A stretch of 64,000 nt of DNA, from NCBI GenBank assembly GCA_016182905.1, contig JACPFR010000031.1, positions 1 to 64,000 on the forward strand, read 5' to 3'. Below the pieces are notes generated by a model. It had not been told where the DNA came from. It made no database searches and saw nothing but the letters and a program-made list of their open reading frames with translations. This document shows positions 1-64,000 of the stretch, in pieces. The translations under genes and the position numbers were made by a program. Each line of letters starts with the position of its first letter. The stretch's first letter is position 1. This DNA is from Elusimicrobiota bacterium. GTDB lineage: Bacteria > Elusimicrobiota > Elusimicrobia > UBA1565 > UBA9628.

Positions 1-132
1 TCTGCGCGCGAGCGTAACCCGCGAATATCAGAATGATCGACCGTCGAGATCAGCTTCGCCTTCGGGTCCAGGATCTTCCAGGGACGGTCCGGTCGTCAGC
101 AACGACGGCGCAGTTGACTCGGCTCGTCCATA
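1..132. other. Left edge, no gene assigned
   Basis: No reading frame here has a convincing start, ribosome binding site or recognisable product. One minus-strand frame (about codons opposite 1-90) has coding-like composition but opens right after a TGA without a start codon, so it may be the relic or the out-of-window part of something to the left. Confidence 0.3.
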
Positions 133-807
133 TCAGAAGCGGCTCTTGGGCAGGACCTTGCGCGGATCGAGCGCCGTGCGGGCGCGCCGCATCTCGAAGT
201 GGATGTGCGGCCCCGTCGAGCGCCCGGTGCTGCCCAGGAGGGCGATCACCTGTCCCTGCGTCACCTTCTCGCCCAGCTTGACCTTCAGCGAATCGTTGTG
301 GGCGTACAGCGTGGTCACCTGCGAGTCGTGGCGCAGGATGACGACGTTGCCGTAGCCGCGCATGCGGTCGTTGGCGTAGAGGACCTCGCCGGCCGCGGAG
401 GCGTACACGGGCTCGCCCGTGTCGGCGGCGATGTCGATGCCCTCGTGCGCCTTGTGCCAGCGGTGGCCGAACTCGGAGCTGACGATGCCCGCACTGAGCG
501 GCCAGCGGTAGTCGCCTTTGTAGGCCGGGAGCTTCGGGTAGCGCCGCGCGACCACGCGGGTCACCGGGGCGGAGTGCAGGTCGCCGCCGTCGTTGTGCAT
601 CTGATAGTACGCCGCTTTCGCCGCGTAGTAGCCGAAGTCCTTCACCAGGCCGCCGGCGACGACGACGGTGCTGACCGCGACCTTGGTGGCGAGCTTGGCG
701 GTGCCGTAGGTCAGCTTCGCCGTCCCCTTGACCACCTTGCCCGCCGTGCGGCAGCCGCTCAGCAAGAAGACGGCGGCGACGGCGACGGCCAGGTGGCGGC
801 GAGGCAT
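133..807 (-). CDS. M23-family peptidase lipoprotein
   Basis: A 224-residue putative periplasmic, membrane-anchored peptidoglycan endopeptidase or LytM-type activator. Residues 1-19 form a lipoprotein signal ending in LLSGC (lipidated Cys19). A short linker is followed by the M23/LytM domain at about residues 100-210, with the zinc motif HEGID (His121, Asp125) and the catalytic HIH (His201, His203), so the active site looks complete. The start was chosen at the ATG of MPRRHLAV because it begins the signal peptide; a longer upstream frame is only read-through. A TATCCT hexamer lies about 9 nt upstream of the start on the minus strand. It is transcribed away from the SRPBCC gene. Which peptide bond it cuts cannot be told. 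Confidence 0.9.
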   Translation of the reverse strand: MPRRHLAVAVAAVFLLSGCRTAGKVVKGTAKLTYGTAKLATKVAVSTVVVAGGLVKDFGYYAAKAAYYQMHNDGGDLHSAPVTRVVARRYPKLPAYKGDYRWPLSAGIVSSEFGHRWHKAHEGIDIAADTGEPVYASAAGEVLYANDRMRGYGNVVILRHDSQVTTLYAHNDSLKVKLGEKVTQGQVIALLGSTGRSTGPHIHFEMRRARTALDPRKVLPKSRF

Positions 808-911
808 CCGAGTGAGGATACACGCCCTTCGGCTAAAAATCCAGAGGCGGGCGCGTCGCCCGGCGCGAAAACCGTCACCGCGCCGCCATGGCGCGCCGTC
901 CGCGTTCCGGG

Positions 912-917
912 TATAAT
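912..917 (+). promoter_or_regulatory. -10 element TATAAT of the SRPBCC gene
   Basis: A perfect TATAAT ends 7 nt before the ATG at 925. No good -35 is visible at 16-18 nt spacing (TGGCGC-like only). At the usual -10 to +1 distance the transcript would begin within about 2 nt of the start codon. Confidence 0.65.
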
Positions 918-924
918 CGGCCCC

Positions 925-1326
925 ATGGACGACGTCCACCACATCGGCGTTCACATCGCGCGCAAGCCGGACGAGGTCTACGAGTTCGCCTCCGATCCGC
1001 GGAACCTGCCCCTCTGGGCGGCCGGGCTGGCGCGTTCCGAGGTGCGCAAGGACGGCGACGCCTGGGTCGCGCGGGCCCCTTTCGGCGCGGTCCGGATCCG
1101 GTTCGCCGAGCGGAACCGCTTCGGCGTGCTGGACCACGACGTGACCTTGGAGTCGGGGGTCGCCGTCCATAACCCGATGCGGGTCGTCCCCGGCGGCGAG
1201 GGGAGCGAGTTCCTGTTCACCTTGATCCGCCAGCCGGGCATGTCGGACGCCCGGCTCGCCGAGGACAAGGCGGCGGTGGAGAAGGACCTGAAGACGCTCA
1301 AGGAGCTTTTGGAGCGGAGACCCTGA
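925..1326 (+). CDS. SRPBCC-family (START-like) protein
   Basis: A 133-residue cytoplasmic protein with the typical opening of polyketide-cyclase/SRPBCC proteins: a beta strand followed by KPDEVYEFASDPRNLPLW, then alternating strands and a C-terminal helix rich in Lys and Glu. The fold binds hydrophobic ligands; no ligand or reaction can be inferred. It has its own promoter with almost no leader and is followed 32 nt later by an independently promoted MFS gene, so it is probably a single-gene transcript. Confidence 0.75.
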   Translation: MDDVHHIGVHIARKPDEVYEFASDPRNLPLWAAGLARSEVRKDGDAWVARAPFGAVRIRFAERNRFGVLDHDVTLESGVAVHNPMRVVPGGEGSEFLFTLIRQPGMSDARLAEDKAAVEKDLKTLKELLERRP

Positions 1327-1358
1327 CCGGGGCCTCTATTTCGTAGAATCGCCCCCCG

Positions 1359-2651
1359 ATGGGGCTCGACACGGCGCGCAGGCGCCTGCGGTGGGAACTG
1401 ATCATCCTAGGCTGCATGTACCTCGGGTACATGGGCTTCATCCTCTGCCGGACGGCGATCTACGTCGCGAGCCCGGCGATGGTCGGCGATCCCGCCCTCG
1501 GCCTCACGAAGACCATGTTCGGCGCGATCCTGGGCTGGGGCACGGCCGGGATGGTCACGGGCAAGCTGCTCAGCGGCGCCGTCGCCGACCGCCTCGGCGG
1601 GCGCGCGGTCTTCCTGCTGGCGCTGTCCGTCACGACCGCGGCGGCCTTCGCCTTTTCGATCCCCGGCGGCTTCGCGTTCTACTGCTTCCTCAATTTCACG
1701 ATGCTGCTCGCCGCCGCCGCCGGCTGGCCGGCGATGTCCAAGCTGATCGCGGCCTGGTACGAGCCCGACCGCTACGGGAAGGTCTGGGGGGTGATCTCGA
1801 CCAGCTCGCGCCTGAGCTCGGTCCTCTCCACCTTGCTGCTCGGCGCCCTGCTCGCGCGAACGACCTGGCCCGCCGTCTTCCTCACGGCGGGGACGATGAC
1901 CGTCGCCGTCGGGGCGATCGTCTTCGCCTTCCTGAAGGGCGGCCCGGGCGACGCGGGCCTGCCTCCGCCCGCCGCCGCCGAGGACGGCAAGGCCGTGGCG
2001 CATCCGCTGGACGGGGCGAGCCTCAAGGACGCTCTTGTCTACTTCGCCCGCAGCGGCCGCGTCTGGCTGATGTGCGTCAGCATCATGTGCACGACGGTGC
2101 TGATGGAGGTCATCGGCTTCCTGCCGCTCTACCTGAAGGAGACCTTGGCTATCTCCCCGGCGCAGGCGGCGACGGCCTCGTCGGTGTTCCCGGCCGGGTG
2201 CCTCGCGGCGCTCCTTGCCGGCGGCTGGGCGTACGACCGCGTCTCCCGGAGGGGACGCGCGCCGCTGCTCGGCGGGATGCTCGCGGTCTCCGCGCTGTGC
2301 CTCGCGGCGCTGTTCGCGATGGGAAGGGTCCCGCTCACGCCGGGGACGGCGTTCGCGGCCACCGTCGTCGTGCTCTTCGTCTACGGCTTGACCGTGGCGC
2401 CTTCCTACTATCTCCCGATGAGCGTCTTCTCGATCGAGCACGGCGGCAGGCACTGCGGCGTCCTGATCGGGCTCATCGACGCGGCGGGCTACGCGGCGGC
2501 GATGCTCTATCAATTCGCCGGAGGCGTCATCATCGACCGGCCGGGCGGCTGGCAGGACATGCTGGTCCTGCTGATGGCGACGGCCGCCGCCGCCGCGGCC
2601 GCGACGGTCTGGTTCGCGCGCCGGGACGCGGCGTCACACGCCGGATATTGA
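1359..2651 (+). CDS. MFS transporter
   Basis: A 430-residue inner-membrane protein with about 12 hydrophobic segments in two halves separated by a hydrophilic loop near residues 195-225. The N-half carries the MFS loop-2/3 signature GAVADRLGGR, and the C-half the equivalent YDRVSRRGRAP. It resembles the glycerol-3-phosphate/hexose-phosphate (OPA/UhpT-like) and UhpC-type branch in general layout, but the substrate is unknown. A TAGAAT hexamer at 1344-1349 ends 9 nt before the ATG. The stop codon overlaps the -35 of the next gene. Confidence 0.85.
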   Translation: MGLDTARRRLRWELIILGCMYLGYMGFILCRTAIYVASPAMVGDPALGLTKTMFGAILGWGTAGMVTGKLLSGAVADRLGGRAVFLLALSVTTAAAFAFSIPGGFAFYCFLNFTMLLAAAAGWPAMSKLIAAWYEPDRYGKVWGVISTSSRLSSVLSTLLLGALLARTTWPAVFLTAGTMTVAVGAIVFAFLKGGPGDAGLPPPAAAEDGKAVAHPLDGASLKDALVYFARSGRVWLMCVSIMCTTVLMEVIGFLPLYLKETLAISPAQAATASSVFPAGCLAALLAGGWAYDRVSRRGRAPLLGGMLAVSALCLAALFAMGRVPLTPGTAFAATVVVLFVYGLTVAPSYYLPMSVFSIEHGGRHCGVLIGLIDAAGYAAAMLYQFAGGVIIDRPGGWQDMLVLLMATAAAAAAATVWFARRDAASHAGY

Positions 2652-2676
2652 GCCGGCGAAGAGAAATCCGTACAAT
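2648..2676 (+). promoter_or_regulatory. Promoter of the BNR-MoaD pair
   Basis: TTGAGC (2648-2653) and TACAAT (2671-2676) are separated by exactly 17 nt. The -35 overlaps the TGA stop of the MFS gene. The expected transcript starts near 2683 and has room for a GGAG ribosome binding site before the ATG at 2699. Confidence 0.7.
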
Positions 2677-2698
2677 CCGGGACCCCATCGGAGAACCC

Positions 2699-3859
2699 AT
2701 GAAACGAACCCCGACGAAGCCCCGCCGCCCCGCCGCCGGAGTCCCCGCCGTCCTCGTCGCGACGCGCAAGGGCGCCTTCATCCTGAGGGGGGACGCCTCC
2801 CGCAGGAACTGGAAGACCTCCGAGCCTCTGTTCCTCGGCAACATGGTCCACCACATGGTGCAGGACCCGCGCGATCCCAAGACGATCCTGATCGCGGCGC
2901 GCACCGGGCATCTGGGCCCGACGGTGTACCGCTCGACCGACGCGGGCCGGTCCTGGAAGGAGTCCGAGAAGCCGCCGGCGTTCCGCAAGGCGCCCGACGG
3001 GGAGAAAGGCCGCGTCGTCGACCACGTCTTCTGGCTGACGCCCGGGCACGCGTCCGAGCCCGGCGTGTGGCTGGCGGGAACCTCCCCGCACGGCCTGTTC
3101 CGCACCGAGGACGGCGGCAGGACCTGGAAGGGCGTCGACGGCTTCAACGAGAACCCGAAGCGCGGCGAGTGGTGCGGCGGCGATCCGACGCCCGACGGGC
3201 CCAAGACCCACTCGATCAACATCGATCCGCGCGACAAGAACCATATCTATATGGGCTTCTCGAGCGGCGGCGTCATGGAGACGACCGACGGCGGCGCGAC
3301 CTGGCGGCACCTGATCAAGGGCCTCGACGTCGTCGAGGGCTTCGACGGGAGCGACCCGCGCGTTCATGACCCGCATTGCGTCCGCCTGCATCCGGCGGAC
3401 CCGGACCGGCTCTACCAGCAGAACCACTGCGGCATCTACCGGCTCGACCGGCCGTCCGAGGAGTGGGTGCGCATAGGCCGCAACATGCCCAAGACGGTCG
3501 GCGACATCGGCTTTCCGATGGTCGTGCACCCGCGCGACCGCGACGCCGCCTGGGTGTTCCCGATGGACGGCACGCAGGCGTGGCCGCGCACGAGCCCGGA
3601 CGGCAAGCCCGCGGTGTACGGGACCAAGGACGCGGGCAAGACCTGGAAGCGTCTGGACCGCGGCCTTCCCCGGTCCAACGCCTGGTTCACGGTCAAGCGC
3701 CAGGCGATGGCGGCCGACGGCCGCGACCCGGTCGGCCTCTATTTCGGCGCGACGCACGGCGAGGTCTGGGGCAGCCGCGACGAGGGCCGGTCGTGGTCGC
3801 GCCTGGCCGCGTACCTGCCCCACATCTACGCGGTGGAGACGGCGACCTTGCCGCGCTGA
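2699..3859 (+). CDS. BNR/sialidase-type beta-propeller protein
   Basis: A 386-residue protein without a signal peptide, made of repeated BNR/Asp-box-like motifs such as YRSTDAGRSWKES, FRTEDGGRTWKG, METTDGGATWRHL, YGTKDAGKTWKRL and WGSRDEGRSWSRL. These mark a sialidase/sortilin-type beta-propeller, here probably six or seven blades. No sialidase catalytic triad is evident, so an enzymatic role is not supported. The start at 2699 has a GGAG 4 nt upstream. Its stop overlaps the start of a MoaD/ThiS-like gene (TGATG), so the two are translationally coupled; this pairing seems to recur in other bacteria, but the joint function is unknown to me. Confidence 0.85.
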   Translation: MKRTPTKPRRPAAGVPAVLVATRKGAFILRGDASRRNWKTSEPLFLGNMVHHMVQDPRDPKTILIAARTGHLGPTVYRSTDAGRSWKESEKPPAFRKAPDGEKGRVVDHVFWLTPGHASEPGVWLAGTSPHGLFRTEDGGRTWKGVDGFNENPKRGEWCGGDPTPDGPKTHSINIDPRDKNHIYMGFSSGGVMETTDGGATWRHLIKGLDVVEGFDGSDPRVHDPHCVRLHPADPDRLYQQNHCGIYRLDRPSEEWVRIGRNMPKTVGDIGFPMVVHPRDRDAAWVFPMDGTQAWPRTSPDGKPAVYGTKDAGKTWKRLDRGLPRSNAWFTVKRQAMAADGRDPVGLYFGATHGEVWGSRDEGRSWSRLAAYLPHIYAVETATLPR

Positions 3860-4119
3860 TGCGCGTGATCATCCCGTCGTCCTTGCGCTCCTACACGGGC
3901 GGCCTGGCCGAGGTCGACGCCGAGGCGGCGACGGTCGCGGGCCTGCTCCAGGAGCTCGACCGCCGCTACCCGGGCTTCCGGTTCCGGGTCGTCGACGAGC
4001 AGGACGCGCTGAGGCCGCACATCCGCGTCTCGGTCAACGCCGAGGTGACCGCCGACCTCGCCGCGCCCCTGCGGCCCGGGGACGAGGTGGCCCTGATCCA
4101 GGCCTTCAGCGGGGGCTGA
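3859..4119 (+). CDS. MoaD/ThiS-family small sulfur-carrier-like protein
   Basis: An 86-residue ubiquitin-fold protein ending in the diagnostic GG (FSGG) with the preceding LRPGDEVALIQA strand-turn typical of MoaD. In molybdopterin or thiamin synthesis this C-terminal Gly is adenylated and thiocarboxylated by an E1-like partner. No moaE, thiG, moeB or other cofactor gene is nearby; the only partner is the BNR protein whose stop overlaps its start. A role as a protein modifier or dedicated sulfur donor is inference. Confidence 0.8.
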   Translation: MRVIIPSSLRSYTGGLAEVDAEAATVAGLLQELDRRYPGFRFRVVDEQDALRPHIRVSVNAEVTADLAAPLRPGDEVALIQAFSGG

Positions 4120-4121
4120 CG

Positions 4122-4141
4122 GGCCCTCCCCGCGGGGGGCC
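4122..4141 (+). terminator. GC hairpin after the MoaD-like gene
   Basis: An 8-bp G+C stem with a short loop sits directly after the stop at 4119. There is no downstream T run, so this is a terminator-like structure rather than a textbook intrinsic terminator. Confidence 0.4.
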
Positions 4142-4150
4142 GGAATGCCC

Positions 4151-4179
4151 TTGAATCCGTAACATCGCGGGGCTACCCT
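4151..4179 (+). promoter_or_regulatory. Promoter of the 4186 gene
   Basis: TTGAAT (4151-4156) and TACCCT (4174-4179) with 17-nt spacing. The -10 ends 6 nt before the ATG, giving an essentially leaderless transcript. Confidence 0.65.
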
Positions 4180-4185
4180 TAGAGC

Positions 4186-4761
4186 ATGATCCTCGGGGTT
4201 CTTCTGCTGGCGGCCGGGACGGCCTGCGCGGACGCGTCGACGAGCACCGCCGCGCGGGCCCCGGAGGAAACGCTGCGCGTCATGCTCGCCGACCTGCGCC
4301 GGGAGCGCGCCTGGGAGGTGCGCAAGGCCGTTCTCGGCTCAGCCGAGGAGCTTCGCGACGCCGTGGCGGCCGGGGAAGGCGCCTCCAAGGAGCGGCTCGC
4401 GGACCGGCTTCCGGGGATGGCCAAGGATCCGTTCGGCATCTGCCGCGACCTCGTCGGCTGCCGCGAGGCGCCCGCGTCCCTTCACGTGGAGGACCCCGTG
4501 CTCCTCGACGACGCCTTCATGGCTCTGGCGCGGCCCTGGTTCAAGCTGCAGAAGGCGAGAGGGAAGGCGGTGACGGTGAGCGTCGACCCGGGCGCCGGCG
4601 TCCAGCTCAAGCTCGAGGATTTCCCGCGGCGGCCGGTCGTGACCTTGTCCGCGCTGCCGGCGCCCACGGGCGGCTTCGACGTGGCCGTGGATGAAGGCGA
4701 CGAGGCGGCCCGGGATTTCGCCGCCGAGCGCGCAGCCGTCCTGCAGGGCGCCAAGAATTAA
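4186..4761 (+). CDS. Hypothetical exported protein
   Basis: A 191-residue protein with a short N-terminal signal (ILGVLLLAAGTACA) that probably directs export; a Cys within the signal could be a lipidation site but the lipobox is poor. The mature part is charged and helical, with Cys pairs around CRDLVGCRE and a C-terminal half of alternating beta segments. I recognise no family. It is a monocistronic unit by promoter evidence, followed 16 nt later by a separately promoted dioxygenase gene. Confidence 0.65.
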   Translation: MILGVLLLAAGTACADASTSTAARAPEETLRVMLADLRRERAWEVRKAVLGSAEELRDAVAAGEGASKERLADRLPGMAKDPFGICRDLVGCREAPASLHVEDPVLLDDAFMALARPWFKLQKARGKAVTVSVDPGAGVQLKLEDFPRRPVVTLSALPAPTGGFDVAVDEGDEAARDFAAERAAVLQGAKN

Positions 4762-4777
4762 GTACGCTACCCGCAGC

Positions 4778-5641
4778 GTGGCCATCCCGACGATCGAATT
4801 CTCGAAGCAGGACGCGAAGAGGCCGTCCGCGAAGACGCTGAGGAAGGTCCGCTCCGCGATGGAGCGCGACGGCGCGGTCGCCTTCGCCAACCTGTTCCCT
4901 CTGCCGCTGCTGAAGCGGCTGCGCGCGGAGGTCCTGCGCCGCCACGCCTCGGGAGAGCTCCACGCCCGCGGACTCGTCCGCGACATCGCCGGCCGCTACG
5001 CCGCCGTCCTGCCGTTCGAGGGTCCCTTCCTGGACCCGGGGTTCTACGCCGACCCCAAGCTGCGCGCCATGCTCGCCGCGCTGCTGGGGGAGGACTACCG
5101 CATCTCGAGCCTGGAGACCGTCATCGCGATGCCCGGCGCCTACCGGCAGCATCAGCACATCGACGCGCCGATCCGCTTCGACCGGTCCGTCGGCGGGAAG
5201 AAGATCGTCTTCCCGGGAGACCTGTCCGCGCTCCCGCCTTACGCCGTCACCTTGTGCGTGCCGCTGTGCGACGTGACCGAGGAGAACGGCCCGACCGCGA
5301 TCTGGCGCGGCTCGCACCGCGCGGCGCTGCGCGCCCGGCCTCCGGGGGAAAAGGAGGTCGCCCGCCGCTTCCCCGTCGAGCGCATGGCGGGCCCCTTCGG
5401 CCGCTCGTTCTTCTTCGACTACCGCACCTTCCACGGCGGGATGCCCAACCTCACCTCGGAGCCGCGGCCCGTGCTGATGTTCGTGTTCACGCGCTCTTGG
5501 TTCCGGGACCCGAACACGGCCGACGTCTTCCCGCGCCTGGTCGTCTCGAGGCGCAGCCTCGCGCGGGTCCCCGAGCGGCATCGTCCCCTGTTCCTGCTCG
5601 CTCCGGCCGCCCGCCGCGCGCTGTGGGGGAATAAAGCTTAG
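4778..5641 (+). CDS. Phytanoyl-CoA dioxygenase (PhyH)-like oxygenase
   Basis: A 287-residue Fe(II)/2-oxoglutarate-dependent dioxygenase candidate. The metal triad is visible: HQHID (His127, Asp129) and the distal His219 in TFHGG, with Arg230 eleven residues on as the likely 2-oxoglutarate contact. The double-stranded beta-helix core spans about residues 110-245. A GTG start at 4778 was preferred because TACGCT (4763-4768) ends 9 nt upstream; an ATG at 4691 would overlap the previous gene by 71 nt. Substrate unknown; PhyH relatives hydroxylate lipids, amino acids and small natural products. Confidence 0.75.
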   Translation: MAIPTIEFSKQDAKRPSAKTLRKVRSAMERDGAVAFANLFPLPLLKRLRAEVLRRHASGELHARGLVRDIAGRYAAVLPFEGPFLDPGFYADPKLRAMLAALLGEDYRISSLETVIAMPGAYRQHQHIDAPIRFDRSVGGKKIVFPGDLSALPPYAVTLCVPLCDVTEENGPTAIWRGSHRAALRARPPGEKEVARRFPVERMAGPFGRSFFFDYRTFHGGMPNLTSEPRPVLMFVFTRSWFRDPNTADVFPRLVVSRRSLARVPERHRPLFLLAPAARRALWGNKA

Positions 5642-5669
5642 ACGCAGCCGTCTTTTCAGGAGACAATCG

Positions 5670-7070
5670 ATGAGGATCCCCGCCGCCGCCCTGCTCGCCT
5701 CGCTGACCTTGGCCGCCGGCTGCATGCCGGCCGCGCCCAAGCGCGCCGACGCCCTGAGCGTGATGTCCGCCCAGGGCCGCAACCGCGACGTCAAGAAGCT
5801 GAGGCTGGCGATGATGTTCTCGGAGAACACGAAGAACGCCGCCGCGTACCTGCAGAAGGCGGCCGGCACCATGACCGGGCGGTGGGGCAGCGTCAACGAC
5901 GTCGCCTTCTTCCAGTCCATCAGCGGAGCCCTGGAAAAGGCCTTCGCGACGGTCGTCACGGTGGACAGCCTCGAGCAGGCGAAGGCCGAGGGCGCGCACG
6001 TGGCGGCGATCGTGGACGTCTACGCGAAGATCGGAAGCGCCTCCTTCACGAAGACCTCCGCCGAGGTGGGCGCGGCGTTCCAGTCGCTCGACGGCGCGCC
6101 GATCGCCGTGGTGCGCGGGGCGGGACATTATCGCGTCCCTTATCCCAACACGAGCTTGCGCTGGGCCGAGGCGAGCGGCGCGGCGGTGGAGACCTTCGCG
6201 CTGGCGCTGTCGACCAACGCCGAGCTCGCGGAATTCGCGTCGAGGACGGCGCCGTCGGCCGCGGTCGCCGCCGCCCCGGCGGCCCCGGCCCCCGCGCCCG
6301 CGGCCAGGTCCTACCGCTCCGACGTCGAGGAGCCCTCCTTCCATCGCCCCGAGGACGCCTCGAAGTTCGCTTTGGTCGTCGGCGTGGAGCAATACGCGTC
6401 GCTGCCCGCGGCCGAGCACGCGGTCCGGGACGCCAAGGCGCTGAAGGCGCACCTGCTCGCCGCCGGATATCCCGAGCGGAACATCGTGCTCCTGACCGAT
6501 CAGCAGGCGGGGAAATCGGGGCTGGAGAAGTATCTCGACGCCTGGCTGCCGAAGAACACGGACGAGAAGTCCTCCGTTTTCTTCTACTTCTCCGGGCACG
6601 GCGCCCCGAACCCGGACGACGACCAGGCCTACCTGGTCCCGTGGGACGGCGACCCCAAGTTCCTGGCGAACACCGGCTATCCCGTCAAGCGCCTCTACGA
6701 GCGGCTCAACGCGCTCAAGGCCAGGCGCGTCCTGGTCGCGATGGACGCCTGCTTCTCGGGCTCCGGCGGGCGCTCCGTGCTCGCCAAGGGCACGCGCCCC
6801 CTGATCGCCAAGGTGGACCTCGGCGCGGGCACCGCCGGCCGCGTGCAGGCGCTGACCGCCTCGGCCTCCGACGAGATCACCGGGACCGACGAGGCCTCCG
6901 GCCACGGGCTCTTCACCTACCAGCTCCTCAAGGGCCTATCCGCGAAAGGCGGCCGGGCCACGTTCAAGGAGCTCTTCGACTACCTGACCCCGAAGGTCCG
7001 CGACGCGGCCCGCCGCGACAACCGGGACCAGACGCCGCAGCTCGTCGGGAACGGAGACGCCTCTCTGTAG
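5670..7070 (+). CDS. Caspase-like (C14) lipoprotein
   Basis: A 466-residue exported protein. The signal ends in LAAGC (Cys18), predicting lipid anchoring. Residues 30-190 form an uncharacterised domain that resembles penicillin-binding-protein-activator or LpoB-like stress lipoproteins only vaguely. An Ala/Pro linker (195-215) leads to a peptidase C14 p20-like domain (230-466) with the catalytic dyad His310 in YFSGHG and Cys361 in MDACFSG. Translation starts at an ATG 7 nt after a GGAG ribosome binding site. Bacterial metacaspase-like proteins usually cleave after Lys or Arg; the substrate, and whether it acts outside the cytoplasmic membrane as the signal implies, are open. Confidence 0.85.
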   Translation: MRIPAAALLASLTLAAGCMPAAPKRADALSVMSAQGRNRDVKKLRLAMMFSENTKNAAAYLQKAAGTMTGRWGSVNDVAFFQSISGALEKAFATVVTVDSLEQAKAEGAHVAAIVDVYAKIGSASFTKTSAEVGAAFQSLDGAPIAVVRGAGHYRVPYPNTSLRWAEASGAAVETFALALSTNAELAEFASRTAPSAAVAAAPAAPAPAPAARSYRSDVEEPSFHRPEDASKFALVVGVEQYASLPAAEHAVRDAKALKAHLLAAGYPERNIVLLTDQQAGKSGLEKYLDAWLPKNTDEKSSVFFYFSGHGAPNPDDDQAYLVPWDGDPKFLANTGYPVKRLYERLNALKARRVLVAMDACFSGSGGRSVLAKGTRPLIAKVDLGAGTAGRVQALTASASDEITGTDEASGHGLFTYQLLKGLSAKGGRATFKELFDYLTPKVRDAARRDNRDQTPQLVGNGDASL

Positions 7071-7102
7071 CCGGCCGGGAGCGTCGCGGCGCGCCCTCGG
7101 CG

Positions 7103-8335
7103 TCAACGACCGGGTCGCGCCGCGCCGTCGAGGGGCAGGCGCAGGATGAGGCGCGCGCCGCCGTCCGGGCCGTTCTCGGCGGCGAGCGTCCCGCCGTGCT
7201 CGCGCGCGATGCGGGCGCAGCGGTTGAGGCCCAGCCCGGTGCCGCCCTGCGAGGCGCGCGTCGTCTCGTAGGCGCCGAAGAGGCGCGGCAGGATCTCCGG
7301 CGAGAACCCGGGCCCCTCGTCCTCGACCGTCGAGACCGCGAAGTCCCCGTCGCGCCGCGTCGTGAGCCGGACCTCGCCGCCGTTCTTGCTGACGGAGAGC
7401 GCGTTGAGGAAGAGGTTCAGGAAAAGGCGCTGAAGGTGGGCGCGGCTGGCCCGGACCGCGCAGGGCTCGCAGGACGGCGTCACGACGAGGCGCGCGTTCT
7501 TCGCCAGGAAGACGTTCTGGACCAGCGCGGTGACGCTCTTCGCGATCGCGTCGAGGTCGTCGGGCGCGAGCTCGAACTTGGCGTCGGCTCCCTGGCGGGC
7601 GAGCTGCTGCGACATCTCGCCGCCGAGCCGCGCCATCCGCTTCACCCGCTCGAGGCCTTCGCGGGCGCCCTCGCTCAGGGATTGCTCGCCGAGGACCGTG
7701 TCGGTGAACCCGGAGATGACCATGAACGCGTTGCGCAGGTCGTGGGCGACCCCGGCGCTGACGAGCGCGACGTTGCTCAGCGCGGCCGCGCCTTCCAGGC
7801 GCGTCGTGAGCTGCTCGGCGCGGCGGCTCTCGGTGCGGAGCTGGTCATGGGCGCTGCGGTCCTTGGCGACGAGCCGCGACGCGGCCAGGGCGGTGAAGAG
7901 GAAGAAGCCGCTCTTCAGGAAGATCTCGAACGCGGCGACGGACCAGTTCCCGCGGGCCTCGCTGACGGTGAAGACGGCGTTGAACGCCACGACGCCGGCC
8001 GTCACGGCCGCGGTCTCGCGCGGCCCGAGCAGGAGGCAGACCGTGAAGATCGGCAGCAGGTAGAGGACCCAGAGGTTGGAGGAGGCTCCGCCGGAGTAGG
8101 CCAGGATCGCCGTGATCGTGCCGCAGTTGGCGAGGATGAAGCCGGTCGAGATCAGCGGGGCGTCGGGCCGGCGGCGCAGGGCTATGCCGGCGAGGAGATT
8201 GAGGGCCATCAGGACGCCGAAGAGATGGAGGATCGCGGGGTACTCGAGGCTCGGGTTGTCCCGGCCGAGGAACGCGAGGGCGGCCATGAAGACGCAGAAG
8301 GCCGCCTCGTAGCGGTTCGACAGGTTGTCGTTCAT
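7103..8335 (-). CDS. Membrane histidine kinase
   Basis: A 410-residue sensor kinase. Residues 10-155 contain five or six hydrophobic segments, probably the sensory domain. The HisKA box is AHDLRN with His199, and the HATPase domain shows an N box (NLFLNAL), DEGPGFS and GTGLGLN. The start was set at MNDN, where TATGCT (8344-8349) ends 8 nt upstream with a TTGAGC -35 17 nt further; a longer frame to 8356 would run through that promoter. No response regulator is adjacent, so it is an orphan kinase here. Confidence 0.85.
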   Translation of the reverse strand: MNDNLSNRYEAAFCVFMAALAFLGRDNPSLEYPAILHLFGVLMALNLLAGIALRRRPDAPLISTGFILANCGTITAILAYSGGASSNLWVLYLLPIFTVCLLLGPRETAAVTAGVVAFNAVFTVSEARGNWSVAAFEIFLKSGFFLFTALAASRLVAKDRSAHDQLRTESRRAEQLTTRLEGAAALSNVALVSAGVAHDLRNAFMVISGFTDTVLGEQSLSEGAREGLERVKRMARLGGEMSQQLARQGADAKFELAPDDLDAIAKSVTALVQNVFLAKNARLVVTPSCEPCAVRASRAHLQRLFLNLFLNALSVSKNGGEVRLTTRRDGDFAVSTVEDEGPGFSPEILPRLFGAYETTRASQGGTGLGLNRCARIAREHGGTLAAENGPDGGARLILRLPLDGAARPGR

Positions 8336-8343
8336 CCCGGATA

Positions 8344-8395
8344 AGCATACCCCCAAAACCGCCGCGGCTCAAGGCGGCCGGGAAAATCGTACGAT
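8344..8395. promoter_or_regulatory. Divergent promoters, kinase / CDF-like gene
   Basis: On the minus strand TTGAGC (8367-8372) and TATGCT (8344-8349) are spaced by 17 nt and serve the kinase. On the plus strand TACGAT (8390-8395) ends 6 nt before the ATG at 8402. The two promoters overlap face to face in about 50 bp and could interfere with each other. Confidence 0.6.
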
Positions 8396-8401
8396 GGACG
8401 C

Positions 8402-9043
8402 ATGAACGACCGGCGGACTTGGATCGAGCGCGCGCTCCTCCTGTCCTGGCTCACGATCGCCTACAACCTCGTCGAGGGCGGCGTGTCGGTGTATTTCGGC
8501 GTCGCCGACGACTCGGTCGCGCTGGCCGGCTTCGGCGCGGACAGCTTCATCGAGGTCTTCTCCGCGGCGCTGGTCCTCTGGCGCTTCCGCGCCGAGGAGG
8601 GCGCGGGGAAGGGGCTCCCCGTCGAGCGCGAGCGGCGGGCGACGCTCGGCATCGGGGTCCTGTTCGTTCTGCTCGCCGCCGGCACGGCCGCGGGGGCGCT
8701 CGCGCAGCTGCGCTCGGGCGGGCGCCCCGAGACGACCTTGCCGGGGCTCGTCATCTCCGCGGCGAGCCTGAGCTTCATGTTCTACCTGTGGCGCGCCAAG
8801 CTCGCCGCGGCGCGGGAGCTCGACAGCTGCACGGTCCTCAAGGACGCCGACTGCTCGCTGGCGTGCATCAAGCTGTCCGGCGTCCTGCTGGCGGGGAGCG
8901 CGGTCTTCCTGGCCGCCCCGGCGCTGTGGTGGTCGGACTCGGCCGCGGCCCTCGTCCTGGCGCTGTTCATCGCGCGCGAGGGGGCCGGAACGATCCGCGC
9001 GGCGCGCCGGCCGGATTTCGCGGGCGGCTGCGGCTGCGCCTGA
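8402..9043 (+). CDS. CDF-like cation transporter (TMEM163-type)
   Basis: A 213-residue membrane protein with about six hydrophobic segments. The segment NLVEGGVSVYFG...GFGADSFIEVFSA carries the Asp-containing signature of the cation-diffusion transmembrane domain, and a second Asp-rich motif with Cys (DADCSLACIK) precedes the later helices. It lacks the cytoplasmic CDF C-terminal domain and ends in a Cys-rich tail (GGCGCA), a possible metal site. Likely a divalent-metal exporter; the metal is not determinable. The next transcript carries a hemerythrin-like gene. Confidence 0.7.
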   Translation: MNDRRTWIERALLLSWLTIAYNLVEGGVSVYFGVADDSVALAGFGADSFIEVFSAALVLWRFRAEEGAGKGLPVERERRATLGIGVLFVLLAAGTAAGALAQLRSGGRPETTLPGLVISAASLSFMFYLWRAKLAAARELDSCTVLKDADCSLACIKLSGVLLAGSAVFLAAPALWWSDSAAALVLALFIAREGAGTIRAARRPDFAGGCGCA

Positions 9044-9062
9044 CCTTATATATACTCTGCTC

Positions 9063-9563
9063 ATGGGCGGCATCGCGGACTTCTTGGCGGCGGATCACGA
9101 CCGGCTCGACGCGCTCTTCGCGAAGGCCTGCGCCGACCCGTCCCGCGTCGACCTGGAGCCCTACGAGGCGTTCCGCCGCGGCCTGCTCAAGCACGTGGGC
9201 ATGGAGGAGCTGATCCTGATCGCCGCCGCGCGCCGGCTGAGCCCCGAGGCCGTGCCTCTGGCGGCGCGCGCGCGCCTCGACCACGCGGCCCTGACCTCGC
9301 TGCTGATCCCGACGCCGACGCCCGGGATCCTGTCCGTGATCCGGGCGGTCCTGGAGCCGCACAACGGGATGGAGGAGGCGGCCGACGGCCTCTACGCCCA
9401 GTGCGAGCGCGCGCTCGGCGCGGAGGGGGACGCGGCCCTCGCCCGGCTGCGCGCCGCGCCCGACATACCGCCCGCCTCGCACGTCGACGGGCCGCACGTC
9501 ACGGCGTCCATCCTCCGGGCGCTGACGGAGGCCGGCTTCGCCGGTCTGGGGAGGGATCTATGA
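9063..9563 (+). CDS. Hemerythrin-like protein
   Basis: A 166-residue cytoplasmic four-helix protein with the His/Glu pattern of HHE/hemerythrin domains: DHDRLD near residue 12, KHVGMEE near 45, LDHAAL near 79 and PHNGMEE near 104. Such proteins bind a di-iron centre and sense or carry O2 or NO. TATACT (9051-9056) ends 6 nt before the ATG. The stop overlaps the next start (ATGA), so it forms an operon with a cupin gene. Confidence 0.8.
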   Translation: MGGIADFLAADHDRLDALFAKACADPSRVDLEPYEAFRRGLLKHVGMEELILIAAARRLSPEAVPLAARARLDHAALTSLLIPTPTPGILSVIRAVLEPHNGMEEAADGLYAQCERALGAEGDAALARLRAAPDIPPASHVDGPHVTASILRALTEAGFAGLGRDL

Positions 9564-9901
9564 GCGATGTTCTCGACGCCGCCGGCCTCGTGGGCTATTC
9601 CGAGGGCTCGGTCGTCAGCCGGACCTTGATCAACCGCGACACCGGCTCGGTCACGGTCTTCTCGTTCGACAAGGGCGAGAGCCTCAGCGAGCACACCGCG
9701 CCGTTCGACGCGTTGGTCCACGTCCTGGACGGCGAGGCCGAGATCACCGTGGGCGGCGTCGCCCGCCGGGTGAAGGCCGGCCAGATGATCCTCATGCCCA
9801 GCGGGATCCCCCACGGGCTGAAGGCGGTCGAGCGCTTCAAGATGACCTTGTTCCTGGCGCGCGTCTCGGGGCCCGAGAAGAAGGGCGCGCCCCGGCCTTA
9901 A
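9560..9901 (+). CDS. Small cupin-domain protein
   Basis: A 113-residue single-domain cupin with motif 1 (HTAPFDALVHVLDGEAEITVGG) and motif 2 (GQMILMPSGIPHGLKA), so a metal site with several His residues is probable. The ATGA overlap with the hemerythrin gene and a GGGAGGG ribosome binding site show a translationally coupled second cistron. The pairing suggests iron or redox-related function, but nothing identifies a substrate. Confidence 0.85.
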   Translation: MSDVLDAAGLVGYSEGSVVSRTLINRDTGSVTVFSFDKGESLSEHTAPFDALVHVLDGEAEITVGGVARRVKAGQMILMPSGIPHGLKAVERFKMTLFLARVSGPEKKGAPRP

Positions 9902-9909
9902 AGCGGGGC

Positions 9910-10347
9910 TCACTCGTCCCGCGAGAGGTTCCGCAGGGAGGCGCCGAAGCGCCCGAGGCCCGCGCCGAGCACGTTGAGGATGACGCAGGCGTTCCACGCC
10001 GCGAGCCGCTCCGGAGGCATCGCCGCGAGCCGGCCGCAGCCGATCATCAGCGCGACCAAGGCGAAGGCGAGGAGCACGTCGAGCGAATTCCCGAGGTCCA
10101 GCCATCTCTGGCGGGAGGCGGATGGCTTGCGGAAGGGCAAGGCCGCCAGGGCCAAGGTGCAGGCCGCCATGGGCCGGCGCCGGTTGGCGAGCAGGCCGAG
10201 GAGGTTGATCCCGTTGATGATCCCGTCCAGGACGCCGAGGCCGACCAGGAGGACGCCGAACGGGCCGGCCAGCGAGAGGCCCGCGAGGATCTTGAAGCCG
10301 CAGAACGGCAGGCCGACGGTGAGCACCTCGAGCAGGTCCATGCGCAT
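9910..10347 (-). CDS. Small integral membrane protein
   Basis: A 145-residue protein with about four hydrophobic segments and an Arg-rich loop (NRRRP and RKPSASRQR). I do not recognise a family. It opens MRMDLLEV; a second ATG two codons later is also possible. TAGACT (10354-10359, minus strand) ends 6 nt from the first ATG. It is convergent with the cupin gene, 8 nt apart, and divergent from the small Cys-rich gene. Confidence 0.6.
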   Translation of the reverse strand: MRMDLLEVLTVGLPFCGFKILAGLSLAGPFGVLLVGLGVLDGIINGINLLGLLANRRRPMAACTLALAALPFRKPSASRQRWLDLGNSLDVLLAFALVALMIGCGRLAAMPPERLAAWNACVILNVLGAGLGRFGASLRNLSRDE

Positions 10348-10398
10348 GCGATGAGTCTATCACTTGCGCCGGAACGGCGGACGCGCCATAATATGGCC

Positions 10399-10701
10399 AT
10401 GTGGGCGCTTCATGAGACCTACGACGCCGAAGGGCGCGTGCTGTATCTTTTCCTCGTGTCCGACACCGCCGAGCCCCCCGCGCGTCCCGGTCTCGACGCC
10501 CCGAAGCTGCTCGAGTCCTTCGCCGACCTCGAGACGGCCCGCAAGTTCGCCGAGGGCTACCGGACCGCGCTCGACGGCAAGGGCGAACGCGTGGTGCGCG
10601 AGGTCCGCTGCGGCATGGAGCGCCTGGGCGGCTGCAAGGGACCGGGGAGATCCTGCTACCTGGGCCTCGACTGCTACCGGTGCGAGACCCGCGGGGGCTA
10701 G
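10399..10701 (+). CDS. Small Cys-rich hypothetical protein
   Basis: A 100-residue cytoplasmic protein with an alpha/beta N-terminal part and a Cys-rich C-terminus (RCGMERLGGCKGPGRSC...DCYRCETRGG) that could bind zinc or a metal cluster. A CATAAT/TAATAT hexamer overlaps 10387-10394, so the ATG at 10399 would be leaderless; an in-frame ATG at 10393 lies inside the promoter and is less likely. Its stop overlaps the stop of the convergent hydrolase gene by 3 nt. Confidence 0.6.
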   Translation: MWALHETYDAEGRVLYLFLVSDTAEPPARPGLDAPKLLESFADLETARKFAEGYRTALDGKGERVVREVRCGMERLGGCKGPGRSCYLGLDCYRCETRGG

Positions 10702-12011
10702 CTTAGCGACGCGGCCCACTCTCGGAAGGCGAGGTGCCCTTCCTCGAGGAAGATCGCGTTGTGGCCGCCCGGCAGGCGCTTGATCCTCGTGCGGCCCGGG
10801 ACCTCGAACTTCGCCAGCGACCGGATGTAGCTCTCCGCGGGCACGAACGCGTCGTTGTCGGCGGGCGTGAACAGGACCGAGTTGAGCGCGATCGCCGCGC
10901 GCAGGTCGGGGACGCTCGCGAACGGCGTGGGGGGCGGGGGGCGCCGGTCCATCGCGGTCACGAAGGCCTCGCGCCAGGCGACGCCGCCGCCCGCCTGCAT
11001 CGTCACCCAGTTCTCGTCGATCATCCAGGGCTCGTAGGGGATCTCCGCGGTGGTGCGCGCCGCGATCGTCCGGTCGGTCTCGCCCGGGGTGAAGTTGCAG
11101 CTGGAGAGGACGTAGTTGAGGAGGTTCACCTCGCCGAAGTTGTCCTTGGCGTCCTTCTCGACCTCGGCGCGCGTCTGGCCGAGCATCTTCTCGAGATGCG
11201 CGAGGAAGGCCTTCTCCCAGACGCCCTTCACGCCCTTGCCGAGGAGGCCGAACAGGCCGTTGACCTGGTCGGGGTTCAGGCCGAGGGCCTTGAGATGGGC
11301 GCGCACCTTCCCGAGCCGGGCTTCGACGTCCGGGCAGGCCTCGCGCAGCTCTTTATTCAGCTTCAGCTGCTCGGCGCGGCGGGCGAGGCTGGCGGCCAGG
11401 ACGTCCTCGTAGGGGAGGGCCGAGGCGGAGAAGACGATGCCCCTGGGCTTGCGCGCGCCGGCGCGCGTGAGGCTGAGGTACTGCATGCCGACCATGCCGC
11501 CGTAGCTCTGCGCGATCATGAAGAACGGCTCGCCCTTCGGGATCACCGCTTCGATGACGGCGAGATAGTCGCGGGACTGATTGTCGGAGGAGAAGCCGAG
11601 CGCGATCGCGTCGGCGTCGATCGCGGGGTCGGTCATGTCGATCGGCGCCGACTGCCCGTCGGTCCCGCGCTGGTCGACGAGGAGGACGCGATAGGAGTTC
11701 AGGAGGTATTTGAACCGATCGAGCGAGCCGTTCTTCGGGGAGGCCGGGTCGACGTAGTCGAAGCCGAGAGGCCGGTAGGCGCTGCACGAGATGCCGGGGC
11801 CGCCGTTGATGACGACGATCACGGGAAGCGAGGGGTCGTCGTGGCGGCGGCCGTAGGCGGGGATCAGTCGGTAGAAGACGGGGATCCTCGGCCCCTCGGG
11901 CCGGGCGTAGTCGAGCGGGACGTCCACGAAGCCGCGGCGCTCGAGGGGGTGCTCGACGATCTTGGGGTCGACCTTCTTGAAGGGCAAAGCGGAGGGGGCT
12001 TTCGTGGTCAT
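10698..12011 (-). CDS. Alpha/beta hydrolase, S33 proline-iminopeptidase-like
   Basis: A 437-residue enzyme with no signal peptide. It shows the HGGPG-like oxyanion motif (NGGPGIS, near residue 68), VDQRGTDGQS near 104, the nucleophile elbow QSYGGM near 165, an acid in ADNDAF and the catalytic His in GGHNAIF near the end. A cap of about 150 residues lies between strands. S33 members release N-terminal residues from peptides; specificity is not predictable. The start MTTKAPSA was chosen because the upstream extension of this frame runs antisense-like through the neighbouring gene. Confidence 0.85.
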   Translation of the reverse strand: MTTKAPSALPFKKVDPKIVEHPLERRGFVDVPLDYARPEGPRIPVFYRLIPAYGRRHDDPSLPVIVVINGGPGISCSAYRPLGFDYVDPASPKNGSLDRFKYLLNSYRVLLVDQRGTDGQSAPIDMTDPAIDADAIALGFSSDNQSRDYLAVIEAVIPKGEPFFMIAQSYGGMVGMQYLSLTRAGARKPRGIVFSASALPYEDVLAASLARRAEQLKLNKELREACPDVEARLGKVRAHLKALGLNPDQVNGLFGLLGKGVKGVWEKAFLAHLEKMLGQTRAEVEKDAKDNFGEVNLLNYVLSSCNFTPGETDRTIAARTTAEIPYEPWMIDENWVTMQAGGGVAWREAFVTAMDRRPPPPTPFASVPDLRAAIALNSVLFTPADNDAFVPAESYIRSLAKFEVPGRTRIKRLPGGHNAIFLEEGHLAFREWAASLS

Positions 12012-12043
12012 GGGATCAGTGTGCCTCGGACGGCCCGCGCGAG

Positions 12044-13444
12044 TCAAGCCCGCACGACGAGCCAGAGGCGGGCCGAGCGCGAGCGCGGGTTCTCCCGGAT
12101 CTCCTCGGGCGAGGCGCGGCGCGGCGGGGCGGGGGGCGCGGCCCACAGCCCCGCGGCCGCCTGCTCGTTCAAGGCCGCCGACACGAGGGCCTCCTCCCCG
12201 GAGTGGAAGGTCAGCAAAGCGACTCGTCCTCCGGGGCGCATCAAGGAGGGCAGGTCGTGCAGCAGCCGGGCCAGCGACTCGCGCTCGGCGTTGACGGCGA
12301 TGCGCAGGGCCTGGAAGGCGCGCGCGGCGGGATGCTTGGAGGAGGCGTCCTTCTTGACGAAGCGGCCCGGCCCCAGGCCCTTGGCGACGCCGACCGCGGA
12401 GGCGAGCTCGAAGGTCGTCCTCGGCGCGCGCCCCTCGGCGGCGAAGGCCGCGAGCGTCCTCGCGATCGCGCGGGCGTCGGGCTCGTCGCCGTAGCGGACG
12501 AGGGCGTCCTCGATCTCGTCCGCGGAGGCGGCCGCGAGCCACTCCGCCGCGGTCCGGCCGCTCGAGCGGTCCATGCGCATGTCGAGCGGGCCGTCGTTCT
12601 TGAACGACATCCCGCGCTCCGGCCGGTCGAGCTGCATCGACGAGACCCCGAGGTCGGCCAGCAGCGCGTCCACGCCGTCGAGACCGAGCCCCCGGAGCGC
12701 GTCCTTGGCCGCCGCGTAGTCGCTCCGGCGCGCGGTGATCCTCACGCCGGACTCGCGCAGGCGCTTCTCGGTGCGGGCGAGCTCCTCGCCGTCGCGGTCG
12801 AGGCCGACGACCGTGCCGGCCGGCCCCGCCGCGCGGGACAGCTCGGCCGCGTGGCCGCCCCAGCCGAGCGTGCAGTCGAGGACCTTCGCGCCCGGCAGCG
12901 GCGCCAGCGCCTCCAGGATCTCGCGGACCATGATCGGCACGTGCGCGCCCGCGGGCGTCGAGCCGCGGGCCTTCGCCTTGGCGATCGCGTCGGGATCGGC
13001 GCCGAGCTCCTTGTACTTCTGCTCGAACTTCTTCGGGTGCGTGCCCGTGTAGCGCTCGCGCCGGCGGTAGGCGGCGAGGACCTCGGCGATCGGGACGTCC
13101 GCGGGGGCCAGGTCGTACTCGAGCAGGCGGCGGGCCTCGACCCATTTGACCTGGTCGTGGTCGACGAGCTTGAATTCTCCGATGAATTTCGGCACGAGGA
13201 ACGCGATCAGCTCGATCTCCCCGAAGTCGTAGGCGTGGCGCGTCCGCGCGACCTCGGCGCCGACCGTGGCCTCGATGCCGAGCTCCTCGCGCAGCTCTCT
13301 CAGAAGCGCCGCTTGCGGCGTCTCGCCTTCCTCGATGCGGCCGCCGGGGAACTCCCACTTGCCCGCGTGCTTGCGGCCGGGGCCCCGCCGGGCGAGGAGG
13401 ACGGCGCCGGAGCGTAGGATGACGCCGGCGCACACGGGGATCAT
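12044..13444 (-). CDS. Nudix hydrolase fused to RsmH-like methyltransferase
   Basis: A 466-residue two-domain protein. Residues 1-125 are a MutT-type Nudix domain with a complete box (G35 through GI57, including REL-REELG), expected to hydrolyse nucleoside diphosphate derivatives such as oxidised dNTPs. A basic linker (128-166, YTGTHPKKFEQKYKEL) precedes a class I methyltransferase domain (167-466) with VPIMVREIL, DCTLGWGGH, LADLGVSSMQLD, GPLDMRM and LTFHSGEE, the hallmarks of MraW/RsmH, which N4-methylates C1402 of 16S rRNA. The linker and TPAG-H motif recall a second RsmH-like subfamily seen beside the housekeeping copy in some bacteria. No division-cluster genes are nearby. TAGAAT (13450-13455) ends 5 nt before the ATG. 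Confidence 0.85.
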   Translation of the reverse strand: MIPVCAGVILRSGAVLLARRGPGRKHAGKWEFPGGRIEEGETPQAALLRELREELGIEATVGAEVARTRHAYDFGEIELIAFLVPKFIGEFKLVDHDQVKWVEARRLLEYDLAPADVPIAEVLAAYRRRERYTGTHPKKFEQKYKELGADPDAIAKAKARGSTPAGAHVPIMVREILEALAPLPGAKVLDCTLGWGGHAAELSRAAGPAGTVVGLDRDGEELARTEKRLRESGVRITARRSDYAAAKDALRGLGLDGVDALLADLGVSSMQLDRPERGMSFKNDGPLDMRMDRSSGRTAAEWLAAASADEIEDALVRYGDEPDARAIARTLAAFAAEGRAPRTTFELASAVGVAKGLGPGRFVKKDASSKHPAARAFQALRIAVNAERESLARLLHDLPSLMRPGGRVALLTFHSGEEALVSAALNEQAAAGLWAAPPAPPRRASPEEIRENPRSRSARLWLVVRA

Positions 13445-13449
13445 GCTTC

Positions 13450-13473
13450 ATTCTATCGAAAATTCACTACACT
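13450..13473. promoter_or_regulatory. Bidirectional promoter, Nudix-RsmH / M28
   Basis: Only 36 nt separate the two divergent ATGs (13444 minus, 13481 plus). TAGAAT at 13450-13455 serves the minus gene with a 5-nt gap, and TACACT at 13468-13473 serves the plus gene with a 7-nt gap. The two -10 boxes lie within 24 bp, so both cannot easily be occupied together. Confidence 0.6.
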
Positions 13474-13480
13474 GGGAGCG

Positions 13481-15229
13481 ATGAGCCCCGCCGCGCGCGC
13501 GATCGCCGCCGTCGTCATCGCCAACCTGCTCCTGTTCCTCGCCGTCGTCGCCCTGCCCGCGTATCAGGCCGCCCATCATCACTGGATCTTCCCGGTGCTC
13601 GCGGCCCTGTTCGCGGCCGAGTGGGGGCTGACCTTCGTGCCGTCGCCGGCCGACAAGGTGGTGGACCGCTCGGCTCTGCGCGCGAGCGTCGTCTCTTTGC
13701 TGGTCTTCCTGCTCGTCATCGGCATCGCCCGCCACGCGACCATCCTCGCCTGCTTCGACCGCTGCTCGTTCAAGCTCGCCGCCGCCGCGGCCCTCGCGGG
13801 GTGCGTGTTCCTCGGCCAGACGTGGTCGCGCAGCGCGGGCTTCTGGGATCCGCTGCGCTCGAGCCTCGCGGCGTACGGCGCCTTCCTGTGGGCGCTGTAC
13901 CTCGTCCTGCGCGGGCTCAACGTCGCGCCCTGGCTCGTCGACCTCGGCTTCGTCATCCTAGCGCTGATGTTCTGGCTCGGACGGGACCGCGCCGCCTTCC
14001 TGATCGCCTCCGCGGGCATCCTCGCGGCGCTCGCCGTGCGCGCGACGGCCAACGAGTACGCCATCATCGGCTTGAGCGTGGTCTGGAGCGTCGCGCTCCC
14101 CCTGTGGGCCGCGCCGCGGGTGGAAGCGTGGCTCGCGAAGCGAAGGGTCGGGCCGGCGCCGGCGGGGCCCGCCGAACCTCTCGGCCCAAGGCTTCTGATG
14201 AGCGCTCTGCGCATTTCCGTTGCCGTTGCCGTCATCGCCGGAATCGCTCGATTCGTTGCCGGTCCCGTCTCCCTCGTCACCGACCCCCCGAAGCGTCGCG
14301 CCTATCTCCTCGAACGGGCTCCGGCGCCGTTGGACCACTCCGCGCTATCGCCTCTGGCCGCCCGCCTGCGCGCGCACGTCGTCATGCTCTCCGTCACGAT
14401 CGGCGCGCGCGACGCCTACAGCAAGAAGGGGCGCGAGCGGGCGCGCGACTACGTCGTCGCCCAGCTCAAGGCGGCCGGCTACGCGCCGAAGCTCCTGCCC
14501 TACGAGTCGCGCCTGATGATCGGCGTGCCCGACGGCTCGCGCTTCCACAACGTCGAGGCGCTCCTTCCCGTGCGCGCGCCCGAGCCGCGCGGCGCCTGGG
14601 TGATCGGGGCCCATTACGACTCGGCCCCCGGCACGCCCGGCGCCGACGACAACGCCAGCGGCGTCGCCGTGCTCCTCGAGGCCGCGCGCCTGCTCCGGGA
14701 GCGGAGGCCCGGCCGCGAGGTGCGCTTCGTCGCGTTCGGCACCGAGGAGCCGCCCTCGTTCGGCACGCGCAACATGGGCAGCTGGCAGTACGCGCGGGCG
14801 TTGAAGGACGGCGGGGTCCGCGTGCACGGCGTCGTCGTCCTCGAGATGCTCGGCTTCTACAACCCGCGCCCCGGCTCCCAGCTGTACCCGCCGTTCATGC
14901 ATCTCTTCTTCCCGGACCACGGCGGCTTCGTCGGCGCGGTCGGCAACGTCGAGAGCCGCGGCCTGCTCGCCGCGTTCGGCGCGGCGTGGAGGAAGGCCTC
15001 GCGCTTCCCGCTGACCCTCTCGATCCTGCCCGGGCCGTTCGCGACCCTCGCCCTGTCGGACCAGCTCAACTTCTGGGCGCACGGCTATCCCGCCGTGATG
15101 GTCTCCGACACCGCCTTCTACCGCAACGCCAACTACCACGAGTCGACCGACCTCCCCGAGACGCTCGACTACGAGAAGATGGCCGAGGTCGCGGAAGCGC
15201 TCGCCTCGGTCCTCTCCGAGAAACGGTGA
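13481..15229 (+). CDS. Membrane-anchored M28 aminopeptidase
   Basis: A 582-residue protein. The first 265 residues hold about eight hydrophobic segments; the C-terminal half (about 290-580) is an M28 zinc peptidase domain facing outward by analogy with membrane M28 proteins. Zinc motifs seen: GAHYDSAPG (His, about residue 372), GADDNASGVA (bridging Asp), and GTEEPPSFGTRNMGS (catalytic Glu pair), with a later HES(T)DLPE His. Likely releases N-terminal residues from peptides in the periplasm. The start at 13481 follows TACACT by 7 nt. Confidence 0.85.
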   Translation: MSPAARAIAAVVIANLLLFLAVVALPAYQAAHHHWIFPVLAALFAAEWGLTFVPSPADKVVDRSALRASVVSLLVFLLVIGIARHATILACFDRCSFKLAAAAALAGCVFLGQTWSRSAGFWDPLRSSLAAYGAFLWALYLVLRGLNVAPWLVDLGFVILALMFWLGRDRAAFLIASAGILAALAVRATANEYAIIGLSVVWSVALPLWAAPRVEAWLAKRRVGPAPAGPAEPLGPRLLMSALRISVAVAVIAGIARFVAGPVSLVTDPPKRRAYLLERAPAPLDHSALSPLAARLRAHVVMLSVTIGARDAYSKKGRERARDYVVAQLKAAGYAPKLLPYESRLMIGVPDGSRFHNVEALLPVRAPEPRGAWVIGAHYDSAPGTPGADDNASGVAVLLEAARLLRERRPGREVRFVAFGTEEPPSFGTRNMGSWQYARALKDGGVRVHGVVVLEMLGFYNPRPGSQLYPPFMHLFFPDHGGFVGAVGNVESRGLLAAFGAAWRKASRFPLTLSILPGPFATLALSDQLNFWAHGYPAVMVSDTAFYRNANYHESTDLPETLDYEKMAEVAEALASVLSEKR

Positions 15230-15230
15230 A

Positions 15231-15289
15231 CTCGCACCGGTGCGAGTCATCTGCGAGGGGGGCCAAAAACTGTTGTTGACAACAGTTTT
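15231..15289. repeat. Two palindromes after the M28 gene
   Basis: Directly after the stop is the 16-bp perfect palindrome CTCGCACCGGTGCGAG (15231-15246). At 15266-15289 lies a hairpin with 10-nt arms AAAACTGTTG/CAACAGTTTT around a TTGA loop. The same 24 bases recur at 43420-43443. The hairpin can act as a terminator for the M28 transcript, but its exact duplication 28 kb away suggests a dispersed repeat. Confidence 0.75.
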
Positions 15290-15323
15290 CGGGGGCGGAG
15301 CGGTGGATACCGGGGATAACGCC

Positions 15324-15351
15324 TTGACGAATCCTCCCGCCGATGTACACT
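15324..15351 (+). promoter_or_regulatory. Promoter of the HEAT-repeat gene
   Basis: TTGACG (15324-15329) and TACACT (15346-15351) with 16-nt spacing; the -10 ends 6 nt before the ATG at 15358. Confidence 0.7.
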
Positions 15352-15357
15352 GACCGC

Positions 15358-16662
15358 ATGAGAGCGCGTGCATTCCTCTTGGCGGCCTTACCCGCATTCC
15401 TGGCCTTGGCCGCGCCTGCCGCGGATGTCGAGAAGCAAAGGGCGATCCTCGACTACGGGCTGTGGAACAACCGCGTGCAGGCGCTGTACGACCTGGGCGA
15501 GGAGGGCAAGGAGGCCCTGCCCCTGCTGATCTACTCGTCGGACGACGCCGACTGGCAGATCCGGCTCACGGCGGTCCATTTCATGGGCAAGATCGGGGCG
15601 CCCGCCGCTTCCGCGCTGGGCGAGATCGTCCGCGTCGAGCCCTGCCCCAACGTGCGCGTCGCGGCTCTGCGCTGGCTGACGGGCATGGGCCCGGCCGGAA
15701 AGGACATCCTGCGCGAGGTCATGACGCCCGAGGACGAGCGCGAGATGGAGAGCCTGCCCGACCGCTACGGGACCGAGCGCATGGGCAAGCCGCTCGTCAT
15801 CGACGCGCCCGGCGGCTCGATGACCGCGGAGTTCTTCGATCACGGCCCCGACTTCCGCGTGTGCGCCTCGTCGGAGTACGCGAACCGGCGCAAGCGCCGC
15901 CGCGGAGCGGCCCCGGCCCCGGTCGCGCGCGCCGCGCCGTCCGTCGCCGCGGTCCGGGCGAACGAGGACGCGCCTCCGTCCGAGGAGTCGTTCGAGCCCG
16001 TGTCCACTCCGCCGGTCCGCGTCGGCAAGCCCGCCTCGCCCGCGCCCGAGCGTCTCCCGGATTCTCCGCCCGGGTCCCCGGTGGCGGTGATCGAAGCCGA
16101 GCCGCCGCTTCCGTCCGACGCCGGCGTCCCCGAGACCATGCCGAAGGCCGGGCCGGGGTTCGCGCCGCGCGAGGCAGCGGTCCCCCGTGAGCCGCCTCCG
16201 GAGACGCCGGAGCGCCGCGCCGTCGCCGCGGCCTCGCCGCGCGCGCCGCTGCCGCCCGCGGAGACGATGCCCGCCGCCGGCCCGGGCCTCCACCGCGAGC
16301 CGGTCGAGCGCGGCGAGGCGGCCCTCGTCGAGGACGCCGGAACGGGCAAGCCCGAGAACGACCCCGTCCCCGAGCTGATCCGGCGCCTGTCCGCCGCCGA
16401 GCCGCGGACGCGGGCCCGGGCGGCCGACGAGCTCGGCAAGCGCGGCGCGGCGGCCCTCCCCGCGGTGCCCGCCCTGCGGCGGGCGCTCAAGGACCGCGAC
16501 CGGCGCGTGCGCGCCAGCGCGGTGCTGGCGCTCGGCGGCGTCGGCGCCTCGGTCGACGGCGTCGGCGCCGACCTGCGCCGCGCGCTGCGCGACAAGAACG
16601 AGGACGTGCGCTTCAGCGCCGTCATCGCCCTCCACCGCCTCCGGGCGGCTCCCGAAAAATAA
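15358..16662 (+). CDS. Exported HEAT-repeat protein
   Basis: A 434-residue protein with a cleavable signal (RARAFLLAALPAFLALAAPAA). Residues 25-115 contain HEAT-like helical pairs (ALPLLIYSSDDADWQIRLTAVH, SALGEIVRVEPCPNVRVAALRWL). A long Pro/Ala/Glu-rich disordered linker (about 175-335) follows, then two more HEAT repeats (RRLSAAEPRTRARAADELGK..., ALKDRDRRVRASAVLALG..., ALRDKNEDVRFSAVIALH) at 340-434. This is a scaffold-like binding protein of the cell envelope; the partner is unknown. Start fixed by the promoter and signal peptide. Confidence 0.8.
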   Translation: MRARAFLLAALPAFLALAAPAADVEKQRAILDYGLWNNRVQALYDLGEEGKEALPLLIYSSDDADWQIRLTAVHFMGKIGAPAASALGEIVRVEPCPNVRVAALRWLTGMGPAGKDILREVMTPEDEREMESLPDRYGTERMGKPLVIDAPGGSMTAEFFDHGPDFRVCASSEYANRRKRRRGAAPAPVARAAPSVAAVRANEDAPPSEESFEPVSTPPVRVGKPASPAPERLPDSPPGSPVAVIEAEPPLPSDAGVPETMPKAGPGFAPREAAVPREPPPETPERRAVAAASPRAPLPPAETMPAAGPGLHREPVERGEAALVEDAGTGKPENDPVPELIRRLSAAEPRTRARAADELGKRGAAALPAVPALRRALKDRDRRVRASAVLALGGVGASVDGVGADLRRALRDKNEDVRFSAVIALHRLRAAPEK

Positions 16663-16734
16663 TAGGCCGAAAGACCCAGGCGGGCGTGGGCCGCCCGGAC
16701 CACAATTGGTATGATCCCGTCACGGAGGCCGTCC

Positions 16735-17604
16735 ATGTCCCGAACACCTCGCTTCCTGATCGCCGCGTCCCTCGCCCTGCTCCTCGCCGCCGCGCCGTCG
16801 CGCGCCGCTGGTCCCTTCGACGGAGGCGCCGCCCTCGACGTTCCCTGGCCGGACGCCGCGGCCATGCGGGAGGCCGCGGCCGACGCCCGCCGCTCGAACG
16901 CCGACCTGTACCATTTCACGCGCGCGGAGGCCGAGGCCGCCGCGAAGAAGTTCGCGTTCCGCCCGAAGGGACCGCGCAAGCCGGGCTTCACCTTCGACCA
17001 GGACGTGCCCGCCGACATCCAGAAGCAGATGCTCGCCGACCTGGCGTTCATCAAGGGCATCGCCGGCGAAAAGGCCACGGCGCTCCACAAGAAGATCTTC
17101 GGCGCGGTGAGCGGCGCCGACTACGGGACGTTCTTCGAGACGCGCGTCTCGGCGATCGGCATGAACTCCTGCGGCGGCGGCAACGCGGTCGCCTGCGTGA
17201 TCCCGTTCCGCGACCCGTCGAAGATGTGGCTGACGCGGAATTTCATCCGCTTCAGCCATCCGCAGGTCTCGCGCATGATGGTCGTCTTCCACGAGGCGCG
17301 GCACACCGAGACGAAGAACTGGAACTGGTCGCACGCGACGTGCCCGACCCCGTTCCGCGACGAGCACGGCAAGGACATGAAGAGCATCTGGACCGGCGCG
17401 GCGCTCGAGGGCGAGCCGGCCTGCGACGAGACCCCGCTCGGCTCGTACGGCTCCTCGACTGTGATGCTCAAGAACATCTCCAAGTTCTGCTCGAACTGCA
17501 CCGACAAGGTGCGCATGGACGCCGGGCTGTACGCCGACGACCAGCTGGGCCGCATCATCGACGCGGACGCCCGGAAGGAGATGAAGGACGACTTCGCCCG
17601 GTGA
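16735..17604 (+). CDS. Exported protein with HExxH motif
   Basis: A 289-residue secreted protein with a clear signal (SRTPRFLIAASLALLLAAAPSRA). The mature part has several Cys residues (NSCGGGN, ACV, ATC, ACDE, FCSNC) and the motif FHEARHTE, an HExxH zinc-metallopeptidase signature, at about residues 186-190. A third ligand is not certain. I do not recognise the family. GGAGG sits 6 nt before the ATG at 16735; an upstream ATG at 16711 lies inside a TATGAT hexamer and is rejected. The stop overlaps the next start (GTGA). Confidence 0.7.
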   Translation: MSRTPRFLIAASLALLLAAAPSRAAGPFDGGAALDVPWPDAAAMREAAADARRSNADLYHFTRAEAEAAAKKFAFRPKGPRKPGFTFDQDVPADIQKQMLADLAFIKGIAGEKATALHKKIFGAVSGADYGTFFETRVSAIGMNSCGGGNAVACVIPFRDPSKMWLTRNFIRFSHPQVSRMMVVFHEARHTETKNWNWSHATCPTPFRDEHGKDMKSIWTGAALEGEPACDETPLGSYGSSTVMLKNISKFCSNCTDKVRMDAGLYADDQLGRIIDADARKEMKDDFAR

Positions 17605-18149
17605 CGCGAGGCCGCTGGGCCGCGCTGAGCCTGCTCGCCGCGGCCGCCGTCCTGCTGGCGACGATCCGGCCGGGTCCGCCTCCGGGCGCGGAGGCGGTGC
17701 TCGACGAGATCCTGGCGTCGCGCGACGACAACGATCCGCGCCTCGACCGGGACTTCCTGGGCCTGCCGGACGGGACGAAGCGGCGGTTCCGGGATAAGTA
17801 CCGCGCTTTGCCCCGCGAGCGCCTCAACGAGCGCGGCACCATCGTCTACCTGCTCGGCAGGAACCTGACCGCGCCCGAGGACTGGGCGTTCCTGCGCGAG
17901 GTCGCCGCCGAGCCGCCGTGCCTGAGCCTCGCCGACTGCGCGCGGCCCTCCGCGGAGCCCGGCGCCGCGGGCGACGACGTCACGCTCGCGTACCCGGCCC
18001 TCGTCGCCGTGCGTCAGGCCGCGCGCGCGGCGCGCGAGGGCGGCTCGAAGGAGGGCGCCCGCCTCGTCCTGGACGCCGCGCGCGGCTCGCGCGCCGCGGC
18101 CGTCACGCGGCTGGCGCGCACGCTAGACGCCGGCGCTACGGCGCCCTGA
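17601..18149 (+). CDS. Membrane-anchored hypothetical protein
   Basis: A 182-residue protein starting at GTG, coupled to the HExxH gene by a GTGA overlap. One N-terminal hydrophobic segment (residues 5-22) is followed by a helical extracytoplasmic part with a Cys pair (PPCLSLADC) and repeats resembling HEAT helices. It may chaperone or inhibit the upstream metallopeptidase-like protein, but this is inferred only from the operon. Confidence 0.55.
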   Translation: MTRGRWAALSLLAAAAVLLATIRPGPPPGAEAVLDEILASRDDNDPRLDRDFLGLPDGTKRRFRDKYRALPRERLNERGTIVYLLGRNLTAPEDWAFLREVAAEPPCLSLADCARPSAEPGAAGDDVTLAYPALVAVRQAARAAREGGSKEGARLVLDAARGSRAAAVTRLARTLDAGATAP

Positions 18150-18197
18150 GCGCGCTCTTGGTAACCTGAGGCGAGGCGCGCCGCCTCGGGAGGACCC

Positions 18198-19808
18198 ATG
18201 CGCAAGCAGGACCAGTCGGTGCCTTTGTGGCCGGACACGTTCCGCGTCGCCGAACGTCCCGCGCTCGACGCGAGCCTGACGACGGACGTCTGCGTCGTCG
18301 GCGCGGGCATCGCGGGGCTCTCGACGGCTTACCGCCTCGCCCGCGACGGCGCGAGCGTCGTCGTCCTCGAGGCGGGCTCCGTCGGGGGAGGGGAGACCGA
18401 GAGGACGACCGCCCATCTCGCGGTCGCGCTCGACGCCGGCTACGCCGAACTGCTGCGCGTGCACGGGGACTATGACGTTCGTCTCGCCGCCCAGAGCCAC
18501 GCCGACGCCATCGACGAGATCGAGCGCGTCGCGGCCGACGAGGGCATCGACTGCGGCTTCGAGCGCGTGGACGGGTGGCTGTTCTCCAAGCCCTCGGACC
18601 CGCCGCGGCGCCTCGAGGACGAGTTCGCCGCCTCCGAGAAGGCCGGCATTCCCGGCGTCGCGCTGTCGGGCCGCGCACCGCTGCCGTCGTTCATCACGGG
18701 GCCGGCCATCCGCTACCCGCGCCAGGCGCAGTTCCATCCCCTGCGCTACCTCGGGGGGCTGGCCGACGCCTTCGAGCGTCTCGGGGGCCGGCTCTTCTGC
18801 CGCACGCGGGCCGTCGAGGTCCGCGGCGGGACGCGCGCGCGGGTCGGGACGACGGGCGGGCTCTCGGTGTCGGCCGGCGCCGTCGTCATCGCGACCGACA
18901 CGCCGTTCAACGACCGGCTCGTGATCCACACGAAGCAGGCCTCCTTCCGGTCCTACGTCGTCGCGGCGCCGCTCGCCGAGGGCGGCTTCCCGCGCGCCCT
19001 CTTCTGGGACATGGAGGATCCCTTCCACTACGCGCGCGTCCAGCCCGGCGCGCCGGGCGGGACGGACATCCTCATCGTCGGGGGCGAGGACCACAAGACC
19101 GGGCAGGCGGAGGGGAACCCGGAGGAGCGCTTCGCCCGCCTCGAGGCCTGGTCGCGCGAGCGCTTCGCGGGCATGGGGGCCGTCACGCACCGGTGGTCCG
19201 GGCAGATCATCGGCACGAGCGACGGCATCGCCTTCATCGGGCGCAACCCCGGAGACGAGCCCAACGTGTACGTCGTCACCGGCGACTGCGGCCACGGGAT
19301 GACCCACGGCACGATCGCCGGCCTCCTCCTTCCGGAGCTGATCGCGGGGCGCCCGCATCCGTGGGAGAAGCTCTACGACCCGTCCCGCGTGCGCGCGGGC
19401 TCGCTGGCCCGCTGGGCCCGGGAGAACCTCAACGCGGCCGCGCAGTACGCGGGACACCTGGCGCCCGCGGAGGCGTCCTCCGCGGCGGACATCGCGCCCG
19501 GCGACGGAGCCGTCCTGCGCCGCGGCCTCTCGCGGGTCGCCGTCTACCGCGCTCCGGACGGCGCCTTGATCGAGCGCTCCGCCGTCTGCCCTCACCTCGG
19601 CGCCCTCGTCTGCTGGAACGCCGCCGAGAAGACCTGGGATTGCCCGGCGCACGGCTCCCGCTTCGACGCCGAGGGACGCGTGCTCAACGGCCCGGCGGCC
19701 TCCGACTTGAGCGGGGCGAAGCCCGCGGCGAAGGCGCGGGGCGCGCGGCGGCGCGCGGGGCCGAAGAAGCGCCGGGCCCCCGCGCGATTTGGTAGAAAAG
19801 CGAGATGA
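18198..19808 (+). CDS. FAD-dependent oxidoreductase with C-terminal Rieske domain
   Basis: A 536-residue protein. An N-terminal DadA/glycine-oxidase-like fold starts with the dinucleotide motif VCVVGAGIAGLSTAYRLA (about 31-48) and ends in a GDCGHGMTHG FAD contact. Residues about 430-515 form a Rieske [2Fe-2S] domain with CPHLG and CPAHGSRF supplying two Cys and two His. Such fusions oxidise amines or amino acids with electron transfer through the cluster; the substrate is unknown. GGAGG lies 4 nt before the ATG. A Lys/Arg-rich tail of about 20 residues ends the protein and overlaps the next gene by 4 nt. Confidence 0.85.
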   Translation: MRKQDQSVPLWPDTFRVAERPALDASLTTDVCVVGAGIAGLSTAYRLARDGASVVVLEAGSVGGGETERTTAHLAVALDAGYAELLRVHGDYDVRLAAQSHADAIDEIERVAADEGIDCGFERVDGWLFSKPSDPPRRLEDEFAASEKAGIPGVALSGRAPLPSFITGPAIRYPRQAQFHPLRYLGGLADAFERLGGRLFCRTRAVEVRGGTRARVGTTGGLSVSAGAVVIATDTPFNDRLVIHTKQASFRSYVVAAPLAEGGFPRALFWDMEDPFHYARVQPGAPGGTDILIVGGEDHKTGQAEGNPEERFARLEAWSRERFAGMGAVTHRWSGQIIGTSDGIAFIGRNPGDEPNVYVVTGDCGHGMTHGTIAGLLLPELIAGRPHPWEKLYDPSRVRAGSLARWARENLNAAAQYAGHLAPAEASSAADIAPGDGAVLRRGLSRVAVYRAPDGALIERSAVCPHLGALVCWNAAEKTWDCPAHGSRFDAEGRVLNGPAASDLSGAKPAAKARGARRRAGPKKRRAPARFGRKAR

Positions 19809-20737
19809 AATACCGGAAGCTGGGCGCGAGCGACCTGACCGTCTCCGAGATCTCCCTGGGCTCGTGGCTGACCTTCGGCAACGGCGTCGACGATGCGGCC
19901 GGGCGCGCCTGCGTGGACGCGGCCTTCGACGCCGGCATCAACTTCATCGACACCTCCAACGTCTATGGGCTCGGCGCCGCCGAGGAGTTCCTGGGCAAGG
20001 CGCTGAAGGGCCGCCCGCGCTCGTCCTACGTCCTGGCCACGAAGCTCTACTTCCCGATGACCCCGGCGGACAAGGGCCTCTCCCGCGCCCAGATCCTCAA
20101 GCAGATCGACCTGTCCCTCAAGCGGCTGAAGACCGACTTCGTCGACCTGTACCAGTGCCACCGCTACGACAAGGAGACCCCGCTCGAGGAGACGATGGGG
20201 GCGCTGACCGACGTCGTGAAGGCCGGCAAGGCCAGATGGATCGGCTTCAGCGAGTGGAGCCCCGAGCAGATCTCCGCCGCGCTGGCGATCCCCGGCGCGG
20301 CGAAGTTCGTGTCGAGCCAGCCCCAGTACTCGATCATCGCGCGGCGCCACGAGCCCGAGGTGTTCCCGCTGTGCGCGAGGAACGGCATCGGCCAGATCGT
20401 CTGGTCCCCGCTCGCGCAGGGCATCCTGACCGGGAAATACCGGCGCGGGGCGCCGCCGCCGGCGGGCACGCGCGCGACGAGCCCGGAGATGGGCGGTTTC
20501 CTGAGCCATTGGCTGACCGACGAGAACCTGGCCAAGGTGGACCGCCTGCGCCCGATCGCCGAGCGGGCGGGGATGAGCCTGGCGCACATGGCCTTGGCCT
20601 GGGTGCTGCGCCGCCCCGAGGTCGCCTCGGCCATCGTCGGCGCGAGCCGGCCCGGGCAGGTGAAGGAGAACGCCGCGGCGTCGGGCAAGACCCTGTCCGC
20701 GGACCTCGTGAGCGAGATCGACGCCGCCGTCGCCTGA
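19805..20737 (+). CDS. Aldo/keto reductase
   Basis: A 310-residue (beta/alpha)8 NADPH-dependent oxidoreductase of the Kv-beta/YajO type. The catalytic tetrad is visible: Asp in FIDTSNVYG and its Tyr, Lys in VLATKLYF and His in YQCHRYD. The C-terminal cofactor segment reads SAIVGASRPGQVKEN. TAGAAA (19792-19797) ends 7 nt before the ATG, which itself overlaps the stop of the Rieske protein (ATGA), so it may be expressed both from its own promoter and by coupling. Confidence 0.88.
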   Translation: MKYRKLGASDLTVSEISLGSWLTFGNGVDDAAGRACVDAAFDAGINFIDTSNVYGLGAAEEFLGKALKGRPRSSYVLATKLYFPMTPADKGLSRAQILKQIDLSLKRLKTDFVDLYQCHRYDKETPLEETMGALTDVVKAGKARWIGFSEWSPEQISAALAIPGAAKFVSSQPQYSIIARRHEPEVFPLCARNGIGQIVWSPLAQGILTGKYRRGAPPPAGTRATSPEMGGFLSHWLTDENLAKVDRLRPIAERAGMSLAHMALAWVLRRPEVASAIVGASRPGQVKENAAASGKTLSADLVSEIDAAVA

Positions 20738-20762
20738 CCCGGATATCGTAGAATCCCCGGCG

Positions 20763-21134
20763 ATGTATACCACGGCCGAGTATTATCAGAGCATCCTGGA
20801 CAACCTCACCGGCGGATTCCTGTCCGTCAGCCTCGACGGCCGGGTGGTGTACGTCAACCCGACCGCCGGCCGCATCCTCCACTTCACGGACGTCGGCGCG
20901 CTGATCGGCAAGGACTACGCCTCGGCGCTCGACGGCTTCCCCGCGCTGTGCGCCGTCGTGCGCGACGCGCTCGCGACCCACAAGACCGTGCACCGGGCGG
21001 AAGTGTCCGTGCTCCACGGCGACGCTCCTCTGACCATCGGCTACAGCACCCTTCAGGTGAAGAACCGTTCCGGCGAGTACCTCGGCCTGGGCATCATCTT
21101 CCAGGACCTGACCTTCGTCAAGAAGAAGGCTTAA
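20763..21134 (+). CDS. Stand-alone PAS-domain protein
   Basis: A 123-residue protein consisting of one PAS fold: YYQSILDNLTGGFLSVSLDGRVVYVNPTAGRIL, a central helical part, and GEYLGLGIIFQDLTFVKKK at the end. There is no output domain, so it probably senses a ligand or redox state and signals by protein contact. TAGAAT (20748-20753) ends 9 nt before the ATG. Its TAA overlaps the stop of the convergent membrane gene. Confidence 0.8.
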   Translation: MYTTAEYYQSILDNLTGGFLSVSLDGRVVYVNPTAGRILHFTDVGALIGKDYASALDGFPALCAVVRDALATHKTVHRAEVSVLHGDAPLTIGYSTLQVKNRSGEYLGLGIIFQDLTFVKKKA

Positions 21135-21685
21135 GGGCGCTTCGGCAGGGGGCAGGCGGGCGCGTAGCAGCGGGACAGGACCATGCTGGCGGCCGTCCAC
21201 GCGATCGCGGCGTCCACGACCTGCGTCGCCGTGAACGCCCAGGGCAGATGCCAGCACACCGAGCCGGGCAGGATCCCCAACGCGCCCACGCCCAGGCCGA
21301 AGAACAGGCCGCACAGCGCTGAGTCCTTGACCGTCAGGCCGGGGATCTTGCCCAGGATCCAGGTCCAGAAAAAGGCGCCGGTCATCTGCAGGAGAAGGCC
21401 GAGCGCCAGCGCGGCGGCGTTGGAGCCCGCGCCTTCCTTCTTGTAAGAGACGAGGACGAAAGGATCGGTCGGAGCAGTCTGCCCCTTGGGATCGTTGGCG
21501 AGGATGAAGACGCCGGACCTCGGCGACCCGGTCGCCAGGACGTTCACGAGCGCCGCGGGATCGCCGAAAGGCGAGAACGTCATGCCGTGGAACGGCAGGA
21601 CCGTCCACGAGAACGCGCTCCAGGCGAACGCGATCAGCCCTCCGGCGACGGCTCCTCTCCACGGCGACAGGCAGCGGTGTTCCAT
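21131..21685 (-). CDS. Integral membrane hypothetical protein
   Basis: A 184-residue protein with four hydrophobic segments (residues about 10-30, 90-112, 122-140 and 148-168) and a hydrophilic loop between the first two. No family recognised; the first part (GGLIAFAWSAFSWTVLPFH) resembles uncharacterised four-helix membrane proteins. TAGAGT (21692-21697, minus) ends 6 nt from the ATG. Confidence 0.6.
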   Translation of the reverse strand: MEHRCLSPWRGAVAGGLIAFAWSAFSWTVLPFHGMTFSPFGDPAALVNVLATGSPRSGVFILANDPKGQTAPTDPFVLVSYKKEGAGSNAAALALGLLLQMTGAFFWTWILGKIPGLTVKDSALCGLFFGLGVGALGILPGSVCWHLPWAFTATQVVDAAIAWTAASMVLSRCYAPACPLPKRP

Positions 21686-21701
21686 GGGGCGACTCTACAA
21701 A

Positions 21702-23018
21702 CTAGGCCGGGAGGGCGTCGAGTATCGCGGCGAGGAACGCCGCGTGGTCCCAGGCCTTGATGTCGATGGATAGGCCGAGACGGACGACGACGAGGCGGCG
21801 CGAGGGGATCACCGTCAGGCACTGGCCCTCGTGGCCGAGGGCGTGGAAGGCGTCGGACGGGATCCGCGCGGCCGCGGCCGTGCCGCCGCCCAGCTCTGGC
21901 GACAGCTTCAGCCACCAGTGCGCGCCGTATTTCCCGTCCGGCGCCTGGGGCGTCGGCGTCGTCCCGAAGCGGACCCAGCCCTCGGGCAGCGGGCCGCTCC
22001 CGCCGTTCGCGTGCGACAGGCCGAAGCGCGCCCAGTCGCGGGCCGTCGCGAACAGGAAAGAGGACCCGACGAAGGTGCCCGAGGCGTCGGGCTCGATCAC
22101 GGCGCTCGTCATGCCCAGCGGGTCGAACAGCGCGCGCCGGGGCCACGACGGATAGTCCTTCTCGCCCAGCACGCGTCGGGCGATCAAGGAGAGGATGTTC
22201 GTCGTCCCGCTCGAGTATTTCCATAAGGTCCCCGGCGGAGCCTCGAGCGGACGCGACGCGGCGAAGCCTCCGGCGTCATGGCCGTCGAAGAGCATCCGAG
22301 TCACGTCGGACAGCGGGTCGGCGTACACCTCCGAGAAGCGCAGGCCGCTGCGCATGCGCAGAAGGTCCTCGAGCGAGATCCCCGCGCGCGGGTCCCCCGG
22401 CTCCCGCCACTCGGCCAGCAGGCTCTTGTCCGTCAGCGCGATCTTGCCCTCGCCGACGAGCGTCCCGATCAGCGCGCCCATCACGCTCTTCGTCATCGAC
22501 CAGCCGTTGAGCGGCGTCTCCGCCGTGATGCCGGGCGCGTAGCCCTCGCCGACGATCGCCCCGTCCCGGACCACGACGAGGGCGCGCGTGCGGCGGCGTC
22601 TCGGGCCGCCTTCCGTGAATGCGTTCTCGAGGATCGTCCGGAGAGCGGGGGTATCGCGAACGGGCAACTCGGCCGCGCGGGCGGGCGCGGGCATGGAGGG
22701 CGCCGGCGGAAGCGGGGCATCGGTCAAGGTCGCGCCGAGGCCCGGACGATACGCCGCCGTCCGCGGCTGCAGGCCGAAGAACGACACGCTCACCGTCTTC
22801 TTGTCGCGGTCGACGCGCGCGCGGAACAGGCGCATCAGCCGGTAGGCCTCGTCGGCGATCTCCGGGGCGCGCTCGGGGTCCGTGTCGAGGCCGGACACGA
22901 ACAGCGCGGAGGCGAGGGCCTTGGCCTTGTACGAGCAGCCGACCGAGGCGACGCGCCGCAGGCGGGGGATGCCCCACGCGGCGGCGAGAAGGGCGGCGAG
23001 CAAGGAGAGGAGAACCAT
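21702..23018 (-). CDS. Serine hydrolase, class C beta-lactamase family
   Basis: A 438-residue protein with an N-terminal membrane anchor (MVLLSLLAALLAAAWG). The beta-lactamase/esterase fold begins near residue 115: the SxxK motif is Ser174-Met-Thr-Lys177, the second motif is YSSG in WKYSSGTTN, and the third HEG in ALGHEGQ replaces KTG. This pattern fits EstB/PbpX-type esterases or D,D-peptidases rather than a true lactamase. The ATG overlaps the stop of the lipoprotein gene (TGATG), so it is the last cistron of a three-gene operon after the methyltransferase. Confidence 0.8.
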   Translation of the reverse strand: MVLLSLLAALLAAAWGIPRLRRVASVGCSYKAKALASALFVSGLDTDPERAPEIADEAYRLMRLFRARVDRDKKTVSVSFFGLQPRTAAYRPGLGATLTDAPLPPAPSMPAPARAAELPVRDTPALRTILENAFTEGGPRRRRTRALVVVRDGAIVGEGYAPGITAETPLNGWSMTKSVMGALIGTLVGEGKIALTDKSLLAEWREPGDPRAGISLEDLLRMRSGLRFSEVYADPLSDVTRMLFDGHDAGGFAASRPLEAPPGTLWKYSSGTTNILSLIARRVLGEKDYPSWPRRALFDPLGMTSAVIEPDASGTFVGSSFLFATARDWARFGLSHANGGSGPLPEGWVRFGTTPTPQAPDGKYGAHWWLKLSPELGGGTAAAARIPSDAFHALGHEGQCLTVIPSRRLVVVRLGLSIDIKAWDHAAFLAAILDALPA

Positions 23019-23380
23019 CACCGGCGAGCGCAACGGTCGCGGATGCGCTTCTCTTCGAGCGTCACGTAGGCGGTGCCGTCTTCCTTCAGGTAGAGCTCGT
23101 AGCGGTCGTCGCCGTAGCGCCTGCCGGCGACGGCCTCCAGGTCGCGCAGGGCGAAGTCGTCGCCGCCGAGCGAGAGGACCGCGCCGACGCCGCCGGGGGG
23201 GAAATAGACGTCGAAGGGCTCCCCGTCCTTGCACTCGTACGTCGCGCGCCGGTCGGGCAGCGAGGCCGCCCGCGGCACCTCGAGCGGGGGCGCCTTCGCG
23301 CGCAGGCGCGAAGCCTGGTAGCGGATCTCGTTGCAGCCGCACAGAAGCACGCCGAAGGCGATTATCAGAGTACGCGGCAC
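23018..23380 (-). CDS. Small lipoprotein, unknown function
   Basis: A 120-residue protein starting at GTG inside the end of the upstream methyltransferase gene (16-nt overlap). The signal TLIIAFGVLLCGC has a lipobox-like end (lipidated Cys about residue 16). The mature part is basic with two further Cys residues and beta-rich. No family recognised. Coupled downstream to the serine hydrolase by TGATG. Confidence 0.6.
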   Translation of the reverse strand: MPRTLIIAFGVLLCGCNEIRYQASRLRAKAPPLEVPRAASLPDRRATYECKDGEPFDVYFPPGGVGAVLSLGGDDFALRDLEAVAGRRYGDDRYELYLKEDGTAYVTLEEKRIRDRCARR

Positions 23381-24624
23381 CACAGGACTTTGAGGTACTC
23401 GCCTTCGGGATGGTCCGCGGTGAACGGGTGGTCGGGGCCGGCGCCGCTCTTGCGGAACACCTGCACGCGGCGTCCGGCCGAGCCGGCGGCGGTGCGCACG
23501 AACTGCAGGAACTCGTCCCAGGAGAGCATGCCCGAGCAGGAGCAGGTGACGAGGATGCCGCCCGGCTCGAGGACGACCATGCCGAGGCGGTTGAGGTCGA
23601 TGTACTTCTGTCGGCCGAGGGCGTAGCCTTCCTGGTTGGCGATGAGCTTGTAAGGGTCGAGGACGATCACGCCGTAGCGGCGCGTGTTCATCGCGGCCTG
23701 GCGCAGGTACGGGAACGCGTCGGCGCAGACCGTGTCGATGCGGACCTGGTTGGCGTTGGCGTTCATCTTGAGCAGCGCGGCCGCGTCGGGATCGAGCTCG
23801 ACGGCGGTGACCTCGTCGGCGCCGCCGAGCTTCTTGGCGTACAGCGCGAAGCCGCCGGTGTAGGAGCAGACGTCGAGGACCTTCTTGCCCTTCACGAACG
23901 GGAGCAGGGCGGCGCGGTTCTCGCGCTGGTCGGTGAAGAAGCCGGTCTTGTACCCGGTCGACGGGTCGACGATGAAGGTGACGCCGTTCTCCTTGACGCG
24001 CGTGCCGGTGCCCTTGTTCGGGTCGAGCTTGAAGCCCTCCATGCTCTGCGTGTGCGGGGAGGCGCGGTGGAAGAAGCGCGCGTTCGGGAAGTGGACCTTC
24101 AGCGCGCGCTCGATGCGCGCCGACTGCTTGAACATGCCGAGCGAGTAGAACTCGAGGGCGATGCAGTCGCCGTAGCGGTCCACCACCAGGCCGGGCAGGC
24201 CGTCGCCGTTGTCGTGAACGAGACGATAAGCGTCCGTCCTGGCGTCCAGGTCCAACAAGGTCCGTCGGAAGGTCACCGCCGTCGTTATCCGTTCGTTGAA
24301 AAAAGCGTCCGGATCGAAGGCCCCGATGCCGCGCGTGAGCAGGCGCAGCGCGATGAGGCTGCGCGGGTTGTAGAGGGCGACGCCATACGGCGCGTCGAAG
24401 CGGTCGTAGACGGCGACGATGTCGCCGGGGCGCGCCTTCGGGTCCACCTCGCCCAGCATGCGCTTGTAGAGCTGATGCCCGGACGCCGTCGAGCGCAGGC
24501 GCACCCACGGGATCGGGAGCTCGTGGCCCTTCGGGCGGCCGGTGAGCTTCGGCTTCGGGGGGAACGACTCCTTGGGCTCGGCGGGCTCGCTGGCCTCGGA
24601 CGGCTCGGGGCGGGGATCTTCCAC
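23365..24624 (-). CDS. RlmI-like class I SAM rRNA methyltransferase
   Basis: A 419-residue protein with an acidic/Pro extension (1-25), an N-terminal PUA-like RNA-binding domain (about 35-115), an EEHEC-type middle domain and a Rossmann methyltransferase domain (about 250-419). SAM-binding motif: VLDVCSYTGGFALYA; catalytic-type motifs: VLDPYKL and TCSCSG, where the second Cys would be the m5C nucleophile. The family member RlmI makes m5C1962 in 23S rRNA. The start is GTG; TAGACT (24631-24636) ends 6 nt before it on the minus strand, an example of a leaderless GTG. Confidence 0.82.
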   Translation of the reverse strand: MEDPRPEPSEASEPAEPKESFPPKPKLTGRPKGHELPIPWVRLRSTASGHQLYKRMLGEVDPKARPGDIVAVYDRFDAPYGVALYNPRSLIALRLLTRGIGAFDPDAFFNERITTAVTFRRTLLDLDARTDAYRLVHDNGDGLPGLVVDRYGDCIALEFYSLGMFKQSARIERALKVHFPNARFFHRASPHTQSMEGFKLDPNKGTGTRVKENGVTFIVDPSTGYKTGFFTDQRENRAALLPFVKGKKVLDVCSYTGGFALYAKKLGGADEVTAVELDPDAAALLKMNANANQVRIDTVCADAFPYLRQAAMNTRRYGVIVLDPYKLIANQEGYALGRQKYIDLNRLGMVVLEPGGILVTCSCSGMLSWDEFLQFVRTAAGSAGRRVQVFRKSGAGPDHPFTADHPEGEYLKVLWCRVL

Positions 24625-24692
24625 AGGTACAGTCTACCAAATGGAACTTTTCAAGGGGGTCGATCGTATGATAGGGACGGCGCGGGGCGACG

Positions 24693-24754
24693 ATCTATGG
24701 CGATAGATGATCACTCGTCCCGGGAAGTGTGATTATCGTCGATAGTAGATAAGG
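24693..24754. repeat. Palindromic repeat, degenerate copy, possible operator
   Basis: An imperfect palindrome centred near 24722. Its left half ATGATCACTCGTCCCGGGA (24707-24725) is identical to the left half of the perfect 30-bp palindrome at 34501-34530; the right half has drifted. Smaller inverted repeats flank it (ATCTAT-GGCG-ATAGAT at 24693-24708). It ends 8 nt before the ATG of the XRE regulator, so it may be an operator for that gene, a dispersed repeat, or both. Confidence 0.7.
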
Positions 24755-24761
24755 AGGGAGA

Positions 24762-25073
24762 ATGAGCGAAGAGGAATGGGATCGCTTATGCGGGGACACG
24801 GGCCCGCGTCAGCAGCCGGTCGATGCGCAGGGGTTTTGGGCGCCCAAAGGCGGTTCGGATTGGCCGTGGCCGGTGCTTCTGCGGCGTCTTCGTCTCGTGA
24901 GGGGCGTGACCCAGAGCCGCTTGGCCGCGGAGGCCGGGATCGTGCAGTCTCACGTGGCCAAGGCCGAGTCCGGGGCCGACGTCCGTCTGAGCACGATCGT
25001 ACGCCTGATCGGGGCTTTGGGCTGCCGCTTGTCCCTGCGCGTCAAGCCGGTCGTGCCGTTCCAGATACGCTGA
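24762..25073 (+). CDS. XRE-family HTH regulator (HigA-like)
   Basis: A 103-residue DNA-binding protein. The helix-turn-helix spans about residues 45-98: RRLRLVRGVTQSRLAAEAGI, then VQSHVAKAESGADVRLSTIVRLIGALG. Its N-terminal 40 residues are Trp-rich. The size and layout match antitoxin-type XRE proteins, but no toxin gene adjoins it. It has a strong AAGGAGG ribosome binding site, unlike most first genes here, and a palindromic element immediately upstream, consistent with autoregulation. Confidence 0.8.
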   Translation: MSEEEWDRLCGDTGPRQQPVDAQGFWAPKGGSDWPWPVLLRRLRLVRGVTQSRLAAEAGIVQSHVAKAESGADVRLSTIVRLIGALGCRLSLRVKPVVPFQIR

Positions 25074-25103
25074 TTGAAGCGGAGCGGGCCCGCCGGCTTT
25101 CCG

Positions 25104-25838
25104 TCAGGAAGGCCGGGCGCTGACCCAGGCTTCGGCCGCGGCGAGCTTCTCGACCGTGCCGATGTCGTGCCAGGCCCACTGGTCGGCGCGGAAGGCGCGG
25201 ATGTCGGCGCCGCCGGCGGCGAGACGCAGGTAGGTCTTGGTGACCGAGAACACGCCGCTCTCGGTGATCTTGTCCAGGAACTCCGGCGAGATCACGTGCA
25301 CGCCGTCGAAGGCGAGGCGTTGGGGGTTGGGGACCGCGCCCTTGGCCCAGGTGACGCTGCCCTCGCCGCGGTCGTGGCCGGCAAAGCGGCCCTTCGCGTC
25401 GAACAGATAGGCCCGGCCGCTCTTCCGCTCGCGCACGGACAAGGTGGCGAGCGCTCCGGCGTCCTTGTGGGCCTTGGCCAGGGCGCGCAGATCGAGGTCG
25501 GTCAGGACGTCGGCGTTGTGGACGTAGAAAGGCTCGCGGCCCCTCAGGAGGGGGGCCGCCTTCTTGATCGCTCCGCCGGTGTCGAGCAGGAGGTCGTCCT
25601 CGCGGGACACCGAGATCGGCACGGCGTGGCGGCGCGAAAGGTCGGCGCAGAAATCGGCGACCTTCTGCGCGTGGTGGTGGGCGTTGACGACGAAGGACTT
25701 AACGCCGGCGGCCTTCAGGCGGACGAGGACGCGCTCGAGCATCGGGACGCCGCCGACGGGGATCAAGGCCTTCGGCGTCGCGTCCGTCAGGGGCTTGAGG
25801 CGGGCGCCGACGCCCGCCGCCAGGATCAGGGCCTTCAT
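25104..25838 (-). CDS. MurU-like sugar-1-phosphate nucleotidyltransferase
   Basis: A 244-residue enzyme with the nucleotidyltransferase signature LILAAGVGARLKPLTDATPKAL at the N-terminus, the metal-site motif YVHNADVLTDLDL, and a C-terminal WHDIGT. Closest in layout to MurU, which couples MurNAc-1-phosphate to UTP, and to mannose-1-phosphate guanylyltransferases. Its ATG overlaps the stop of the upstream kinase-RapZ gene (ATGA). In Pseudomonas AmgK and MurU recycle MurNAc into UDP-MurNAc, and the adjoining kinase supports the same pathway here. Confidence 0.85.
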   Translation of the reverse strand: MKALILAAGVGARLKPLTDATPKALIPVGGVPMLERVLVRLKAAGVKSFVVNAHHHAQKVADFCADLSRRHAVPISVSREDDLLLDTGGAIKKAAPLLRGREPFYVHNADVLTDLDLRALAKAHKDAGALATLSVRERKSGRAYLFDAKGRFAGHDRGEGSVTWAKGAVPNPQRLAFDGVHVISPEFLDKITESGVFSVTKTYLRLAAGGADIRAFRADQWAWHDIGTVEKLAAAEAWVSARPS

Positions 25839-27268
25839 TTCTTGGGCCAGCTCTTCTTCTCGCGGTGCGCGACGACGACGGACACGCCCTGGTCGCGCAG
25901 GTGCTTGGCCAGCCGCTCGGCCAGGTACACGGAGCGGTGCTGGCCGCCGGTGCAGCCGAAGGCGACGAACAGGTCGGTGAAGTTCCGGCGACCGTAGTCC
26001 TCGACGGCCTGGTCGATCATGGAGAACGCCGAGCGCGCCCAGCGGTCGACCTCGTCCTGCTTCGACAGGTAGGCGATCACCTCCGCGTCGAGGCCGGACT
26101 GCGTCTTGAAGACGATCTGGCGGCCGGGATTGGGCAGGCAGCGGCAATCGAGGACGTACCCGCCGCCGTGGCTGCCCTGGTCCTTGGGCATGCCGCCCTT
26201 GTAGGAGAAGCTCTGGATCCGGACCGTCAGCTTCAATTTCGCCGAGCCGAACTGCCGCAGCGCCGAGGAGCCGACGAGCTTCTTGAACACGCCCGTCAGC
26301 TCGGGGACCTCGACCGGCAGGCCGGAGATCGCGAGGACGTGCTCGATGTTGCGGATCGCGTAGGGGATGCTCTGCAGGAACAGGGGCTTCTTCTCGTGGA
26401 AGCCGCGCAGGCCGTAGGCGCCCATCGCCTGCATGATGCGGATGAGCACGAAGCCTGGAAAAAATCTCTTGAATTCGTTCCGTTCTATCGGAGCGAGCTT
26501 TCCTGCTTCCGTTATATAAAGATCCAGGAGTTCGTCCCTGAGATCGAACGGCACGTCGGCTTTCGCGTCGTATAAAAGGGAGGCGATGTCGTAGTGAAGG
26601 GCGCCGCGCCGGCCGCCCTGATAGTCGATGAAGTAGGGCTTGCCGTCCTTGAGCATCACGTTGCGCGACTGGAAGTCGCGGCACAGGAAGTGCTTCCGGT
26701 CGGCGGCGAGCAGGTAGTCCGCGAAGACCTGGAAGTCCTCCTCGAGCCTTTCTTCGTGGAACGGGATGGAACCCAACGTCAGGAAGTAGTACTTGAAATA
26801 GTTGAGGTCCCAGAGCATCGACTGCTTGTCGAAGCTCTGGCGCGGGTAGCACCACTTGTCGTCGATCGTCGCGCCGGCCGTGATCTGGATCTTCGGGAGC
26901 CAGCGGACGACGTCGTGATAAGACGAGACGACCTCGGGCGGAAAGCCCGCCGGGGTCCGGCGCTTGCCGAGGAACTGGAACAGGGTCGTGTCCCCGAGGT
27001 CCTCCTCGAGATAGGCCGTGGCCTCCTTGTTCTCGGCGTAGAACTCCGGCACCGGTATGCCGTTCTTGAAGAAGTGCTTGGAGAACTCGATGAACGCGCG
27101 GTTCTCCTTGGCGTCGTCGTTCAAGACGCCGATGGCCGTGGTCCCCGCGCCGGTCAGGCGGTAGATCTTGCGGCTGGACCCGTCCGCCCTCACGGGGACG
27201 AGCGCGTCCGCCTCGGCGCCGAAGCGCGAGCGGAACAGCTCTCTCAGGGGGTCGGGAGCCTCGGTCAT
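25835..27268 (-). CDS. AmgK-like sugar kinase fused to RapZ C-terminal domain
   Basis: A 477-residue protein. Residues 1-320 form an aminoglycoside-phosphotransferase-fold kinase with the catalytic loop FLCRDFQSRN (Asp and Asn of the Brenner motif; the usual His is Cys) and metal motif FIDYQGG. Residues about 350-477 match the C-terminal domain of RapZ (UPF0042): SFSYKGGMP, LDCRCLPNPG and FVAFGCTGGQHRSVYLAERLA. RapZ-CTD binds glucosamine-6-phosphate and RNA in E. coli. The fusion with the adjacent MurU-like enzyme suggests cell-wall sugar phosphorylation tied to amino-sugar sensing. TAAGAT (27275-27280) ends 6 nt before the start. Confidence 0.85.
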   Translation of the reverse strand: MTEAPDPLRELFRSRFGAEADALVPVRADGSSRKIYRLTGAGTTAIGVLNDDAKENRAFIEFSKHFFKNGIPVPEFYAENKEATAYLEEDLGDTTLFQFLGKRRTPAGFPPEVVSSYHDVVRWLPKIQITAGATIDDKWCYPRQSFDKQSMLWDLNYFKYYFLTLGSIPFHEERLEEDFQVFADYLLAADRKHFLCRDFQSRNVMLKDGKPYFIDYQGGRRGALHYDIASLLYDAKADVPFDLRDELLDLYITEAGKLAPIERNEFKRFFPGFVLIRIMQAMGAYGLRGFHEKKPLFLQSIPYAIRNIEHVLAISGLPVEVPELTGVFKKLVGSSALRQFGSAKLKLTVRIQSFSYKGGMPKDQGSHGGGYVLDCRCLPNPGRQIVFKTQSGLDAEVIAYLSKQDEVDRWARSAFSMIDQAVEDYGRRNFTDLFVAFGCTGGQHRSVYLAERLAKHLRDQGVSVVVAHREKKSWPKK

Positions 27269-27325
27269 AAATTCATCTTAGCGCTTCACTGGACGCGCGT
27301 CCAGCCGATGGTCTATCATCGAGGC

Positions 27326-27703
27326 ATGAGAAACCTCCTGATCGCCGCTTTCGCCGCCGCCTTTATCACGGAAACGTTCGCGGCCGGTGCCGCGACGCCC
27401 GCCGCCCCGGTCCGCGAGTTCAAATCGGTGAACATCGAGGTCAAAGGCAACAAGATCTGGACCCCCGGCGTCTTCATCGTCAAGAAGGGCGACCGGGTGA
27501 AGATCACCCTCGTCAACACCGCGCCGTCCGGCGTCCACGCCTTCGCGATCGAGGGCATCCCGGGCTCCGAGGCGTCGGTCGACAACAAGGAAGGGGCGAA
27601 CACGAAGGTCGTCGAGTTCACCGCCGACAAGGCCGGCCTGTTCCGCGTGTACTGCCCGATGCACATCCCGCACGTCGGCGGACAGCTGCTCGTCCTGGAA
27701 TAG
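27326..27703 (+). CDS. Exported cupredoxin-like protein
   Basis: A 125-residue secreted protein with a signal (RNLLIAAFAAAFITETFAAGA) and a single cupredoxin fold. Copper ligand candidates are His in GVHAFAIEG and Cys/His in YCPMHIPHVGGQ. It resembles the cupredoxin domain of plastocyanin/nitrous-oxide-reductase-like electron or copper carriers. TATCAT (27314-27319) ends 6 nt before the ATG. Its TAG abuts the ATG of the CDF transporter with no gap, hinting at joint metal handling. Confidence 0.8.
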   Translation: MRNLLIAAFAAAFITETFAAGAATPAAPVREFKSVNIEVKGNKIWTPGVFIVKKGDRVKITLVNTAPSGVHAFAIEGIPGSEASVDNKEGANTKVVEFTADKAGLFRVYCPMHIPHVGGQLLVLE

Positions 27704-28711
27704 ATGACCGTCACCGACGTCGATCAGCGGGAGCGGGTCCGCGCGATCGTCATCTCCCTCGCGGCCGGGACGGCCATCCTGGGCCTGAAGGCCGCCGCCT
27801 ACTACATGACGGGCTCGATGGCGCTGCAGTCCGACGCGTTGGAGAGCATCGTCAACGTGGTGGCCGCCGCCTTCGGCCTCGGGGCCGTCGTCTTCGCCGG
27901 CCAGCCGGCCGACAAGGACCACCCCTACGGCCACGGCAAGATGGAGTACTTCGCCGCCGCCTTCGAGGGCGGGCTGATCTCGCTGGCGGCCGTCCTCATC
28001 CTCTACGAGTCGGTCGTGGCGCTGGCGCGCGGCGTCGAGCTGAAAAGCCTCGGCCTGGGCCTGGCGCTGAACGTCTCCGCGGGGGCGCTCAACGGCCTTC
28101 TCGGCTGGTACCTGCTGCGCACGGGCCGGCGGCTCAAGTCCAAGACGCTCGAGGCCGACGGCCATCACGTGCTCTCCGACTTCTACACGACCGGCGGCAT
28201 CTTCGCCGGCCTCCTGCTCGTCCATTTCACCGGCTTGAGCTGGCTCGACCCCCTGATCGCGATCGCGGTGGCCGTCCTCCTCGCCAAGACCGGCTTCCGG
28301 CTCGTGCGCGAGTCGGCGGCGGCGCTGCTCGACGAGGAGGACTCGGCCACGATCGCGACGATCGTGGGGACGCTCGACGGCCTCCTGAAGAAGGGCGTCG
28401 ACGAGAGCGGCGTGATCACGGTCCACGGCCTGCGCGCCATCCGCGCCGGACGCTACACGCACGTCGACATCCACCTCGTCGTTCCCGAATACCTGCCCGT
28501 GGCGGAGGCCCACGACGACACGGAGCGCCTCGAGAAGAGGCTGATCGCGGCCTCGGGGCTCGAGGGCGAGATGCACGTCCACATCGACCCCTGCCGGCGG
28601 AAGTACTGCGCGCGCTGCACCGATTCCGCCTGTCCGATCCGCGTCGAGCCGCTGAAGGGCTCCGTGACCCTGACGGCCGAGGAAGCCGTGCTCGTCGAGC
28701 CGATCGAGTAG
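27704..28711 (+). CDS. Cation diffusion facilitator (FieF/YiiP-type)
   Basis: A 335-residue metal/proton antiporter with six membrane segments. Signature sites: SDALESIVN in helix 2, HPYGHGKMEYF in the loop, DGHHVLSD in helix 5, and the cytoplasmic ferredoxin-like domain (about 210-300) with HVDIHL and HVHIDP metal-binding strands. A Cys-rich extension (CRRKYCARCTDSACP) follows the domain and may be an extra metal sensor. Second gene of the cupredoxin operon. Confidence 0.9.
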   Translation: MTVTDVDQRERVRAIVISLAAGTAILGLKAAAYYMTGSMALQSDALESIVNVVAAAFGLGAVVFAGQPADKDHPYGHGKMEYFAAAFEGGLISLAAVLILYESVVALARGVELKSLGLGLALNVSAGALNGLLGWYLLRTGRRLKSKTLEADGHHVLSDFYTTGGIFAGLLLVHFTGLSWLDPLIAIAVAVLLAKTGFRLVRESAAALLDEEDSATIATIVGTLDGLLKKGVDESGVITVHGLRAIRAGRYTHVDIHLVVPEYLPVAEAHDDTERLEKRLIAASGLEGEMHVHIDPCRRKYCARCTDSACPIRVEPLKGSVTLTAEEAVLVEPIE

Positions 28712-28714
28712 GGC

Positions 28715-29368
28715 GTGGCCGAGCCGGCCTGCCCGCTGTGCGCCGGCCCGTCCCGCCCGTTCCACCGCGCCGAGCGGGACTTCCTGCGCTGCGGCACCTG
28801 CGCCTTGACCTTCGTCCCCGTGTCCCAGCACCTGGCGCCCGACGCCGAGCGCTCCCGCTATGCGACGCACCGCAACTCCCCGGAGGACGCGGGCTACCGC
28901 GCGTTCCTCGACCGCCTGCTGGCGCCGCTCTCCGCGCGCCTGCCCGCCGGCGCGCGCGGGCTCGACTACGGCAGCGGCCCGGGCCCCACGGCCTCGGTGA
29001 TGATGCGCGAGCGCGGCTTCGTCATGACCGACTACGATCCGTTCTTCGCGCCGGGCGAGTCGCCGCTCGGTTCGTCCTACGACTTCGTCGTCTGCACCGA
29101 GGTCGCCGAGCACCTGCGCCGCCCCGCCGAGGTCTTCGAGCGCCTCGACGCCCTGCTCGCCCCGGGCGGGACGCTGGGCGTGCTCACCGGCGTGCTCGAG
29201 GACGACGCGGCGTTCCCGTCCTGGTGGTACCGCAAGGACCCGACGCATATCGCGTTTTATCGGCCGGAGACGCTCGCCTGGATCGCGCGCCGCTTCGGCT
29301 GGACGCTCGAGCGTCCGTCGCGCGACGCCGCGCTGTTCCTCAAGCCCCGCTCGGGGCTTTGTGTATAA
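28715..29368 (+). CDS. SAM methyltransferase with N-terminal zinc ribbon
   Basis: A 217-residue protein starting at GTG, 3 nt after the CDF stop. CPLC and CGTC at the N-terminus form a zinc-ribbon-like pair, as in methyltransferases of the Methyltransf_11/23 type that act on sugars or lipids. SAM motif: GLDYGSGPGP; later VCTEVAEHLRRPAEVFERLDALLAPGG. The final codons form a hairpin, and the TAA stop lies inside the -10 of the next gene. Confidence 0.75.
   Translation: MAEPACPLCAGPSRPFHRAERDFLRCGTCALTFVPVSQHLAPDAERSRYATHRNSPEDAGYRAFLDRLLAPLSARLPAGARGLDYGSGPGPTASVMMRERGFVMTDYDPFFAPGESPLGSSYDFVVCTEVAEHLRRPAEVFERLDALLAPGGTLGVLTGVLEDDAAFPSWWYRKDPTHIAFYRPETLAWIARRFGWTLERPSRDAALFLKPRSGLCV
29342..29359 (+). 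terminator. Hairpin at the end of the methyltransferase gene
   Basis: An 8-bp stem AAGCCCCG/CGGGGCTT with a 2-nt apex lies inside the last codons, followed by TTTGTGT. It may attenuate transcription just upstream of the next promoter. Confidence 0.45.
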
Positions 29369-29369
29369 T
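29364..29369 (+). promoter_or_regulatory. TATAAT -10 overlapping a stop codon
   Basis: A perfect TATAAT ends 6 nt before the ATG at 29376 and contains the TAA stop (29366-29368) of the preceding gene. No clear -35 is seen. Confidence 0.65.
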
Positions 29370-29375
29370 GGCGTC

Positions 29376-29735
29376 ATGAACCCTATCGCGTTCGTCGCCA
29401 CGGGCCTGCTCGTCGGAGTCTTCAGCGGGATGGTCGGCGTCGGCGGCGGCATCATCCTCGTCCCGATCCTCGTCCTCTTCTTCGGCTTCTCCCAGCACAT
29501 GGCCCAGGGCACCAGCACCGCGATGCTCCTGCCGCCGATCGGCGTCCTCGCGGCCTGGACCTACTACCAGAAGGGCATGGTGGACGTGAAGGCCGCGGGG
29601 CTGCTGTGCGCGGGCTTCGTCCTCGGCGGGCTGTTCGGCGCCAAGATCGCGGTCGCGCTGCCCCAGGAGATCCTGCGGCGCTCCTTCGGAGTGCTGCTGC
29701 TCGGCATTTCCCTCAAATTGATCCTCGCCAAGTGA
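29376..29735 (+). CDS. Half-size TauE/SafE permease
   Basis: A 119-residue membrane protein with four hydrophobic segments and the TauE signature GVFSGMVGVGGGIILVPIL plus AQGTSTAMLLPP. Full-length family members have two such halves; this protein probably works as a dimer. TauE/SafE proteins export sulfite or sulfoacetate-type anions. The next gene follows 7 nt downstream. Confidence 0.8.
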   Translation: MNPIAFVATGLLVGVFSGMVGVGGGIILVPILVLFFGFSQHMAQGTSTAMLLPPIGVLAAWTYYQKGMVDVKAAGLLCAGFVLGGLFGAKIAVALPQEILRRSFGVLLLGISLKLILAK

Positions 29736-29742
29736 GACGACC

Positions 29743-31740
29743 ATGAAAATCCTCCTCCTGACCGCCCTGTTCGCCGTTTCCGCCTCCGCCGCCGGCCCGA
29801 CGGCGAAAATACACGGCTTCGATCCCGCCGCGATGGACCTGACGGCCAAGCCCTGCGTCGACTTCTATCAGTACGCCTGCGGCGGCTGGCTCAAGAAGAA
29901 CCCGATCCCGGCCGACCAGTCCCGCTGGGGCCGCTTCAACGAGCTCGCCGAGCGCAACAAGGAGATCCTGCGCGGCGTGCTCGAGGCCGCGGCCGCCTCG
30001 CCCAAGGACGACTCCTCGCGGCGCATCGGCGCCTTGTACGGCGCGTGCATGGACGAGGCCGCCGCCGAGGCCGCCGGGCTCAAGCCGCTCGCCGCGGAGC
30101 TCGACGCGATCGCGGCCCTGTCCTCGGCCAAGGACTTGGCACCCCTGCTCGGGCGCCTGCACCGCACCGGCGTCAACGCCGGCTTCGGCTACGGCTCCGA
30201 CCAGGACTACAAGGACTCGACCTCGGTGATCGCGCTCGTCGACCAGGCCGGCCTCGGCCTGCCCGACCGCGACTACTACTTCAAGGACGACGCGAAGTCC
30301 GCCGACCTGCGCCGCGCCTACGAGTGGCACGTCGCGCGCTCCTTCGGCCTCGCCGGCGCCGATCCGAAGACCGCCGCCGAGGCGGCGGCCGCCGTCATGC
30401 GCGTGGAGACCGCGCTCGCGAAGTCCTCGATGGACCGCGTCTCCCGCCGCGACCCGATGAACACCTACCACAAGATGACGCGCGAGGAGCTGGCGAAGCT
30501 CGCGCCCGCCTTCGACTGGAACGCGTACTTCGACGCCGCCGGCGGCCCGGCCTGGACCTCGGTCAACGCCTCCTCGCCGGACTTCCTCAAGGGCTTCGGG
30601 GCCGCCCTCAAGGAGACGCCGCTCGCCGACCTCAAGGCCTACCTGCGCTGGCGCGTGCTCTCCGGCTCGCAGTTCTGGCTCGGCCGCGCCTTCGTCGAGG
30701 AGAAGTTCGACTTCTACGGCCGGCGCCTGACCGGCGCCAAGGAGCTCAAGCCCCGCTGGAAGCGCTGCGTGGAGCTCGTCGACGGCATGCTCGGCGAGGA
30801 CCTCGGCCGCGGCTACGTCGAGAAGGCCTATCCTCCCGCGACGAAGAAGAAGATGGACGCCCTCGTCGTCGCCGTCGAGGCCGCCCTCAAGGACGACATC
30901 TCCGGCCTCGACTGGATGACGCCGGCGACGAAGGAGAAGGCGCTGGCCAAGCTCGCCGCGATCGGCAACAAGGTCGGCTATCCCGAGAAATGGCGCGACT
31001 ACTCGACGGTCAAGATCGACCGCGCCGACCTGGTCGGCTCGATCCGCTCCGCGATCGACTTCGAGCATCTGCGCCAGTTGAATAAGATCGGCAAGCCCGT
31101 CGACCGCAAGGAGTGGCACATGACGCCGCCGACGGTCAACGCCTACTACAACCCGCAGATGAACGACATCAACTTCCCCGCGGGCATACTCCAGCCCCCG
31201 TTCTTCGACCCCGAGATGCCCGAGGCGGTGAACCTCGGCGGGATCGGCATGGTGATCGGCCACGAGCTGACCCACGGCTTCGACGACTCGGGCCGCAAGT
31301 TCGACCTCAACGGCAACATGAACGACTGGTGGACGCCCGAGGACGCCAAGGCCTTCGAGGGCCGCGCCCAGTGCTTCGTCGACCAGTATGCTTCTTACGA
31401 AGCGATCCCGGGAGTGAGGCTCAACGGCAAGCTGACCTTGGGCGAGAACACCGCCGACAACGGCGGCCTGCTCGTCGCCGGCCTCGCCGTGGACAAGCTC
31501 GGGCCGCGGAAGAAGTGGAAGGGCTTCACGCCGCGCCAGCTCCTGTACCTGGGCTTCTCCCAGATCTGGTGCCAGAACCGCACCGAGCAGGCCGCGCGCA
31601 TGCTCGCCGCGGTGGACCCGCACTCGGCCGCGCGCGAGCGCGTGATCGGGCCGCTGTCGAACTCGGCCGAGTTCGCGAAGGCGTTCTCCTGCAAGCCCGG
31701 AGACCCTATGGTCGCGCCGAAGGCCTGCCGCGTCTGGTGA
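29743..31740 (+). CDS. M13 family metallopeptidase (neprilysin/PepO)
   Basis: A 665-residue exported peptidase with a signal (MKILLLTALFAVSASA). The N-terminal part opens with PCVDFYQYACGGWLKKNPIP, typical of M13. Zinc site: HELTH (His507, Glu508, His511) and Glu568 in GENTADNGG; substrate-binding NAYYNP precedes. The C-terminus ends CRVW, the conserved M13 terminal motif. It hydrolyses oligopeptides. The last 36 nt before its stop recur at 34443-34478 in a relic. Confidence 0.93.
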   Translation: MKILLLTALFAVSASAAGPTAKIHGFDPAAMDLTAKPCVDFYQYACGGWLKKNPIPADQSRWGRFNELAERNKEILRGVLEAAAASPKDDSSRRIGALYGACMDEAAAEAAGLKPLAAELDAIAALSSAKDLAPLLGRLHRTGVNAGFGYGSDQDYKDSTSVIALVDQAGLGLPDRDYYFKDDAKSADLRRAYEWHVARSFGLAGADPKTAAEAAAAVMRVETALAKSSMDRVSRRDPMNTYHKMTREELAKLAPAFDWNAYFDAAGGPAWTSVNASSPDFLKGFGAALKETPLADLKAYLRWRVLSGSQFWLGRAFVEEKFDFYGRRLTGAKELKPRWKRCVELVDGMLGEDLGRGYVEKAYPPATKKKMDALVVAVEAALKDDISGLDWMTPATKEKALAKLAAIGNKVGYPEKWRDYSTVKIDRADLVGSIRSAIDFEHLRQLNKIGKPVDRKEWHMTPPTVNAYYNPQMNDINFPAGILQPPFFDPEMPEAVNLGGIGMVIGHELTHGFDDSGRKFDLNGNMNDWWTPEDAKAFEGRAQCFVDQYASYEAIPGVRLNGKLTLGENTADNGGLLVAGLAVDKLGPRKKWKGFTPRQLLYLGFSQIWCQNRTEQAARMLAAVDPHSAARERVIGPLSNSAEFAKAFSCKPGDPMVAPKACRVW

Positions 31741-31765
31741 CCCTCGGCAGATTGCTGTCCGGGCC

Positions 31766-32140
31766 TTACGTCCCCCTGGCGCGGGAACTGGCGGTTACGC
31801 CCCGCTTGGACGGCTTTCGAACCTTTTTTGCCGAAAGCGTGCTTGTTGAGCCATCGCTCACGCAGGTTCCATCTATTTTGTAGACCAAGGGGTATTTCCC
31901 GGGCTGCTGGAGCGAGTCCAATTCCAGATCGACATCCAGATCGGGCCAGTGCAAGTGCGTCCCGTGAAGCAGCTTGAGATTGTATATCGCGGCCAGCTTC
32001 GCTTCCTTGAACCAGGGATAGTCCGCATACGCCAAGAAATATTCCTTTCCCCGAATGAGCAGCCATATCCCATTCCTGGAAATATCTTGGACTTCAGCGG
32101 CCAAAGTGTTTTTTCCAGGCGCGGACGATCTCATCTTCAT
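31766..32140 (-). CDS. DUF2442-family protein
   Basis: A 124-residue protein whose central part (DISRNGIWLLIRGKEYFLAYADYPWF...) matches DUF2442, small proteins often found beside DUF4160 genes. The start at 32140 overlaps the DUF4160 gene by 47 nt; a later start near VQDISRNG is possible. Its Ser/Lys-rich tail after about residue 95 is probably disordered. Lower GC than the flanking chromosome marks it as accessory. Antitoxin- or regulator-like function is only guessed from the pairing. Confidence 0.75.
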   Translation of the reverse strand: MKMRSSAPGKNTLAAEVQDISRNGIWLLIRGKEYFLAYADYPWFKEAKLAAIYNLKLLHGTHLHWPDLDVDLELDSLQQPGKYPLVYKIDGTCVSDGSTSTLSAKKVRKPSKRGVTASSRARGT

Positions 32141-32333
32141 GTTCCTCGACGACTTTTTGAATCTCCTTCAAGACTCTTGGTGAAAGGCCGCAGTGTTGAT
32201 TCAGTGATATGATCGGCTCAAGCCAATATTTCGCTTCTCCATCCGGACAAGAAACGTGGACATGCATGCGATCTTCTTCACGTGAGAAGAAAAAGAACCT
32301 GTAGCTCTTATACCGAAAGACGGTCGGACTCAT
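32094..32333 (-). CDS. DUF4160-family protein
   Basis: A 79-residue protein, MSPTVFRYKSYRFFFFSREE followed by HVHVSC, WLEP and a C-terminal helix with KEIQKVVEEHEDEIVRAW, matching DUF4160. The start was set by TTGTTC-N17-TATAAT upstream; an alternative start at 32441 would run through that promoter. It is the first gene of a two-gene unit with DUF2442. Such pairs have a toxin-antitoxin-like size and distribution, but I know of no established activity. Confidence 0.8.
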   Translation of the reverse strand: MSPTVFRYKSYRFFFFSREEDRMHVHVSCPDGEAKYWLEPIISLNQHCGLSPRVLKEIQKVVEEHEDEIVRAWKKHFGR

Positions 32334-32668
32334 CGTGTACGACAAATTATAACAGGCCCCTCCATGATGAACAAGAGGTGCGCATCCATCGCCGGGGGCC
32401 TGCAAAAGGCGGCATGGCCGGGAACAATACGGCGGGTTCAATCGTATGGTATGAGCGGCAGCCGCCGTCGGCGCGGCTTACCGCCCGCGGGACGCGGCCG
32501 GCAGCGCGCGCCTGCCCGTCGTGCGACGCTAAGCGCGCGGTCGTGGAAAGGGCGGAATGCGCGCTAGAAATTCCTACTTCGTAAAGGCGCCTATCTCATG
32601 GAAGGCGCGGGTCTCGCCGTGGGCGAGGTGGCTAACTGACACCGGGTCGTCACTGGGTCCGGGTCCCG
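32334..32668. other. Gene-poor stretch with a coding-like relic
   Basis: No intact gene. On the minus strand from about 32668 to the TAG at 32574-32576 one frame reads ...DPVSVSHLAHGETRAFHEIG...FTK and stops; it has no start of its own and is out of frame with the TPR gene upstream. It looks like the 3' end of a lost gene. The rest shows nothing I can name. Confidence 0.4.
32346..32374 (-). promoter_or_regulatory. Promoter of the DUF4160-DUF2442 unit
   Basis: TTGTTC (32369-32374) and TATAAT (32346-32351) on the minus strand, 17 nt apart, with 12 nt to the ATG. Confidence 0.6.
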
Positions 32669-33367
32669 CTATCGAGGCGGGGTGCCGCTGAGCTCACGGA
32701 CCCGCTGCTGGTCCCGGCGCGCGTTCTCGATCTGTCCATCGCGAAGGTAGGCGATGGCCCGGTTGTTGTAGGCCTGGATGAAGTCCGGCTTGATGTCGAT
32801 CGCGCGCGAAAGCGCCGCGATGGCTTCCTTGTATCGGCCCGCCGCCAAGTGGGCGCTCCCCTCGTTGTAATGGACGTACGGGTCCGACGGCCTCAATTCC
32901 TCGGCGCGCCGCTCGTCCCGCTCCGCATCCTCTACTTGCCCTAGCCGGCGATAGGCCTGCGCGCGAGCGAGGTAGGTGGCCCAGTTCTTCGGGTCGTGCG
33001 AGACCGAGGCGTCCAGGTCCTCGAGCGCCCCGGCCGGGGATCCGAGGGCTAGACGGGCGCGGCCCCGCATGAGGAACGCCGGGGCCTTGATGTAAGCATA
33101 GGCGGGATCCTTGTCGAGCAGGACGACGGCGGCGTCGAGCTGGGTCAGCGCGGCCGCGTGCTCCCCCCGGCCCTGCAGGATGCCGGCGAGGTTGAATCGC
33201 GCCTTGAGGTGCTCGGGGTCGAGGGCGATGGCGGCGAGGTACTCCTGCTTCGCCTCCTCGACCCTTCCCGCGTTCGCCAGCTCGTTCCCTCTCACGTAGC
33301 GCGCCTCCGCATCTGGCGAAGGGGCCGCCGCGACTGCGGCGGCGAGAAGAAGCGCGAGCATCGGCAC
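32669..33367 (-). CDS. Exported TPR-repeat protein
   Basis: A 232-residue protein with a short signal (MLALLLAAAVAAAPS) and five to six TPR units, e.g. ARYVRGNELANAGRVEEAKQE, HLKARFNLAGILQGRGEHAAA, YVHYNEGSAHLAAGRYKEAI and YNNRAIAYLRDGQIENARRD. A protein-interaction scaffold of the envelope. I chose GTG at 33367 because TACCAT (33374-33379) ends 6 nt before it; ATG at 33361, two codons later, is the alternative. Sits inside the accessory island. Confidence 0.8.
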   Translation of the reverse strand: MPMLALLLAAAVAAAPSPDAEARYVRGNELANAGRVEEAKQEYLAAIALDPEHLKARFNLAGILQGRGEHAAALTQLDAAVVLLDKDPAYAYIKAPAFLMRGRARLALGSPAGALEDLDASVSHDPKNWATYLARAQAYRRLGQVEDAERDERRAEELRPSDPYVHYNEGSAHLAAGRYKEAIAALSRAIDIKPDFIQAYNNRAIAYLRDGQIENARRDQQRVRELSGTPPR

Positions 33368-33512
33368 GCTGGTATGGTACGCGTTCGGCCGCCTCCAGTC
33401 AAGAGGAAGACTTGTCCAATACAGAATGAGCCTGAAATCCGGGAGATTCCAACACTTAGGAGCTATGTATGCTAGATTGACGTGACGCCCAGCGCCGCTA
33501 CGCTCCGACAAG

Positions 33513-33580
33513 TGGTCGGCATGGTCCGGGCGCGTGGTCGGCATCCCACCGAAACGCTGGTCGGCTTGGCCGGAATACGT
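33513..33580. repeat. Three short direct repeats starting TGGTCGGC
   Basis: TGGTCGGC occurs at 33513, 33535 and 33558, spaced 22 and 23 nt, each followed by related C/G-rich sequence. Arrays of about 20-nt repeats occur at the ends of IS21-family elements, so this could be the remnant of one end; no transposase gene is present. Confidence 0.45.
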
Positions 33581-33647
33581 AGCTGGATGCGGAATGCCCA
33601 AGAAGTGGTTTTTTCTACAGCTTCGCTAGGACGCCCTGGAGAATCGC

Positions 33648-34031
33648 GTGAGAGATATCCGCCGCCTCCTGATATTCGGCTGTTGCATGGCCGCTATAGC
33701 CTGCGCGCCTCGGTCAGCGTTCATTTCGAAGCCTGCTGATGAAAAGGAACAGATGAAGGTGGTCTTGAAAAACCTGGCGTTTCACGACGGAGTGCTCGAG
33801 GGCGAAGTCGTCAATGAGTCCGCCAGGACAGTGCGGCTGGCCATAGTGGAAGTCGCATTTCTGGACTCATCAGGGAAACAGGCCTTTGCGCAGGATTTCC
33901 GGGCGGTGCCAGGTGGTGACGGGCAGGGACTCTTGCCGGGATACGTGAAGCACTTTAACTATCAACTGAAGATATCGCAGGCAGCTGGGATCACGGTCGC
34001 CGGCAAGATCAAGGCTATTGAATACGACTAG
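33648..34031 (+). CDS. Small lipoprotein with FxLYD-like domain
   Basis: A 127-residue protein starting at GTG (TGGAG lies 7 nt upstream). Signal with lipobox MAAIAC (lipidated Cys about residue 19). The mature domain VVLKNLAFHDGVLEGEVVNE, then TVRLAIVEVAFLDSSGK, looks like the FxLYD/DUF-type beta-sandwich found in surface lipoproteins. Codon use is less GC-rich than the chromosome core, in line with the island. Function unknown. Confidence 0.65.
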   Translation: MRDIRRLLIFGCCMAAIACAPRSAFISKPADEKEQMKVVLKNLAFHDGVLEGEVVNESARTVRLAIVEVAFLDSSGKQAFAQDFRAVPGGDGQGLLPGYVKHFNYQLKISQAAGITVAGKIKAIEYD

Positions 34032-34093
34032 AATGCCGCGTCCTGACTATCCCCTTCTTGGGGAGTGACGCACACGGTGGGCGAACGAGACGT

Positions 34094-34129
34094 GCCCGGG
34101 GGGCGCCTTGCGCTTGCGCCCCCCCGGGC
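34094..34129. terminator. Strong G/C hairpin in the island
   Basis: Arms 34094-34106 and 34116-34129 pair over 13 bp with one bulged C and a 9-nt loop. It follows the lipoprotein gene by 62 nt and precedes the 3' end of a minus-strand relic, so it could end transcripts from both sides. No T tract. Confidence 0.5.
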
Positions 34130-34136
34130 TTCACCC

Positions 34137-34330
34137 CTACCTCTTACCCGCCCCTGCCGTCATCCGCTCCAGCCCCGCCTTCTTCATCTCCTCGGGCGAC
34201 ATGTCCTTCTGCGCATCAAGAGCATTTCTCGCAAAGCTTTCAAGCTCGTTCCATGAATTGACGTATCCATGAAAGCGTCCCGGGAGGTGTTCTCTAAGGA
34301 CCACGATCTGTTCATTGCTGACATCGACGC
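34137..34330 (-). pseudogene. Minus-strand gene fragment
   Basis: An open frame of about 60 codons ending at TAG (34137-34139) reads ...VVLREHLPGRFHGYVNSWNE, ...FARNALDAQKDMSPEEMKKAGLERM...GKR. The charged helical C-terminal end looks like real protein, but there is no ribosome binding site or upstream portion and the frame is closed by a TGA near 34350. Probably the 3' end of a lost gene; GTG-started expression of a small protein is not excluded. Confidence 0.45.
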
Positions 34331-34333
34331 GCG

Positions 34334-34480
34334 CTGGCCTACGCGCGCGTAGTCGTCAACGCAGCCGACTCCGTGTCGCTTTCGCGCATCGTCAACTGCC
34401 CGCCGCGGGGTCTCGGCGCCAAGATCGAGGGCCTGGGGCCCAACCCTATGGTCGCGCCGAAGGCCTGCCGCGTCTGGTAG
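34334..34480 (+). pseudogene. Chimeric relic: UvrD/PcrA helicase piece joined to pepO 3' end
   Basis: The frame ending at TAG 34478-34480 reads [20 protein letters not shown]...[15 protein letters not shown], which matches the UvrD/PcrA helicase segment LAYxRxxVNxxDxxSLxRIVNxPxRGIG. It runs directly into [12 protein letters not shown]-stop, identical over 36 nt to the 3' end of the M13 peptidase gene at 31703-31738. Upstream the helicase frame is broken by a 2-nt insertion near 34331. This is a recombination product, not a working gene. Confidence 0.7.
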
Positions 34481-34500
34481 CTCTTGATCTATTCTCAATG

Positions 34501-34530
34501 ATGATCACTCGTCCCGGGACGAGTGATCAT
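34501..34530. repeat. Perfect 30-bp palindrome
   Basis: Fifteen bases ATGATCACTCGTCCC are followed by their exact reverse complement. A degenerate copy with the same left half lies at 24707-24737. Flanking small inverted repeats (ATCTA...TAGAT at 34529-34544) extend the structure. It borders the chimeric relic, so it may mark a recombination point or a mobile palindromic unit. Confidence 0.8.
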
Positions 34531-34633
34531 CTATCGTTGTAGATCGGCGTTAGCATCCCGGGGTCAGACCTCCCGTCGTTGCGTTGTGCGCCATCCCTTG
34601 ACGCCGCACCGATTCCGGGGCTATAGTGCGGAA

Positions 34634-35239
34634 ATGACCAAGAACGACGCCTTGCTGGCCTTTCTACTCCTCGCCGCCCCGTGCCTGCGCGCCGCGGCTC
34701 AGCCCGCCGATGCCGCGCTGGCGACCGAACCCGCCGACATCATCGTTCCCTTGAACGTACGCGACCCTTCCGCTTTGGTCATGGGGCCGGGGGCGGGAGG
34801 GGCGCCCAACACCATTTCCATCGAGGCGCCCGTCCGGGCCCCGGCCGCCGGGGCCTTGAAGGTCGCGAAGTCGTCTTTTGACAAGGCCGGTCCGGCGCGG
34901 GGGCGGCGCTCCGTCGGGGTCCCGGTGCCGGAGGATCAGCTGTTGACCGTCAAGCCCGGCGATCACGTGGACCTCCTGGCCGTCTTCGATCGCGTCAACG
35001 GCGCCGGCGTCAAGGAGAAGACCGCGGCGACGATCCTGCAGAACGTGAAGGTCCTCGGGGTGACGACCAGCGCCGACCTGCGCGCGACGGGGGTCCTGAC
35101 GCTCGAGCTGAATCCGGTCGAGGCGCAGTACGCTCTGCTGGGAGTGCGCCAGGCCGACCTGGGCGTCGCCGTGCGCTCTCCGGGCGACGAGGAGATGTAC
35201 CCGATGGAGATGTCGGCGTTTTTCCGGCTTTTCCGCTGA
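34634..35239 (+). CDS. CpaB/RcpC-like pilus-assembly-type protein
   Basis: A 201-residue exported protein (signal LLAFLLLAAPCLRAAA). Residues about 95-190 resemble the RcpC/CpaB C-terminal domain of Flp pilus assembly: RSVGVPVPEDQLLTVKPGDHVDLLAVFDR, ILQNVKVLGV, LELNPVEAQYALLGVRQADLGVAVRSPGD. The SAF domain usually in front is missing, and no tad/flp genes are nearby, so it may be a stand-alone relative. Promoter TTGACG (34598-34603), N18, TATAGT (34622-34627), then 6 nt to the ATG. Confidence 0.7.
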   Translation: MTKNDALLAFLLLAAPCLRAAAQPADAALATEPADIIVPLNVRDPSALVMGPGAGGAPNTISIEAPVRAPAAGALKVAKSSFDKAGPARGRRSVGVPVPEDQLLTVKPGDHVDLLAVFDRVNGAGVKEKTAATILQNVKVLGVTTSADLRATGVLTLELNPVEAQYALLGVRQADLGVAVRSPGDEEMYPMEMSAFFRLFR

Positions 35240-35246
35240 CGCCCGG

Positions 35247-36596
35247 CTAGGAGAGCGCGCCCAGCAGGCGCCGGCGCACCGACAGCGCGATGCGGGACAG
35301 CTCCGCGCGGCGCTCGGAGAGCGCCGCTACGGTCCACGTCGCGTGCAGCGCCGCGAGCTTCAGGTCGCCGCGGTCGAGCGCCGCGACGGCTGACTCCAGG
35401 TTGCGGGCCGCGAGGCGCTTGGCCTCGACGCGGCCGCGCCCGGCCCACTCGGCGGCGGCCGACAGCCGCGCCCGCGCCTGGGCGCGGTCCGCGGCCGACG
35501 GCCGCGGAGAGGAGAGCAGGGCCTCGGCGTGGCGCAGGCTCGTCTCGAACTCGAGCGTCTCCAGGTAGTCGGCGCGCGAGGACTCGAGGGCATGCACCTG
35601 GGCGCGCAGCGCGGAGGAGAGCTTCTCGTAGGGGACCGGGGCCGGGGTCTTCACCTCGGGGTGCGCAACGAGCGCCTTGGCGGCGAGGATCGCGTCGGAC
35701 TTCGGGCGCTTGGCCAGCGCCTCGAAGGCGGCGGCGGCCTTGAGGTCCGCGGCGTCGCGGCCAGCCTGACGCAAGGTCGCCGCGGCGGCGCGCAGGGCCT
35801 GGCGCGCTTCGGCGGGGCGGCCGTTGCGCGCGTGGCGCGCGGCGGCGTCGAGCTCGGCGTGGATGTTCGACCAGCGGTTCCAGACCACGTAGGGCCGGCC
35901 GTCGCCGAAGACTTCCTCGCCGCGGGCGAGCGCCTCGAGGCGGGTCGCCTCGGCGGCGGAGGCGGCGGCGCTGTTGTGCGCGCCGACCAAGGACCACAGG
36001 GCCGCGTTGCGCTTGAACGCCTTCGGCGCGACCGGCGACTCGTCGGAGATCATCTCGCGCGCCACGCGCAGCTGCAGGGCGGCGAGCTCGCCGCTGACGG
36101 CGGCCAGGCGGACCGGCTCGCCCGCGCGCTCGGCCTTGGCGCGCTCGCGGCGCAGGACCTTCACGCGCCCGCGCGGGGACTGGCCCTCGGGCAGCTCGAC
36201 GGCCGGCAGGCCGGCCAGCACGCCGTCGAAGTCGAGGAGCAAGGCGCGCTTGAGCGCGTTGAGGGCGGCGGGCGTCTCGTTGGCCTTCTCCTTCGAGTGG
36301 ATCTCGGCGAGTGCGGCGTACAGGCGGTCGGCGTCGTCGCGCAGGCCGAGGACGGTGCGGGCCGGGAGCGCGGCGGGGACGACCGCGGCGGGCGCCTGGG
36401 GCGCGGCGGGGGCGGAGAGAAGGGAGGGGGCGAGGGCCGGGGAGAGAGGAGCGGCAATCGAAGGCGCGGAGATCGCGGGAGCGGAGAAGACCGTGACGGC
36501 CGGTGCGGCGGAGCCCTGAAGTGCGGGGACGACGCGGACCTGGGCGGCGGCGGGGAAAGCGAGGAAAAGGGCGAGCAAGGACCGGAGGATCTTCAT
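35247..36596 (-). CDS. Exported helical protein with A/P/S/L-rich N-terminus
   Basis: A 449-residue protein with signal KILRSLLALFLAFPAAAQ, then an 60-residue low-complexity tract built of APxISAPSIAAPLSPALAPSLL-like units, then about 370 residues of Ala/Arg-rich amphipathic helices without known motifs. The tract resembles those of the 36709 and 49091 proteins. Large helical surface or periplasmic protein of unknown role. TAGAAT (36603-36608) ends 6 nt before the ATG on the minus strand; divergent from the 36709 gene. Confidence 0.65.
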   Translation of the reverse strand: MKILRSLLALFLAFPAAAQVRVVPALQGSAAPAVTVFSAPAISAPSIAAPLSPALAPSLLSAPAAPQAPAAVVPAALPARTVLGLRDDADRLYAALAEIHSKEKANETPAALNALKRALLLDFDGVLAGLPAVELPEGQSPRGRVKVLRRERAKAERAGEPVRLAAVSGELAALQLRVAREMISDESPVAPKAFKRNAALWSLVGAHNSAAASAAEATRLEALARGEEVFGDGRPYVVWNRWSNIHAELDAAARHARNGRPAEARQALRAAAATLRQAGRDAADLKAAAAFEALAKRPKSDAILAAKALVAHPEVKTPAPVPYEKLSSALRAQVHALESSRADYLETLEFETSLRHAEALLSSPRPSAADRAQARARLSAAAEWAGRGRVEAKRLAARNLESAVAALDRGDLKLAALHATWTVAALSERRAELSRIALSVRRRLLGALS

Positions 36597-36708
36597 AGGC
36601 CTATTCTACCGCGCTCCGGACGCGCCGCTCTGGGTCCTGCGCTCCCCCCGGGCGGGGGGCCTAAAGGGCCCCTGGCGCGGAAGCCTCTCCGGGGCTACAC
36701 TGGCGTCG

Positions 36709-38496
36709 ATGGCCCCTCGGTCCCTGGTCGCCTTCCTATTCTTGGCCGCCGCCGCGCCCTGCCGGGCGGGCGAGGCCCGCGTCGTCGTCGAGCGCGTCGA
36801 GACCGCGCCGCGGATCAGCGCGCCCGTCCTTTCGGTCCCCCTGCTCTCGCCCGCGCAGACCTCGTTATCCCTGTCGCCGGTCATGTCGCCGCTCGCGGCG
36901 TCGCCCGCGGCGATCGCCCCGATCCCCGTCCTGCCCGCGCCCGTCGCCGGCCTGGCGCCCGCTCCGGCGCTGGTCCCCGTCAAGGCCGCCGCCTCGGTTC
37001 CCGCTTCGCCGTCGCGCGGCCCGCCCGCGGCCGCCGCCCCCGCCGAGGAGGACGCCGGCGCCGCGCTGTTCGACGGCGCCAAGGCCGCCGAGATCCTGTC
37101 CGGCGCCGCGCGCTCCGTTTCCGGCCGTCCGCTCGAGGCCGGCGTCTTCATCCAGAACGAGCAGGAAGGCAGCCTCATCGCGCAGGATTACCGCGACTCG
37201 TCCGGGACCTTCTTCAAGTATTACCGGCCCGTCGAGCTGCGCCCCGCGCTCGTCGCCGAGGTGCGGGCCGGCCTCAAGGGCTTCGCGAAGGCCGGCTACG
37301 GCCTGCGCCGCGCGCTGTCGCCGTTCTCGAAAGGCGACGGCGCGGTCTGGGAGGCCTTGAGCAAGGAGGCCAAGCTCGCCTATCTCGACAAGTACGAGAA
37401 GGCGGTGACCGCCGAGCGCGGGGCCCAGGCCGCGTGGAAGGGCAAGACCTTCCTCCTGATGGAGCGCGCCGCGGGCGCGCCGGACTTCCTCGCCGAGCAC
37501 CCGGACATGGAGGCGCCGCCCTCGGGCTACGAGCACATCCCGGGCCATCGCTTCCTCCAGCCCGAGATCGTCAGCGGCAAGACGACGCCGGCCGCGTCGG
37601 TCGGCGAGGCGCTCGGCCGCACGAGGCTCATCATCGGCGACACGGGCCACGCCGGCACGCAGTACCACGTCTTCGTGAAGGCCGAGCCCGCGGCCCTGCG
37701 GGCGCAGCTCCAGGGGCTTCAGGCCGCCCTGCAGGCGTTCAACGACGCGCTGTACGCCCGGGCGGTCCAGGACAGCTTCCAGAACGTCGTGCACGCCTCG
37801 CTGCAGCCCTGGCACGCGGGCCGCTCCCGCCGCGTCGCCGGCTTGCTCGCCGCGGAGGGGGAGGCGCACCAGCCGTCGGCGGACGACCCGGACAGCGAGA
37901 AGCACGCCTTCGTCGGCCTGCGCTGGTGGGGCATGGAGAACGGCAAGGCCGTCGTATCGCTCGAGCTGCGCGGCGCGAGCCTGCCCTTCAAGGGCCGCAA
38001 GTCCGCGGCGCGCGACATGGAGACGGCCGAGCTGCCCAAGCGCGACTACGGCGAGGCGGAGCGCTGGCTCTCGCTGCTGTCGGCGTACGCGGAGTCGCTC
38101 GCGAAGGGAACGGCGCCGAAGGCCGCGCGGCGGCCGTTGGTCCTCGACGCGGCGGCGGCGGACGCCCTGCTCGCGGCGCGGGCGGCCAAGCGGGGCATGC
38201 CGCCGGGCTCCTACCTGCCGGCCGGGGAGCTGTCGAGGCGGTTCACCGGCGGCGTCGCTCCGGGCCTGCTCGCGCCTTTCGCCGCGTCGGCGCCGGGCTC
38301 CGCCGAGCTCGACCTCTTCCTCGACGAGTGGCTCGCCGTGTCCGCGAAGGTCCGCTCGCTGGAAGCCTCCGGGGGGACCTTGGCCGACGCGCGGCGCTTG
38401 CTCGAGTATCAGCTGTGGAGCGCCTACGCCGGCTGGGGCCGCTCGCACGAGCAGGTCGCCCGCGCGCGCCTGGCCGCGATCCTCGCGGGCCGCTGA
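36709..38496 (+). CDS. Large exported protein of unknown function
   Basis: A 595-residue protein with a signal (APRSLVAFLFLAAAAPCRA), a Pro/Ala/Leu/Ser-rich tract to about residue 110, and a long globular part. The globular part contains GYEHIPGHRF, GDTGHAGTQYHVFVKAEP, FVGLRWWGMENGKAVVSLELRG and a charged C-terminal helical bundle. The ordered H-H...E pattern recalls carboxylate-amine ligase/amidoligase folds, but this is weak and I do not assign it. TACACT (36696-36701) ends 7 nt before the ATG. Confidence 0.65.
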   Translation: MAPRSLVAFLFLAAAAPCRAGEARVVVERVETAPRISAPVLSVPLLSPAQTSLSLSPVMSPLAASPAAIAPIPVLPAPVAGLAPAPALVPVKAAASVPASPSRGPPAAAAPAEEDAGAALFDGAKAAEILSGAARSVSGRPLEAGVFIQNEQEGSLIAQDYRDSSGTFFKYYRPVELRPALVAEVRAGLKGFAKAGYGLRRALSPFSKGDGAVWEALSKEAKLAYLDKYEKAVTAERGAQAAWKGKTFLLMERAAGAPDFLAEHPDMEAPPSGYEHIPGHRFLQPEIVSGKTTPAASVGEALGRTRLIIGDTGHAGTQYHVFVKAEPAALRAQLQGLQAALQAFNDALYARAVQDSFQNVVHASLQPWHAGRSRRVAGLLAAEGEAHQPSADDPDSEKHAFVGLRWWGMENGKAVVSLELRGASLPFKGRKSAARDMETAELPKRDYGEAERWLSLLSAYAESLAKGTAPKAARRPLVLDAAAADALLAARAAKRGMPPGSYLPAGELSRRFTGGVAPGLLAPFAASAPGSAELDLFLDEWLAVSAKVRSLEASGGTLADARRLLEYQLWSAYAGWGRSHEQVARARLAAILAGR

Positions 38497-38538
38497 GCGC
38501 CCGCCCTCGGCCTCGGCCCCGGCCCCGGCGCTTGCCGG

Positions 38539-38796
38539 CTAGCTGATTCCGGCGGCGGAAAAGAAGTAGGCGTTCTTTTCCAGGTCGAGCTTTTCTCCCA
38601 GGAGCTTCTCGAAATAGGGGACCCGGTCGCCCACGAGCTCGAAGCCGCCGGAGTACAACTCGAGATCGTCGGCCGGGGCCGCGAAGAGCTGGTGCAGCGC
38701 TTTCAGATCCGGGTTCTCGATCTCGCGCTCCCAGACCAGCTTCTCGGTCTCGTTGTCGTAACACTCCACGACGTAGACGATCTTTTTATATTCCAT
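38539..38796 (-). CDS. Small acidic protein, candidate immunity protein
   Basis: An 85-residue cytoplasmic protein, MEYKKIVYVVECYDNETEKL...VWEREIENPDL..., alpha/beta and acidic. I recognise it only as similar to small uncharacterised families near toxin loci. It starts 3 nt after the stop of a truncated second copy of the neighbouring toxin candidate, exactly as the DUF4279 gene follows the intact copy, which suggests an immunity role. Lower GC than its surroundings. Confidence 0.6.
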   Translation of the reverse strand: MEYKKIVYVVECYDNETEKLVWEREIENPDLKALHQLFAAPADDLELYSGGFELVGDRVPYFEKLLGEKLDLEKNAYFFSAAGIS

Positions 38797-38799
38797 AGC

Positions 38800-38916
38800 T
38801 CATTTCTCGAGGGGTCGTTTGGTCCGATCCGGAGGCTTGGTCGGCTGCTGCTCGAGATGGAGCCGCGGCAAGACCACGACGACAGCGAAGGTGCCGACGG
38901 CCCACCCTGGAATCAT
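38800..38916 (-). pseudogene. Truncated second copy of the toxin candidate
   Basis: The frame MIPGWAVGTFAVVVVLPRLHL, then EQQPTKPPDRTKRPLEK-stop (38 codons) matches PWWALGSFAVVVLPHLHLER in the 39343-40047 protein, and the DNA is similar too. After LHLE the two diverge completely. It is a remnant with a different C-terminal end, or a tiny membrane peptide, placed between two candidate immunity genes. Confidence 0.65.
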
Positions 38917-38935
38917 GGAATTTCAAAAAAGGTGT

Positions 38936-39340
38936 TTAAGGGTAGATATCCAGGGCGAGTTGGATGCCCAGGGCTGACATTTCGCGAAGGTCGAGATCTT
39001 CCAAAACGATGCCGGCGTTACCCTCGAGCAGAAGGATCAGGTAGTATTCCAGCCTCCCGCCGCTGCGGCGTATCTTTTGGAGCGCCGCCTTGCGTTTTCC
39101 CAAGGTGCGCGTCCATTTGCGAAGAGATTTTTCGAAGGTATCCCGTCTGCCTTCAACGAGCTCATAACAGCAGTACGTCTGATCGTAGACGCCCTTGAGC
39201 GGCTCATCCTTGGGAGTCTTGCGGGGCTTGCCGACTTCCTGTTTATAATTCGCCTTGCGACCGACAGCAGTGTCGATATCTGCGATGGAAGCCTTCGGAT
39301 GGAAAACACGAAAAGCGAGGCTGAATTTAAAGTCGTTCAT
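38936..39340 (-). CDS. DUF4279-family protein, candidate immunity protein
   Basis: A 134-residue protein beginning NDFKFSLAFRVFHPKASIAD with GRKANYKQEVGKPRK, matching DUF4279. Many DUF4279 genes are small solitary cytoplasmic proteins near polymorphic-toxin loci. Its ATG is 2 nt after the stop of the toxin candidate. Base composition is clearly lower in GC than the core. An immunity function is inference from position. Confidence 0.65.
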   Translation of the reverse strand: MNDFKFSLAFRVFHPKASIADIDTAVGRKANYKQEVGKPRKTPKDEPLKGVYDQTYCCYELVEGRRDTFEKSLRKWTRTLGKRKAALQKIRRSGGRLEYYLILLLEGNAGIVLEDLDLREMSALGIQLALDIYP

Positions 39341-39342
39341 GT

Positions 39343-40047
39343 TTAGGGCAGGAAGGATTCGTACGGTCCGTTATCTCGCGCTTCGCCCTTTTCGTCATTC
39401 GTAATGATACGTCCATCAGGTGTGATGCCAGTCCAATCGGCAGGCCCGGCGCCAACCTGTTTTTTAAGTTTACCATGATGCTCGCGTGGGATTCTCTCAT
39501 CTTTGTCTATGGGCAGCGTGCCTGTAGGACAATTCTTGGGCTTTGCTCCCTTATCCACCTTCTTTGCGGCGAGCGTCCAGTTGTCCCAACTCGACGTCAC
39601 GACGGGCACGTAGCGCTCGAGGTGGAGGTGCGGCAAGACGACGACCGCGAAGGAGCCGAGGGCCCACCAGGGACTGATCAACGTGCGCCCGACGTAGAGC
39701 GTGCCGAAAGCCATGATGGCCAGGTGCTCCTGATAGTCGGCCTGCAGCGCGGCCTTGACCGTGCGCCCTTCGCGGATGCCGACGTCGTCGAGCTCCGCCA
39801 CGGGCTTGATCTGCAGCATGTTGCTGTACGCGGCGGCGTGGCGCTCCGCGGCCCGGCGCTGGCATTCGGAATCGCAGACCGGCCCCTTGTCCTCATAGCC
39901 CCAGCCGCTTTCAGGCTTGCCGCCGCCGATGGTACCGTAGCCGGGACAAGAGGGAGCATTGGCGACGCTGCAGAGTTCGGAGAGCGACTGGGCACCGGCC
40001 GGAAGCGGGGCGAGGAGAAGGAGCAGCGTAAGGAGTTCACCGCGCAT
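39343..40047 (-). CDS. Exported protein with toxin-like C-terminus
   Basis: A 234-residue protein: signal MRGELLTLLLLLAPLPAGAQ, a Cys-containing region (CSVANAPSCPG, CDSEC), a hydrophobic segment (WWALGSFAVVVLPHLH) near 130-145, then a polar C-terminal domain of about 75 residues with CPTGTLPIDKDERIPREHHG and DWTGITPDGRI...GPYESFLP. The compact charged tail with a DWTGITPDG turn is reminiscent of polymorphic-toxin tips, but I cannot name a family or activity. The DUF4279 gene follows at once. A truncated paralogue lies downstream. Divergent from the 40095 gene. Confidence 0.6.
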   Translation of the reverse strand: MRGELLTLLLLLAPLPAGAQSLSELCSVANAPSCPGYGTIGGGKPESGWGYEDKGPVCDSECQRRAAERHAAAYSNMLQIKPVAELDDVGIREGRTVKAALQADYQEHLAIMAFGTLYVGRTLISPWWALGSFAVVVLPHLHLERYVPVVTSSWDNWTLAAKKVDKGAKPKNCPTGTLPIDKDERIPREHHGKLKKQVGAGPADWTGITPDGRIITNDEKGEARDNGPYESFLP

Positions 40048-40094
40048 CGCCTGGAGGATATTACATTTCCAATAAATTTGATAGTCTCACGGAA

Positions 40095-40976
40095 ATGGGC
40101 TTCCTGTTCCTGCTCCTGCTGGCGGCGCCCGCCGCGGCCTACGACCTTCCCGCCTTGCCGATCTACGTCGAGCTGCATGGCGGCTCGCCGATCTGCGGCT
40201 CGCAGGCGCTGCTCGACAACTTGAATTCCCGGTTCACCCGCGTGACCTCGAGCAACCCGGACCTTCACATCAGTTGCCGTGAAGGCGAGAATCTGATCCT
40301 CGAGGCGCGAACGGCGGCGGGCAAGGGCATCGCCCGCTTCACCGTCGAGATATCGCAGACCTCGAAGCCCGAGACCTTGGCCTACCTGGGTGCGGCGCAT
40401 CTGGCTAAGGACCGCGATGTCATCGATGCGGCGCTGTTGGCCCACAACGCCAACCTCGCGGAGCCCGCCGCCGAGTATCTGGCGCAGGGCGACCTGCTCC
40501 GGGCCGCCAGCCACTTCACCGCCGCGCTGGAGTCGGACCTGGATCCGCGGGTTCTCTACTACGGCCTCTATCTGGCCGCGGCGCGAGGCGGACGCCTGCG
40601 CGACGCGAAGTGGCATCTGGCCGCTTTCTCCAAGTCGTCGGACCTCGACCCCCGCGATCTCACCGACGAGCAACTCCGCGCCTTCATCGAAGCGCGCAAC
40701 GCCGGCGGCGACCGGCCCGGTGATGCGGACGCGATCTTCCGGGAGTACGAGAACGCCGCCCGTGCGCACAAGTGGAACGAGGCCCTCTATCACCTGCGCA
40801 GGCTCCTCGTCGACGCGCCCTGGTACGAGCCGGCCTACCACGCTCTCGCGCAGACCTATGAGGCGGCGAAGTGGAAGCGCCTGGCCAAGCATTGGGAAAA
40901 ACGCGCCTCGTTCGTGCGCAGGCTCAACAAAGACGCCGGCCTCGGGGAAGATATTGAGAAGCGTCTGGCTCTGTAG
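40095..40976 (+). CDS. Exported TPR-like hypothetical protein
   Basis: A 293-residue protein with a signal (GFLFLLLLAAPAAA). Residues 20-110 are alpha/beta (a Cys pair at SPICGS and ISCRE); residues 125-290 form TPR-like helical pairs such as AAEYLAQGDLLRAASHFTAAL and WNEALYHLRRLLVDAPWYEPAYHAL. TAGTCT (40082-40087) ends 7 nt before the ATG. The next gene starts inside its end, so the two exported proteins are co-produced. No family name. Confidence 0.7.
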   Translation: MGFLFLLLLAAPAAAYDLPALPIYVELHGGSPICGSQALLDNLNSRFTRVTSSNPDLHISCREGENLILEARTAAGKGIARFTVEISQTSKPETLAYLGAAHLAKDRDVIDAALLAHNANLAEPAAEYLAQGDLLRAASHFTAALESDLDPRVLYYGLYLAAARGGRLRDAKWHLAAFSKSSDLDPRDLTDEQLRAFIEARNAGGDRPGDADAIFREYENAARAHKWNEALYHLRRLLVDAPWYEPAYHALAQTYEAAKWKRLAKHWEKRASFVRRLNKDAGLGEDIEKRLAL

Positions 40977-41685
40977 CTTCCTGTTGCTGGCCGCCGGAGA
41001 CGCCTCCGCCTACTGGCTGCGCATGGGCGGCGTCGGAGGGGAAGCCCGGACAGGCTCGCAGTTGGCGCGCGTCGGCGAGTTCGGGCTCTACGAGTCGCGC
41101 TATGGCCTCGGCCTGGGAACGACCATGCTCGAGGGACAGTTCGGCGCCTGGGACCTGCCGCGCCGCGGCCGGCCCGACGCCTCGGGCCACCTTATAGTCA
41201 GCGCCTTCCCCCTGCAGGCCTTCGCCACGCTCTACAGCTGGCGCGGCCCGGCCTTCCTGCACTTCTTGGACGACTCGAAGGCCGACTATAGCATCGGCCG
41301 GCTCGAGGCCTATGGCTCGTACACCAACTGGGCGCGTATGCACTTCTTCAGCGACGTGCAAACTCCTACCTTCTTCGGGCCGCCCGAAAGGACGGTGGTA
41401 CCGCGCGTCACAGCCCAGATGAAGGTCATCGACTACGGGTTGCGCGCCGATCACATGTTCGGCCTGTCCTGGACGCTGGCGGTCGGTCGCCAGGAGATCA
41501 CGGCGCGCGAGAGCGACGTGTTCCGCCGGAAATATTTCTCACGGTGGTACGGATCGGTGGGTGTCTACATCGGAGCCACTACGGGCACGGATTACTCGGG
41601 CGGCGTCTATCGGATATTCACCGACTCTTGGCGGGGCATGAAGGCTCTCTTCGGGGGCTCGACCGTGAGGAAAGAGAAGCTCTAA
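40954..41685 (+). CDS. Exported beta-rich protein, possible outer-membrane barrel
   Basis: A 243-residue protein starting at TTG inside the upstream gene (23-nt overlap); the start is set by a signal (LRSVWLCSFLLLAAGDASA) and a GGGGAAG sequence upstream. The mature part alternates short aromatic-rich strands and turns (GLYESRYGLGLGTTML, RLEAYGSYTNWARMHFF, YGSVGVYIGATTG), as in small outer-membrane beta-barrels. Function unknown; paired with the TPR-like protein upstream. Confidence 0.6.
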   Translation: MRSVWLCSFLLLAAGDASAYWLRMGGVGGEARTGSQLARVGEFGLYESRYGLGLGTTMLEGQFGAWDLPRRGRPDASGHLIVSAFPLQAFATLYSWRGPAFLHFLDDSKADYSIGRLEAYGSYTNWARMHFFSDVQTPTFFGPPERTVVPRVTAQMKVIDYGLRADHMFGLSWTLAVGRQEITARESDVFRRKYFSRWYGSVGVYIGATTGTDYSGGVYRIFTDSWRGMKALFGGSTVRKEKL

Positions 41686-41726
41686 AGCGTTTTTATTTCT
41701 CCGCTGAGGAGCGCCTCATGTTTCGT

Positions 41727-42269
41727 TTAACGGCTGAAGCGGGCCGCGGGAATCGACAGGACGCTCAGGAGCAGCACGGCGAGCGTGCGGCCGGCCCACA
41801 GCTCGAGGCCGGGGGACCATATCAGCGCGGTCAGGATTCCCGAGACCGCGTAGCCCATGAAGTAATCCACGGGCAGGCCGCCGATCTTGCGGCGGAACCA
41901 CGCCACCTCGCGCGTGCGCAGCGCGTCGAAGCCCCACGCCGGGTTCCAGACGAACCACTGCAGGTCCCACGCCGCGGTGACGAGCATGTACGACGACAGG
42001 CACTTGGCCCATAGCGCGAGCGAGAAGCCCGCGAACGCGAGCGGCAGATGGAACATCCCGATCAGGAACAAGGTGAGCCACAGGTGATAGCCGGTGAGCT
42101 CCTTGCCATTGGTGAGATTGAGCCACCACTCGGGGCCCCAGCGCCAGGTGGGGAGGTTGACGGCCCAGCCGTGGGCGCCCTCGATGTGGATCTCCACGCG
42201 GGCGAGGATGTGGCAGAGGGCGAAGAGATAAAGCCCCTCGCCCGCCCCGCCGAGAAGATCGGCGCTCAT
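41727..42269 (-). CDS. Membrane protein downstream of rsgA
   Basis: A 180-residue protein with four or five hydrophobic segments and many Trp residues (WRWGPEWWLNL, WDLQWFVWNPAWGFD), likely an inner-membrane protein. Its ATG overlaps the rsgA stop (ATGA). I have seen proteins of this type annotated only as hypothetical; a ribosome link is not supported beyond the operon. Confidence 0.65.
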   Translation of the reverse strand: MSADLLGGAGEGLYLFALCHILARVEIHIEGAHGWAVNLPTWRWGPEWWLNLTNGKELTGYHLWLTLFLIGMFHLPLAFAGFSLALWAKCLSSYMLVTAAWDLQWFVWNPAWGFDALRTREVAWFRRKIGGLPVDYFMGYAVSGILTALIWSPGLELWAGRTLAVLLLSVLSIPAARFSR

Positions 42270-43339
42270 TTCCGTTTCTCTTTGATGTGCTTGCGCGCTG
42301 CCTTATGGATGGCCTTCCACTTCTGCTTCTCGGTCACCGCGGCGGGAGCCTCGCGTCGGGCCGCCTCGTGGGCCGCTTCGCGCCTGAGCTTGGTCCATGA
42401 CGCGAGCCGGTCGGCGGGCAAGGTCCCCGCCTCGACGGCGGCCTTCACCGCGCAGCCGGGCTCGGAGCCGTGGGCGCAGTCCTTGAAGCGGCACGACGGC
42501 GCCAGCGCCTCGATGTCGTCGAAGGTCTTCTTCAGGCCCTGCTCGGCGTCCCAGAACTGCATCTCGCGCATGCCCGGGGTGTCGAGCAGGATGCCGCCGC
42601 CGGGAAGGATGAACAGCTGGCGGTGCGTCGTCGTGTGGCGGCCGCGCTCGTCGGAAGCGCGCGTCTCGGCCGTCTTCAACGCCTCGTTGCCGGCCAGACG
42701 ATTGACCAAGGTGGACTTGCCCACGCCCGAGGATCCGATGAGGCCGACCGTGCGCCCGGGCTTGATCCACGCCGCGAGGGCGTCGAGCCCCGCGGCCGTC
42801 TTCGCGCTGATCGCGACCACGGCGGCGTCGCCGGCGGCCTGACGCGCCTCGGCGAGGAACGGCCCGGGCTCCGCGCAGGCGTCGAGCTTGTTGAGGATCA
42901 GCACCGGCTCGGCGCCGCTCTCCCGGCTCACGGTCAGGAAGCGCTCGAGGCGCCGGGGATTGAAGTCGGCGTTGAGCGCGGTCATGACCAGGACGGTGTC
43001 GAGATTGGCGGCGATCACCTGCTCCTCCATCGTCTCCCCGGCGGCCTTGCGCGAGAGCTTGGTCCGGCGCGGGAGGATGCGGCGGATCAGGACGACCTTC
43101 TCGTTGGGAACCGACTCGGCGCTGACCCAGTCGCCGACGGCGGGCAGGCCGGCGCGGTCGGCCGCCTTGTGGCGCATGTTGCCGGGCGTGCGCGCGGACT
43201 TCACGCCCTGCTCCGACATGATCTGGAAGAGGCCGCGCTGCTCCTCGATCAGGCGAGCGGGGAAAAGGCCTTTCGCGGCGTCGCCGCCGAACTCCTCGGC
43301 CCACCGCGCGTCCCAGCCCCAGTCCTCGAGAATCCCCAT
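42266..43339 (-). CDS. rsgA: Ribosome small-subunit maturation GTPase RsgA
   Basis: A 357-residue circularly permuted GTPase. The N-terminal OB domain (about 35-95) is followed by G4 (NKLDAC), then G1 (GSSGVGKST), a switch with RHTTTHR, G3 (DTPGMREMQ) and the C-terminal zinc domain CRFKDCAHGSEPGC. Order G4-G1-G3 is diagnostic. RsgA helps mature the 30S decoding centre using GTP. TAGAAT (43347-43352) ends 7 nt before the ATG. A basic tail (KAIHKAARKHIKEKRK) ends the protein. Confidence 0.93.
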   Translation of the reverse strand: MGILEDWGWDARWAEEFGGDAAKGLFPARLIEEQRGLFQIMSEQGVKSARTPGNMRHKAADRAGLPAVGDWVSAESVPNEKVVLIRRILPRRTKLSRKAAGETMEEQVIAANLDTVLVMTALNADFNPRRLERFLTVSRESGAEPVLILNKLDACAEPGPFLAEARQAAGDAAVVAISAKTAAGLDALAAWIKPGRTVGLIGSSGVGKSTLVNRLAGNEALKTAETRASDERGRHTTTHRQLFILPGGGILLDTPGMREMQFWDAEQGLKKTFDDIEALAPSCRFKDCAHGSEPGCAVKAAVEAGTLPADRLASWTKLRREAAHEAARREAPAAVTEKQKWKAIHKAARKHIKEKRK

Positions 43340-43401
43340 CGGAAAGATTCTAGCCTAATCTCGACGAGAACCGCCCCCGATATTGCGGCCGCCCCTCACC
43401 G

Positions 43402-43464
43402 CTATTCACAGGCCGTCCGAAAACTGTTGTTGACAACAGTTTTCAGCGAGTCGTCTGTGAATAG
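43402..43464. repeat. Nested inverted repeat, copy of the 15266 hairpin
   Basis: Outer arms CTATTCACAG (43402-43411) and CTGTGAATAG (43455-43464) enclose the hairpin AAAACTGTTG-TTGA-CAACAGTTTT (43420-43443), which is identical to 15266-15289. Located between two minus-strand genes, it may end the Crp-like transcript, but the nested structure and exact recurrence fit a dispersed palindromic element. Confidence 0.8.
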
Positions 43465-43478
43465 TGGGGATGGCCGAT

Positions 43479-44075
43479 TCAAGAGCCCCTCCGGCGCCGC
43501 CCGGCGGCGGCGATCCGGCTCAGCGCCACCGGCGTGATGCCGAGGTAAGACGCGATGAGCTTCTGGGGCAGCTTCGCCGCGAGCTCCGGCTTCTCCCGCA
43601 GGAAGGTCCGGTAGCGTTTGGTCGCCGAATCGAGCAGCAGCTCCTGCTCGCGGCGCTCGCGCTGGCGGTAATGGTCCTCGGCGATCACGCGGCCGAGTTC
43701 CTGCCAGCAGGCGTGAGCCTTGTACAGCGCGGTGAAGCGGTCGTAGCGGACGACGAGCAGCTCCGAGTCCTCGAGGGCCTCGATCGTCGTGCGCGAGGGG
43801 CGCGCGTCGAGCAGCTCGGCGTAGGCCGCCACCATCTCGCCGGGGCCGCGGAAGGCCTTCGTCGCCTCGCGCCCGTCCGCGTCGGTGTAGTAGAAGCGGA
43901 AGAGGCCGGAGACGACGATGGCGGCCTCGCTCGACGGCTGGCCCGGCTCGAGGAAGCGCCCGCCCTTGCCGATGCGCCGGGGCCGCAGGTGCGCCTCGAG
44001 CTTGAGCCATTGCTCGGGGGGCACCGGCGCCAGGCGGCGGACGGCGGCGAAGATCTTCGGGTGGCGGATTAACAT
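43479..44075 (-). CDS. Crp/Fnr-family cyclic-nucleotide-binding regulator
   Basis: A 198-residue protein with a cNMP-binding beta-roll (about 25-125: GRFLEPGQPSSEAAIVVSGLFRFYYTDADGREATKAFRGPGE, here broken up only for description) and a C-terminal helix region ending in PQKLIASYLGITPVALSRI, a helix-turn-helix of the YeiL/Crp type. It lacks the Cys cluster of FNR. Effector unknown. It is divergent from the fatty-acid hydroxylase gene, 41 nt away, with TTAAC inverted motifs in between (44068-44085), which could be its operator. Confidence 0.75.
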   Translation of the reverse strand: MLIRHPKIFAAVRRLAPVPPEQWLKLEAHLRPRRIGKGGRFLEPGQPSSEAAIVVSGLFRFYYTDADGREATKAFRGPGEMVAAYAELLDARPSRTTIEALEDSELLVVRYDRFTALYKAHACWQELGRVIAEDHYRQRERREQELLLDSATKRYRTFLREKPELAAKLPQKLIASYLGITPVALSRIAAAGRRRRGS

Positions 44076-44116
44076 AGGTTAACGACGGGAGATCGTTTTG
44101 CCGTTATCGTATCGGG

Positions 44117-45268
44117 ATGGATATGAACGTCTACGTCGTCGCGACCCCCGCCGTGCTCGCCGTCGTCGCCCTGGAGGCCGCCTACTGTTTATACCAGAAA
44201 AACGGCTATTACCGGTTCGACGACGCGATGGCGAACTTCGGCACCGCGATCGGCCATCAGGTGGTCAACGTCGCCGTGGCCGCCCTCGCCTTCGAGCTGT
44301 TCACCGGCCTGCGCGCGCGCTGGCCCTTGGCCGACTGGGGAACGACGCCCGCGTCCTTCGCGGCGCTGTACCTGTCCGTCGACTTCCTGTTCTACTGGTT
44401 CCACCGCGCCGGGCACGGGATCAACGTCCTGTGGGCCGCCCACGCGCCGCATCACTCGAGCGACGAGCTGAACTACACCGTGGGCCTGCGCGCGAGCGTG
44501 ACCCAGCGCCTGGCCTCGTTCCTGTTCTACTGGCCGCTGGCGCTGGTCGCGCGGGCCGAGGTCGTCCTTCCGCTGATCGGCCTCCATCTGCTGATCCAGC
44601 TCATCCCGCACACGCGCGTCATCAAGCGCTTGCCGCGCTGGATCGAGTCCTGGCTCAACACGCCGACCCACCACCGCGTCCATCACGCCATCAACTCGGC
44701 GTACCTCGACAAGAACTTCGGCGGGACCTTCATCGTCTGGGACAAGCTGTTCGGGACTTACGCCGAGGAAGTCGAGCCGCCCGTCTACGGGGTGCTCCGT
44801 CCTTTGGACACCTGGTCGCCGGTCGCGATCAACGCGCAGTACTGGGCCCTGCTGTGGCGGGACGCGCTCGACGCGCCCGCGTGGACGGACAAGCTCAAGC
44901 TGTGGGTCATGCCCAACGGCTGGCGGCCGGCGGGCGCGCCCCCGCGCGCGCCGATGCCGCCGGTGTTCGGGAGGACGAAGCTCCGCTCGGAGCCGTCCGC
45001 CGCGGTCCGCAACCGCCTCCTGCTCGAGCTGCCGCTGATGCTCGGCGCGATGTGGCTGGTGACGAGCCAGGGCTCCCCGGCGGGGCCTTGGGCCAAGGCC
45101 GCCCTCGGCGCGGGGATATGGGCCGTCGCGATCCGCTGGGGCCGGGCGCTGGACGCGGCCCGCTCAGGGGATCAGGACGATCTTGCCGCGCGCGCCGGGC
45201 GCCATGACCGCGGCGTGGGCCTGGGCCGCGTCGGCGAGCGCGAACTTCCGGCCTATCACCGGCTTTAG
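44117..45268 (+). CDS. Sterol desaturase / fatty-acid hydroxylase family protein
   Basis: A 383-residue membrane di-iron enzyme. The three His boxes are present: HRAGHG, HAPHHSS and THHRVHH, among four to six hydrophobic segments. The family hydroxylates or desaturates sterols, fatty acids or carotenoids. TATCGT (44105-44110) ends 6 nt before the ATG. The C-terminal 35 codons read antisense into the oxidoreductase gene, an overlap of 105 nt; the tail there is Arg/Gly-rich and probably an accidental extension after loss of the original stop. Confidence 0.85.
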   Translation: MDMNVYVVATPAVLAVVALEAAYCLYQKNGYYRFDDAMANFGTAIGHQVVNVAVAALAFELFTGLRARWPLADWGTTPASFAALYLSVDFLFYWFHRAGHGINVLWAAHAPHHSSDELNYTVGLRASVTQRLASFLFYWPLALVARAEVVLPLIGLHLLIQLIPHTRVIKRLPRWIESWLNTPTHHRVHHAINSAYLDKNFGGTFIVWDKLFGTYAEEVEPPVYGVLRPLDTWSPVAINAQYWALLWRDALDAPAWTDKLKLWVMPNGWRPAGAPPRAPMPPVFGRTKLRSEPSAAVRNRLLLELPLMLGAMWLVTSQGSPAGPWAKAALGAGIWAVAIRWGRALDAARSGDQDDLAARAGRHDRGVGLGRVGERELPAYHRL

Positions 45269-46102
45269 CGTCCCGGAGGCGAAGCCCCGTCCGAGGTCGG
45301 CGTGCACCGCCGCGCGCTCGGCGTCGCTCATGTTGAACAGGCTCATGCCGCGCACCGTGAGGTCCTTCGTGATCGTCGCGCGCGGGTCGAGGGTGACCTC
45401 GCCCCGGCTGCCGACGATCACGATGCGCCCGCGGAAGGCGGCGATCCTCAGGTCTTCGGCGAGGTTCGCGTTGGCCAGCATCTCGACGATCAGGTCCGGC
45501 GAGATCCCCTCGAGGTAGCCGGGGGCCCGGTGGTCGAGCGCGCGTTTGACGCCGAGCGATCTCAGGAAAGCGACGCCTTCCGGCCCGCCCGCCGTCCCGA
45601 TCACGTCGAGCCCGGCCGCGAGGGCGAGCTGGACGGCGGCGACGCCCACGCCGCCGGAGGCGCCGTGGATGAGGACGGTCTCGCCGCGGACGGCCTGGCC
45701 GCCGTGGAACAGGGCGCGGTGGGCGGTCGCGAAGGGAACGCCGATCGCGGCGCCCTGCTCGAAGGTCAGCGCGTCCGGCAGGCGATAGGTCCGGCCGGCG
45801 TCGGAGACGGCCTTCTCCGCGTAGACGCCGGAGACGGCGCCGTAGACGTAGACCCGGTCGCCGGGCTTAAACGGCGCGCCCGCGCCCGCGGCCTCGACGA
45901 CGCCGGCGGCGTCGGTCCCGGGCGTGTAGGGCAAGGCGATCTTGCGCGTGTAGTTGCCGGTGTGCAGATAGACGTCCACCGGGTTGACCCCGATCGCCTT
46001 GAGCGCGACCAGGACCTGTCCCGGCCCGGGCGACGGCGCGGGAACCTCGGAGAGCGAGAGGACCTCGGGACCGCCGTACGCCCGGACCAGGATGGCCTTC
46101 AT
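45164..46102 (-). CDS. Zinc-free quinone reductase (MDR family)
   Basis: A 312-residue NADPH:quinone oxidoreductase-like enzyme, MKAILVRAYGGPEVLSL at the start, GIHGVN-type substrate segment (KAIGVNPVDVYLHTG), and the NADPH motif IHGASGGVGVAAVQLA near 145-160. No structural-zinc Cys set. It starts 1 nt after the nitroreductase stop, so both form an operon beside an Rrf2 regulator, an arrangement fitting defence against quinones or nitro compounds. Confidence 0.88.
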   Translation of the reverse strand: MKAILVRAYGGPEVLSLSEVPAPSPGPGQVLVALKAIGVNPVDVYLHTGNYTRKIALPYTPGTDAAGVVEAAGAGAPFKPGDRVYVYGAVSGVYAEKAVSDAGRTYRLPDALTFEQGAAIGVPFATAHRALFHGGQAVRGETVLIHGASGGVGVAAVQLALAAGLDVIGTAGGPEGVAFLRSLGVKRALDHRAPGYLEGISPDLIVEMLANANLAEDLRIAAFRGRIVIVGSRGEVTLDPRATITKDLTVRGMSLFNMSDAERAAVHADLGRGFASGTLKPVIGRKFALADAAQAHAAVMAPGARGKIVLIP

Positions 46103-46103
46103 G

Positions 46104-46766
46104 TCAGACCTTGGCGACGATCTCGGCCTTGGGAAACCGGACCTTCCTGCTCTTCGCGTAGGCATCGTCGGAGGCGCGCACCCCCGCCGTCGCGACGACG
46201 ACGGACTTCCAGCCTTGCTCGCGCAGGCCCAGGATATTGTCGTACTCGTCCTTGTCGAAGCCCTCCATCGGGCAGGCGTCCACGCCGAGCAGAGCCGCGG
46301 AGGTCAGGAAGTTCCCGAGGGCGATGTACACCTGGCGGGTGAGCCACGCCTCCACCTTCTCCGGGGGCAGGGACATGGACTGGAGCATCATCTGCTTGTA
46401 GCCCTCGAGCGTTTCGGCGGGCACGCGGCGCACCTCGGAGATGCGGTCGACGAAGCGCTGCACGTCCTCGGGGCCCGCGTCCTTCTTGACGAGGAAGACG
46501 ACGAGCTTGTCGGCGTCGGTGATCTGGCTCTGGTCCCAGGAGGCGGGCCTGAGCTTGGCGCGCAGAGCCTTGTCCTCGACGACGAGGAACTTCCAGGCTT
46601 GCAGGCCATAGGAGGAGGGGGACAGCAGCAGCGACTCCTCGAGGGCCTCCCACTTATCGAGCGGGATGCGGCCGGCGGCGTCGAACTTCTTCACGGCATA
46701 GCGCCAGTTCAGGGCGTTCAGCAGGGTCTCCGGCAGGACGGTCTTCTCGGCGGTTGCGGTCATCAT
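46104..46766 (-). CDS. NfsB/YfkO-like nitroreductase
   Basis: A 220-residue FMN-dependent NAD(P)H nitroreductase: LNWRYAVKKFD at the start, LLLSPSSYGLQAWKFLVVED for FMN/dimer contacts and VATAGVRASDDAYAKSRKVRFPK at the end, as in NfsB-like enzymes. An AGGAGA ribosome binding site lies 8 nt before the ATG. TAACCT lies further up. First gene of the operon with the quinone reductase; likely repressed by the neighbouring Rrf2 protein, from position only. Confidence 0.88.
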   Translation of the reverse strand: MMTATAEKTVLPETLLNALNWRYAVKKFDAAGRIPLDKWEALEESLLLSPSSYGLQAWKFLVVEDKALRAKLRPASWDQSQITDADKLVVFLVKKDAGPEDVQRFVDRISEVRRVPAETLEGYKQMMLQSMSLPPEKVEAWLTRQVYIALGNFLTSAALLGVDACPMEGFDKDEYDNILGLREQGWKSVVVATAGVRASDDAYAKSRKVRFPKAEIVAKV

Positions 46767-46803
46767 ATGTATCTTCTCCTGTTACATTCGAGGTTAAAAA
46801 AAA

Positions 46804-47223
46804 TCAGGCCGGCAGGTCGATCTCTCCCACGATGTCGGCCAAGGTGGTGCGCTTGAGCTCCGGCAGGACCTTCGACTCGACGCGCGTGAACACGCCCGCG
46901 AGGATCTTCTGCATGCGGCAGGCCAGCGGGCACTTCTCGTTGCGCTTCTCGTGCTGGACGAAGAAGGCGCCCTCTTCGACGGCCCGGTAGATGTCGTGGA
47001 GGGAGACGCGGGCGGCGGGCCGGGCGAGGCGGAAGCCGCCCTTGGCGCCGTGGGACGACTCCACGATGCCGGCGCGGGCGAGCTGGGCGAGCAGGCGGCG
47101 GATCACGACGGGGTTCGTCGCGACGGAGCCCGCGATGTCGCGCGAGGTCTGACGCTCGTCCTTGTGGACCGCGAGCATCGAGAGGGCGTGGACCGCCACG
47201 GCGAATCGGGAGTTGGCCGCCAT
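46804..47223 (-). CDS. Rrf2-family transcriptional regulator
   Basis: A 139-residue winged-helix repressor: SRFAVAVHALSMLAVHKDER, the recognition region TNPVVIRRLLAQLARAGIVES, the wing GAKGGFRLARP and a Cys pair (EKCPLACRM) in the effector part. Rrf2 proteins with such cysteines may hold an Fe-S cluster or sense thiol stress (NsrR/YwnA-like). It has the only fully consensus promoter in the window. It probably controls the nitroreductase-quinone reductase pair downstream. Confidence 0.88.
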   Translation of the reverse strand: MAANSRFAVAVHALSMLAVHKDERQTSRDIAGSVATNPVVIRRLLAQLARAGIVESSHGAKGGFRLARPAARVSLHDIYRAVEEGAFFVQHEKRNEKCPLACRMQKILAGVFTRVESKVLPELKRTTLADIVGEIDLPA

Positions 47224-47232
47224 ACTGTAACC

Positions 47233-47261
47233 ATTATAGTCACATATGAGGGAGTTGTCAA
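47233..47261 (-). promoter_or_regulatory. Consensus sigma-70 promoter of the Rrf2 gene
   Basis: TTGACA (47256-47261) and TATAAT (47233-47238) on the minus strand, 17 nt apart. The -10 ends 9 nt before the ATG. GTTACAG next to the -10 resembles TGTAAC upstream of the nitroreductase gene and could be an Rrf2 half-site. Confidence 0.8.
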
Positions 47262-47283
47262 GGGCCTTTGCTATCATTGACCC

Positions 47284-48093
47284 ATGGCCCGCTACCGCTA
47301 TCTGCTCGGCGACTCCCGCGGCGAAGCCGCGCGCCTGAGGTTCCAGGCGAAGCTCTGGGATCCGGCGTCGCTCGCGCTGTTCGACCGCCTCGGGGTCGAG
47401 CCCGGCTGGAAGGTCCTGGAGATCGGCCCCGGCCAGGGCTCCCTGCACCTGGAGCTGAGGCGCCGGGTGCAGGGCCCCGTCGACGCCGTCGAGCGCTCGC
47501 GGCCCTTTGCCGCGCGCCTGCGCCGCCTGTGCGCGCGCGACGGGCGCGGCGCCGGGACGATCTGGGAGACCGACCTCGTCGACGCGCCCCTGCCGGACGG
47601 GAGATACGACCTGATCTTCGCGCGCTGGGTGTTCCTGTTCCTGCCCGAGCCGGAGAAGCACCTGCGCAAGCTGGCGCGCGCGCTCAAGCCCGGCGGGCGC
47701 ATCGCGATCCAGGATTACCATCGCGCGACGATGGCGCTGTATCCGAAGCCGAAGGATTGGGACGCGATGATGGCGGCCGACCGGGTCTTCTTCGAGACGC
47801 AGGGCGGCGACGCGAGCGTCGGCGGGCGCCTGCCGGCCTTGTACAAGCGCGCCGGCCTCGTCCCGACCGAGGCATATCCCAACCTCAAGACCGGCTTCCC
47901 GGGCTCCGCGGTCTGGACCTGGGCGTCGTGGTACTTCCTCGGCGTGATGCCCCGCCTGGGCAAGCTGCGCCCCTTCACGCCCGCGGCGGCGCGCCGCACC
48001 GCGGCCGCGTGGCGGGCCGCCGCGCGGCGCCCCGAGAGCCTGTTCATCGCCCCGTGCGTCCGCGACTGCGTCGCCCGCAAGCCCCGGACATGA
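47284..48093 (+). CDS. Class I SAM methyltransferase
   Basis: A 269-residue methyltransferase: motif I VLEIGPGQGSLHLEL, then DLIFARWVFLFLPEPEKHLRKLARALKPGGRIAI. The N-terminal part YRYLLGDSRGEAARLRFQAKLWDP resembles small-molecule methyltransferases of the UbiE/Methyltransf_11 group. TATCAT (47272-47277) ends 6 nt before the ATG. Its stop overlaps the next gene (ATGA). Substrate unknown. Confidence 0.8.
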   Translation: MARYRYLLGDSRGEAARLRFQAKLWDPASLALFDRLGVEPGWKVLEIGPGQGSLHLELRRRVQGPVDAVERSRPFAARLRRLCARDGRGAGTIWETDLVDAPLPDGRYDLIFARWVFLFLPEPEKHLRKLARALKPGGRIAIQDYHRATMALYPKPKDWDAMMAADRVFFETQGGDASVGGRLPALYKRAGLVPTEAYPNLKTGFPGSAVWTWASWYFLGVMPRLGKLRPFTPAAARRTAAAWRAAARRPESLFIAPCVRDCVARKPRT

Positions 48094-49019
48094 TCGAGAG
48101 CTGGATCGCGGTCTCGGCGGCCTACCTGGCTTCGAAGAAAGCGAAGGACAGCCTCGCCCTCGACCCCTATTGGCCGAAGTGGGACTCCCCGTGGTGGCAC
48201 ATGACCTTGCTGTGGGAGCTCGGCCGCGCCGACGCGATCCCCAAGGAAGCGGCGGAGGCGATTCTCGCCGCGATCGAGGCCAAGTACGTCCGCTGGTTCC
48301 CCAACCCGCGAGAGCCCATGCCGCCCGGCAAGGACTATCACCGCGACGGCCTGTGCCACTGCGCCCTGGGCAACATGTACCAGGCCTTGGCGGCCTGCGG
48401 CCTCGACCTCGACGCGCGGGCGCCGTGGATGCGGGCGTGGTTCCTCCACTATCAACTGCCCGACGGCGGCCTCAACTGCGACGACAAGTCGTACGAGAAG
48501 GGGGGCTCCTCCTCGATCCAGTCGACCGTGCCCGCCCTCGAGGCGGTCCTCGCCGCGGGCCGTCCTCTTACGCCCATCGAGGAGCATTTCGTGGACCGCG
48601 GCGCGGAGTATTTGATCGAAAGGCGCCTGGCGTTCCGCTTGAGGGACGGTCGATTGATGGACCCGTCGTTCCTCGACGTCGGCTTCCCGCGCTTCTACGA
48701 CTACGACGTCCTCCGGGGCCTCGCCTTCATCGCCGACTGGGCCCGCCTGCGCCGCCGCCGGATCCAGCGGCGCGCGGTCGGCTGGATCATGGACTCGCTC
48801 GACGAGCGGTTCCGGGACGGGAGGATCAAGATCGAGAAGCCGGGCTTGATCGCGACCGAGGGGACTTTGCTCTTGGATAAAGAGGGGAATTGGTCGAGAG
48901 GAAAGTCTTCGTCGTTCCCTCTTCTCGACGCGGTGCGCAAACCGGGCGCCATGTCCGAAGCCTTGACCCGCTCCTGGGGCGAAACACGAAAGGTGTTGGA
49001 ATCCCGTCTTGAAGGGTAG
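48090..49019 (+). CDS. Hypothetical alpha/alpha-toroid protein
   Basis: A 309-residue cytoplasmic protein rich in paired helices (IPKEAAEAILAAIEAKYVRWF, CALGNMYQALAACGLDLD, LNCDDKSYEKGGSSSIQST) that resemble the squalene-cyclase/prenyltransferase-like alpha/alpha barrel. A HCALGN motif and several conserved-looking Asp/Cys could form an active site. Coupled to the methyltransferase by ATGA; joint modification of a lipid or natural product is a guess. Confidence 0.6.
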   Translation: MIESWIAVSAAYLASKKAKDSLALDPYWPKWDSPWWHMTLLWELGRADAIPKEAAEAILAAIEAKYVRWFPNPREPMPPGKDYHRDGLCHCALGNMYQALAACGLDLDARAPWMRAWFLHYQLPDGGLNCDDKSYEKGGSSSIQSTVPALEAVLAAGRPLTPIEEHFVDRGAEYLIERRLAFRLRDGRLMDPSFLDVGFPRFYDYDVLRGLAFIADWARLRRRRIQRRAVGWIMDSLDERFRDGRIKIEKPGLIATEGTLLLDKEGNWSRGKSSSFPLLDAVRKPGAMSEALTRSWGETRKVLESRLEG

Positions 49020-49090
49020 GTCCAACGATAGGATGGGATTGCCCTTACGGCCCTGGGAAGGGGACGGGTCGTTGGGATACCCTTTGAGGA

Positions 49091-50857
49091 ATGCGCCGGA
49101 TGATCGCCGTTTGGCTGTGCATTGCCGTATCCCTTCCCGCCGAGTCCTTCGCTCAGGTGCGAGCCGTGATAGCTCCAGCGGGGTCGGTTTCCGTTCCGGC
49201 GGCCGTTCCTATTTCCGGCAGTTCCGGCATCACCCTTCCGTTGTCGAGCTCCCTCTCTCCGTCGTTAACTCCGTCCCTGAGTCAGCTCCCGGTGGCGCCG
49301 TCGATCTATCCCCAATCCGTTGCCGTTGCGTTATCCGTTCCACAGGCGATAACGCCCGTTCTTTCCGTGAAAACGCCGGTCATCAGCGCCCGCCCCGTCC
49401 TCGCCGCCGCCGCCTCCCGCCTGACCGCCGCTTCCGTGCCGGACAAGCCGGTCTCGGACGCGAAGCAGGCCGGGGACGAGGTCTTCTCCGGCGAGACGCC
49501 TCGCCGTCCTTCCGACGAGTCGCCCGTCCCGGGCCGTTATTCGGAGTCCCCGCCGTTGTCTCCCGCGCCGCCGTCCGTTCCCGCGAAGAAAGTCCCTCTC
49601 GTCGCCCGCTGGAGAGCCGCCATGTCTGACGGCTCCGGTCCCCTCGTCGTCGCCGCCTTCGCCTGGAATTTCCTCACGATCGCCGCTTATTCGATCATCG
49701 GCCCCGCGCGCGGCGCCCTGCTGATGACGAAGTTCGGGCCCGAGACCTTGCCCTGGGTCTACATGGCCAGCGCCGCCCTCACCGGCGCCGTCGTCTTCGC
49801 CTACAGCCGCTTCTCCCGCGCCCCGCGCAAGCTCCTCATCGGCGGCTCGCTGGCCATGCTCGCCGCGACCTTGGTCGCCGGCGCGTTCGCCGTCTCGGCG
49901 ACCGCCCTGCCGTCCGTCGCCTTCGGCTACTTCCTGTGGACCGACGTGTTCGGCATCATGTCGGCGACCTTGTTCTGGACCTACGCGAACGACGTGTTCA
50001 CGCGCGACGAGTCCAAGCGCGTGTTCGGCCTGATCGCGGCCGGCGCCCCGCTCGGCTCGATCGCCGGCGCCCTGCTGATGAAGCTCGTCGTCGGCTCGAT
50101 GGGCCCGATCCCGATGCTGATGGTCGCGGCCGGGATCTTCTCCGCGGTGCTGCCGATCTTCCTTTACATGGAGAGCCGCGCGAAGGGCCGCGGCGCGGCT
50201 CCCGCGGCCAAGGAGGAGCCCGGGGCCGCCGCGCCCGCGAAAGGGATCCTCAAGACGATCATGGGCTCCCCGTTCCTGATCTTCCTGACGGTCATCGTCG
50301 CCCTCGAGCGCCTGGTCCCGGACATCACGAACTACCTCTACAGCGTCGCCGCCGCGGCCGCCTACAAGGGCGACCCGGCCGGCATGGCGCAGATGTTCGC
50401 CAACGTGAACTTCTACACGAGCCTCGCCTCGTTCACCGCGAGCAGCCTTCTCGTCGGGCTCACCTTGCGCAAGATCGGCACGGGGGGGAGCCTGATGACC
50501 GCCGGCCTGGTCAACCTGGCCCTGTTCGCCCTTTACCCGATGGCCCCCACGCTCGGGGTCGCCGCCGTGTTCTTCGGCCTCGACGGCGTGACCCGCTACA
50601 CCTGGTTCAAGACCGCGAAGGAGTCCACCTACTCGGCGACCGACCGCGACGTGATCTACCGCGTGAAAGCCTTCATCGAGATGTTCGTCTACCGCTTCGC
50701 GCGCGGGCTCGCGGGACTGCTCCTGCTCGGGGTCGCGTGGCTGCAGGGCGGCCCGACGGGCGCGGCCCTGCTCGGCATTCCGCTCGCCCTGCTCTGGCTG
50801 TACGCCTCGTGGCGCCTGGGCCGCGAGCACAAGAAGCTCGAAGACAAGAAAGGTTGA
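49091..50857 (+). CDS. NTP/NDP-exchanger-like transporter with A/P/S/L-rich N-terminus
   Basis: A 588-residue protein. Signal-like start RRMIAVWLCIAVSLPAESFAQ, then a 140-residue Ser/Pro/Leu/Val-rich tract (e.g. LPLSSSLSPSLTPSLSQLP), then twelve hydrophobic segments (about 185-580). The membrane part contains YFLWTDVFGIMSATLFWTYA and RVFGLIAAGAPLGSIAGALL, characteristic of the ATP/ADP-translocase (Tlc)-related MFS group. Whether it exchanges nucleotides is not certain; free-living bacteria have many relatives of unknown substrate. TACCCT (49078-49083) ends 7 nt before the ATG. Confidence 0.78.
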   Translation: MRRMIAVWLCIAVSLPAESFAQVRAVIAPAGSVSVPAAVPISGSSGITLPLSSSLSPSLTPSLSQLPVAPSIYPQSVAVALSVPQAITPVLSVKTPVISARPVLAAAASRLTAASVPDKPVSDAKQAGDEVFSGETPRRPSDESPVPGRYSESPPLSPAPPSVPAKKVPLVARWRAAMSDGSGPLVVAAFAWNFLTIAAYSIIGPARGALLMTKFGPETLPWVYMASAALTGAVVFAYSRFSRAPRKLLIGGSLAMLAATLVAGAFAVSATALPSVAFGYFLWTDVFGIMSATLFWTYANDVFTRDESKRVFGLIAAGAPLGSIAGALLMKLVVGSMGPIPMLMVAAGIFSAVLPIFLYMESRAKGRGAAPAAKEEPGAAAPAKGILKTIMGSPFLIFLTVIVALERLVPDITNYLYSVAAAAAYKGDPAGMAQMFANVNFYTSLASFTASSLLVGLTLRKIGTGGSLMTAGLVNLALFALYPMAPTLGVAAVFFGLDGVTRYTWFKTAKESTYSATDRDVIYRVKAFIEMFVYRFARGLAGLLLLGVAWLQGGPTGAALLGIPLALLWLYASWRLGREHKKLEDKKG

Positions 50858-50901
50858 CGCGCCCGGTCCGGGGTGGTATCATATTCGTATAAACGAATAT
50901 G
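50854..50901 (+). promoter_or_regulatory. Promoter and operator of the ars operon
   Basis: TTGACG (50854-50859) and TATCAT (50877-50882), 17 nt apart; the -35 overlaps the previous stop. A perfect inverted repeat CATATTCGT-ATAA-ACGAATATG (50880-50901) covers the -10 end, the transcript start and the arsR ATG itself, a good ArsR binding site for full repression. Confidence 0.8.
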
Positions 50902-51234
50902 AATACCTTGCTCTTCAAGGCGTTCGCCGACCCGACGCGCCTGCGCATTCTCGGCCTGCTGTCGGGCCGGGAGGTCTGCGTCTGCGACCTCATGGCCGTC
51001 TTGGGCGAGCCCCAGCCCAAGGTGTCCCAGCATCTCGCGTTCCTGCGCGCCGCGGGCCTGGTCGTGTTCCGGCGCGAGGGGAAGTGGCGTCACTACGCCT
51101 TGGCCAAGCCCGCCGGCCGAGTCCACGCCCGCCTCGTCGGCTGCCTCGGCGAGTGCTTCGCCGAGATCGCCGACCTCAAGCGGGACCAAGTCAAGCTCAA
51201 GAAAACGCTCAAGGCCAAGGAGAAGTGCCCATGA
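50899..51234 (+). CDS. arsR: ArsR-family arsenic-responsive repressor
   Basis: A 111-residue winged-helix repressor. The As(III)-binding motif is CVCD (Cys27, Cys29) in the recognition region [27 protein letters not shown]; a further Cys pair (GCLGEC) lies near the C-terminus and could be a third thiolate. It binds the inverted repeat over its own start until arsenite or antimonite releases it. Its stop overlaps the arsC start (ATGA). Confidence 0.92.
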
Positions 51235-51641
51235 AGCCCCTTCCGACCCTGCTGTTCGTCTGCATCGAGAATTCCTGCCGCTCCCAGATGGCCGAGGGCT
51301 TCGCCCGGCGCCACGGCGCGGGCAAGGTCGCGGCCTGGAGCTCCGGCTCGAGGCCGAGCGGCAAGGTCAACGAGACGGCCGTGGCGCTGATGGAGGAGAA
51401 GGGCGTGGACATGTCCTCCCACCGCTCCAAGGGCCTCGACGAGCTGCCCAAGCAGAAGTGGGATTGGGTGATCACGATGGGCTGCGGCGACGCCTGCCCG
51501 TTCGTGCCCTCCAAGGGCAAGGAGGACTGGGCCATCCCCGATCCGAAGCACATGCCCCCCGAGGACTTCCGCAAGATCCGCGACCTCGTCGAGGAGAAGG
51601 TCAAGGACCTGATCGCCCGGGCGGTCAAGGCGGAAAAATGA
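51231..51641 (+). CDS. arsC: Arsenate reductase, LMW-phosphatase type
   Basis: A 136-residue cytoplasmic enzyme of the low-molecular-weight tyrosine-phosphatase fold: Cys11 and Arg17 in [13 protein letters not shown] form the anion loop. [10 protein letters not shown] supplies two more Cys for the disulfide relay typical of thioredoxin-coupled ArsC, and DWAIPDP the catalytic Asp. Reduces arsenate to arsenite for export by the next gene. ATGA overlaps on both sides. Confidence 0.92.
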
Positions 51642-52681
51642 GCGCCTCGCGGCTTTCCTTTCTCGACCGCTACCTGACCGGCTGGATCTTCGCCGCGATG
51701 GCGCTCGGCGTGGGCCTCGGCTTCTTCCTCCCGGGCGTGCCCGCCTTCGTCAACCGGTTCCAGTCCGGGACGACGAACATCCCGATCGCCGTCGGCCTCA
51801 TCCTGATGATGTACCCGCCGCTGGCCAAGGTGCGCTACGAGGAACTCGGCGAGGTGTTCCGCGACAAGAAGGTCCTGGCCCTCTCGCTCGTCCAGAACTG
51901 GGTCATCGGCCCGGTCCTGATGTTCGTCCTGGCCGTGGCCTTCCTGCGCGGCTATCCCGAGTACATGGTCGGCCTGATCATGATCGGCCTGGCGCGCTGC
52001 ATCGCCATGGTCATCGTCTGGAACGAGCTCGCCGAGGGCGACACGCAGTACGCGGCGGGGCTGGTGGCCTTCAACAGCGTCTTCCAGGTCCTCTTCTTCA
52101 GCGTCTACGCCTGGTTCTTCATCGGCGTCCTCCTCCCGAGGCTCGGCCTGGAGGGGAGCGCGGTGAGCGTGAGCATGCTGCAGATCGCGGAGAGCGTGGC
52201 GATCTACCTCGGGATTCCGTTCGTCGCGGGCATGGCCACGCGGTGGGCGCTTCTGCGGACGAAGGGCCGGGAGTGGTATGAGGCCGTCTTCATCCCGCGC
52301 GTGAGCCCGCTCACCTTGCTGTCCCTGCTCTTCACCATCGTCGTGATGTTCAGCCTCAAGGGCAAGCTCATCGTGGCCTTGCCCTTCGACGTGCTGCGCG
52401 TCGCGGTCCCGCTGCTGATCTACTTCGTCGTCATGTTCCTGCTGAGCTTCTGGCTGAGCCGCAAGGCCGGGGCGGATTACGCGAAGACGGCGACCTTGTC
52501 CTTCACCGCGGCCAGCAACAACTTCGAGCTGGCCATCGCGGTGGCCGTCGCCGTGTTCGGCATCGACTCCGGCCAGGCCTTCGCCGCCGTCATCGGCCCC
52601 CTCGTCGAGGTGCCGGCCCTCATCCTGCTCGTGGACGCCGCGCTTTACTTCCGGAAGCGGTACTTCCTCGCCGCGGCCTAG
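51638..52681 (+). CDS. acr3: Arsenite efflux permease Acr3
   Basis: A 347-residue membrane protein with ten hydrophobic segments. The conserved functional Cys121 is in [16 protein letters not shown], and the end contains [21 protein letters not shown], typical of Acr3. Exports arsenite driven by the proton gradient. Third gene of the arsR-arsC-acr3 operon. Its stop abuts the stop of a convergent gene. Confidence 0.93.
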
Positions 52682-53011
52682 GCCGGGATCGCGCCGCGGA
52701 AGATGAAGTACACCGCGCCGAGCAGGCACAAGGCCGCCCACACATAGTCGAGGCGCAGGGCGTCCTTCATGTACAGCACCGAGAACGGGACGAACACGCT
52801 CAGGGTGATGACCTCCTGCAGGATCTTGAGCTGGGCCGATGCTGTTGGCGGGGACCTGCAGCAGGTACTCGAACAGCGCGATACTCCAGCTGATGAGGGC
52901 GGCGACGTACCACTTGGAGCCGCTCAGGTTTTGCAGGTGCGCATACCAGGCGAAGGTCATGAAGACGTTGGAGAGGGCCAGCAGGCCGGCGGTCTTGGCG
53001 ATGACGGGCAT
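52678..53011 (-). pseudogene. DUF486 small membrane protein, frameshifted
   Basis: The N-terminal 59 codons (PVIAKTAGLLALSNVFMTFA...YLLQVPANSIG) and the last 52 (AQLKILQEVITLSVFVPFSV...[11 protein letters not shown]) match DUF486/DMT-like proteins, but they are in different frames. The family has about six residues between them that are missing, consistent with a deletion of about 20 nt near 52842. Four membrane segments would be expected. The promoter is intact (TATAAT 53018-53023, 6 nt before the ATG). Recent loss or sequence error. Confidence 0.75.
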
Positions 53012-53028
53012 GGCCTGATTATAGCGCT

Positions 53029-53723
53029 TCAGGCGAGGATGAGCTTGAAGCCGGCGATGGCGAGGACGAGCGTCAGAAGGCGCTTGATCGCCGCGTGGGG
53101 CAGGCGCGTGCTGCCGAGGTAGGAGCCCGCGAAGCCGCCGGTCACGGCGGCGAGGGCGAGGGGCCAGGCCGCGTCCGGGAAGGCCTTCGCCCGGCTGAGA
53201 TGCCCGGCCAGGCCCGCCGCGGAATTGACGAGGATGAAGGCCGCGGAGACCGCCGCGATCGTCTTGGTCGCGTCCCAGCGCAGGAAGATTCCGAGCGGGG
53301 TGAGGAAGATGCCGCCGCCCGTGCCGGTGAGGCCGGAGAGCAGGCCGAGGCCCGCGCCCACGCCGAGGGACGTCGGCAGGGACGGAGGAGCCGATCCGGC
53401 CTCCGCCGGAGGATCGAGCAGGAAGCGCGCGGCGGAGAACAGCAGGACCAGGCCGACGACGATCTTGAAGGCCTCCGAGGGCAGGTCGAGCCAGCCGCCG
53501 AGGAAGGCGAACGGCACGGAGGTCAGCGCGAGCGGCCAGAACAGCTTCCAGGAAAAATGTCCCGCCCGCCGGAACTGCCCGGCCGCGATCGCGGCCACGA
53601 GGATGTTGAGGGCCAGCGCCGTCGGCTTGACCGTCTCGGGCGCGAGGCCGAACAAGGTCGTCGCGGCGATGTAGCCGGACGCGCCCGCGTGGCCCACGAA
53701 TAAAGGAAGGCGACGGCGAACAC
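53029..53723 (-). pseudogene. TauE/SafE anion permease, frameshifted near the start
   Basis: Most of the protein (GHAGASGYIAATTLFGLAPE onward, including GLLSGLTGTGGGIFLTPL and a second family repeat) reads in one frame to the stop at 53029. The preceding FAVAFLYS lies in another frame: a net loss of one or four bases in the YSSVGHAG segment near 53697 separates them. A GTG at 53723 is the probable original start, 18 nt after the response-regulator stop. Intact length would be about 235 residues, eight membrane segments. Confidence 0.75.
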
Positions 53724-53741
53724 CGCGAGGGTCAGCAGGGC

Positions 53742-54128
53742 CTAGATGCCCGCGGACCAGCTGTTCGGATCGAGCATCTCCCGCACCATGGTCACGAGGG
53801 CGTCCATGTCCAGGGGCTTGAGGAGGAAGCGCACGCGCGGCTCGGGGGGGATCTGCCCCGCGAAGCGAACCGCCTCGGTGCCGCTCATGAGGAGGACCGG
53901 GAGCAGCCGGGTCTCCTCGCGGGCGCGCAGGTCGGAGAGCAATTGGACCCCGGTCTTGCGCGGCATCAGGTAGTCGATCAGCGCGAGGTCGGGGTTCTCC
54001 TGGAGCGCGGCGCGCTCGGCCTCCGTCGCGTCGTGGCAGACGACGACGTCGTGCCCCTCTCCTTGCAGGCACTCCCGCAGGACCTCGGTCAACGGGACCT
54101 CGTCGTCGACCACCAGGATCTTGGCCAT
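53742..54128 (-). CDS. Single-domain response regulator
   Basis: A 128-residue receiver domain: KILVVDDEVP (acidic pair), LALIDYLMPRKTG (phosphorylated Asp), LLMSGTE (Ser/Thr switch) and FLLKPLD (Lys). No output domain. TATGCT (54137-54142) ends 8 nt before the ATG. It is divergent from the hybrid kinase at 54224, its likely partner by location. Cotranscribed with the TauE relic. Confidence 0.88.
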   Translation of the reverse strand: MAKILVVDDEVPLTEVLRECLQGEGHDVVVCHDATEAERAALQENPDLALIDYLMPRKTGVQLLSDLRAREETRLLPVLLMSGTEAVRFAGQIPPEPRVRFLLKPLDMDALVTMVREMLDPNSWSAGI

Positions 54129-54223
54129 CTGTGTAGAGCATAGGAGGGCGCGGGAGCGGCGTCAAGTGGGGTGTGACCGTTACGCGCTTGCGCGCCCGGG
54201 GTGCGGGGGGCTACACTTTTTGC

Positions 54224-55786
54224 ATGGAGAATCCCGTGCCGAGCGGCGATTCCGGCCTGCTGCAGTGCCTCGTCGACGCGGTGGCCGACCCCATCTTCGT
54301 CAAGGATCGCGACCACCGCTGGGTCCTTTTCAACGAGGCCTTCGTCGTCCTTCTCGGGCGCCCGCGCGAGCAGCTGATCGGACGGTCGGACTACGAATTC
54401 TTCCCGAAGGCGCAGGCCGACGTGTTCCGCCGCCAGGACGAGCTCGTCTTCGAGACCGGGCGGGAGAACTCCAACGAGGAGATGCTGACGGACGCGAAGG
54501 GCCAGACCCACGTGCTGGTCACGCGCAAGACCCTCTGGACCTCGCCCTCGGGCAAGATGTACCTCATCGGCGTGATCCGGGACATCACGAACCTCGTCGA
54601 CGCCGCCGAGGACATCAAGCGGAGCAAGGAGCGCCTGGAGCGGGCCCAGAAGCTCGAGACGATGGGTTATGTGGCCGGCGGCGTGGCGCACGATTTCAAC
54701 AACCTCCTCGCCGCGATCCGCGGCTGCGCGGATCTTCTGCTCGAGAATCTGCCGAAAGGCCATCCGTCGCGCGTCGACGCCGAGGAGATCCGCCGCGCGG
54801 GGGAGCGGGCCGCGGCTCTGACCCGGCAGCTGCTGTCGTTCGGCCGGCGTCCGGGCGGGATGGCCCGGCCCGTGGATCTCCTCGCCACCGTGACGGGGAT
54901 GCGCGGCATACTCGCCCGGCTCCTGCCTCCCCGCGTGCGGCTGGAGCTGGACTTGCCGAAGTCGCTCGGCCCGATACTCGCCGACCCGGGCCTCGTCGAG
55001 CAGGTGCTGCTCAACCTCGTCGTCAACGCGGGCGAGGCGATGCCGGACGGCGGGCAGGTGACGGTCGAGATCGCTCCCGCGCCGAAGGGCGGCGCCGGGG
55101 TCCGCGCGCCGTGCGCGCGCCTGACGGTCCGCGACCGCGGCGTCGGGATGACCGAGGACGTCCGGGGCAGGATCTTCGAGCCGTTCTTCACGACGAAGGA
55201 GAGCGGCAGCGGCCTGGGACTGCCGACGGTCGCAGAGACCGTGCGGCGCTGCGACGGCGGCATCGAGGTCGAGAGCGCTCCCGGGAAAGGCGCGGCGTTC
55301 CACGTCTACTGGCCGCTGGCGGCCGTCAAGGCCCCGGGAAGGACCCCTCCCGCGGACAAGAAGCGCGGCCGGGTCCTGGTCGTGGACGACGACGAGGCCA
55401 TACGCCGCTTCTCGGTGCGCTGCCTCGAGCGCGAGGGCTACGAGGTCCTGTCCGCCAGCGACCCCGCGGAGGCCCTGCGCATCGACGGCGCCAACGAGGG
55501 GCTCTTCGACCTGCTCCTGATCGACGTCGCGATGCCGCGGATGCGCGGACCGGAGCTGGCCGAGCGCCTGCGCCGGCGTCAGCCCGGCGCGCGGGTGCTT
55601 TTCACCTCGGGCCGGCGCCGCGAGGATTGCGGGATCGCCGCGGGCGGGGACTCCTACTTTCTCCCGAAGCCTTTCACCGCCCAGGATCTGACCGAGAGCG
55701 TCAGCGCCGCGCGGCGCGCCGGAGGCGGTCCATCACGGCGCGTCCGACGCCGCGGTCCGGCACCGTCTCGACGTAAACGGTCCTGA
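54224..55786 (+). CDS. PAS-histidine kinase-receiver hybrid
   Basis: A 520-residue cytoplasmic sensor. A PAS domain (about 12-125, ending LIGVIRDIT), a short coiled coil, HisKA with His156 in GGVAHDFNNLLAAIRG, a HATPase domain (N box NLVVNAGEAM, TKESGSGLGLPTV) and a receiver domain (about 385-500, VLVVDDDEA, LLLIDVAMPRMRG, LPKPF). TACACT (54212-54217) ends 6 nt before the ATG. The C-terminal Arg-rich 28 codons overlap the convergent Sua5 gene by 86 nt. Confidence 0.9.
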   Translation: MENPVPSGDSGLLQCLVDAVADPIFVKDRDHRWVLFNEAFVVLLGRPREQLIGRSDYEFFPKAQADVFRRQDELVFETGRENSNEEMLTDAKGQTHVLVTRKTLWTSPSGKMYLIGVIRDITNLVDAAEDIKRSKERLERAQKLETMGYVAGGVAHDFNNLLAAIRGCADLLLENLPKGHPSRVDAEEIRRAGERAAALTRQLLSFGRRPGGMARPVDLLATVTGMRGILARLLPPRVRLELDLPKSLGPILADPGLVEQVLLNLVVNAGEAMPDGGQVTVEIAPAPKGGAGVRAPCARLTVRDRGVGMTEDVRGRIFEPFFTTKESGSGLGLPTVAETVRRCDGGIEVESAPGKGAAFHVYWPLAAVKAPGRTPPADKKRGRVLVVDDDEAIRRFSVRCLEREGYEVLSASDPAEALRIDGANEGLFDLLLIDVAMPRMRGPELAERLRRRQPGARVLFTSGRRREDCGIAAGGDSYFLPKPFTAQDLTESVSAARRAGGGPSRRVRRRGPAPSRRKRS

Positions 55787-56672
55787 CGCCCGCGGCCTCC
55801 GCGTCGCGAAGGGCCGCGAACAGCGCGGTCGCGTAGGCGTCCGCTCCGCCGCGCACGCGCCGGACGAACGCCGGCCGGCGGCCCGGCCAAGGGGCCCGGT
55901 GCACGAGACCGGCGCCCTCGGCCGCCGCGGGAAGGCCGCCCTTGCGCACGAGCGAGGGCGGCACCAGGACCACGCGGCAGGACGGGGCGTAATGGCGGTG
56001 CGCGGTCCCGGGCGAAGCGGGCGCGGCGCCGCCCGGAGCCCTCAGCGGGACCCCGGCCGCGCGCGCGATGCTCTCCCCGGTCAAGGTCCCATGCCTCAGC
56101 ACGACCGGGCGGCTTCCCCGCGCGTCCACGATCGCGGATTCGAGGCCTTTGCGGCAGGGGCCCCCGTCGAGGATCAGCGGCACGCGCCCCCGCAGATCGC
56201 GCAGCACGTGCGCCGCGGTGGTGGGGCTCGGCCGCCCCGAGAGGTTCGCCGAGGGCGCGGCGACGGGCTCTCCCAGGGCCCGGATCAGGGCGCGCGCCGC
56301 GGGATGCCCGGGGCAGCGCACGGCGACGGTGCCGCCTCCGGCCGTCACCGCGCCGGGGACGCGGGCCGACTTCATCAGGATGAGGGTGAGGGGTCCGGGC
56401 CAGAACGCGTCGATCAGCTTGCGCGCCAGCGGCGTGACCCGCTTCACGACGCCCGCGAGCATGGCCTCGTCGGCGACGTGCACGATCAGCGGGTTGTCCG
56501 AGGGGCGGCCCTTGGCCTCGTACACGCGCCGCGCGGCCGAGGCGTCGAAGGCGCGGGCGCCGAGGCCGTACACCGTCTCCGTCGGGAAGGCGACGAGGCC
56601 GCCGGCGCGCAGGACCTCGGCGGCCTCGGCCAGGTTCTTCGCGCTCGGCCTCAGGACGCGGGTGCGGTTCAT
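55701..56672 (-). CDS. tsaC: Threonylcarbamoyl-AMP synthase (Sua5/YrdC type)
   Basis: A 323-residue enzyme. The YrdC domain (1-205) shows GGLVAFPTETVYGLGARAFD, KGRPSDNPLIVHV and AAPSANLSGRPSPTTAAHV; residues about 225-323 are a Sua5 domain with the linker PGTAHRHYAP. It makes threonylcarbamoyl-AMP for the t6A37 modification of ANN-decoding tRNAs. TATAAT (56679-56684) ends 6 nt before the ATG on the minus strand. Overlaps the convergent kinase gene at its 3' end. Confidence 0.92.
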   Translation of the reverse strand: MNRTRVLRPSAKNLAEAAEVLRAGGLVAFPTETVYGLGARAFDASAARRVYEAKGRPSDNPLIVHVADEAMLAGVVKRVTPLARKLIDAFWPGPLTLILMKSARVPGAVTAGGGTVAVRCPGHPAARALIRALGEPVAAPSANLSGRPSPTTAAHVLRDLRGRVPLILDGGPCRKGLESAIVDARGSRPVVLRHGTLTGESIARAAGVPLRAPGGAAPASPGTAHRHYAPSCRVVLVPPSLVRKGGLPAAAEGAGLVHRAPWPGRRPAFVRRVRGGADAYATALFAALRDAEAAGVRTVYVETVPDRGVGRAVMDRLRRAARR

Positions 56673-56753
56673 GCGCTCATTATAGCTTGGCCGCCGGCTA
56701 CAACTCCGACAAAATCTTGTTGACGAGACTATATAGCGTTGCATCCGCGGGCG

Positions 56754-56792
56754 TATTATCATCCGACAATGGCAGCCTGGAGCGTGACATGA
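56754..56792 (+). other. Promoter and seven-codon leader ORF before the MCP gene
   Basis: TATTAT (56754-56759) ends 9 nt before an ATG (56769) that opens the short frame MAAWSVT-TGA (56769-56792). The TGA overlaps the ATG of the chemoreceptor gene (ATGA, 56789-56792). The transcript would be leaderless for the leader peptide, with the receptor translated by coupling. Confidence 0.5.
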
Positions 56793-59700
56793 GAAATCGA
56801 ATCGCGACCGCGCGCGGACACGGCCTTCAGAGAAAGCACGGGGCGGCGGCCCTGCCGGGCGATCCCGGATCGGCCGCCGTGCCGCGCCCGCCGCAAGCCG
56901 CCGCGGATACCGAGCGCCAGCTCGGGCAGTTCCTGGAGGCCTTGGACGCGGTCCGCAACGGCAATCTCACGATACGCCTGAAGAGCCGGCGCGAGGACAT
57001 CTTCGGGGACCTCGCCGACTCCTACAACGACATGGTCGAGCACCTGAACCGCTTCGGCAGCGAGGTGACGCGCGTCGCGCGCGAGGTCGGCACGGAGGGC
57101 CGGCTGGGAGGGCAGGCCGTGGTGCCCGGGGTCGGCGGCACGTGGCGGGAGATCACCGACAACGTCAACGCGATGGCCAACAACATCACCGTCCAGATGC
57201 GCAGCATCTCCTCGGTGACGACGGCGGTCGCCAACGGCGACTTGGCGCAGGAGATCACGGTGAGCGCCCAGGGCGAGGTGCTCGAGCTCAAGAACACCAT
57301 CAACAAGATGGTCGACAACCTCAACACCTTCGCGGCCGAGGTCACGCGCGTGGCCAAGGAGGTCGGCACCGAGGGCAAGCTCGGCGGCCAGGCGCAGGTG
57401 CCGAAGGTGGCCGGCGTCTGGAAGGGCCTGACCGACACCGTCAACATGATGGCCGGGAACATGTCGTCTCAGCTGCGCAACATCTCCCAGGTGGCCACCG
57501 CGGTGGCCAACGGGGACCTCTCGCAGAAGATCACGGTCGACGTCAAGGGCGAGGTCCTCGAGCTCAAGAACACGATCAACAAGATGGTCGACAACCTCAA
57601 CACCTTCGCGGCCGAGGTCACGCGCGTGGCCAAGGGGCCAGGGAGGTCGGCACCGAGGGCAAGCTCGGCGGCCAGGCGCAGGTGCCCGGGGTCGGCGGCG
57701 TCTGGAAGGGGCTGACCGACAGCGTGAACGCGATGGCCAACAACCTCACGAGCCAGGTTCGCAGCATCGCTCAAGTAACGACCGCCGTTGCCAACGGCGA
57801 CCTGGCGCAGAAGATCACGGTCGACGTCAAGGGCGAGGTGCTCCAGCTCAAGGACACGATCAACAAGATGGTCGACAACCTCAACACCTTCGCGGCCGAG
57901 GTCACGCGCGTGGCCAAGGAGGTCGGCACCGAGGGCCGGCTCGGCGGCCAGGCGCAGGTCCCCGGCGTGGCCGGCGCCTGGAAGGGCCTGACCGACAGCG
58001 TCAACGCCATGGCCAACAACCTCACCACCCAGGTGCGCAACATCGCCCAGGTCACGACGGCGGTCGCCAACGGCGACCTGGCCCAGAAGATCACGGTCGA
58101 CGTGAAGGGCGAGGTGCTCGAGCTCAAGAACACGATCAACAAGATGGTCGACAACCTCAACACCTTCGCGGCCGAGGTCACGCGCGTGGCCAAGGTCGGC
58201 ACCGAGGGCCAACTCGGAGGCCAGGCGCAGGTGCCCGGGGTCGCCGGGGTCTGGAAGGGCCTCACCGACAGCGTGAACGCGCTCGCCAACAACCTCACCA
58301 CCCAGGTGCGCAACATCGCCCAGGTCACCACCGCGGTGGCCAACGGGGACCTGGCCCAGAAGATCACGGTCGACGTCAAGGGCGAGGTCCTCCAGCTCAA
58401 GGACACGATCAACAAGATGGTCGCCAACCTCAACACCTTCGCGGCCGAGGTCACGCGCGTGGCCAAGGAGGTCGGCACCGAGGGGAAGCTCGGCGGCCAG
58501 GCGCAGGTCCCCGGCGTGGCCGGGACCTGGAAGGAGCTGACCGACAACGTCAACGCGATGGCCAACAACCTAACCACCCAGGTCCGCAGCATCGCCACGG
58601 TGACGACGGCGGTCGCCAAGGGCGACTTGACGCAGAAGATCACCATGGATGTGAAGGGCGAGGTGCTCGAGCTCAAGAACACGATCAACAAGATGGTCGA
58701 CGACCTCAATCGACTGGCGAGCGAGGTCTCGCGCGTGGCGCAGGTCGCGGGGACCGAAGGCAAGCTCACCGAGCGCGCCAAGGTCGAGGGCGTGGCCGGC
58801 AGCTGGAAGGGCATCGTCGACACGCTCAACGCGCTGATCGACTCGATCGCCACGCCCGTGCAGGAGGTGCGCCGCCTGGCGGTGGCCTTGTCCAAGGGCG
58901 ACCTGTCGCAGCGAGTCTCGATCGAGACGCGCGGAGACTTCCGCACCTTGTCCGACGCGCTGAACAAGTCCTTCGACGACCTCGGCGCCCTGATCCGCCT
59001 GGCGCGCGACAGCTCCAACAAGGTCGCCAGCGGCTCGAGCCAGCTCGCGCAGTCGTCGCAGCAGGTCAACACAGCCCTGTCGCAGGCCGCCAAGACGACC
59101 CAGCAGATCGCGATCGGCGCCAAGGACCAGTCGAAGAAGCTCGAGTACAGCACCCGCAACCTGGCCGGCCTCTCGAAGTCGATCCAGCAGGGAGCGGGCA
59201 ACGCGCGCTCGGCCGCGGAGGTGACGAGCGAGGCCGGCAAGCTCGCCCAGCGGGGCAGCGAGTCGGGCAAGCAGGCGGCCACCCGCCTCAAGACCATCGA
59301 CGAGATCGTCAAGGGCAATACGGAAACGGTCCGCGGCCTCGACAAGCGCGCCAAGGACATCGCCGTCATCGTCGGCACGACCAAGGACATCGCCGATCAA
59401 ACGAATCTGCTCGCGCTCAACGCCGCCATCGAGGCCGCGCGCGCCGGCGAGGCCGGCCGCGGGTTCGCCGTCGTCGCCGACGAGATCCGCAAGCTCGCCG
59501 AGGGCACGAAGCGGGCGGCGACCGAGATCGAGGCGATGGTCGGCGTCATCGTCGAGTCGACCGCCGGCGTCGTCAGCGGGATGACGACCGGCACCCAGCA
59601 GGTCACCGGGTCGATCGAGATCATCAACCAGGCGCTCGGCACGCTCGACCTCATCGGCACCGGCGCGCAGGAGATCACCTCGAAGGCGCAGGAGATCTCC

Positions 59701-59955
59701 GCCGCGACGGCCGACCAGGCGGCGGCCGCCCAGCAGGTGTCGAAGACGACCGAGGAGATCGCCGGGACGTCGGAGCAGGCCGCGGTCGGCGCCGAGGAGA
59801 TGTCGACCTCCATCCAGCTGCAGACCGCCGCGATGCAGCAGATGTCGGTCTCGGCGCAGAACCTCTCGACCTTGGCCACCGACCTACGGACGGCGCTGCG
59901 GCGCTTCAAGGTCGGCGGCGGCGAGCCGCTCTTGGAAGCGGCCGAGGAGGCGTGA
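56789..59955 (+). CDS. Cytoplasmic chemoreceptor with poly-HAMP array (frameshift inside)
   Basis: A methyl-accepting chemotaxis protein of about 1,050 residues once one frameshift is bridged. It has no membrane segment. After a 45-residue basic head come seven tandem units of about 92 residues, each two HAMP-like coiled halves ([20 protein letters not shown]..., [18 protein letters not shown]), then a signalling hairpin with tip [22 protein letters not shown]. An 8-nt insertion near 57635-57642 (a tandem near-copy of GGCCAAGG) breaks the frame in the third unit; units four onward continue in the new frame. This is either a real mutation, a phase switch, or an error in repetitive sequence. 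First gene of the chemotaxis operon. Confidence 0.85.
57227..58887 (+). repeat. Tandem 276-bp repeats encoding HAMP units
   Basis: Units start at 57227, 57503, 57787, 58063, 58336 and 58612, each beginning with a GTSGCSAASGGSGACYTG-type sequence. Spacing is 276 nt, except 284 (8-nt insertion) after 57503 and 273 (loss of one Glu codon) after 58063. Neighbouring units are nearly identical in DNA, with long exact blocks such as those around AAGAACACGATCAACAAGAT, so recombination could change copy number. Confidence 0.88.
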
Positions 59956-59957
59956 AC

Positions 59958-60443
59958 ATGCACGCCGAGAGCCCCGCGTTCGTGGACGGGAAGCTCGTCC
60001 AGCTGATCGTCTTCCAGCTGGGCGAGGAGGACTTCGCGATACCGATCGCGAGCGTGCGCGAGATCATCCGCAGCGCGCCGATCACGCCGGTGCCCGGAGC
60101 CGACGAGAGCTTCAAGGGGATCATCAACGTGCGCGGCGAGATCGCCGCCGCGGTCGACCTCAGGGTGTGGTTCGGCCTGCCGTCGAGGGACGACGCGGAG
60201 CCGAGGCGCATCGTGATCACGACGCAGGGCAAGAACCTGTTCGGCCTCGTGGTCGACGAGGTCGCGGAAGTCCTGCGGGTCTCCACGGACGAGATCAAGC
60301 CTCCTCCCGAGATCGCCATGAAGGTCGAACGGAGCTGCGTCACGGGAGTCATCCTGCGCGAGGGACGCCTGATCGTCCTGCTCGATCTCGCGAAGCTGCT
60401 CGAGAGCGAGCCGGCGGCCACGGGGGGAGGCGAACGCCCATGA
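59958..60443 (+). CDS. cheW: CheW-like coupling protein
   Basis: A 161-residue CheW: QLIVFQLGEEDFAIPIASVREII, NVRGEIAAAVDLRVWFGLP, GLVVDEVAEVLRV and GVILREGRLIVLLDLAKLL. It bridges the receptor and CheA. ATG at 59958 was preferred over GTG 59952 because AGGAGG ends 7 nt before it; GTG would leave one base. It sits 2 nt after the receptor stop. Confidence 0.92.
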   Translation: MHAESPAFVDGKLVQLIVFQLGEEDFAIPIASVREIIRSAPITPVPGADESFKGIINVRGEIAAAVDLRVWFGLPSRDDAEPRRIVITTQGKNLFGLVVDEVAEVLRVSTDEIKPPPEIAMKVERSCVTGVILREGRLIVLLDLAKLLESEPAATGGGERP

Positions 60444-60814
60444 GGACCATCCTGGTCGCGGACGACTCCCTGTTCATGAGGAAGGCCATCAAGGACATCC
60501 TCGCCGGCCGGTATGCCGTCGTCGAGGCGGATTCGGGGCGCAAGTGCGTCGAGGAGTTCTCGCGCGTCCGGCCCGACCTGGTCCTGCTCGACGTGGTCAT
60601 GCCCGAGGGCGACGAGGAGGGCATCAGGGTCCTCGAGCGGATCATGGCGCTGGCCCCCTCGACCGCCGTCGTGATGATCACCGCGCTGGCCCAGCAGAAG
60701 GCCGTCGTCGCGGAGTGCACCCGTCTGGGGGCCAAGGGCTTCATCTCGAAGCCTTTCAACGCGGAGCAGGTCCTGCGCGTGGTCGAGGAATGCGTCGGGA
60801 TGACGCCGCCGTGA
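60440..60814 (+). CDS. CheY-like response regulator
   Basis: A 124-residue receiver: TILVADDSLFMRKAI, LVLLDVVMPEGDEEG (phospho-Asp), VVMITALAQQ (Thr) and GFISKPFN (Lys). ATGA overlap with cheW and GTGA with cheA. As the only single receiver in the cluster, it is the probable direct CheA target. Confidence 0.9.
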   Translation: MRTILVADDSLFMRKAIKDILAGRYAVVEADSGRKCVEEFSRVRPDLVLLDVVMPEGDEEGIRVLERIMALAPSTAVVMITALAQQKAVVAECTRLGAKGFISKPFNAEQVLRVVEECVGMTPP

Positions 60815-62394
60815 GCGAGCCGAGCGGCTACAAGGAGTCGTTCCTCAGCGAGGCCCGGAGCAACCTGGCCGGGATGAACGCCGCGCTCCTCGAGGCGGAG
60901 AGGAGCCCTCAGCGGCGCGGCCTGGTCGACGAGATCTTCCGCTCCGCCCACAACATCAAGAGCATGGCCGCGATGATGGAGCGCGAGCAGACGGCGGCCC
61001 TGTGCCACGCGCTCGAGGACGCGCTCGACGCGGTGCGCAAGGGAGGGCTCCCCCTCGAGCGGAGCGCCGACGCCCTGTTCCGCTGCTTCGACGCCCTGGA
61101 TTCGGCCATCGCGACCGTCGCTCGGGGCGCTCCCGAGCCGGACCTCGCGTCCGCGATCGCGGAGCTGCGGCGGCTCGCCTCCGGCGGCGCGGCCGCGCCC
61201 GAGTCCGCGGGCCCGGCCGACGAGCCCGAGGCCTACTCGCCGCGGATCGACGTCGTCCAGGTCCGCATGGACAGGCTCGACCTGCTGATGAACCTCGCCG
61301 AGGAGCTGGTCATCGCGAAGCTGCGCTTCGACGCCTTGAAGTCGAAGATCCGCGCCCCCGAGATCGTCCCTCTCGTCGACGTGTTCGGCCGGCTCGCCAC
61401 GGAGATCCAATACCAGGTGACGCAGGCGCGCCTGGTGCCGGTCCGCCTCATCTTCGACCGCTTCCCCAGGCTGGCGCGGGACATCGCCAGGCGGCAGGGA
61501 AAGGAGGTGGAGCTCGCGCTCGAGGGCGGCGACATCGAGCTCGATCGCAGGGTGGCCGAGGAGATCGGCGACGCGTTGATCCATCTTCTGCGCAACGCGG
61601 TCGACCACGGCATCGAGTCTCCCGAGCGCCGGAAGGCGTCCGCGAAGCCGCCTCGGGGCGTCGTGCGCGTCGCCGCGGCGAGGACCCGGGACTCCGCGGT
61701 GATCGTGGTGGAGGACGACGGCGCGGGGCTCGATTTCGAGGCGATCGCGGGGGCCGCGGCGGCCCGCGGCCTGCTGCCGGCGAGCGCGTCGCGGGAAGAG
61801 CTGCTGCGCGCGGTGGCCGGCGGCCTTTCGACGAAGCCGCGCGCGACGCTCATCTCGGGACGAGGCTTGGGTCTCGACATCGTCAGAAGGAAGGTCGAGT
61901 CCCTCGGCGGGACGCTCACCGTCAGGTCGGACGCCGGCAGGGGGGCCGCGTTCCGCCTGGAGATACCCCTGGCGCTCGCGATCGTCAAAGGGCTGTTCGT
62001 GGAGGTCGGCGGCAGGAATTACGTCGTGCCGCTGGCCGGGGTCGAGAAGATCGTCCCCGTCGCGACGGCCCAGGTCAAGGGCATGATGGGCCGCGAGACC
62101 GCGGTCATCGACCACGAGGACATCCCCCTGCTGCGCATGCGCGCCCTGTTCGGCGTCCAGCCGTCCGGGCAGGCGAGATTCCCGGTCGTGGTCGTCGGCA
62201 GCGGACGGCGGAGGCTCGGGCTCGCCGTCGACGCCCTGGTGGCCACGCAGGACATCGTCCTCAAGCCCCTCGGCCGCGCCCTGCGCGGCGGCAGCCGGTT
62301 CTCGGGCTCGACGATCAGCGGGACCGGCGAGGCGATCCTCGTGCTGGACGTGGCGTCGCTGATCCAAGAGGCGTTCGCGCGGGTGCCGGCATGA
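60811..62394 (+). CDS. cheA: Chemotaxis histidine kinase CheA
   Basis: A 527-residue CheA starting at GTG. P1/HPt with phospho-His47 in SAHNIKSMA; no evident P2 domain, instead a short Pro/Ala linker (about 120-145); P3 dimerisation (RMDRLDLLMNLAEELVIAK), P4 ATPase (HLLRNAVDHGIESPERR, GRGLGLDIV), and P5 CheW-like regulatory domain (about 395-527, IVKGLFVEVGGRNYVVPL). Lack of P2 is a size-reduced form seen in some systems. Confidence 0.92.
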   Translation: MSEPSGYKESFLSEARSNLAGMNAALLEAERSPQRRGLVDEIFRSAHNIKSMAAMMEREQTAALCHALEDALDAVRKGGLPLERSADALFRCFDALDSAIATVARGAPEPDLASAIAELRRLASGGAAAPESAGPADEPEAYSPRIDVVQVRMDRLDLLMNLAEELVIAKLRFDALKSKIRAPEIVPLVDVFGRLATEIQYQVTQARLVPVRLIFDRFPRLARDIARRQGKEVELALEGGDIELDRRVAEEIGDALIHLLRNAVDHGIESPERRKASAKPPRGVVRVAAARTRDSAVIVVEDDGAGLDFEAIAGAAAARGLLPASASREELLRAVAGGLSTKPRATLISGRGLGLDIVRRKVESLGGTLTVRSDAGRGAAFRLEIPLALAIVKGLFVEVGGRNYVVPLAGVEKIVPVATAQVKGMMGRETAVIDHEDIPLLRMRALFGVQPSGQARFPVVVVGSGRRRLGLAVDALVATQDIVLKPLGRALRGGSRFSGSTISGTGEAILVLDVASLIQEAFARVPA

Positions 62395-62957
62395 AGCTCG
62401 AGAGATTCCTCGCGATCAACGCCCCGGCCGCCGGAGCCGCCTCGCGCGCGCTGGCCAAGCTGACGCGCCGGCCGGTGGTCGTGAAGATGCTGAACGCGAG
62501 GGTGGTCCGGCTGCCCCAGGACCGTCCCAAGCTCGACCGCGAGGAGCTCGCGGTGGGGATCTACATGTCGATCATCGGCGGCATCCAGGGCGCGGCGCTG
62601 CTGTGCTTCACCGAGCCGAGGGCCCGCGCCGTCGCGGCGATGCTCGTGGGCCGGCCTCCCGGCGGCTCCCTTCAAATGACGGAGCTGGAGGAATCCGCGC
62701 TCAAGGAGCTGGCGAACATCATCTGCGGCAACTACGTCACCGCGCTCTCGAACCAGCTCGGGGCCAAGATCCTTCCCGGGCTTCCGAACATCACGCGGGG
62801 CCTGTGCGGGTCGATGCTCGAGCAGGTCATCCTGCGGGGAGCTCTCGATTCGCGCGAGGCGCTGCTCATCGACGTCGAGCTGGACCTCCCCGAGTTCGTC
62901 ACGATGGGCTTCCTCCTGGTGTGCCTTAAAGTGGAGCATCTGATCGAGGTCAGATGA
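62391..62957 (+). CDS. CheC-family chemotaxis phosphatase
   Basis: A 188-residue protein with the CheC motif ELEESALKELANIICGNYVTALS near residues 100-120, containing the Glu/Asn catalytic pair; a second copy of the motif seen in full CheC is not clear. CheC-type proteins dephosphorylate CheY-P. It is coupled by ATGA overlaps to cheA and to the next hybrid kinase. Confidence 0.8.
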   Translation: MKLERFLAINAPAAGAASRALAKLTRRPVVVKMLNARVVRLPQDRPKLDREELAVGIYMSIIGGIQGAALLCFTEPRARAVAAMLVGRPPGGSLQMTELEESALKELANIICGNYVTALSNQLGAKILPGLPNITRGLCGSMLEQVILRGALDSREALLIDVELDLPEFVTMGFLLVCLKVEHLIEVR

Positions 62958-64000
62958 AAACGGAGCTTCAAGACGTATTCCTGGAGGAAGGCCGGCAGAT
63001 CCTCGGCGCCATGCGCCGCGAGCTGGCCGCCGGGAGCGAGCGGTCGCTGCCGGAGCTCTTCCGCTGCGCCCACATACTGAACGGGAACGTCAAGCTCGCG
63101 GGCTACCCCGAGCTGGAGCCCCTCGTCGGGCCGCTGACGGAATGCCTGAGGCTCGCCAAAAAAACAGGGGCGCTCTCCGCGGAGCAGGCCGCGGCGGTCG
63201 CGGAGGCGGTCGAGGAGTGCTCCGCCATCCTGGAGGGACGCGCGGCGTCGTGCTCCCGTCTCTTGGTCGAGAAGCTGCGCAAAGCCGCGGCCCCGCTCGC
63301 CGCGGCCGTCGTCGAAGCGGCGGCGGTCAAGGTGCTCCTCGTCGAGGACAGCGGCCTGCAGGCCCTGGCCATCCGGAAGGAGCTGGCCGAATGCGCGGGC
63401 GACGCCTACGCGGTGGAGCTCAAGGGGACCCTCGCGGAGGGCCTCGACCGCGTCGTCCGCGGCGGCGTCGACATCGTGCTGCTCGACTTGAGCCTGCCCG
63501 ACAGCCAGGGTCTGGAGACCTTCATGGAGCTTTCCGCGCGGGCGCCCGCGGTCCCGGTCGTCATCTTGACCGTCGCCGCCGACGACGCCCTGGCGACGTC
63601 GGCTTTGCGCGCGGGAGCCCAGGACTACCTCGTCAAAGGACAGATGGACGCGCGCGCCCTGTCCCGCGCCATCCGCTACGCCATCGAGCGCAAGCGCCTC
63701 GAGGAATCCTTGTGGAGGGCGCGCCGGGAGCTCGAGTTCCGGGTCGAGGAGCGCACCTCGATGCTGCGCAAGGCCAACAGCGAGCTGGCGCTCTTCGCCT
63801 CGGCCGCCACGCACGAGCTGCGCGAGCCGCTGCGCAAGATCGTGGGTTGGGGCGATCTGCTCGAGCGCTGCTGCGGCGATGTCTTGGGCGAGGAGGGACG
63901 CGGCCTGCTCGACAAGATGCGGAACGCGGCCGGACGCCAAGGGGAGCTCATCGACAGCCTGCGGGAGCTCACGCGCGTCTCGACGCAGGGCCGTCCCGTG
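62954..64000 (+). CDS. HPt-receiver-histidine kinase hybrid (partial at right edge)
   Basis: 349 codons before the window ends. Residues 1-100: HPt-like helix bundle with His40 in CAHILNGNVKLAG. Residues 126-240: receiver with EDSG (Asp132), LLDLSLPDS (Asp178), LTVAAD and YLVKGQM (Lys228). Then a coiled coil (245-280) and HisKA with His287 in ASAATHELREPL. An ATPase domain is expected beyond the edge. Starts at ATG 62954 overlapping the cheC stop. Likely adds a phosphorelay output to the chemotaxis cluster. Confidence 0.85.
   Translation, partial: MKTELQDVFLEEGRQILGAMRRELAAGSERSLPELFRCAHILNGNVKLAGYPELEPLVGPLTECLRLAKKTGALSAEQAAAVAEAVEECSAILEGRAASCSRLLVEKLRKAAAPLAAAVVEAAAVKVLLVEDSGLQALAIRKELAECAGDAYAVELKGTLAEGLDRVVRGGVDIVLLDLSLPDSQGLETFMELSARAPAVPVVILTVAADDALATSALRAGAQDYLVKGQMDARALSRAIRYAIERKRLEESLWRARRELEFRVEERTSMLRKANSELALFASAATHELREPLRKIVGWGDLLERCCGDVLGEEGRGLLDKMRNAAGRQGELIDSLRELTRVSTQGRPV

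Follow-up and report, generated by a model that had tools for sequence, protein, structure and literature searches.

The window, a stretch of 64,000 nucleotides from an Elusimicrobiota bacterium, carries on its reverse strand a gene in which a Nudix hydrolase domain is joined to a methyltransferase domain of the RsmH/MraW family. The gene is a single open reading frame of 466 amino acids that begins with an ATG at 13444, ends with a stop codon at 12044-12046 and has no internal stops. Pfam finds both domains in this one frame and NCBIfam the RsmH-family one, and the fusion had been predicted from the DNA letters with exact coordinates and strand. Ahead of the methyltransferase domain lies a basic motif, which marks the N-terminus of a second RsmH subfamily, named RsmH2 here, whose members are widespread and mostly stand alone. 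The features of the gene are the following.

12044..13444, reverse strand: whole Nudix-RsmH2 fusion gene (open frame; 20 relatives with Nudix and motif in frame)
13088..13438, reverse strand: NudG-like Nudix domain, residues 3-119 (PF00293, E 2.2e-20; best PDB match 2rrk, E 1.5e-27)
13274..13342, reverse strand: intact Nudix box, residues 35-57 (pattern match; gone in 5 of 20 relatives)
13091..13111, reverse strand: LAPADVP loop, residues 112-118 (aligns with LAPADIP of E. coli NudG, 2rrk)
12947..13063, reverse strand: RsmH2 N-terminal motif RRxRYxGTHPKxFxxKYKEL..GSTPAGAH, residues 128-166 (profile of 29 rows with 18 invariant columns)
12056..12946, reverse strand: SAM methyltransferase domain of the RsmH/MraW family, residues 167-463 (PF01795, E 1.5e-68; model matches RsmH structures and METTL15)

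The methyltransferase part reaches 232 bits with Methyltransf_5 (PF01795), above the Pfam cut-off, and the fused protein scores 217.5 bits with the NCBIfam RsmH model TIGR00006, whose cut-off is 154.3. The protein carries SSMQLD and FHSGEE and agrees with the subfamily motif RxRYxGxxPxxFxxKYKE..GxTPAGxH. Its AlphaFold2 model has a mean pLDDT of 89.2 and a pTM of 0.67 and is confident inside both domains. Residues 121-170 are uncertain in the model, with pLDDT block means of 59-72, and the relative placement of the domains is therefore left uninterpreted. Fold matches of the model include the RsmH structures 1n2x, 1wg8 and 3tka and METTL15, as well as the Nudix hydrolases BdRppH, Orf135/NudG and MutT2, the last in structures with 5mdCTP, dCTP and dCMP. 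BdRppH, an RNA pyrophosphohydrolase, is the first of the Nudix fold matches.

The Nudix box, G-x5-E-x7-RE-U-x-EE-x-G-U, is complete in the fused protein (GRIEEGETPQAALLRELREELGI, residues 35-57), as had been predicted, but its description as MutT-type gives way to NudG-like, which fits better. In the PDB sequence ranking NudG/Orf135 (2rrk) comes first with 127 aligned residues, followed by a Nudix hydrolase of unknown function in second place, BdRppH in third and mycobacterial MutT2 in seventh. The fused domain has the LAPAD loop and the Nudix box in common with NudG/Orf135, the CTP, dCTP and 5-methyl-dCTP pyrophosphohydrolase of E. coli, and the loop includes the residue that we take to be Asp118 of Orf135. 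Unlike NudG, the domain is fused to a methyltransferase, and it does not reach the cut-off of the NudG equivalog NF007834 (115.9 bits against 156), for which reason it is called NudG-like and not NudG. None of the NCBIfam Nudix equivalogs places the fused protein over its own cut-off. Of the six other Nudix genes in the window genome, only two resemble the fused domain at E<=1e-8, and both with low scores (39.6 and 35.8 bits).

The neighbours of the fused gene vary, and no conserved neighbourhood was found among the relatives compared; an M28 peptidase (13481-15229) and an alpha/beta-hydrolase nearby are present at high identity in the closest relative, G003, only. Viral contigs scanned with the fused protein gave six pattern stretches and no confirmed case, and a PHROGs search returned generic Nudix matches only. 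Elsewhere in the window, an ORF on the forward strand (5670-7070) has SGHG and DACFSG motifs, which resemble those of caspase-type proteins (peptidase C14).

RsmH2, a second RsmH subfamily

A profile search of the genome collection with the basic motif gave at least 523 confirmed loci. Among the matches listed, the record titles of RsmH2 proteins name Elusimicrobiota, Planctomycetota, Verrucomicrobiota and Acidobacteriota, and further Fermentibacteria, Eisenbacteria, Deltaproteobacteria, a Burkholderiales bin and Bacillota; cultured carriers among them are Propionispira arboris DSM 2179, Diplocloster agilis and Anaerotignum sp. Phylum surveys, which are drawn genome samples and not whole phyla, found the motif in 42 of 294 Elusimicrobiota genomes, in 36 of 337 from the phylum of a Verrucomicrobiaceae MAG, in 33 of 347 from that of an Acidobacteria MAG, in 30 of 294 from that of a Planctomycetota MAG (one of them, G1191, marginal at E 9.7e-4) and in 12 of 249 from that of a Bacillota isolate; carriers are thus present in every phylum surveyed. 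When 80 of the at least 523 loci are considered, 65 have no Nudix domain before the motif in the same frame. One further carrier, L087 (CALQBJ020000057.1), is titled Bifidobacterium breve; its genome has three PF01795 genes, and the title may be wrong.

The original prediction took the basic stretch YTGTHPKKFEQKYKEL for a linker typical of a second RsmH-like subfamily. The subfamily is borne out, as the motif marks a clade apart from canonical RsmH; the linker is not, the stretch being the N-terminal motif of proteins that mostly stand alone, and the idea that it was made for the fusion was rejected on the same grounds. In a 246-row tree, the 41 canonical rows make up one side of a branch (one change, support 100). 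A careful 55-row tree splits RsmH2 from canonical RsmH with a support of 100/97, and the fused protein falls outside the canonical clade. SSMQ is present in 200 of 205 RsmH2 rows and FHSGE in 192 of 205, and 35 of the 41 canonical RsmH rows have FHSLED.

The closest known systems on the methyltransferase side are RsmH itself and a mitochondrial relative. The fused protein is like RsmH (MraW), the methyltransferase of m4C1402 in 16S rRNA, in its fold and SAM motifs, with 34-38% identity to the solved structures in the fold search, whereas RsmH2 differs from it in being a separate clade, in the extra N-terminal motif, in the combination of SSMQ and FHSGE and in its position outside the division cluster. 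METTL15, the mitochondrial 12S rRNA m4C methyltransferase, has the RsmH-family fold and SSMQLD in common with RsmH2, but shows FHSLED in the aligned part where RsmH2 has FHSGE.

Two PF01795 genes are present in the window genome. The canonical one (334.9 bits) is part of a cluster on contig C61 with the order MraZ, canonical rsmH, PBP transpeptidase (ftsI), two Mur ligases (murE/F-like), a glycosyltransferase-4 protein (MraY-type) and FtsW/RodA. The fused gene (232 bits) lies on contig C31, outside this mraZ-mraW division cluster and among neighbours that differ from those of the cluster. It is a second RsmH-family gene and not the housekeeping RsmH, which agrees with what the original prediction had suspected, and it is not the sole RsmH of the genome. 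A search that covered 39 of the 80 motif loci found more than one PF01795 match, in a few cases fragmentary, in 35 of the 39 genomes tested.

An RsmI-type gene is also present in the window genome (TIGR00096, 196.5 bits against a cut-off of 167.9). Because a canonical RsmH and an RsmI are separately encoded in the same genome, the target of RsmH2 would be a site other than C1402 of 16S rRNA, and if so, many bacteria would have an unmapped m4C site. The RsmH2 proteins tested exceed the TIGR00006 equivalog cut-off and would therefore be named RsmH; the paralogue is probably misnamed as the C1402 methyltransferase in many genomes. Among the open-licence PMC papers listed by the literature searches, none deals with a fusion of Nudix and RsmH or with the RsmH2 subfamily.

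Two observations concern the region upstream of RsmH2 in other bacteria. In Diplocloster agilis (L126:3419-5011, NZ_JAHQCW010000031.1), a GNAT domain (PF13302, E 1.5e-36) is in frame with RsmH2 and may be a second N-terminal fusion, although internal starts exist and two genes are possible. In Elusimicrobiota family f13, five loci (L134, L135, L136, L138 and L142) share a small protein encoded ahead of RsmH2; SWIB/MDM2 (PF02201) matched 2 of 105 upstream proteins, which are taken to be these small proteins.

Recurrence and loss of the Nudix domain

The Nudix domain and the motif are in frame in 20 genomes of the window's order, including the closed chromosome CP096137 (L076, the same place as L015), and the fusion is therefore not an assembly accident. 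Four of the 20 fused genes end at contig ends (L008, L020, L041 and L046), and in G043 an in-frame TAG (L013:1963-1965) lies between the motif and the methyltransferase of an otherwise intact fused gene. The two parts do occur apart in some relatives, yet the fusion recurs across many independent assemblies, which speaks against two separate genes having been joined by a sequencing error.

The Nudix box is kept in 15 of the 20 fused relatives, in one of them with S replacing the box glycine, and lost in 5, and the PAD of the LAPAD loop follows the same division, being kept in the 15 and altered in the 5. RsmH2 without a Nudix domain is found in three more genomes of the order (G028, G038 and G205), which brings the genomes with a lost or absent Nudix domain to 8 of the 23 with RsmH2 in the order. 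Among the matches listed, no close NudG-like copy was found elsewhere in these lost-box or Nudix-less genomes. Hydrolysis would therefore be dispensable for RsmH2 in them. In two genomes, G005 and G013, a NudG-like gene (53-54% identity) stands by itself and RsmH2 is missing.

The RsmH2 proteins of the window's order, both fused and Nudix-less, group in a single clade (100/98) that is sister to RsmH2 rows of the Planctomycetota survey, and Elusimicrobiota family f13 has an RsmH2 from a different clade; from these two placements, horizontal transfer of RsmH2 is likely. Within the order, the methyltransferase fragment of G002, in which the box is lost if the pieces at two contig ends belong to the same gene, clusters with the intact-box G043 and G039 (98/94), and G004, G010 and G014 group with the intact-box G011. 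Given both groupings, the Nudix box has probably been lost at least twice.

Compared with the window gene, 11 intact-box relatives give a Nudix dN of 0.045-0.220, a methyltransferase dN of 0.048-0.264 and a dS of 0.30-1.05, and the Nudix value is below the methyltransferase value in 10 of the 11 comparisons. The three full-length lost-box relatives give Nudix dN values of 0.316, 0.503 and 0.639 and a methyltransferase dN of 0.199-0.262. This pattern points to selection on the Nudix domain where the box is intact, to drift of the domain but not of the methyltransferase where the box is lost, and to an RsmH2 that can manage without it.

A MazG-like partner gene

A gene of the MazG-like family PF12643 lies immediately upstream of RsmH2, on the same strand, at 11 of 204 distinct RsmH2 loci, by a profile count that takes in loci with GKNP/GKYP motifs. 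These genes are the largest cluster of RsmH2-upstream genes, and in all 11 junctions a candidate RsmH2 start overlaps the PF12643 stop (ATGA, GTGA, TTGA, TGATG or longer). With G611 and G659 the coupled genomes come to 13, from Verrucomicrobiota and Acidobacteriota. The Nudix fusion is found at 17 of the 204 loci, and 176 have neither partner. Neither a Nudix nor a MazG-like gene was found within the flanks examined of 41 canonical rsmH loci (42 rows minus L022, a mislabelled RsmH2 fragment).

Three of the partner proteins score 56.2-58.2 bits with PF12643, whose cut-off is 27. Their first PDB profile match is 4qgp, titled only 'pyrophosphatase' (9.6e-23), and among the named PDB entries RS21-C6/dCTP pyrophosphatase 1 come closest (E 8.1e-22), which makes a dCTP pyrophosphatase the putative function of the overlapping gene; its fold is other than Nudix and is absent from the window protein. 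Human DCTPP1 hydrolyses dCTP and C5-modified dCTPs, according to one study (PMC7162842).

In 74 hand-picked RsmH2 genomes searched for PF12643, the family is over its cut-off in 29 of the 60 non-elusimicrobial ones; 13 are coupled, and 5 genomes had been chosen for known coupling. The Verrucomicrobiota survey has 8 coupled genomes among 36 with RsmH2 (7 of 35 once the centre genome is set aside), and among the Acidobacteriota survey loci examined the centre genome alone is coupled. On the RsmH2 tree, the coupled state takes 5 changes. The partner proteins form a single subfamily (98/96), of which 13 members are coupled and 6 uncoupled; every member comes from an RsmH2 genome, which is partly owing to the choice of genomes.

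The association was also counted in 288 Verrucomicrobiota genomes, a set inferred as G323 plus G344-G630, on which the Fisher tests rest. The partner subfamily is present in 12 of them (at least 192 bits, the next match being at 132.5), and RsmH2 is found in 11 of these 12 against 29 of 288 overall (Fisher p 1.7e-11, kinship ignored). When the 6 genomes behind the profile are left out, RsmH2 is present in 5 of 6 partner-subfamily genomes (Fisher 1.3e-5); for other MazG-like proteins, it is present in 7 of 41 genomes (p 0.097). The Fisher values overstate the association because related genomes are not independent. The sole partner carrier with no RsmH2 match is G620, where a look at the 12 kb around the partner copy likewise found none.

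A possible link between methylation and nucleotide cleaning

The reading that we favour, tentatively, is that a cytosine-N4 methyltransferase, RsmH2, is coupled to a NudG-like house-cleaning hydrolase of the (d)CTP type, which perhaps removes N4-methylated cytidine nucleotides. Judging by its family and its kept motifs, RsmH2 would methylate cytosine N4 in RNA, at a site that probably differs from the canonical C1402 of 16S rRNA, and the Nudix domain, by its likeness to NudG, would hydrolyse (d)CTP-type nucleotides to the monophosphate. Turnover of the modified RNA would release nucleotides that could give rise to, for example, N4-methyl-CTP or N4-methyl-dCTP, and the hydrolase would keep these from the precursor pool. 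Modified ribonucleosides are said to reach dNTP pools via salvage (PMC12887539), and a precedent for a Nudix enzyme that clears a methylated nucleotide is MTH1, which removes N6-methyl-dATP (PMC7152754).

A cleaning enzyme of a different fold beside RsmH2 elsewhere suggests that cytosine methylation and cytidine-nucleotide clearance can be linked, and the cytidine nucleotide could be the simplest common thread of the two RsmH2-linked hydrolases, both of which are (d)CTP-pyrophosphatase-like. In a broader form, which we consider doubtful, RsmH2 would be an undescribed, widespread m4C methyltransferase, for which the clearance of N4-methyl-(d)CTP would have been solved at least twice by unrelated folds, the Nudix fusion of Elusimicrobiota and the overlapping dCTP-pyrophosphatase-1-like gene of Verrucomicrobiota and Acidobacteriota. 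If true, RsmH2 and its hydrolase would be a bacterial pair for RNA modification and nucleotide sanitation. The tie bears on how cells handle modified nucleotides freed from RNA, and its recurrence with cytidine-nucleotide pyrophosphatases offers a testable guess at why a cleaning domain joins an RNA methyltransferase.

Several observations count against such a coupling, namely the 176 of 204 loci with no partner, the lost or absent Nudix domain in 8 of 23 genomes and the NudG-like genes of G005 and G013, which occur without RsmH2. The same holds for BdRppH being among the top matches, for other routes by which N4-alkyl cytidines are cleared, such as the cytidine deaminases reported in one paper (PMC9897663), and for E. 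coli MutT, which another describes as inactive on N4-Me-dCTP (PMC3744803). The route of N4-methylcytosine demethylation in E. coli is called an open question in a further source (PMC11898903).

Rather unlikely, in our estimate, is that an ordinary NudG/MutT-like enzyme, acting on oxidised dNTPs or dCTP, was fused by chance and is kept for its own job of general pool cleaning, so that the joining is mechanistically meaningless. This would agree with the NudG-like genes that G005 and G013 carry alone, with the weak matches of the other Nudix genes of the window genome, in which the fused copy may be the only NudG-like one, and with the uncoupled constraint on the two domains in lost-box lineages. 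A differently folded dCTP-pyrophosphatase-like gene that is tied to RsmH2 elsewhere, by overlap and by co-occurrence, counts against this reading.

A role as a sensor in ribosome assembly is improbable. E. coli NudG and MutT are reported to turn (p)ppGpp into pGp in vitro and in vivo (PMC5845004), and PDB titles place RsmH homologues in intermediates of mitoribosome assembly; the Nudix domain might thus degrade or bind (p)ppGpp near the ribosome and tune subunit maturation to nutrients, with RsmH2 as an assembly factor. The second partner, however, is dCTP-pyrophosphatase-like, with no known ppGpp hydrolase among its PDB matches. The positions of BdRppH, third by sequence and first among the Nudix fold matches, could point to RNA 5'-end processing, in which the Nudix domain strips pyrophosphate from an RNA before RsmH2 methylates it. 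This is quite improbable, as NudG is closer by sequence and the LAPAD loop is kept, the NCBIfam RppH models give 25.7-34.4 bits against cut-offs of 116-259, and PF12643, to which the overlapping partner is assigned, is a family of nucleotide pyrophosphatases.

It is very improbable that the Nudix domain is a decaying accessory, with RsmH2 as the sole working part in the order: in the window's group it is conserved about like the methyltransferase or more (10 of 11 comparisons), even though 5 of 20 relatives have lost the box, three more genomes of the order have an RsmH2 with no Nudix domain at all and the dN of the domain is raised in lost-box lineages. An anti-phage function combining dCTP depletion with RNA methylation is highly improbable, since the match of the Nudix domain (residues 2-125, 143.5 bits) to the PADLOC candidate defence model PDC-S07 is set against a second PADLOC match, mad2, that covers part of the methyltransferase weakly, a MazG-like partner that matches no PADLOC model and the lack of an identified defence gene adjoining the fused gene, whose neighbours were judged by reading.

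Other cleaning enzymes beside RsmH2 are single cases. Among RsmH2-upstream genes without the MazG-like partner, a Pfam scan of 105 of 137 stretches (32 were dropped by hand, mostly as near copies) gave no enriched cleaning family in 25 of the 83 matched families, a Ham1-type gene aside. This gene (L202:754-1368, G515) encodes an NTP pyrophosphatase of a third cleaning-enzyme family and lies directly upstream of RsmH2. At L194 (G572), the tail-to-tail neighbour of RsmH2 is MazG-like but comes from a different subfamily.
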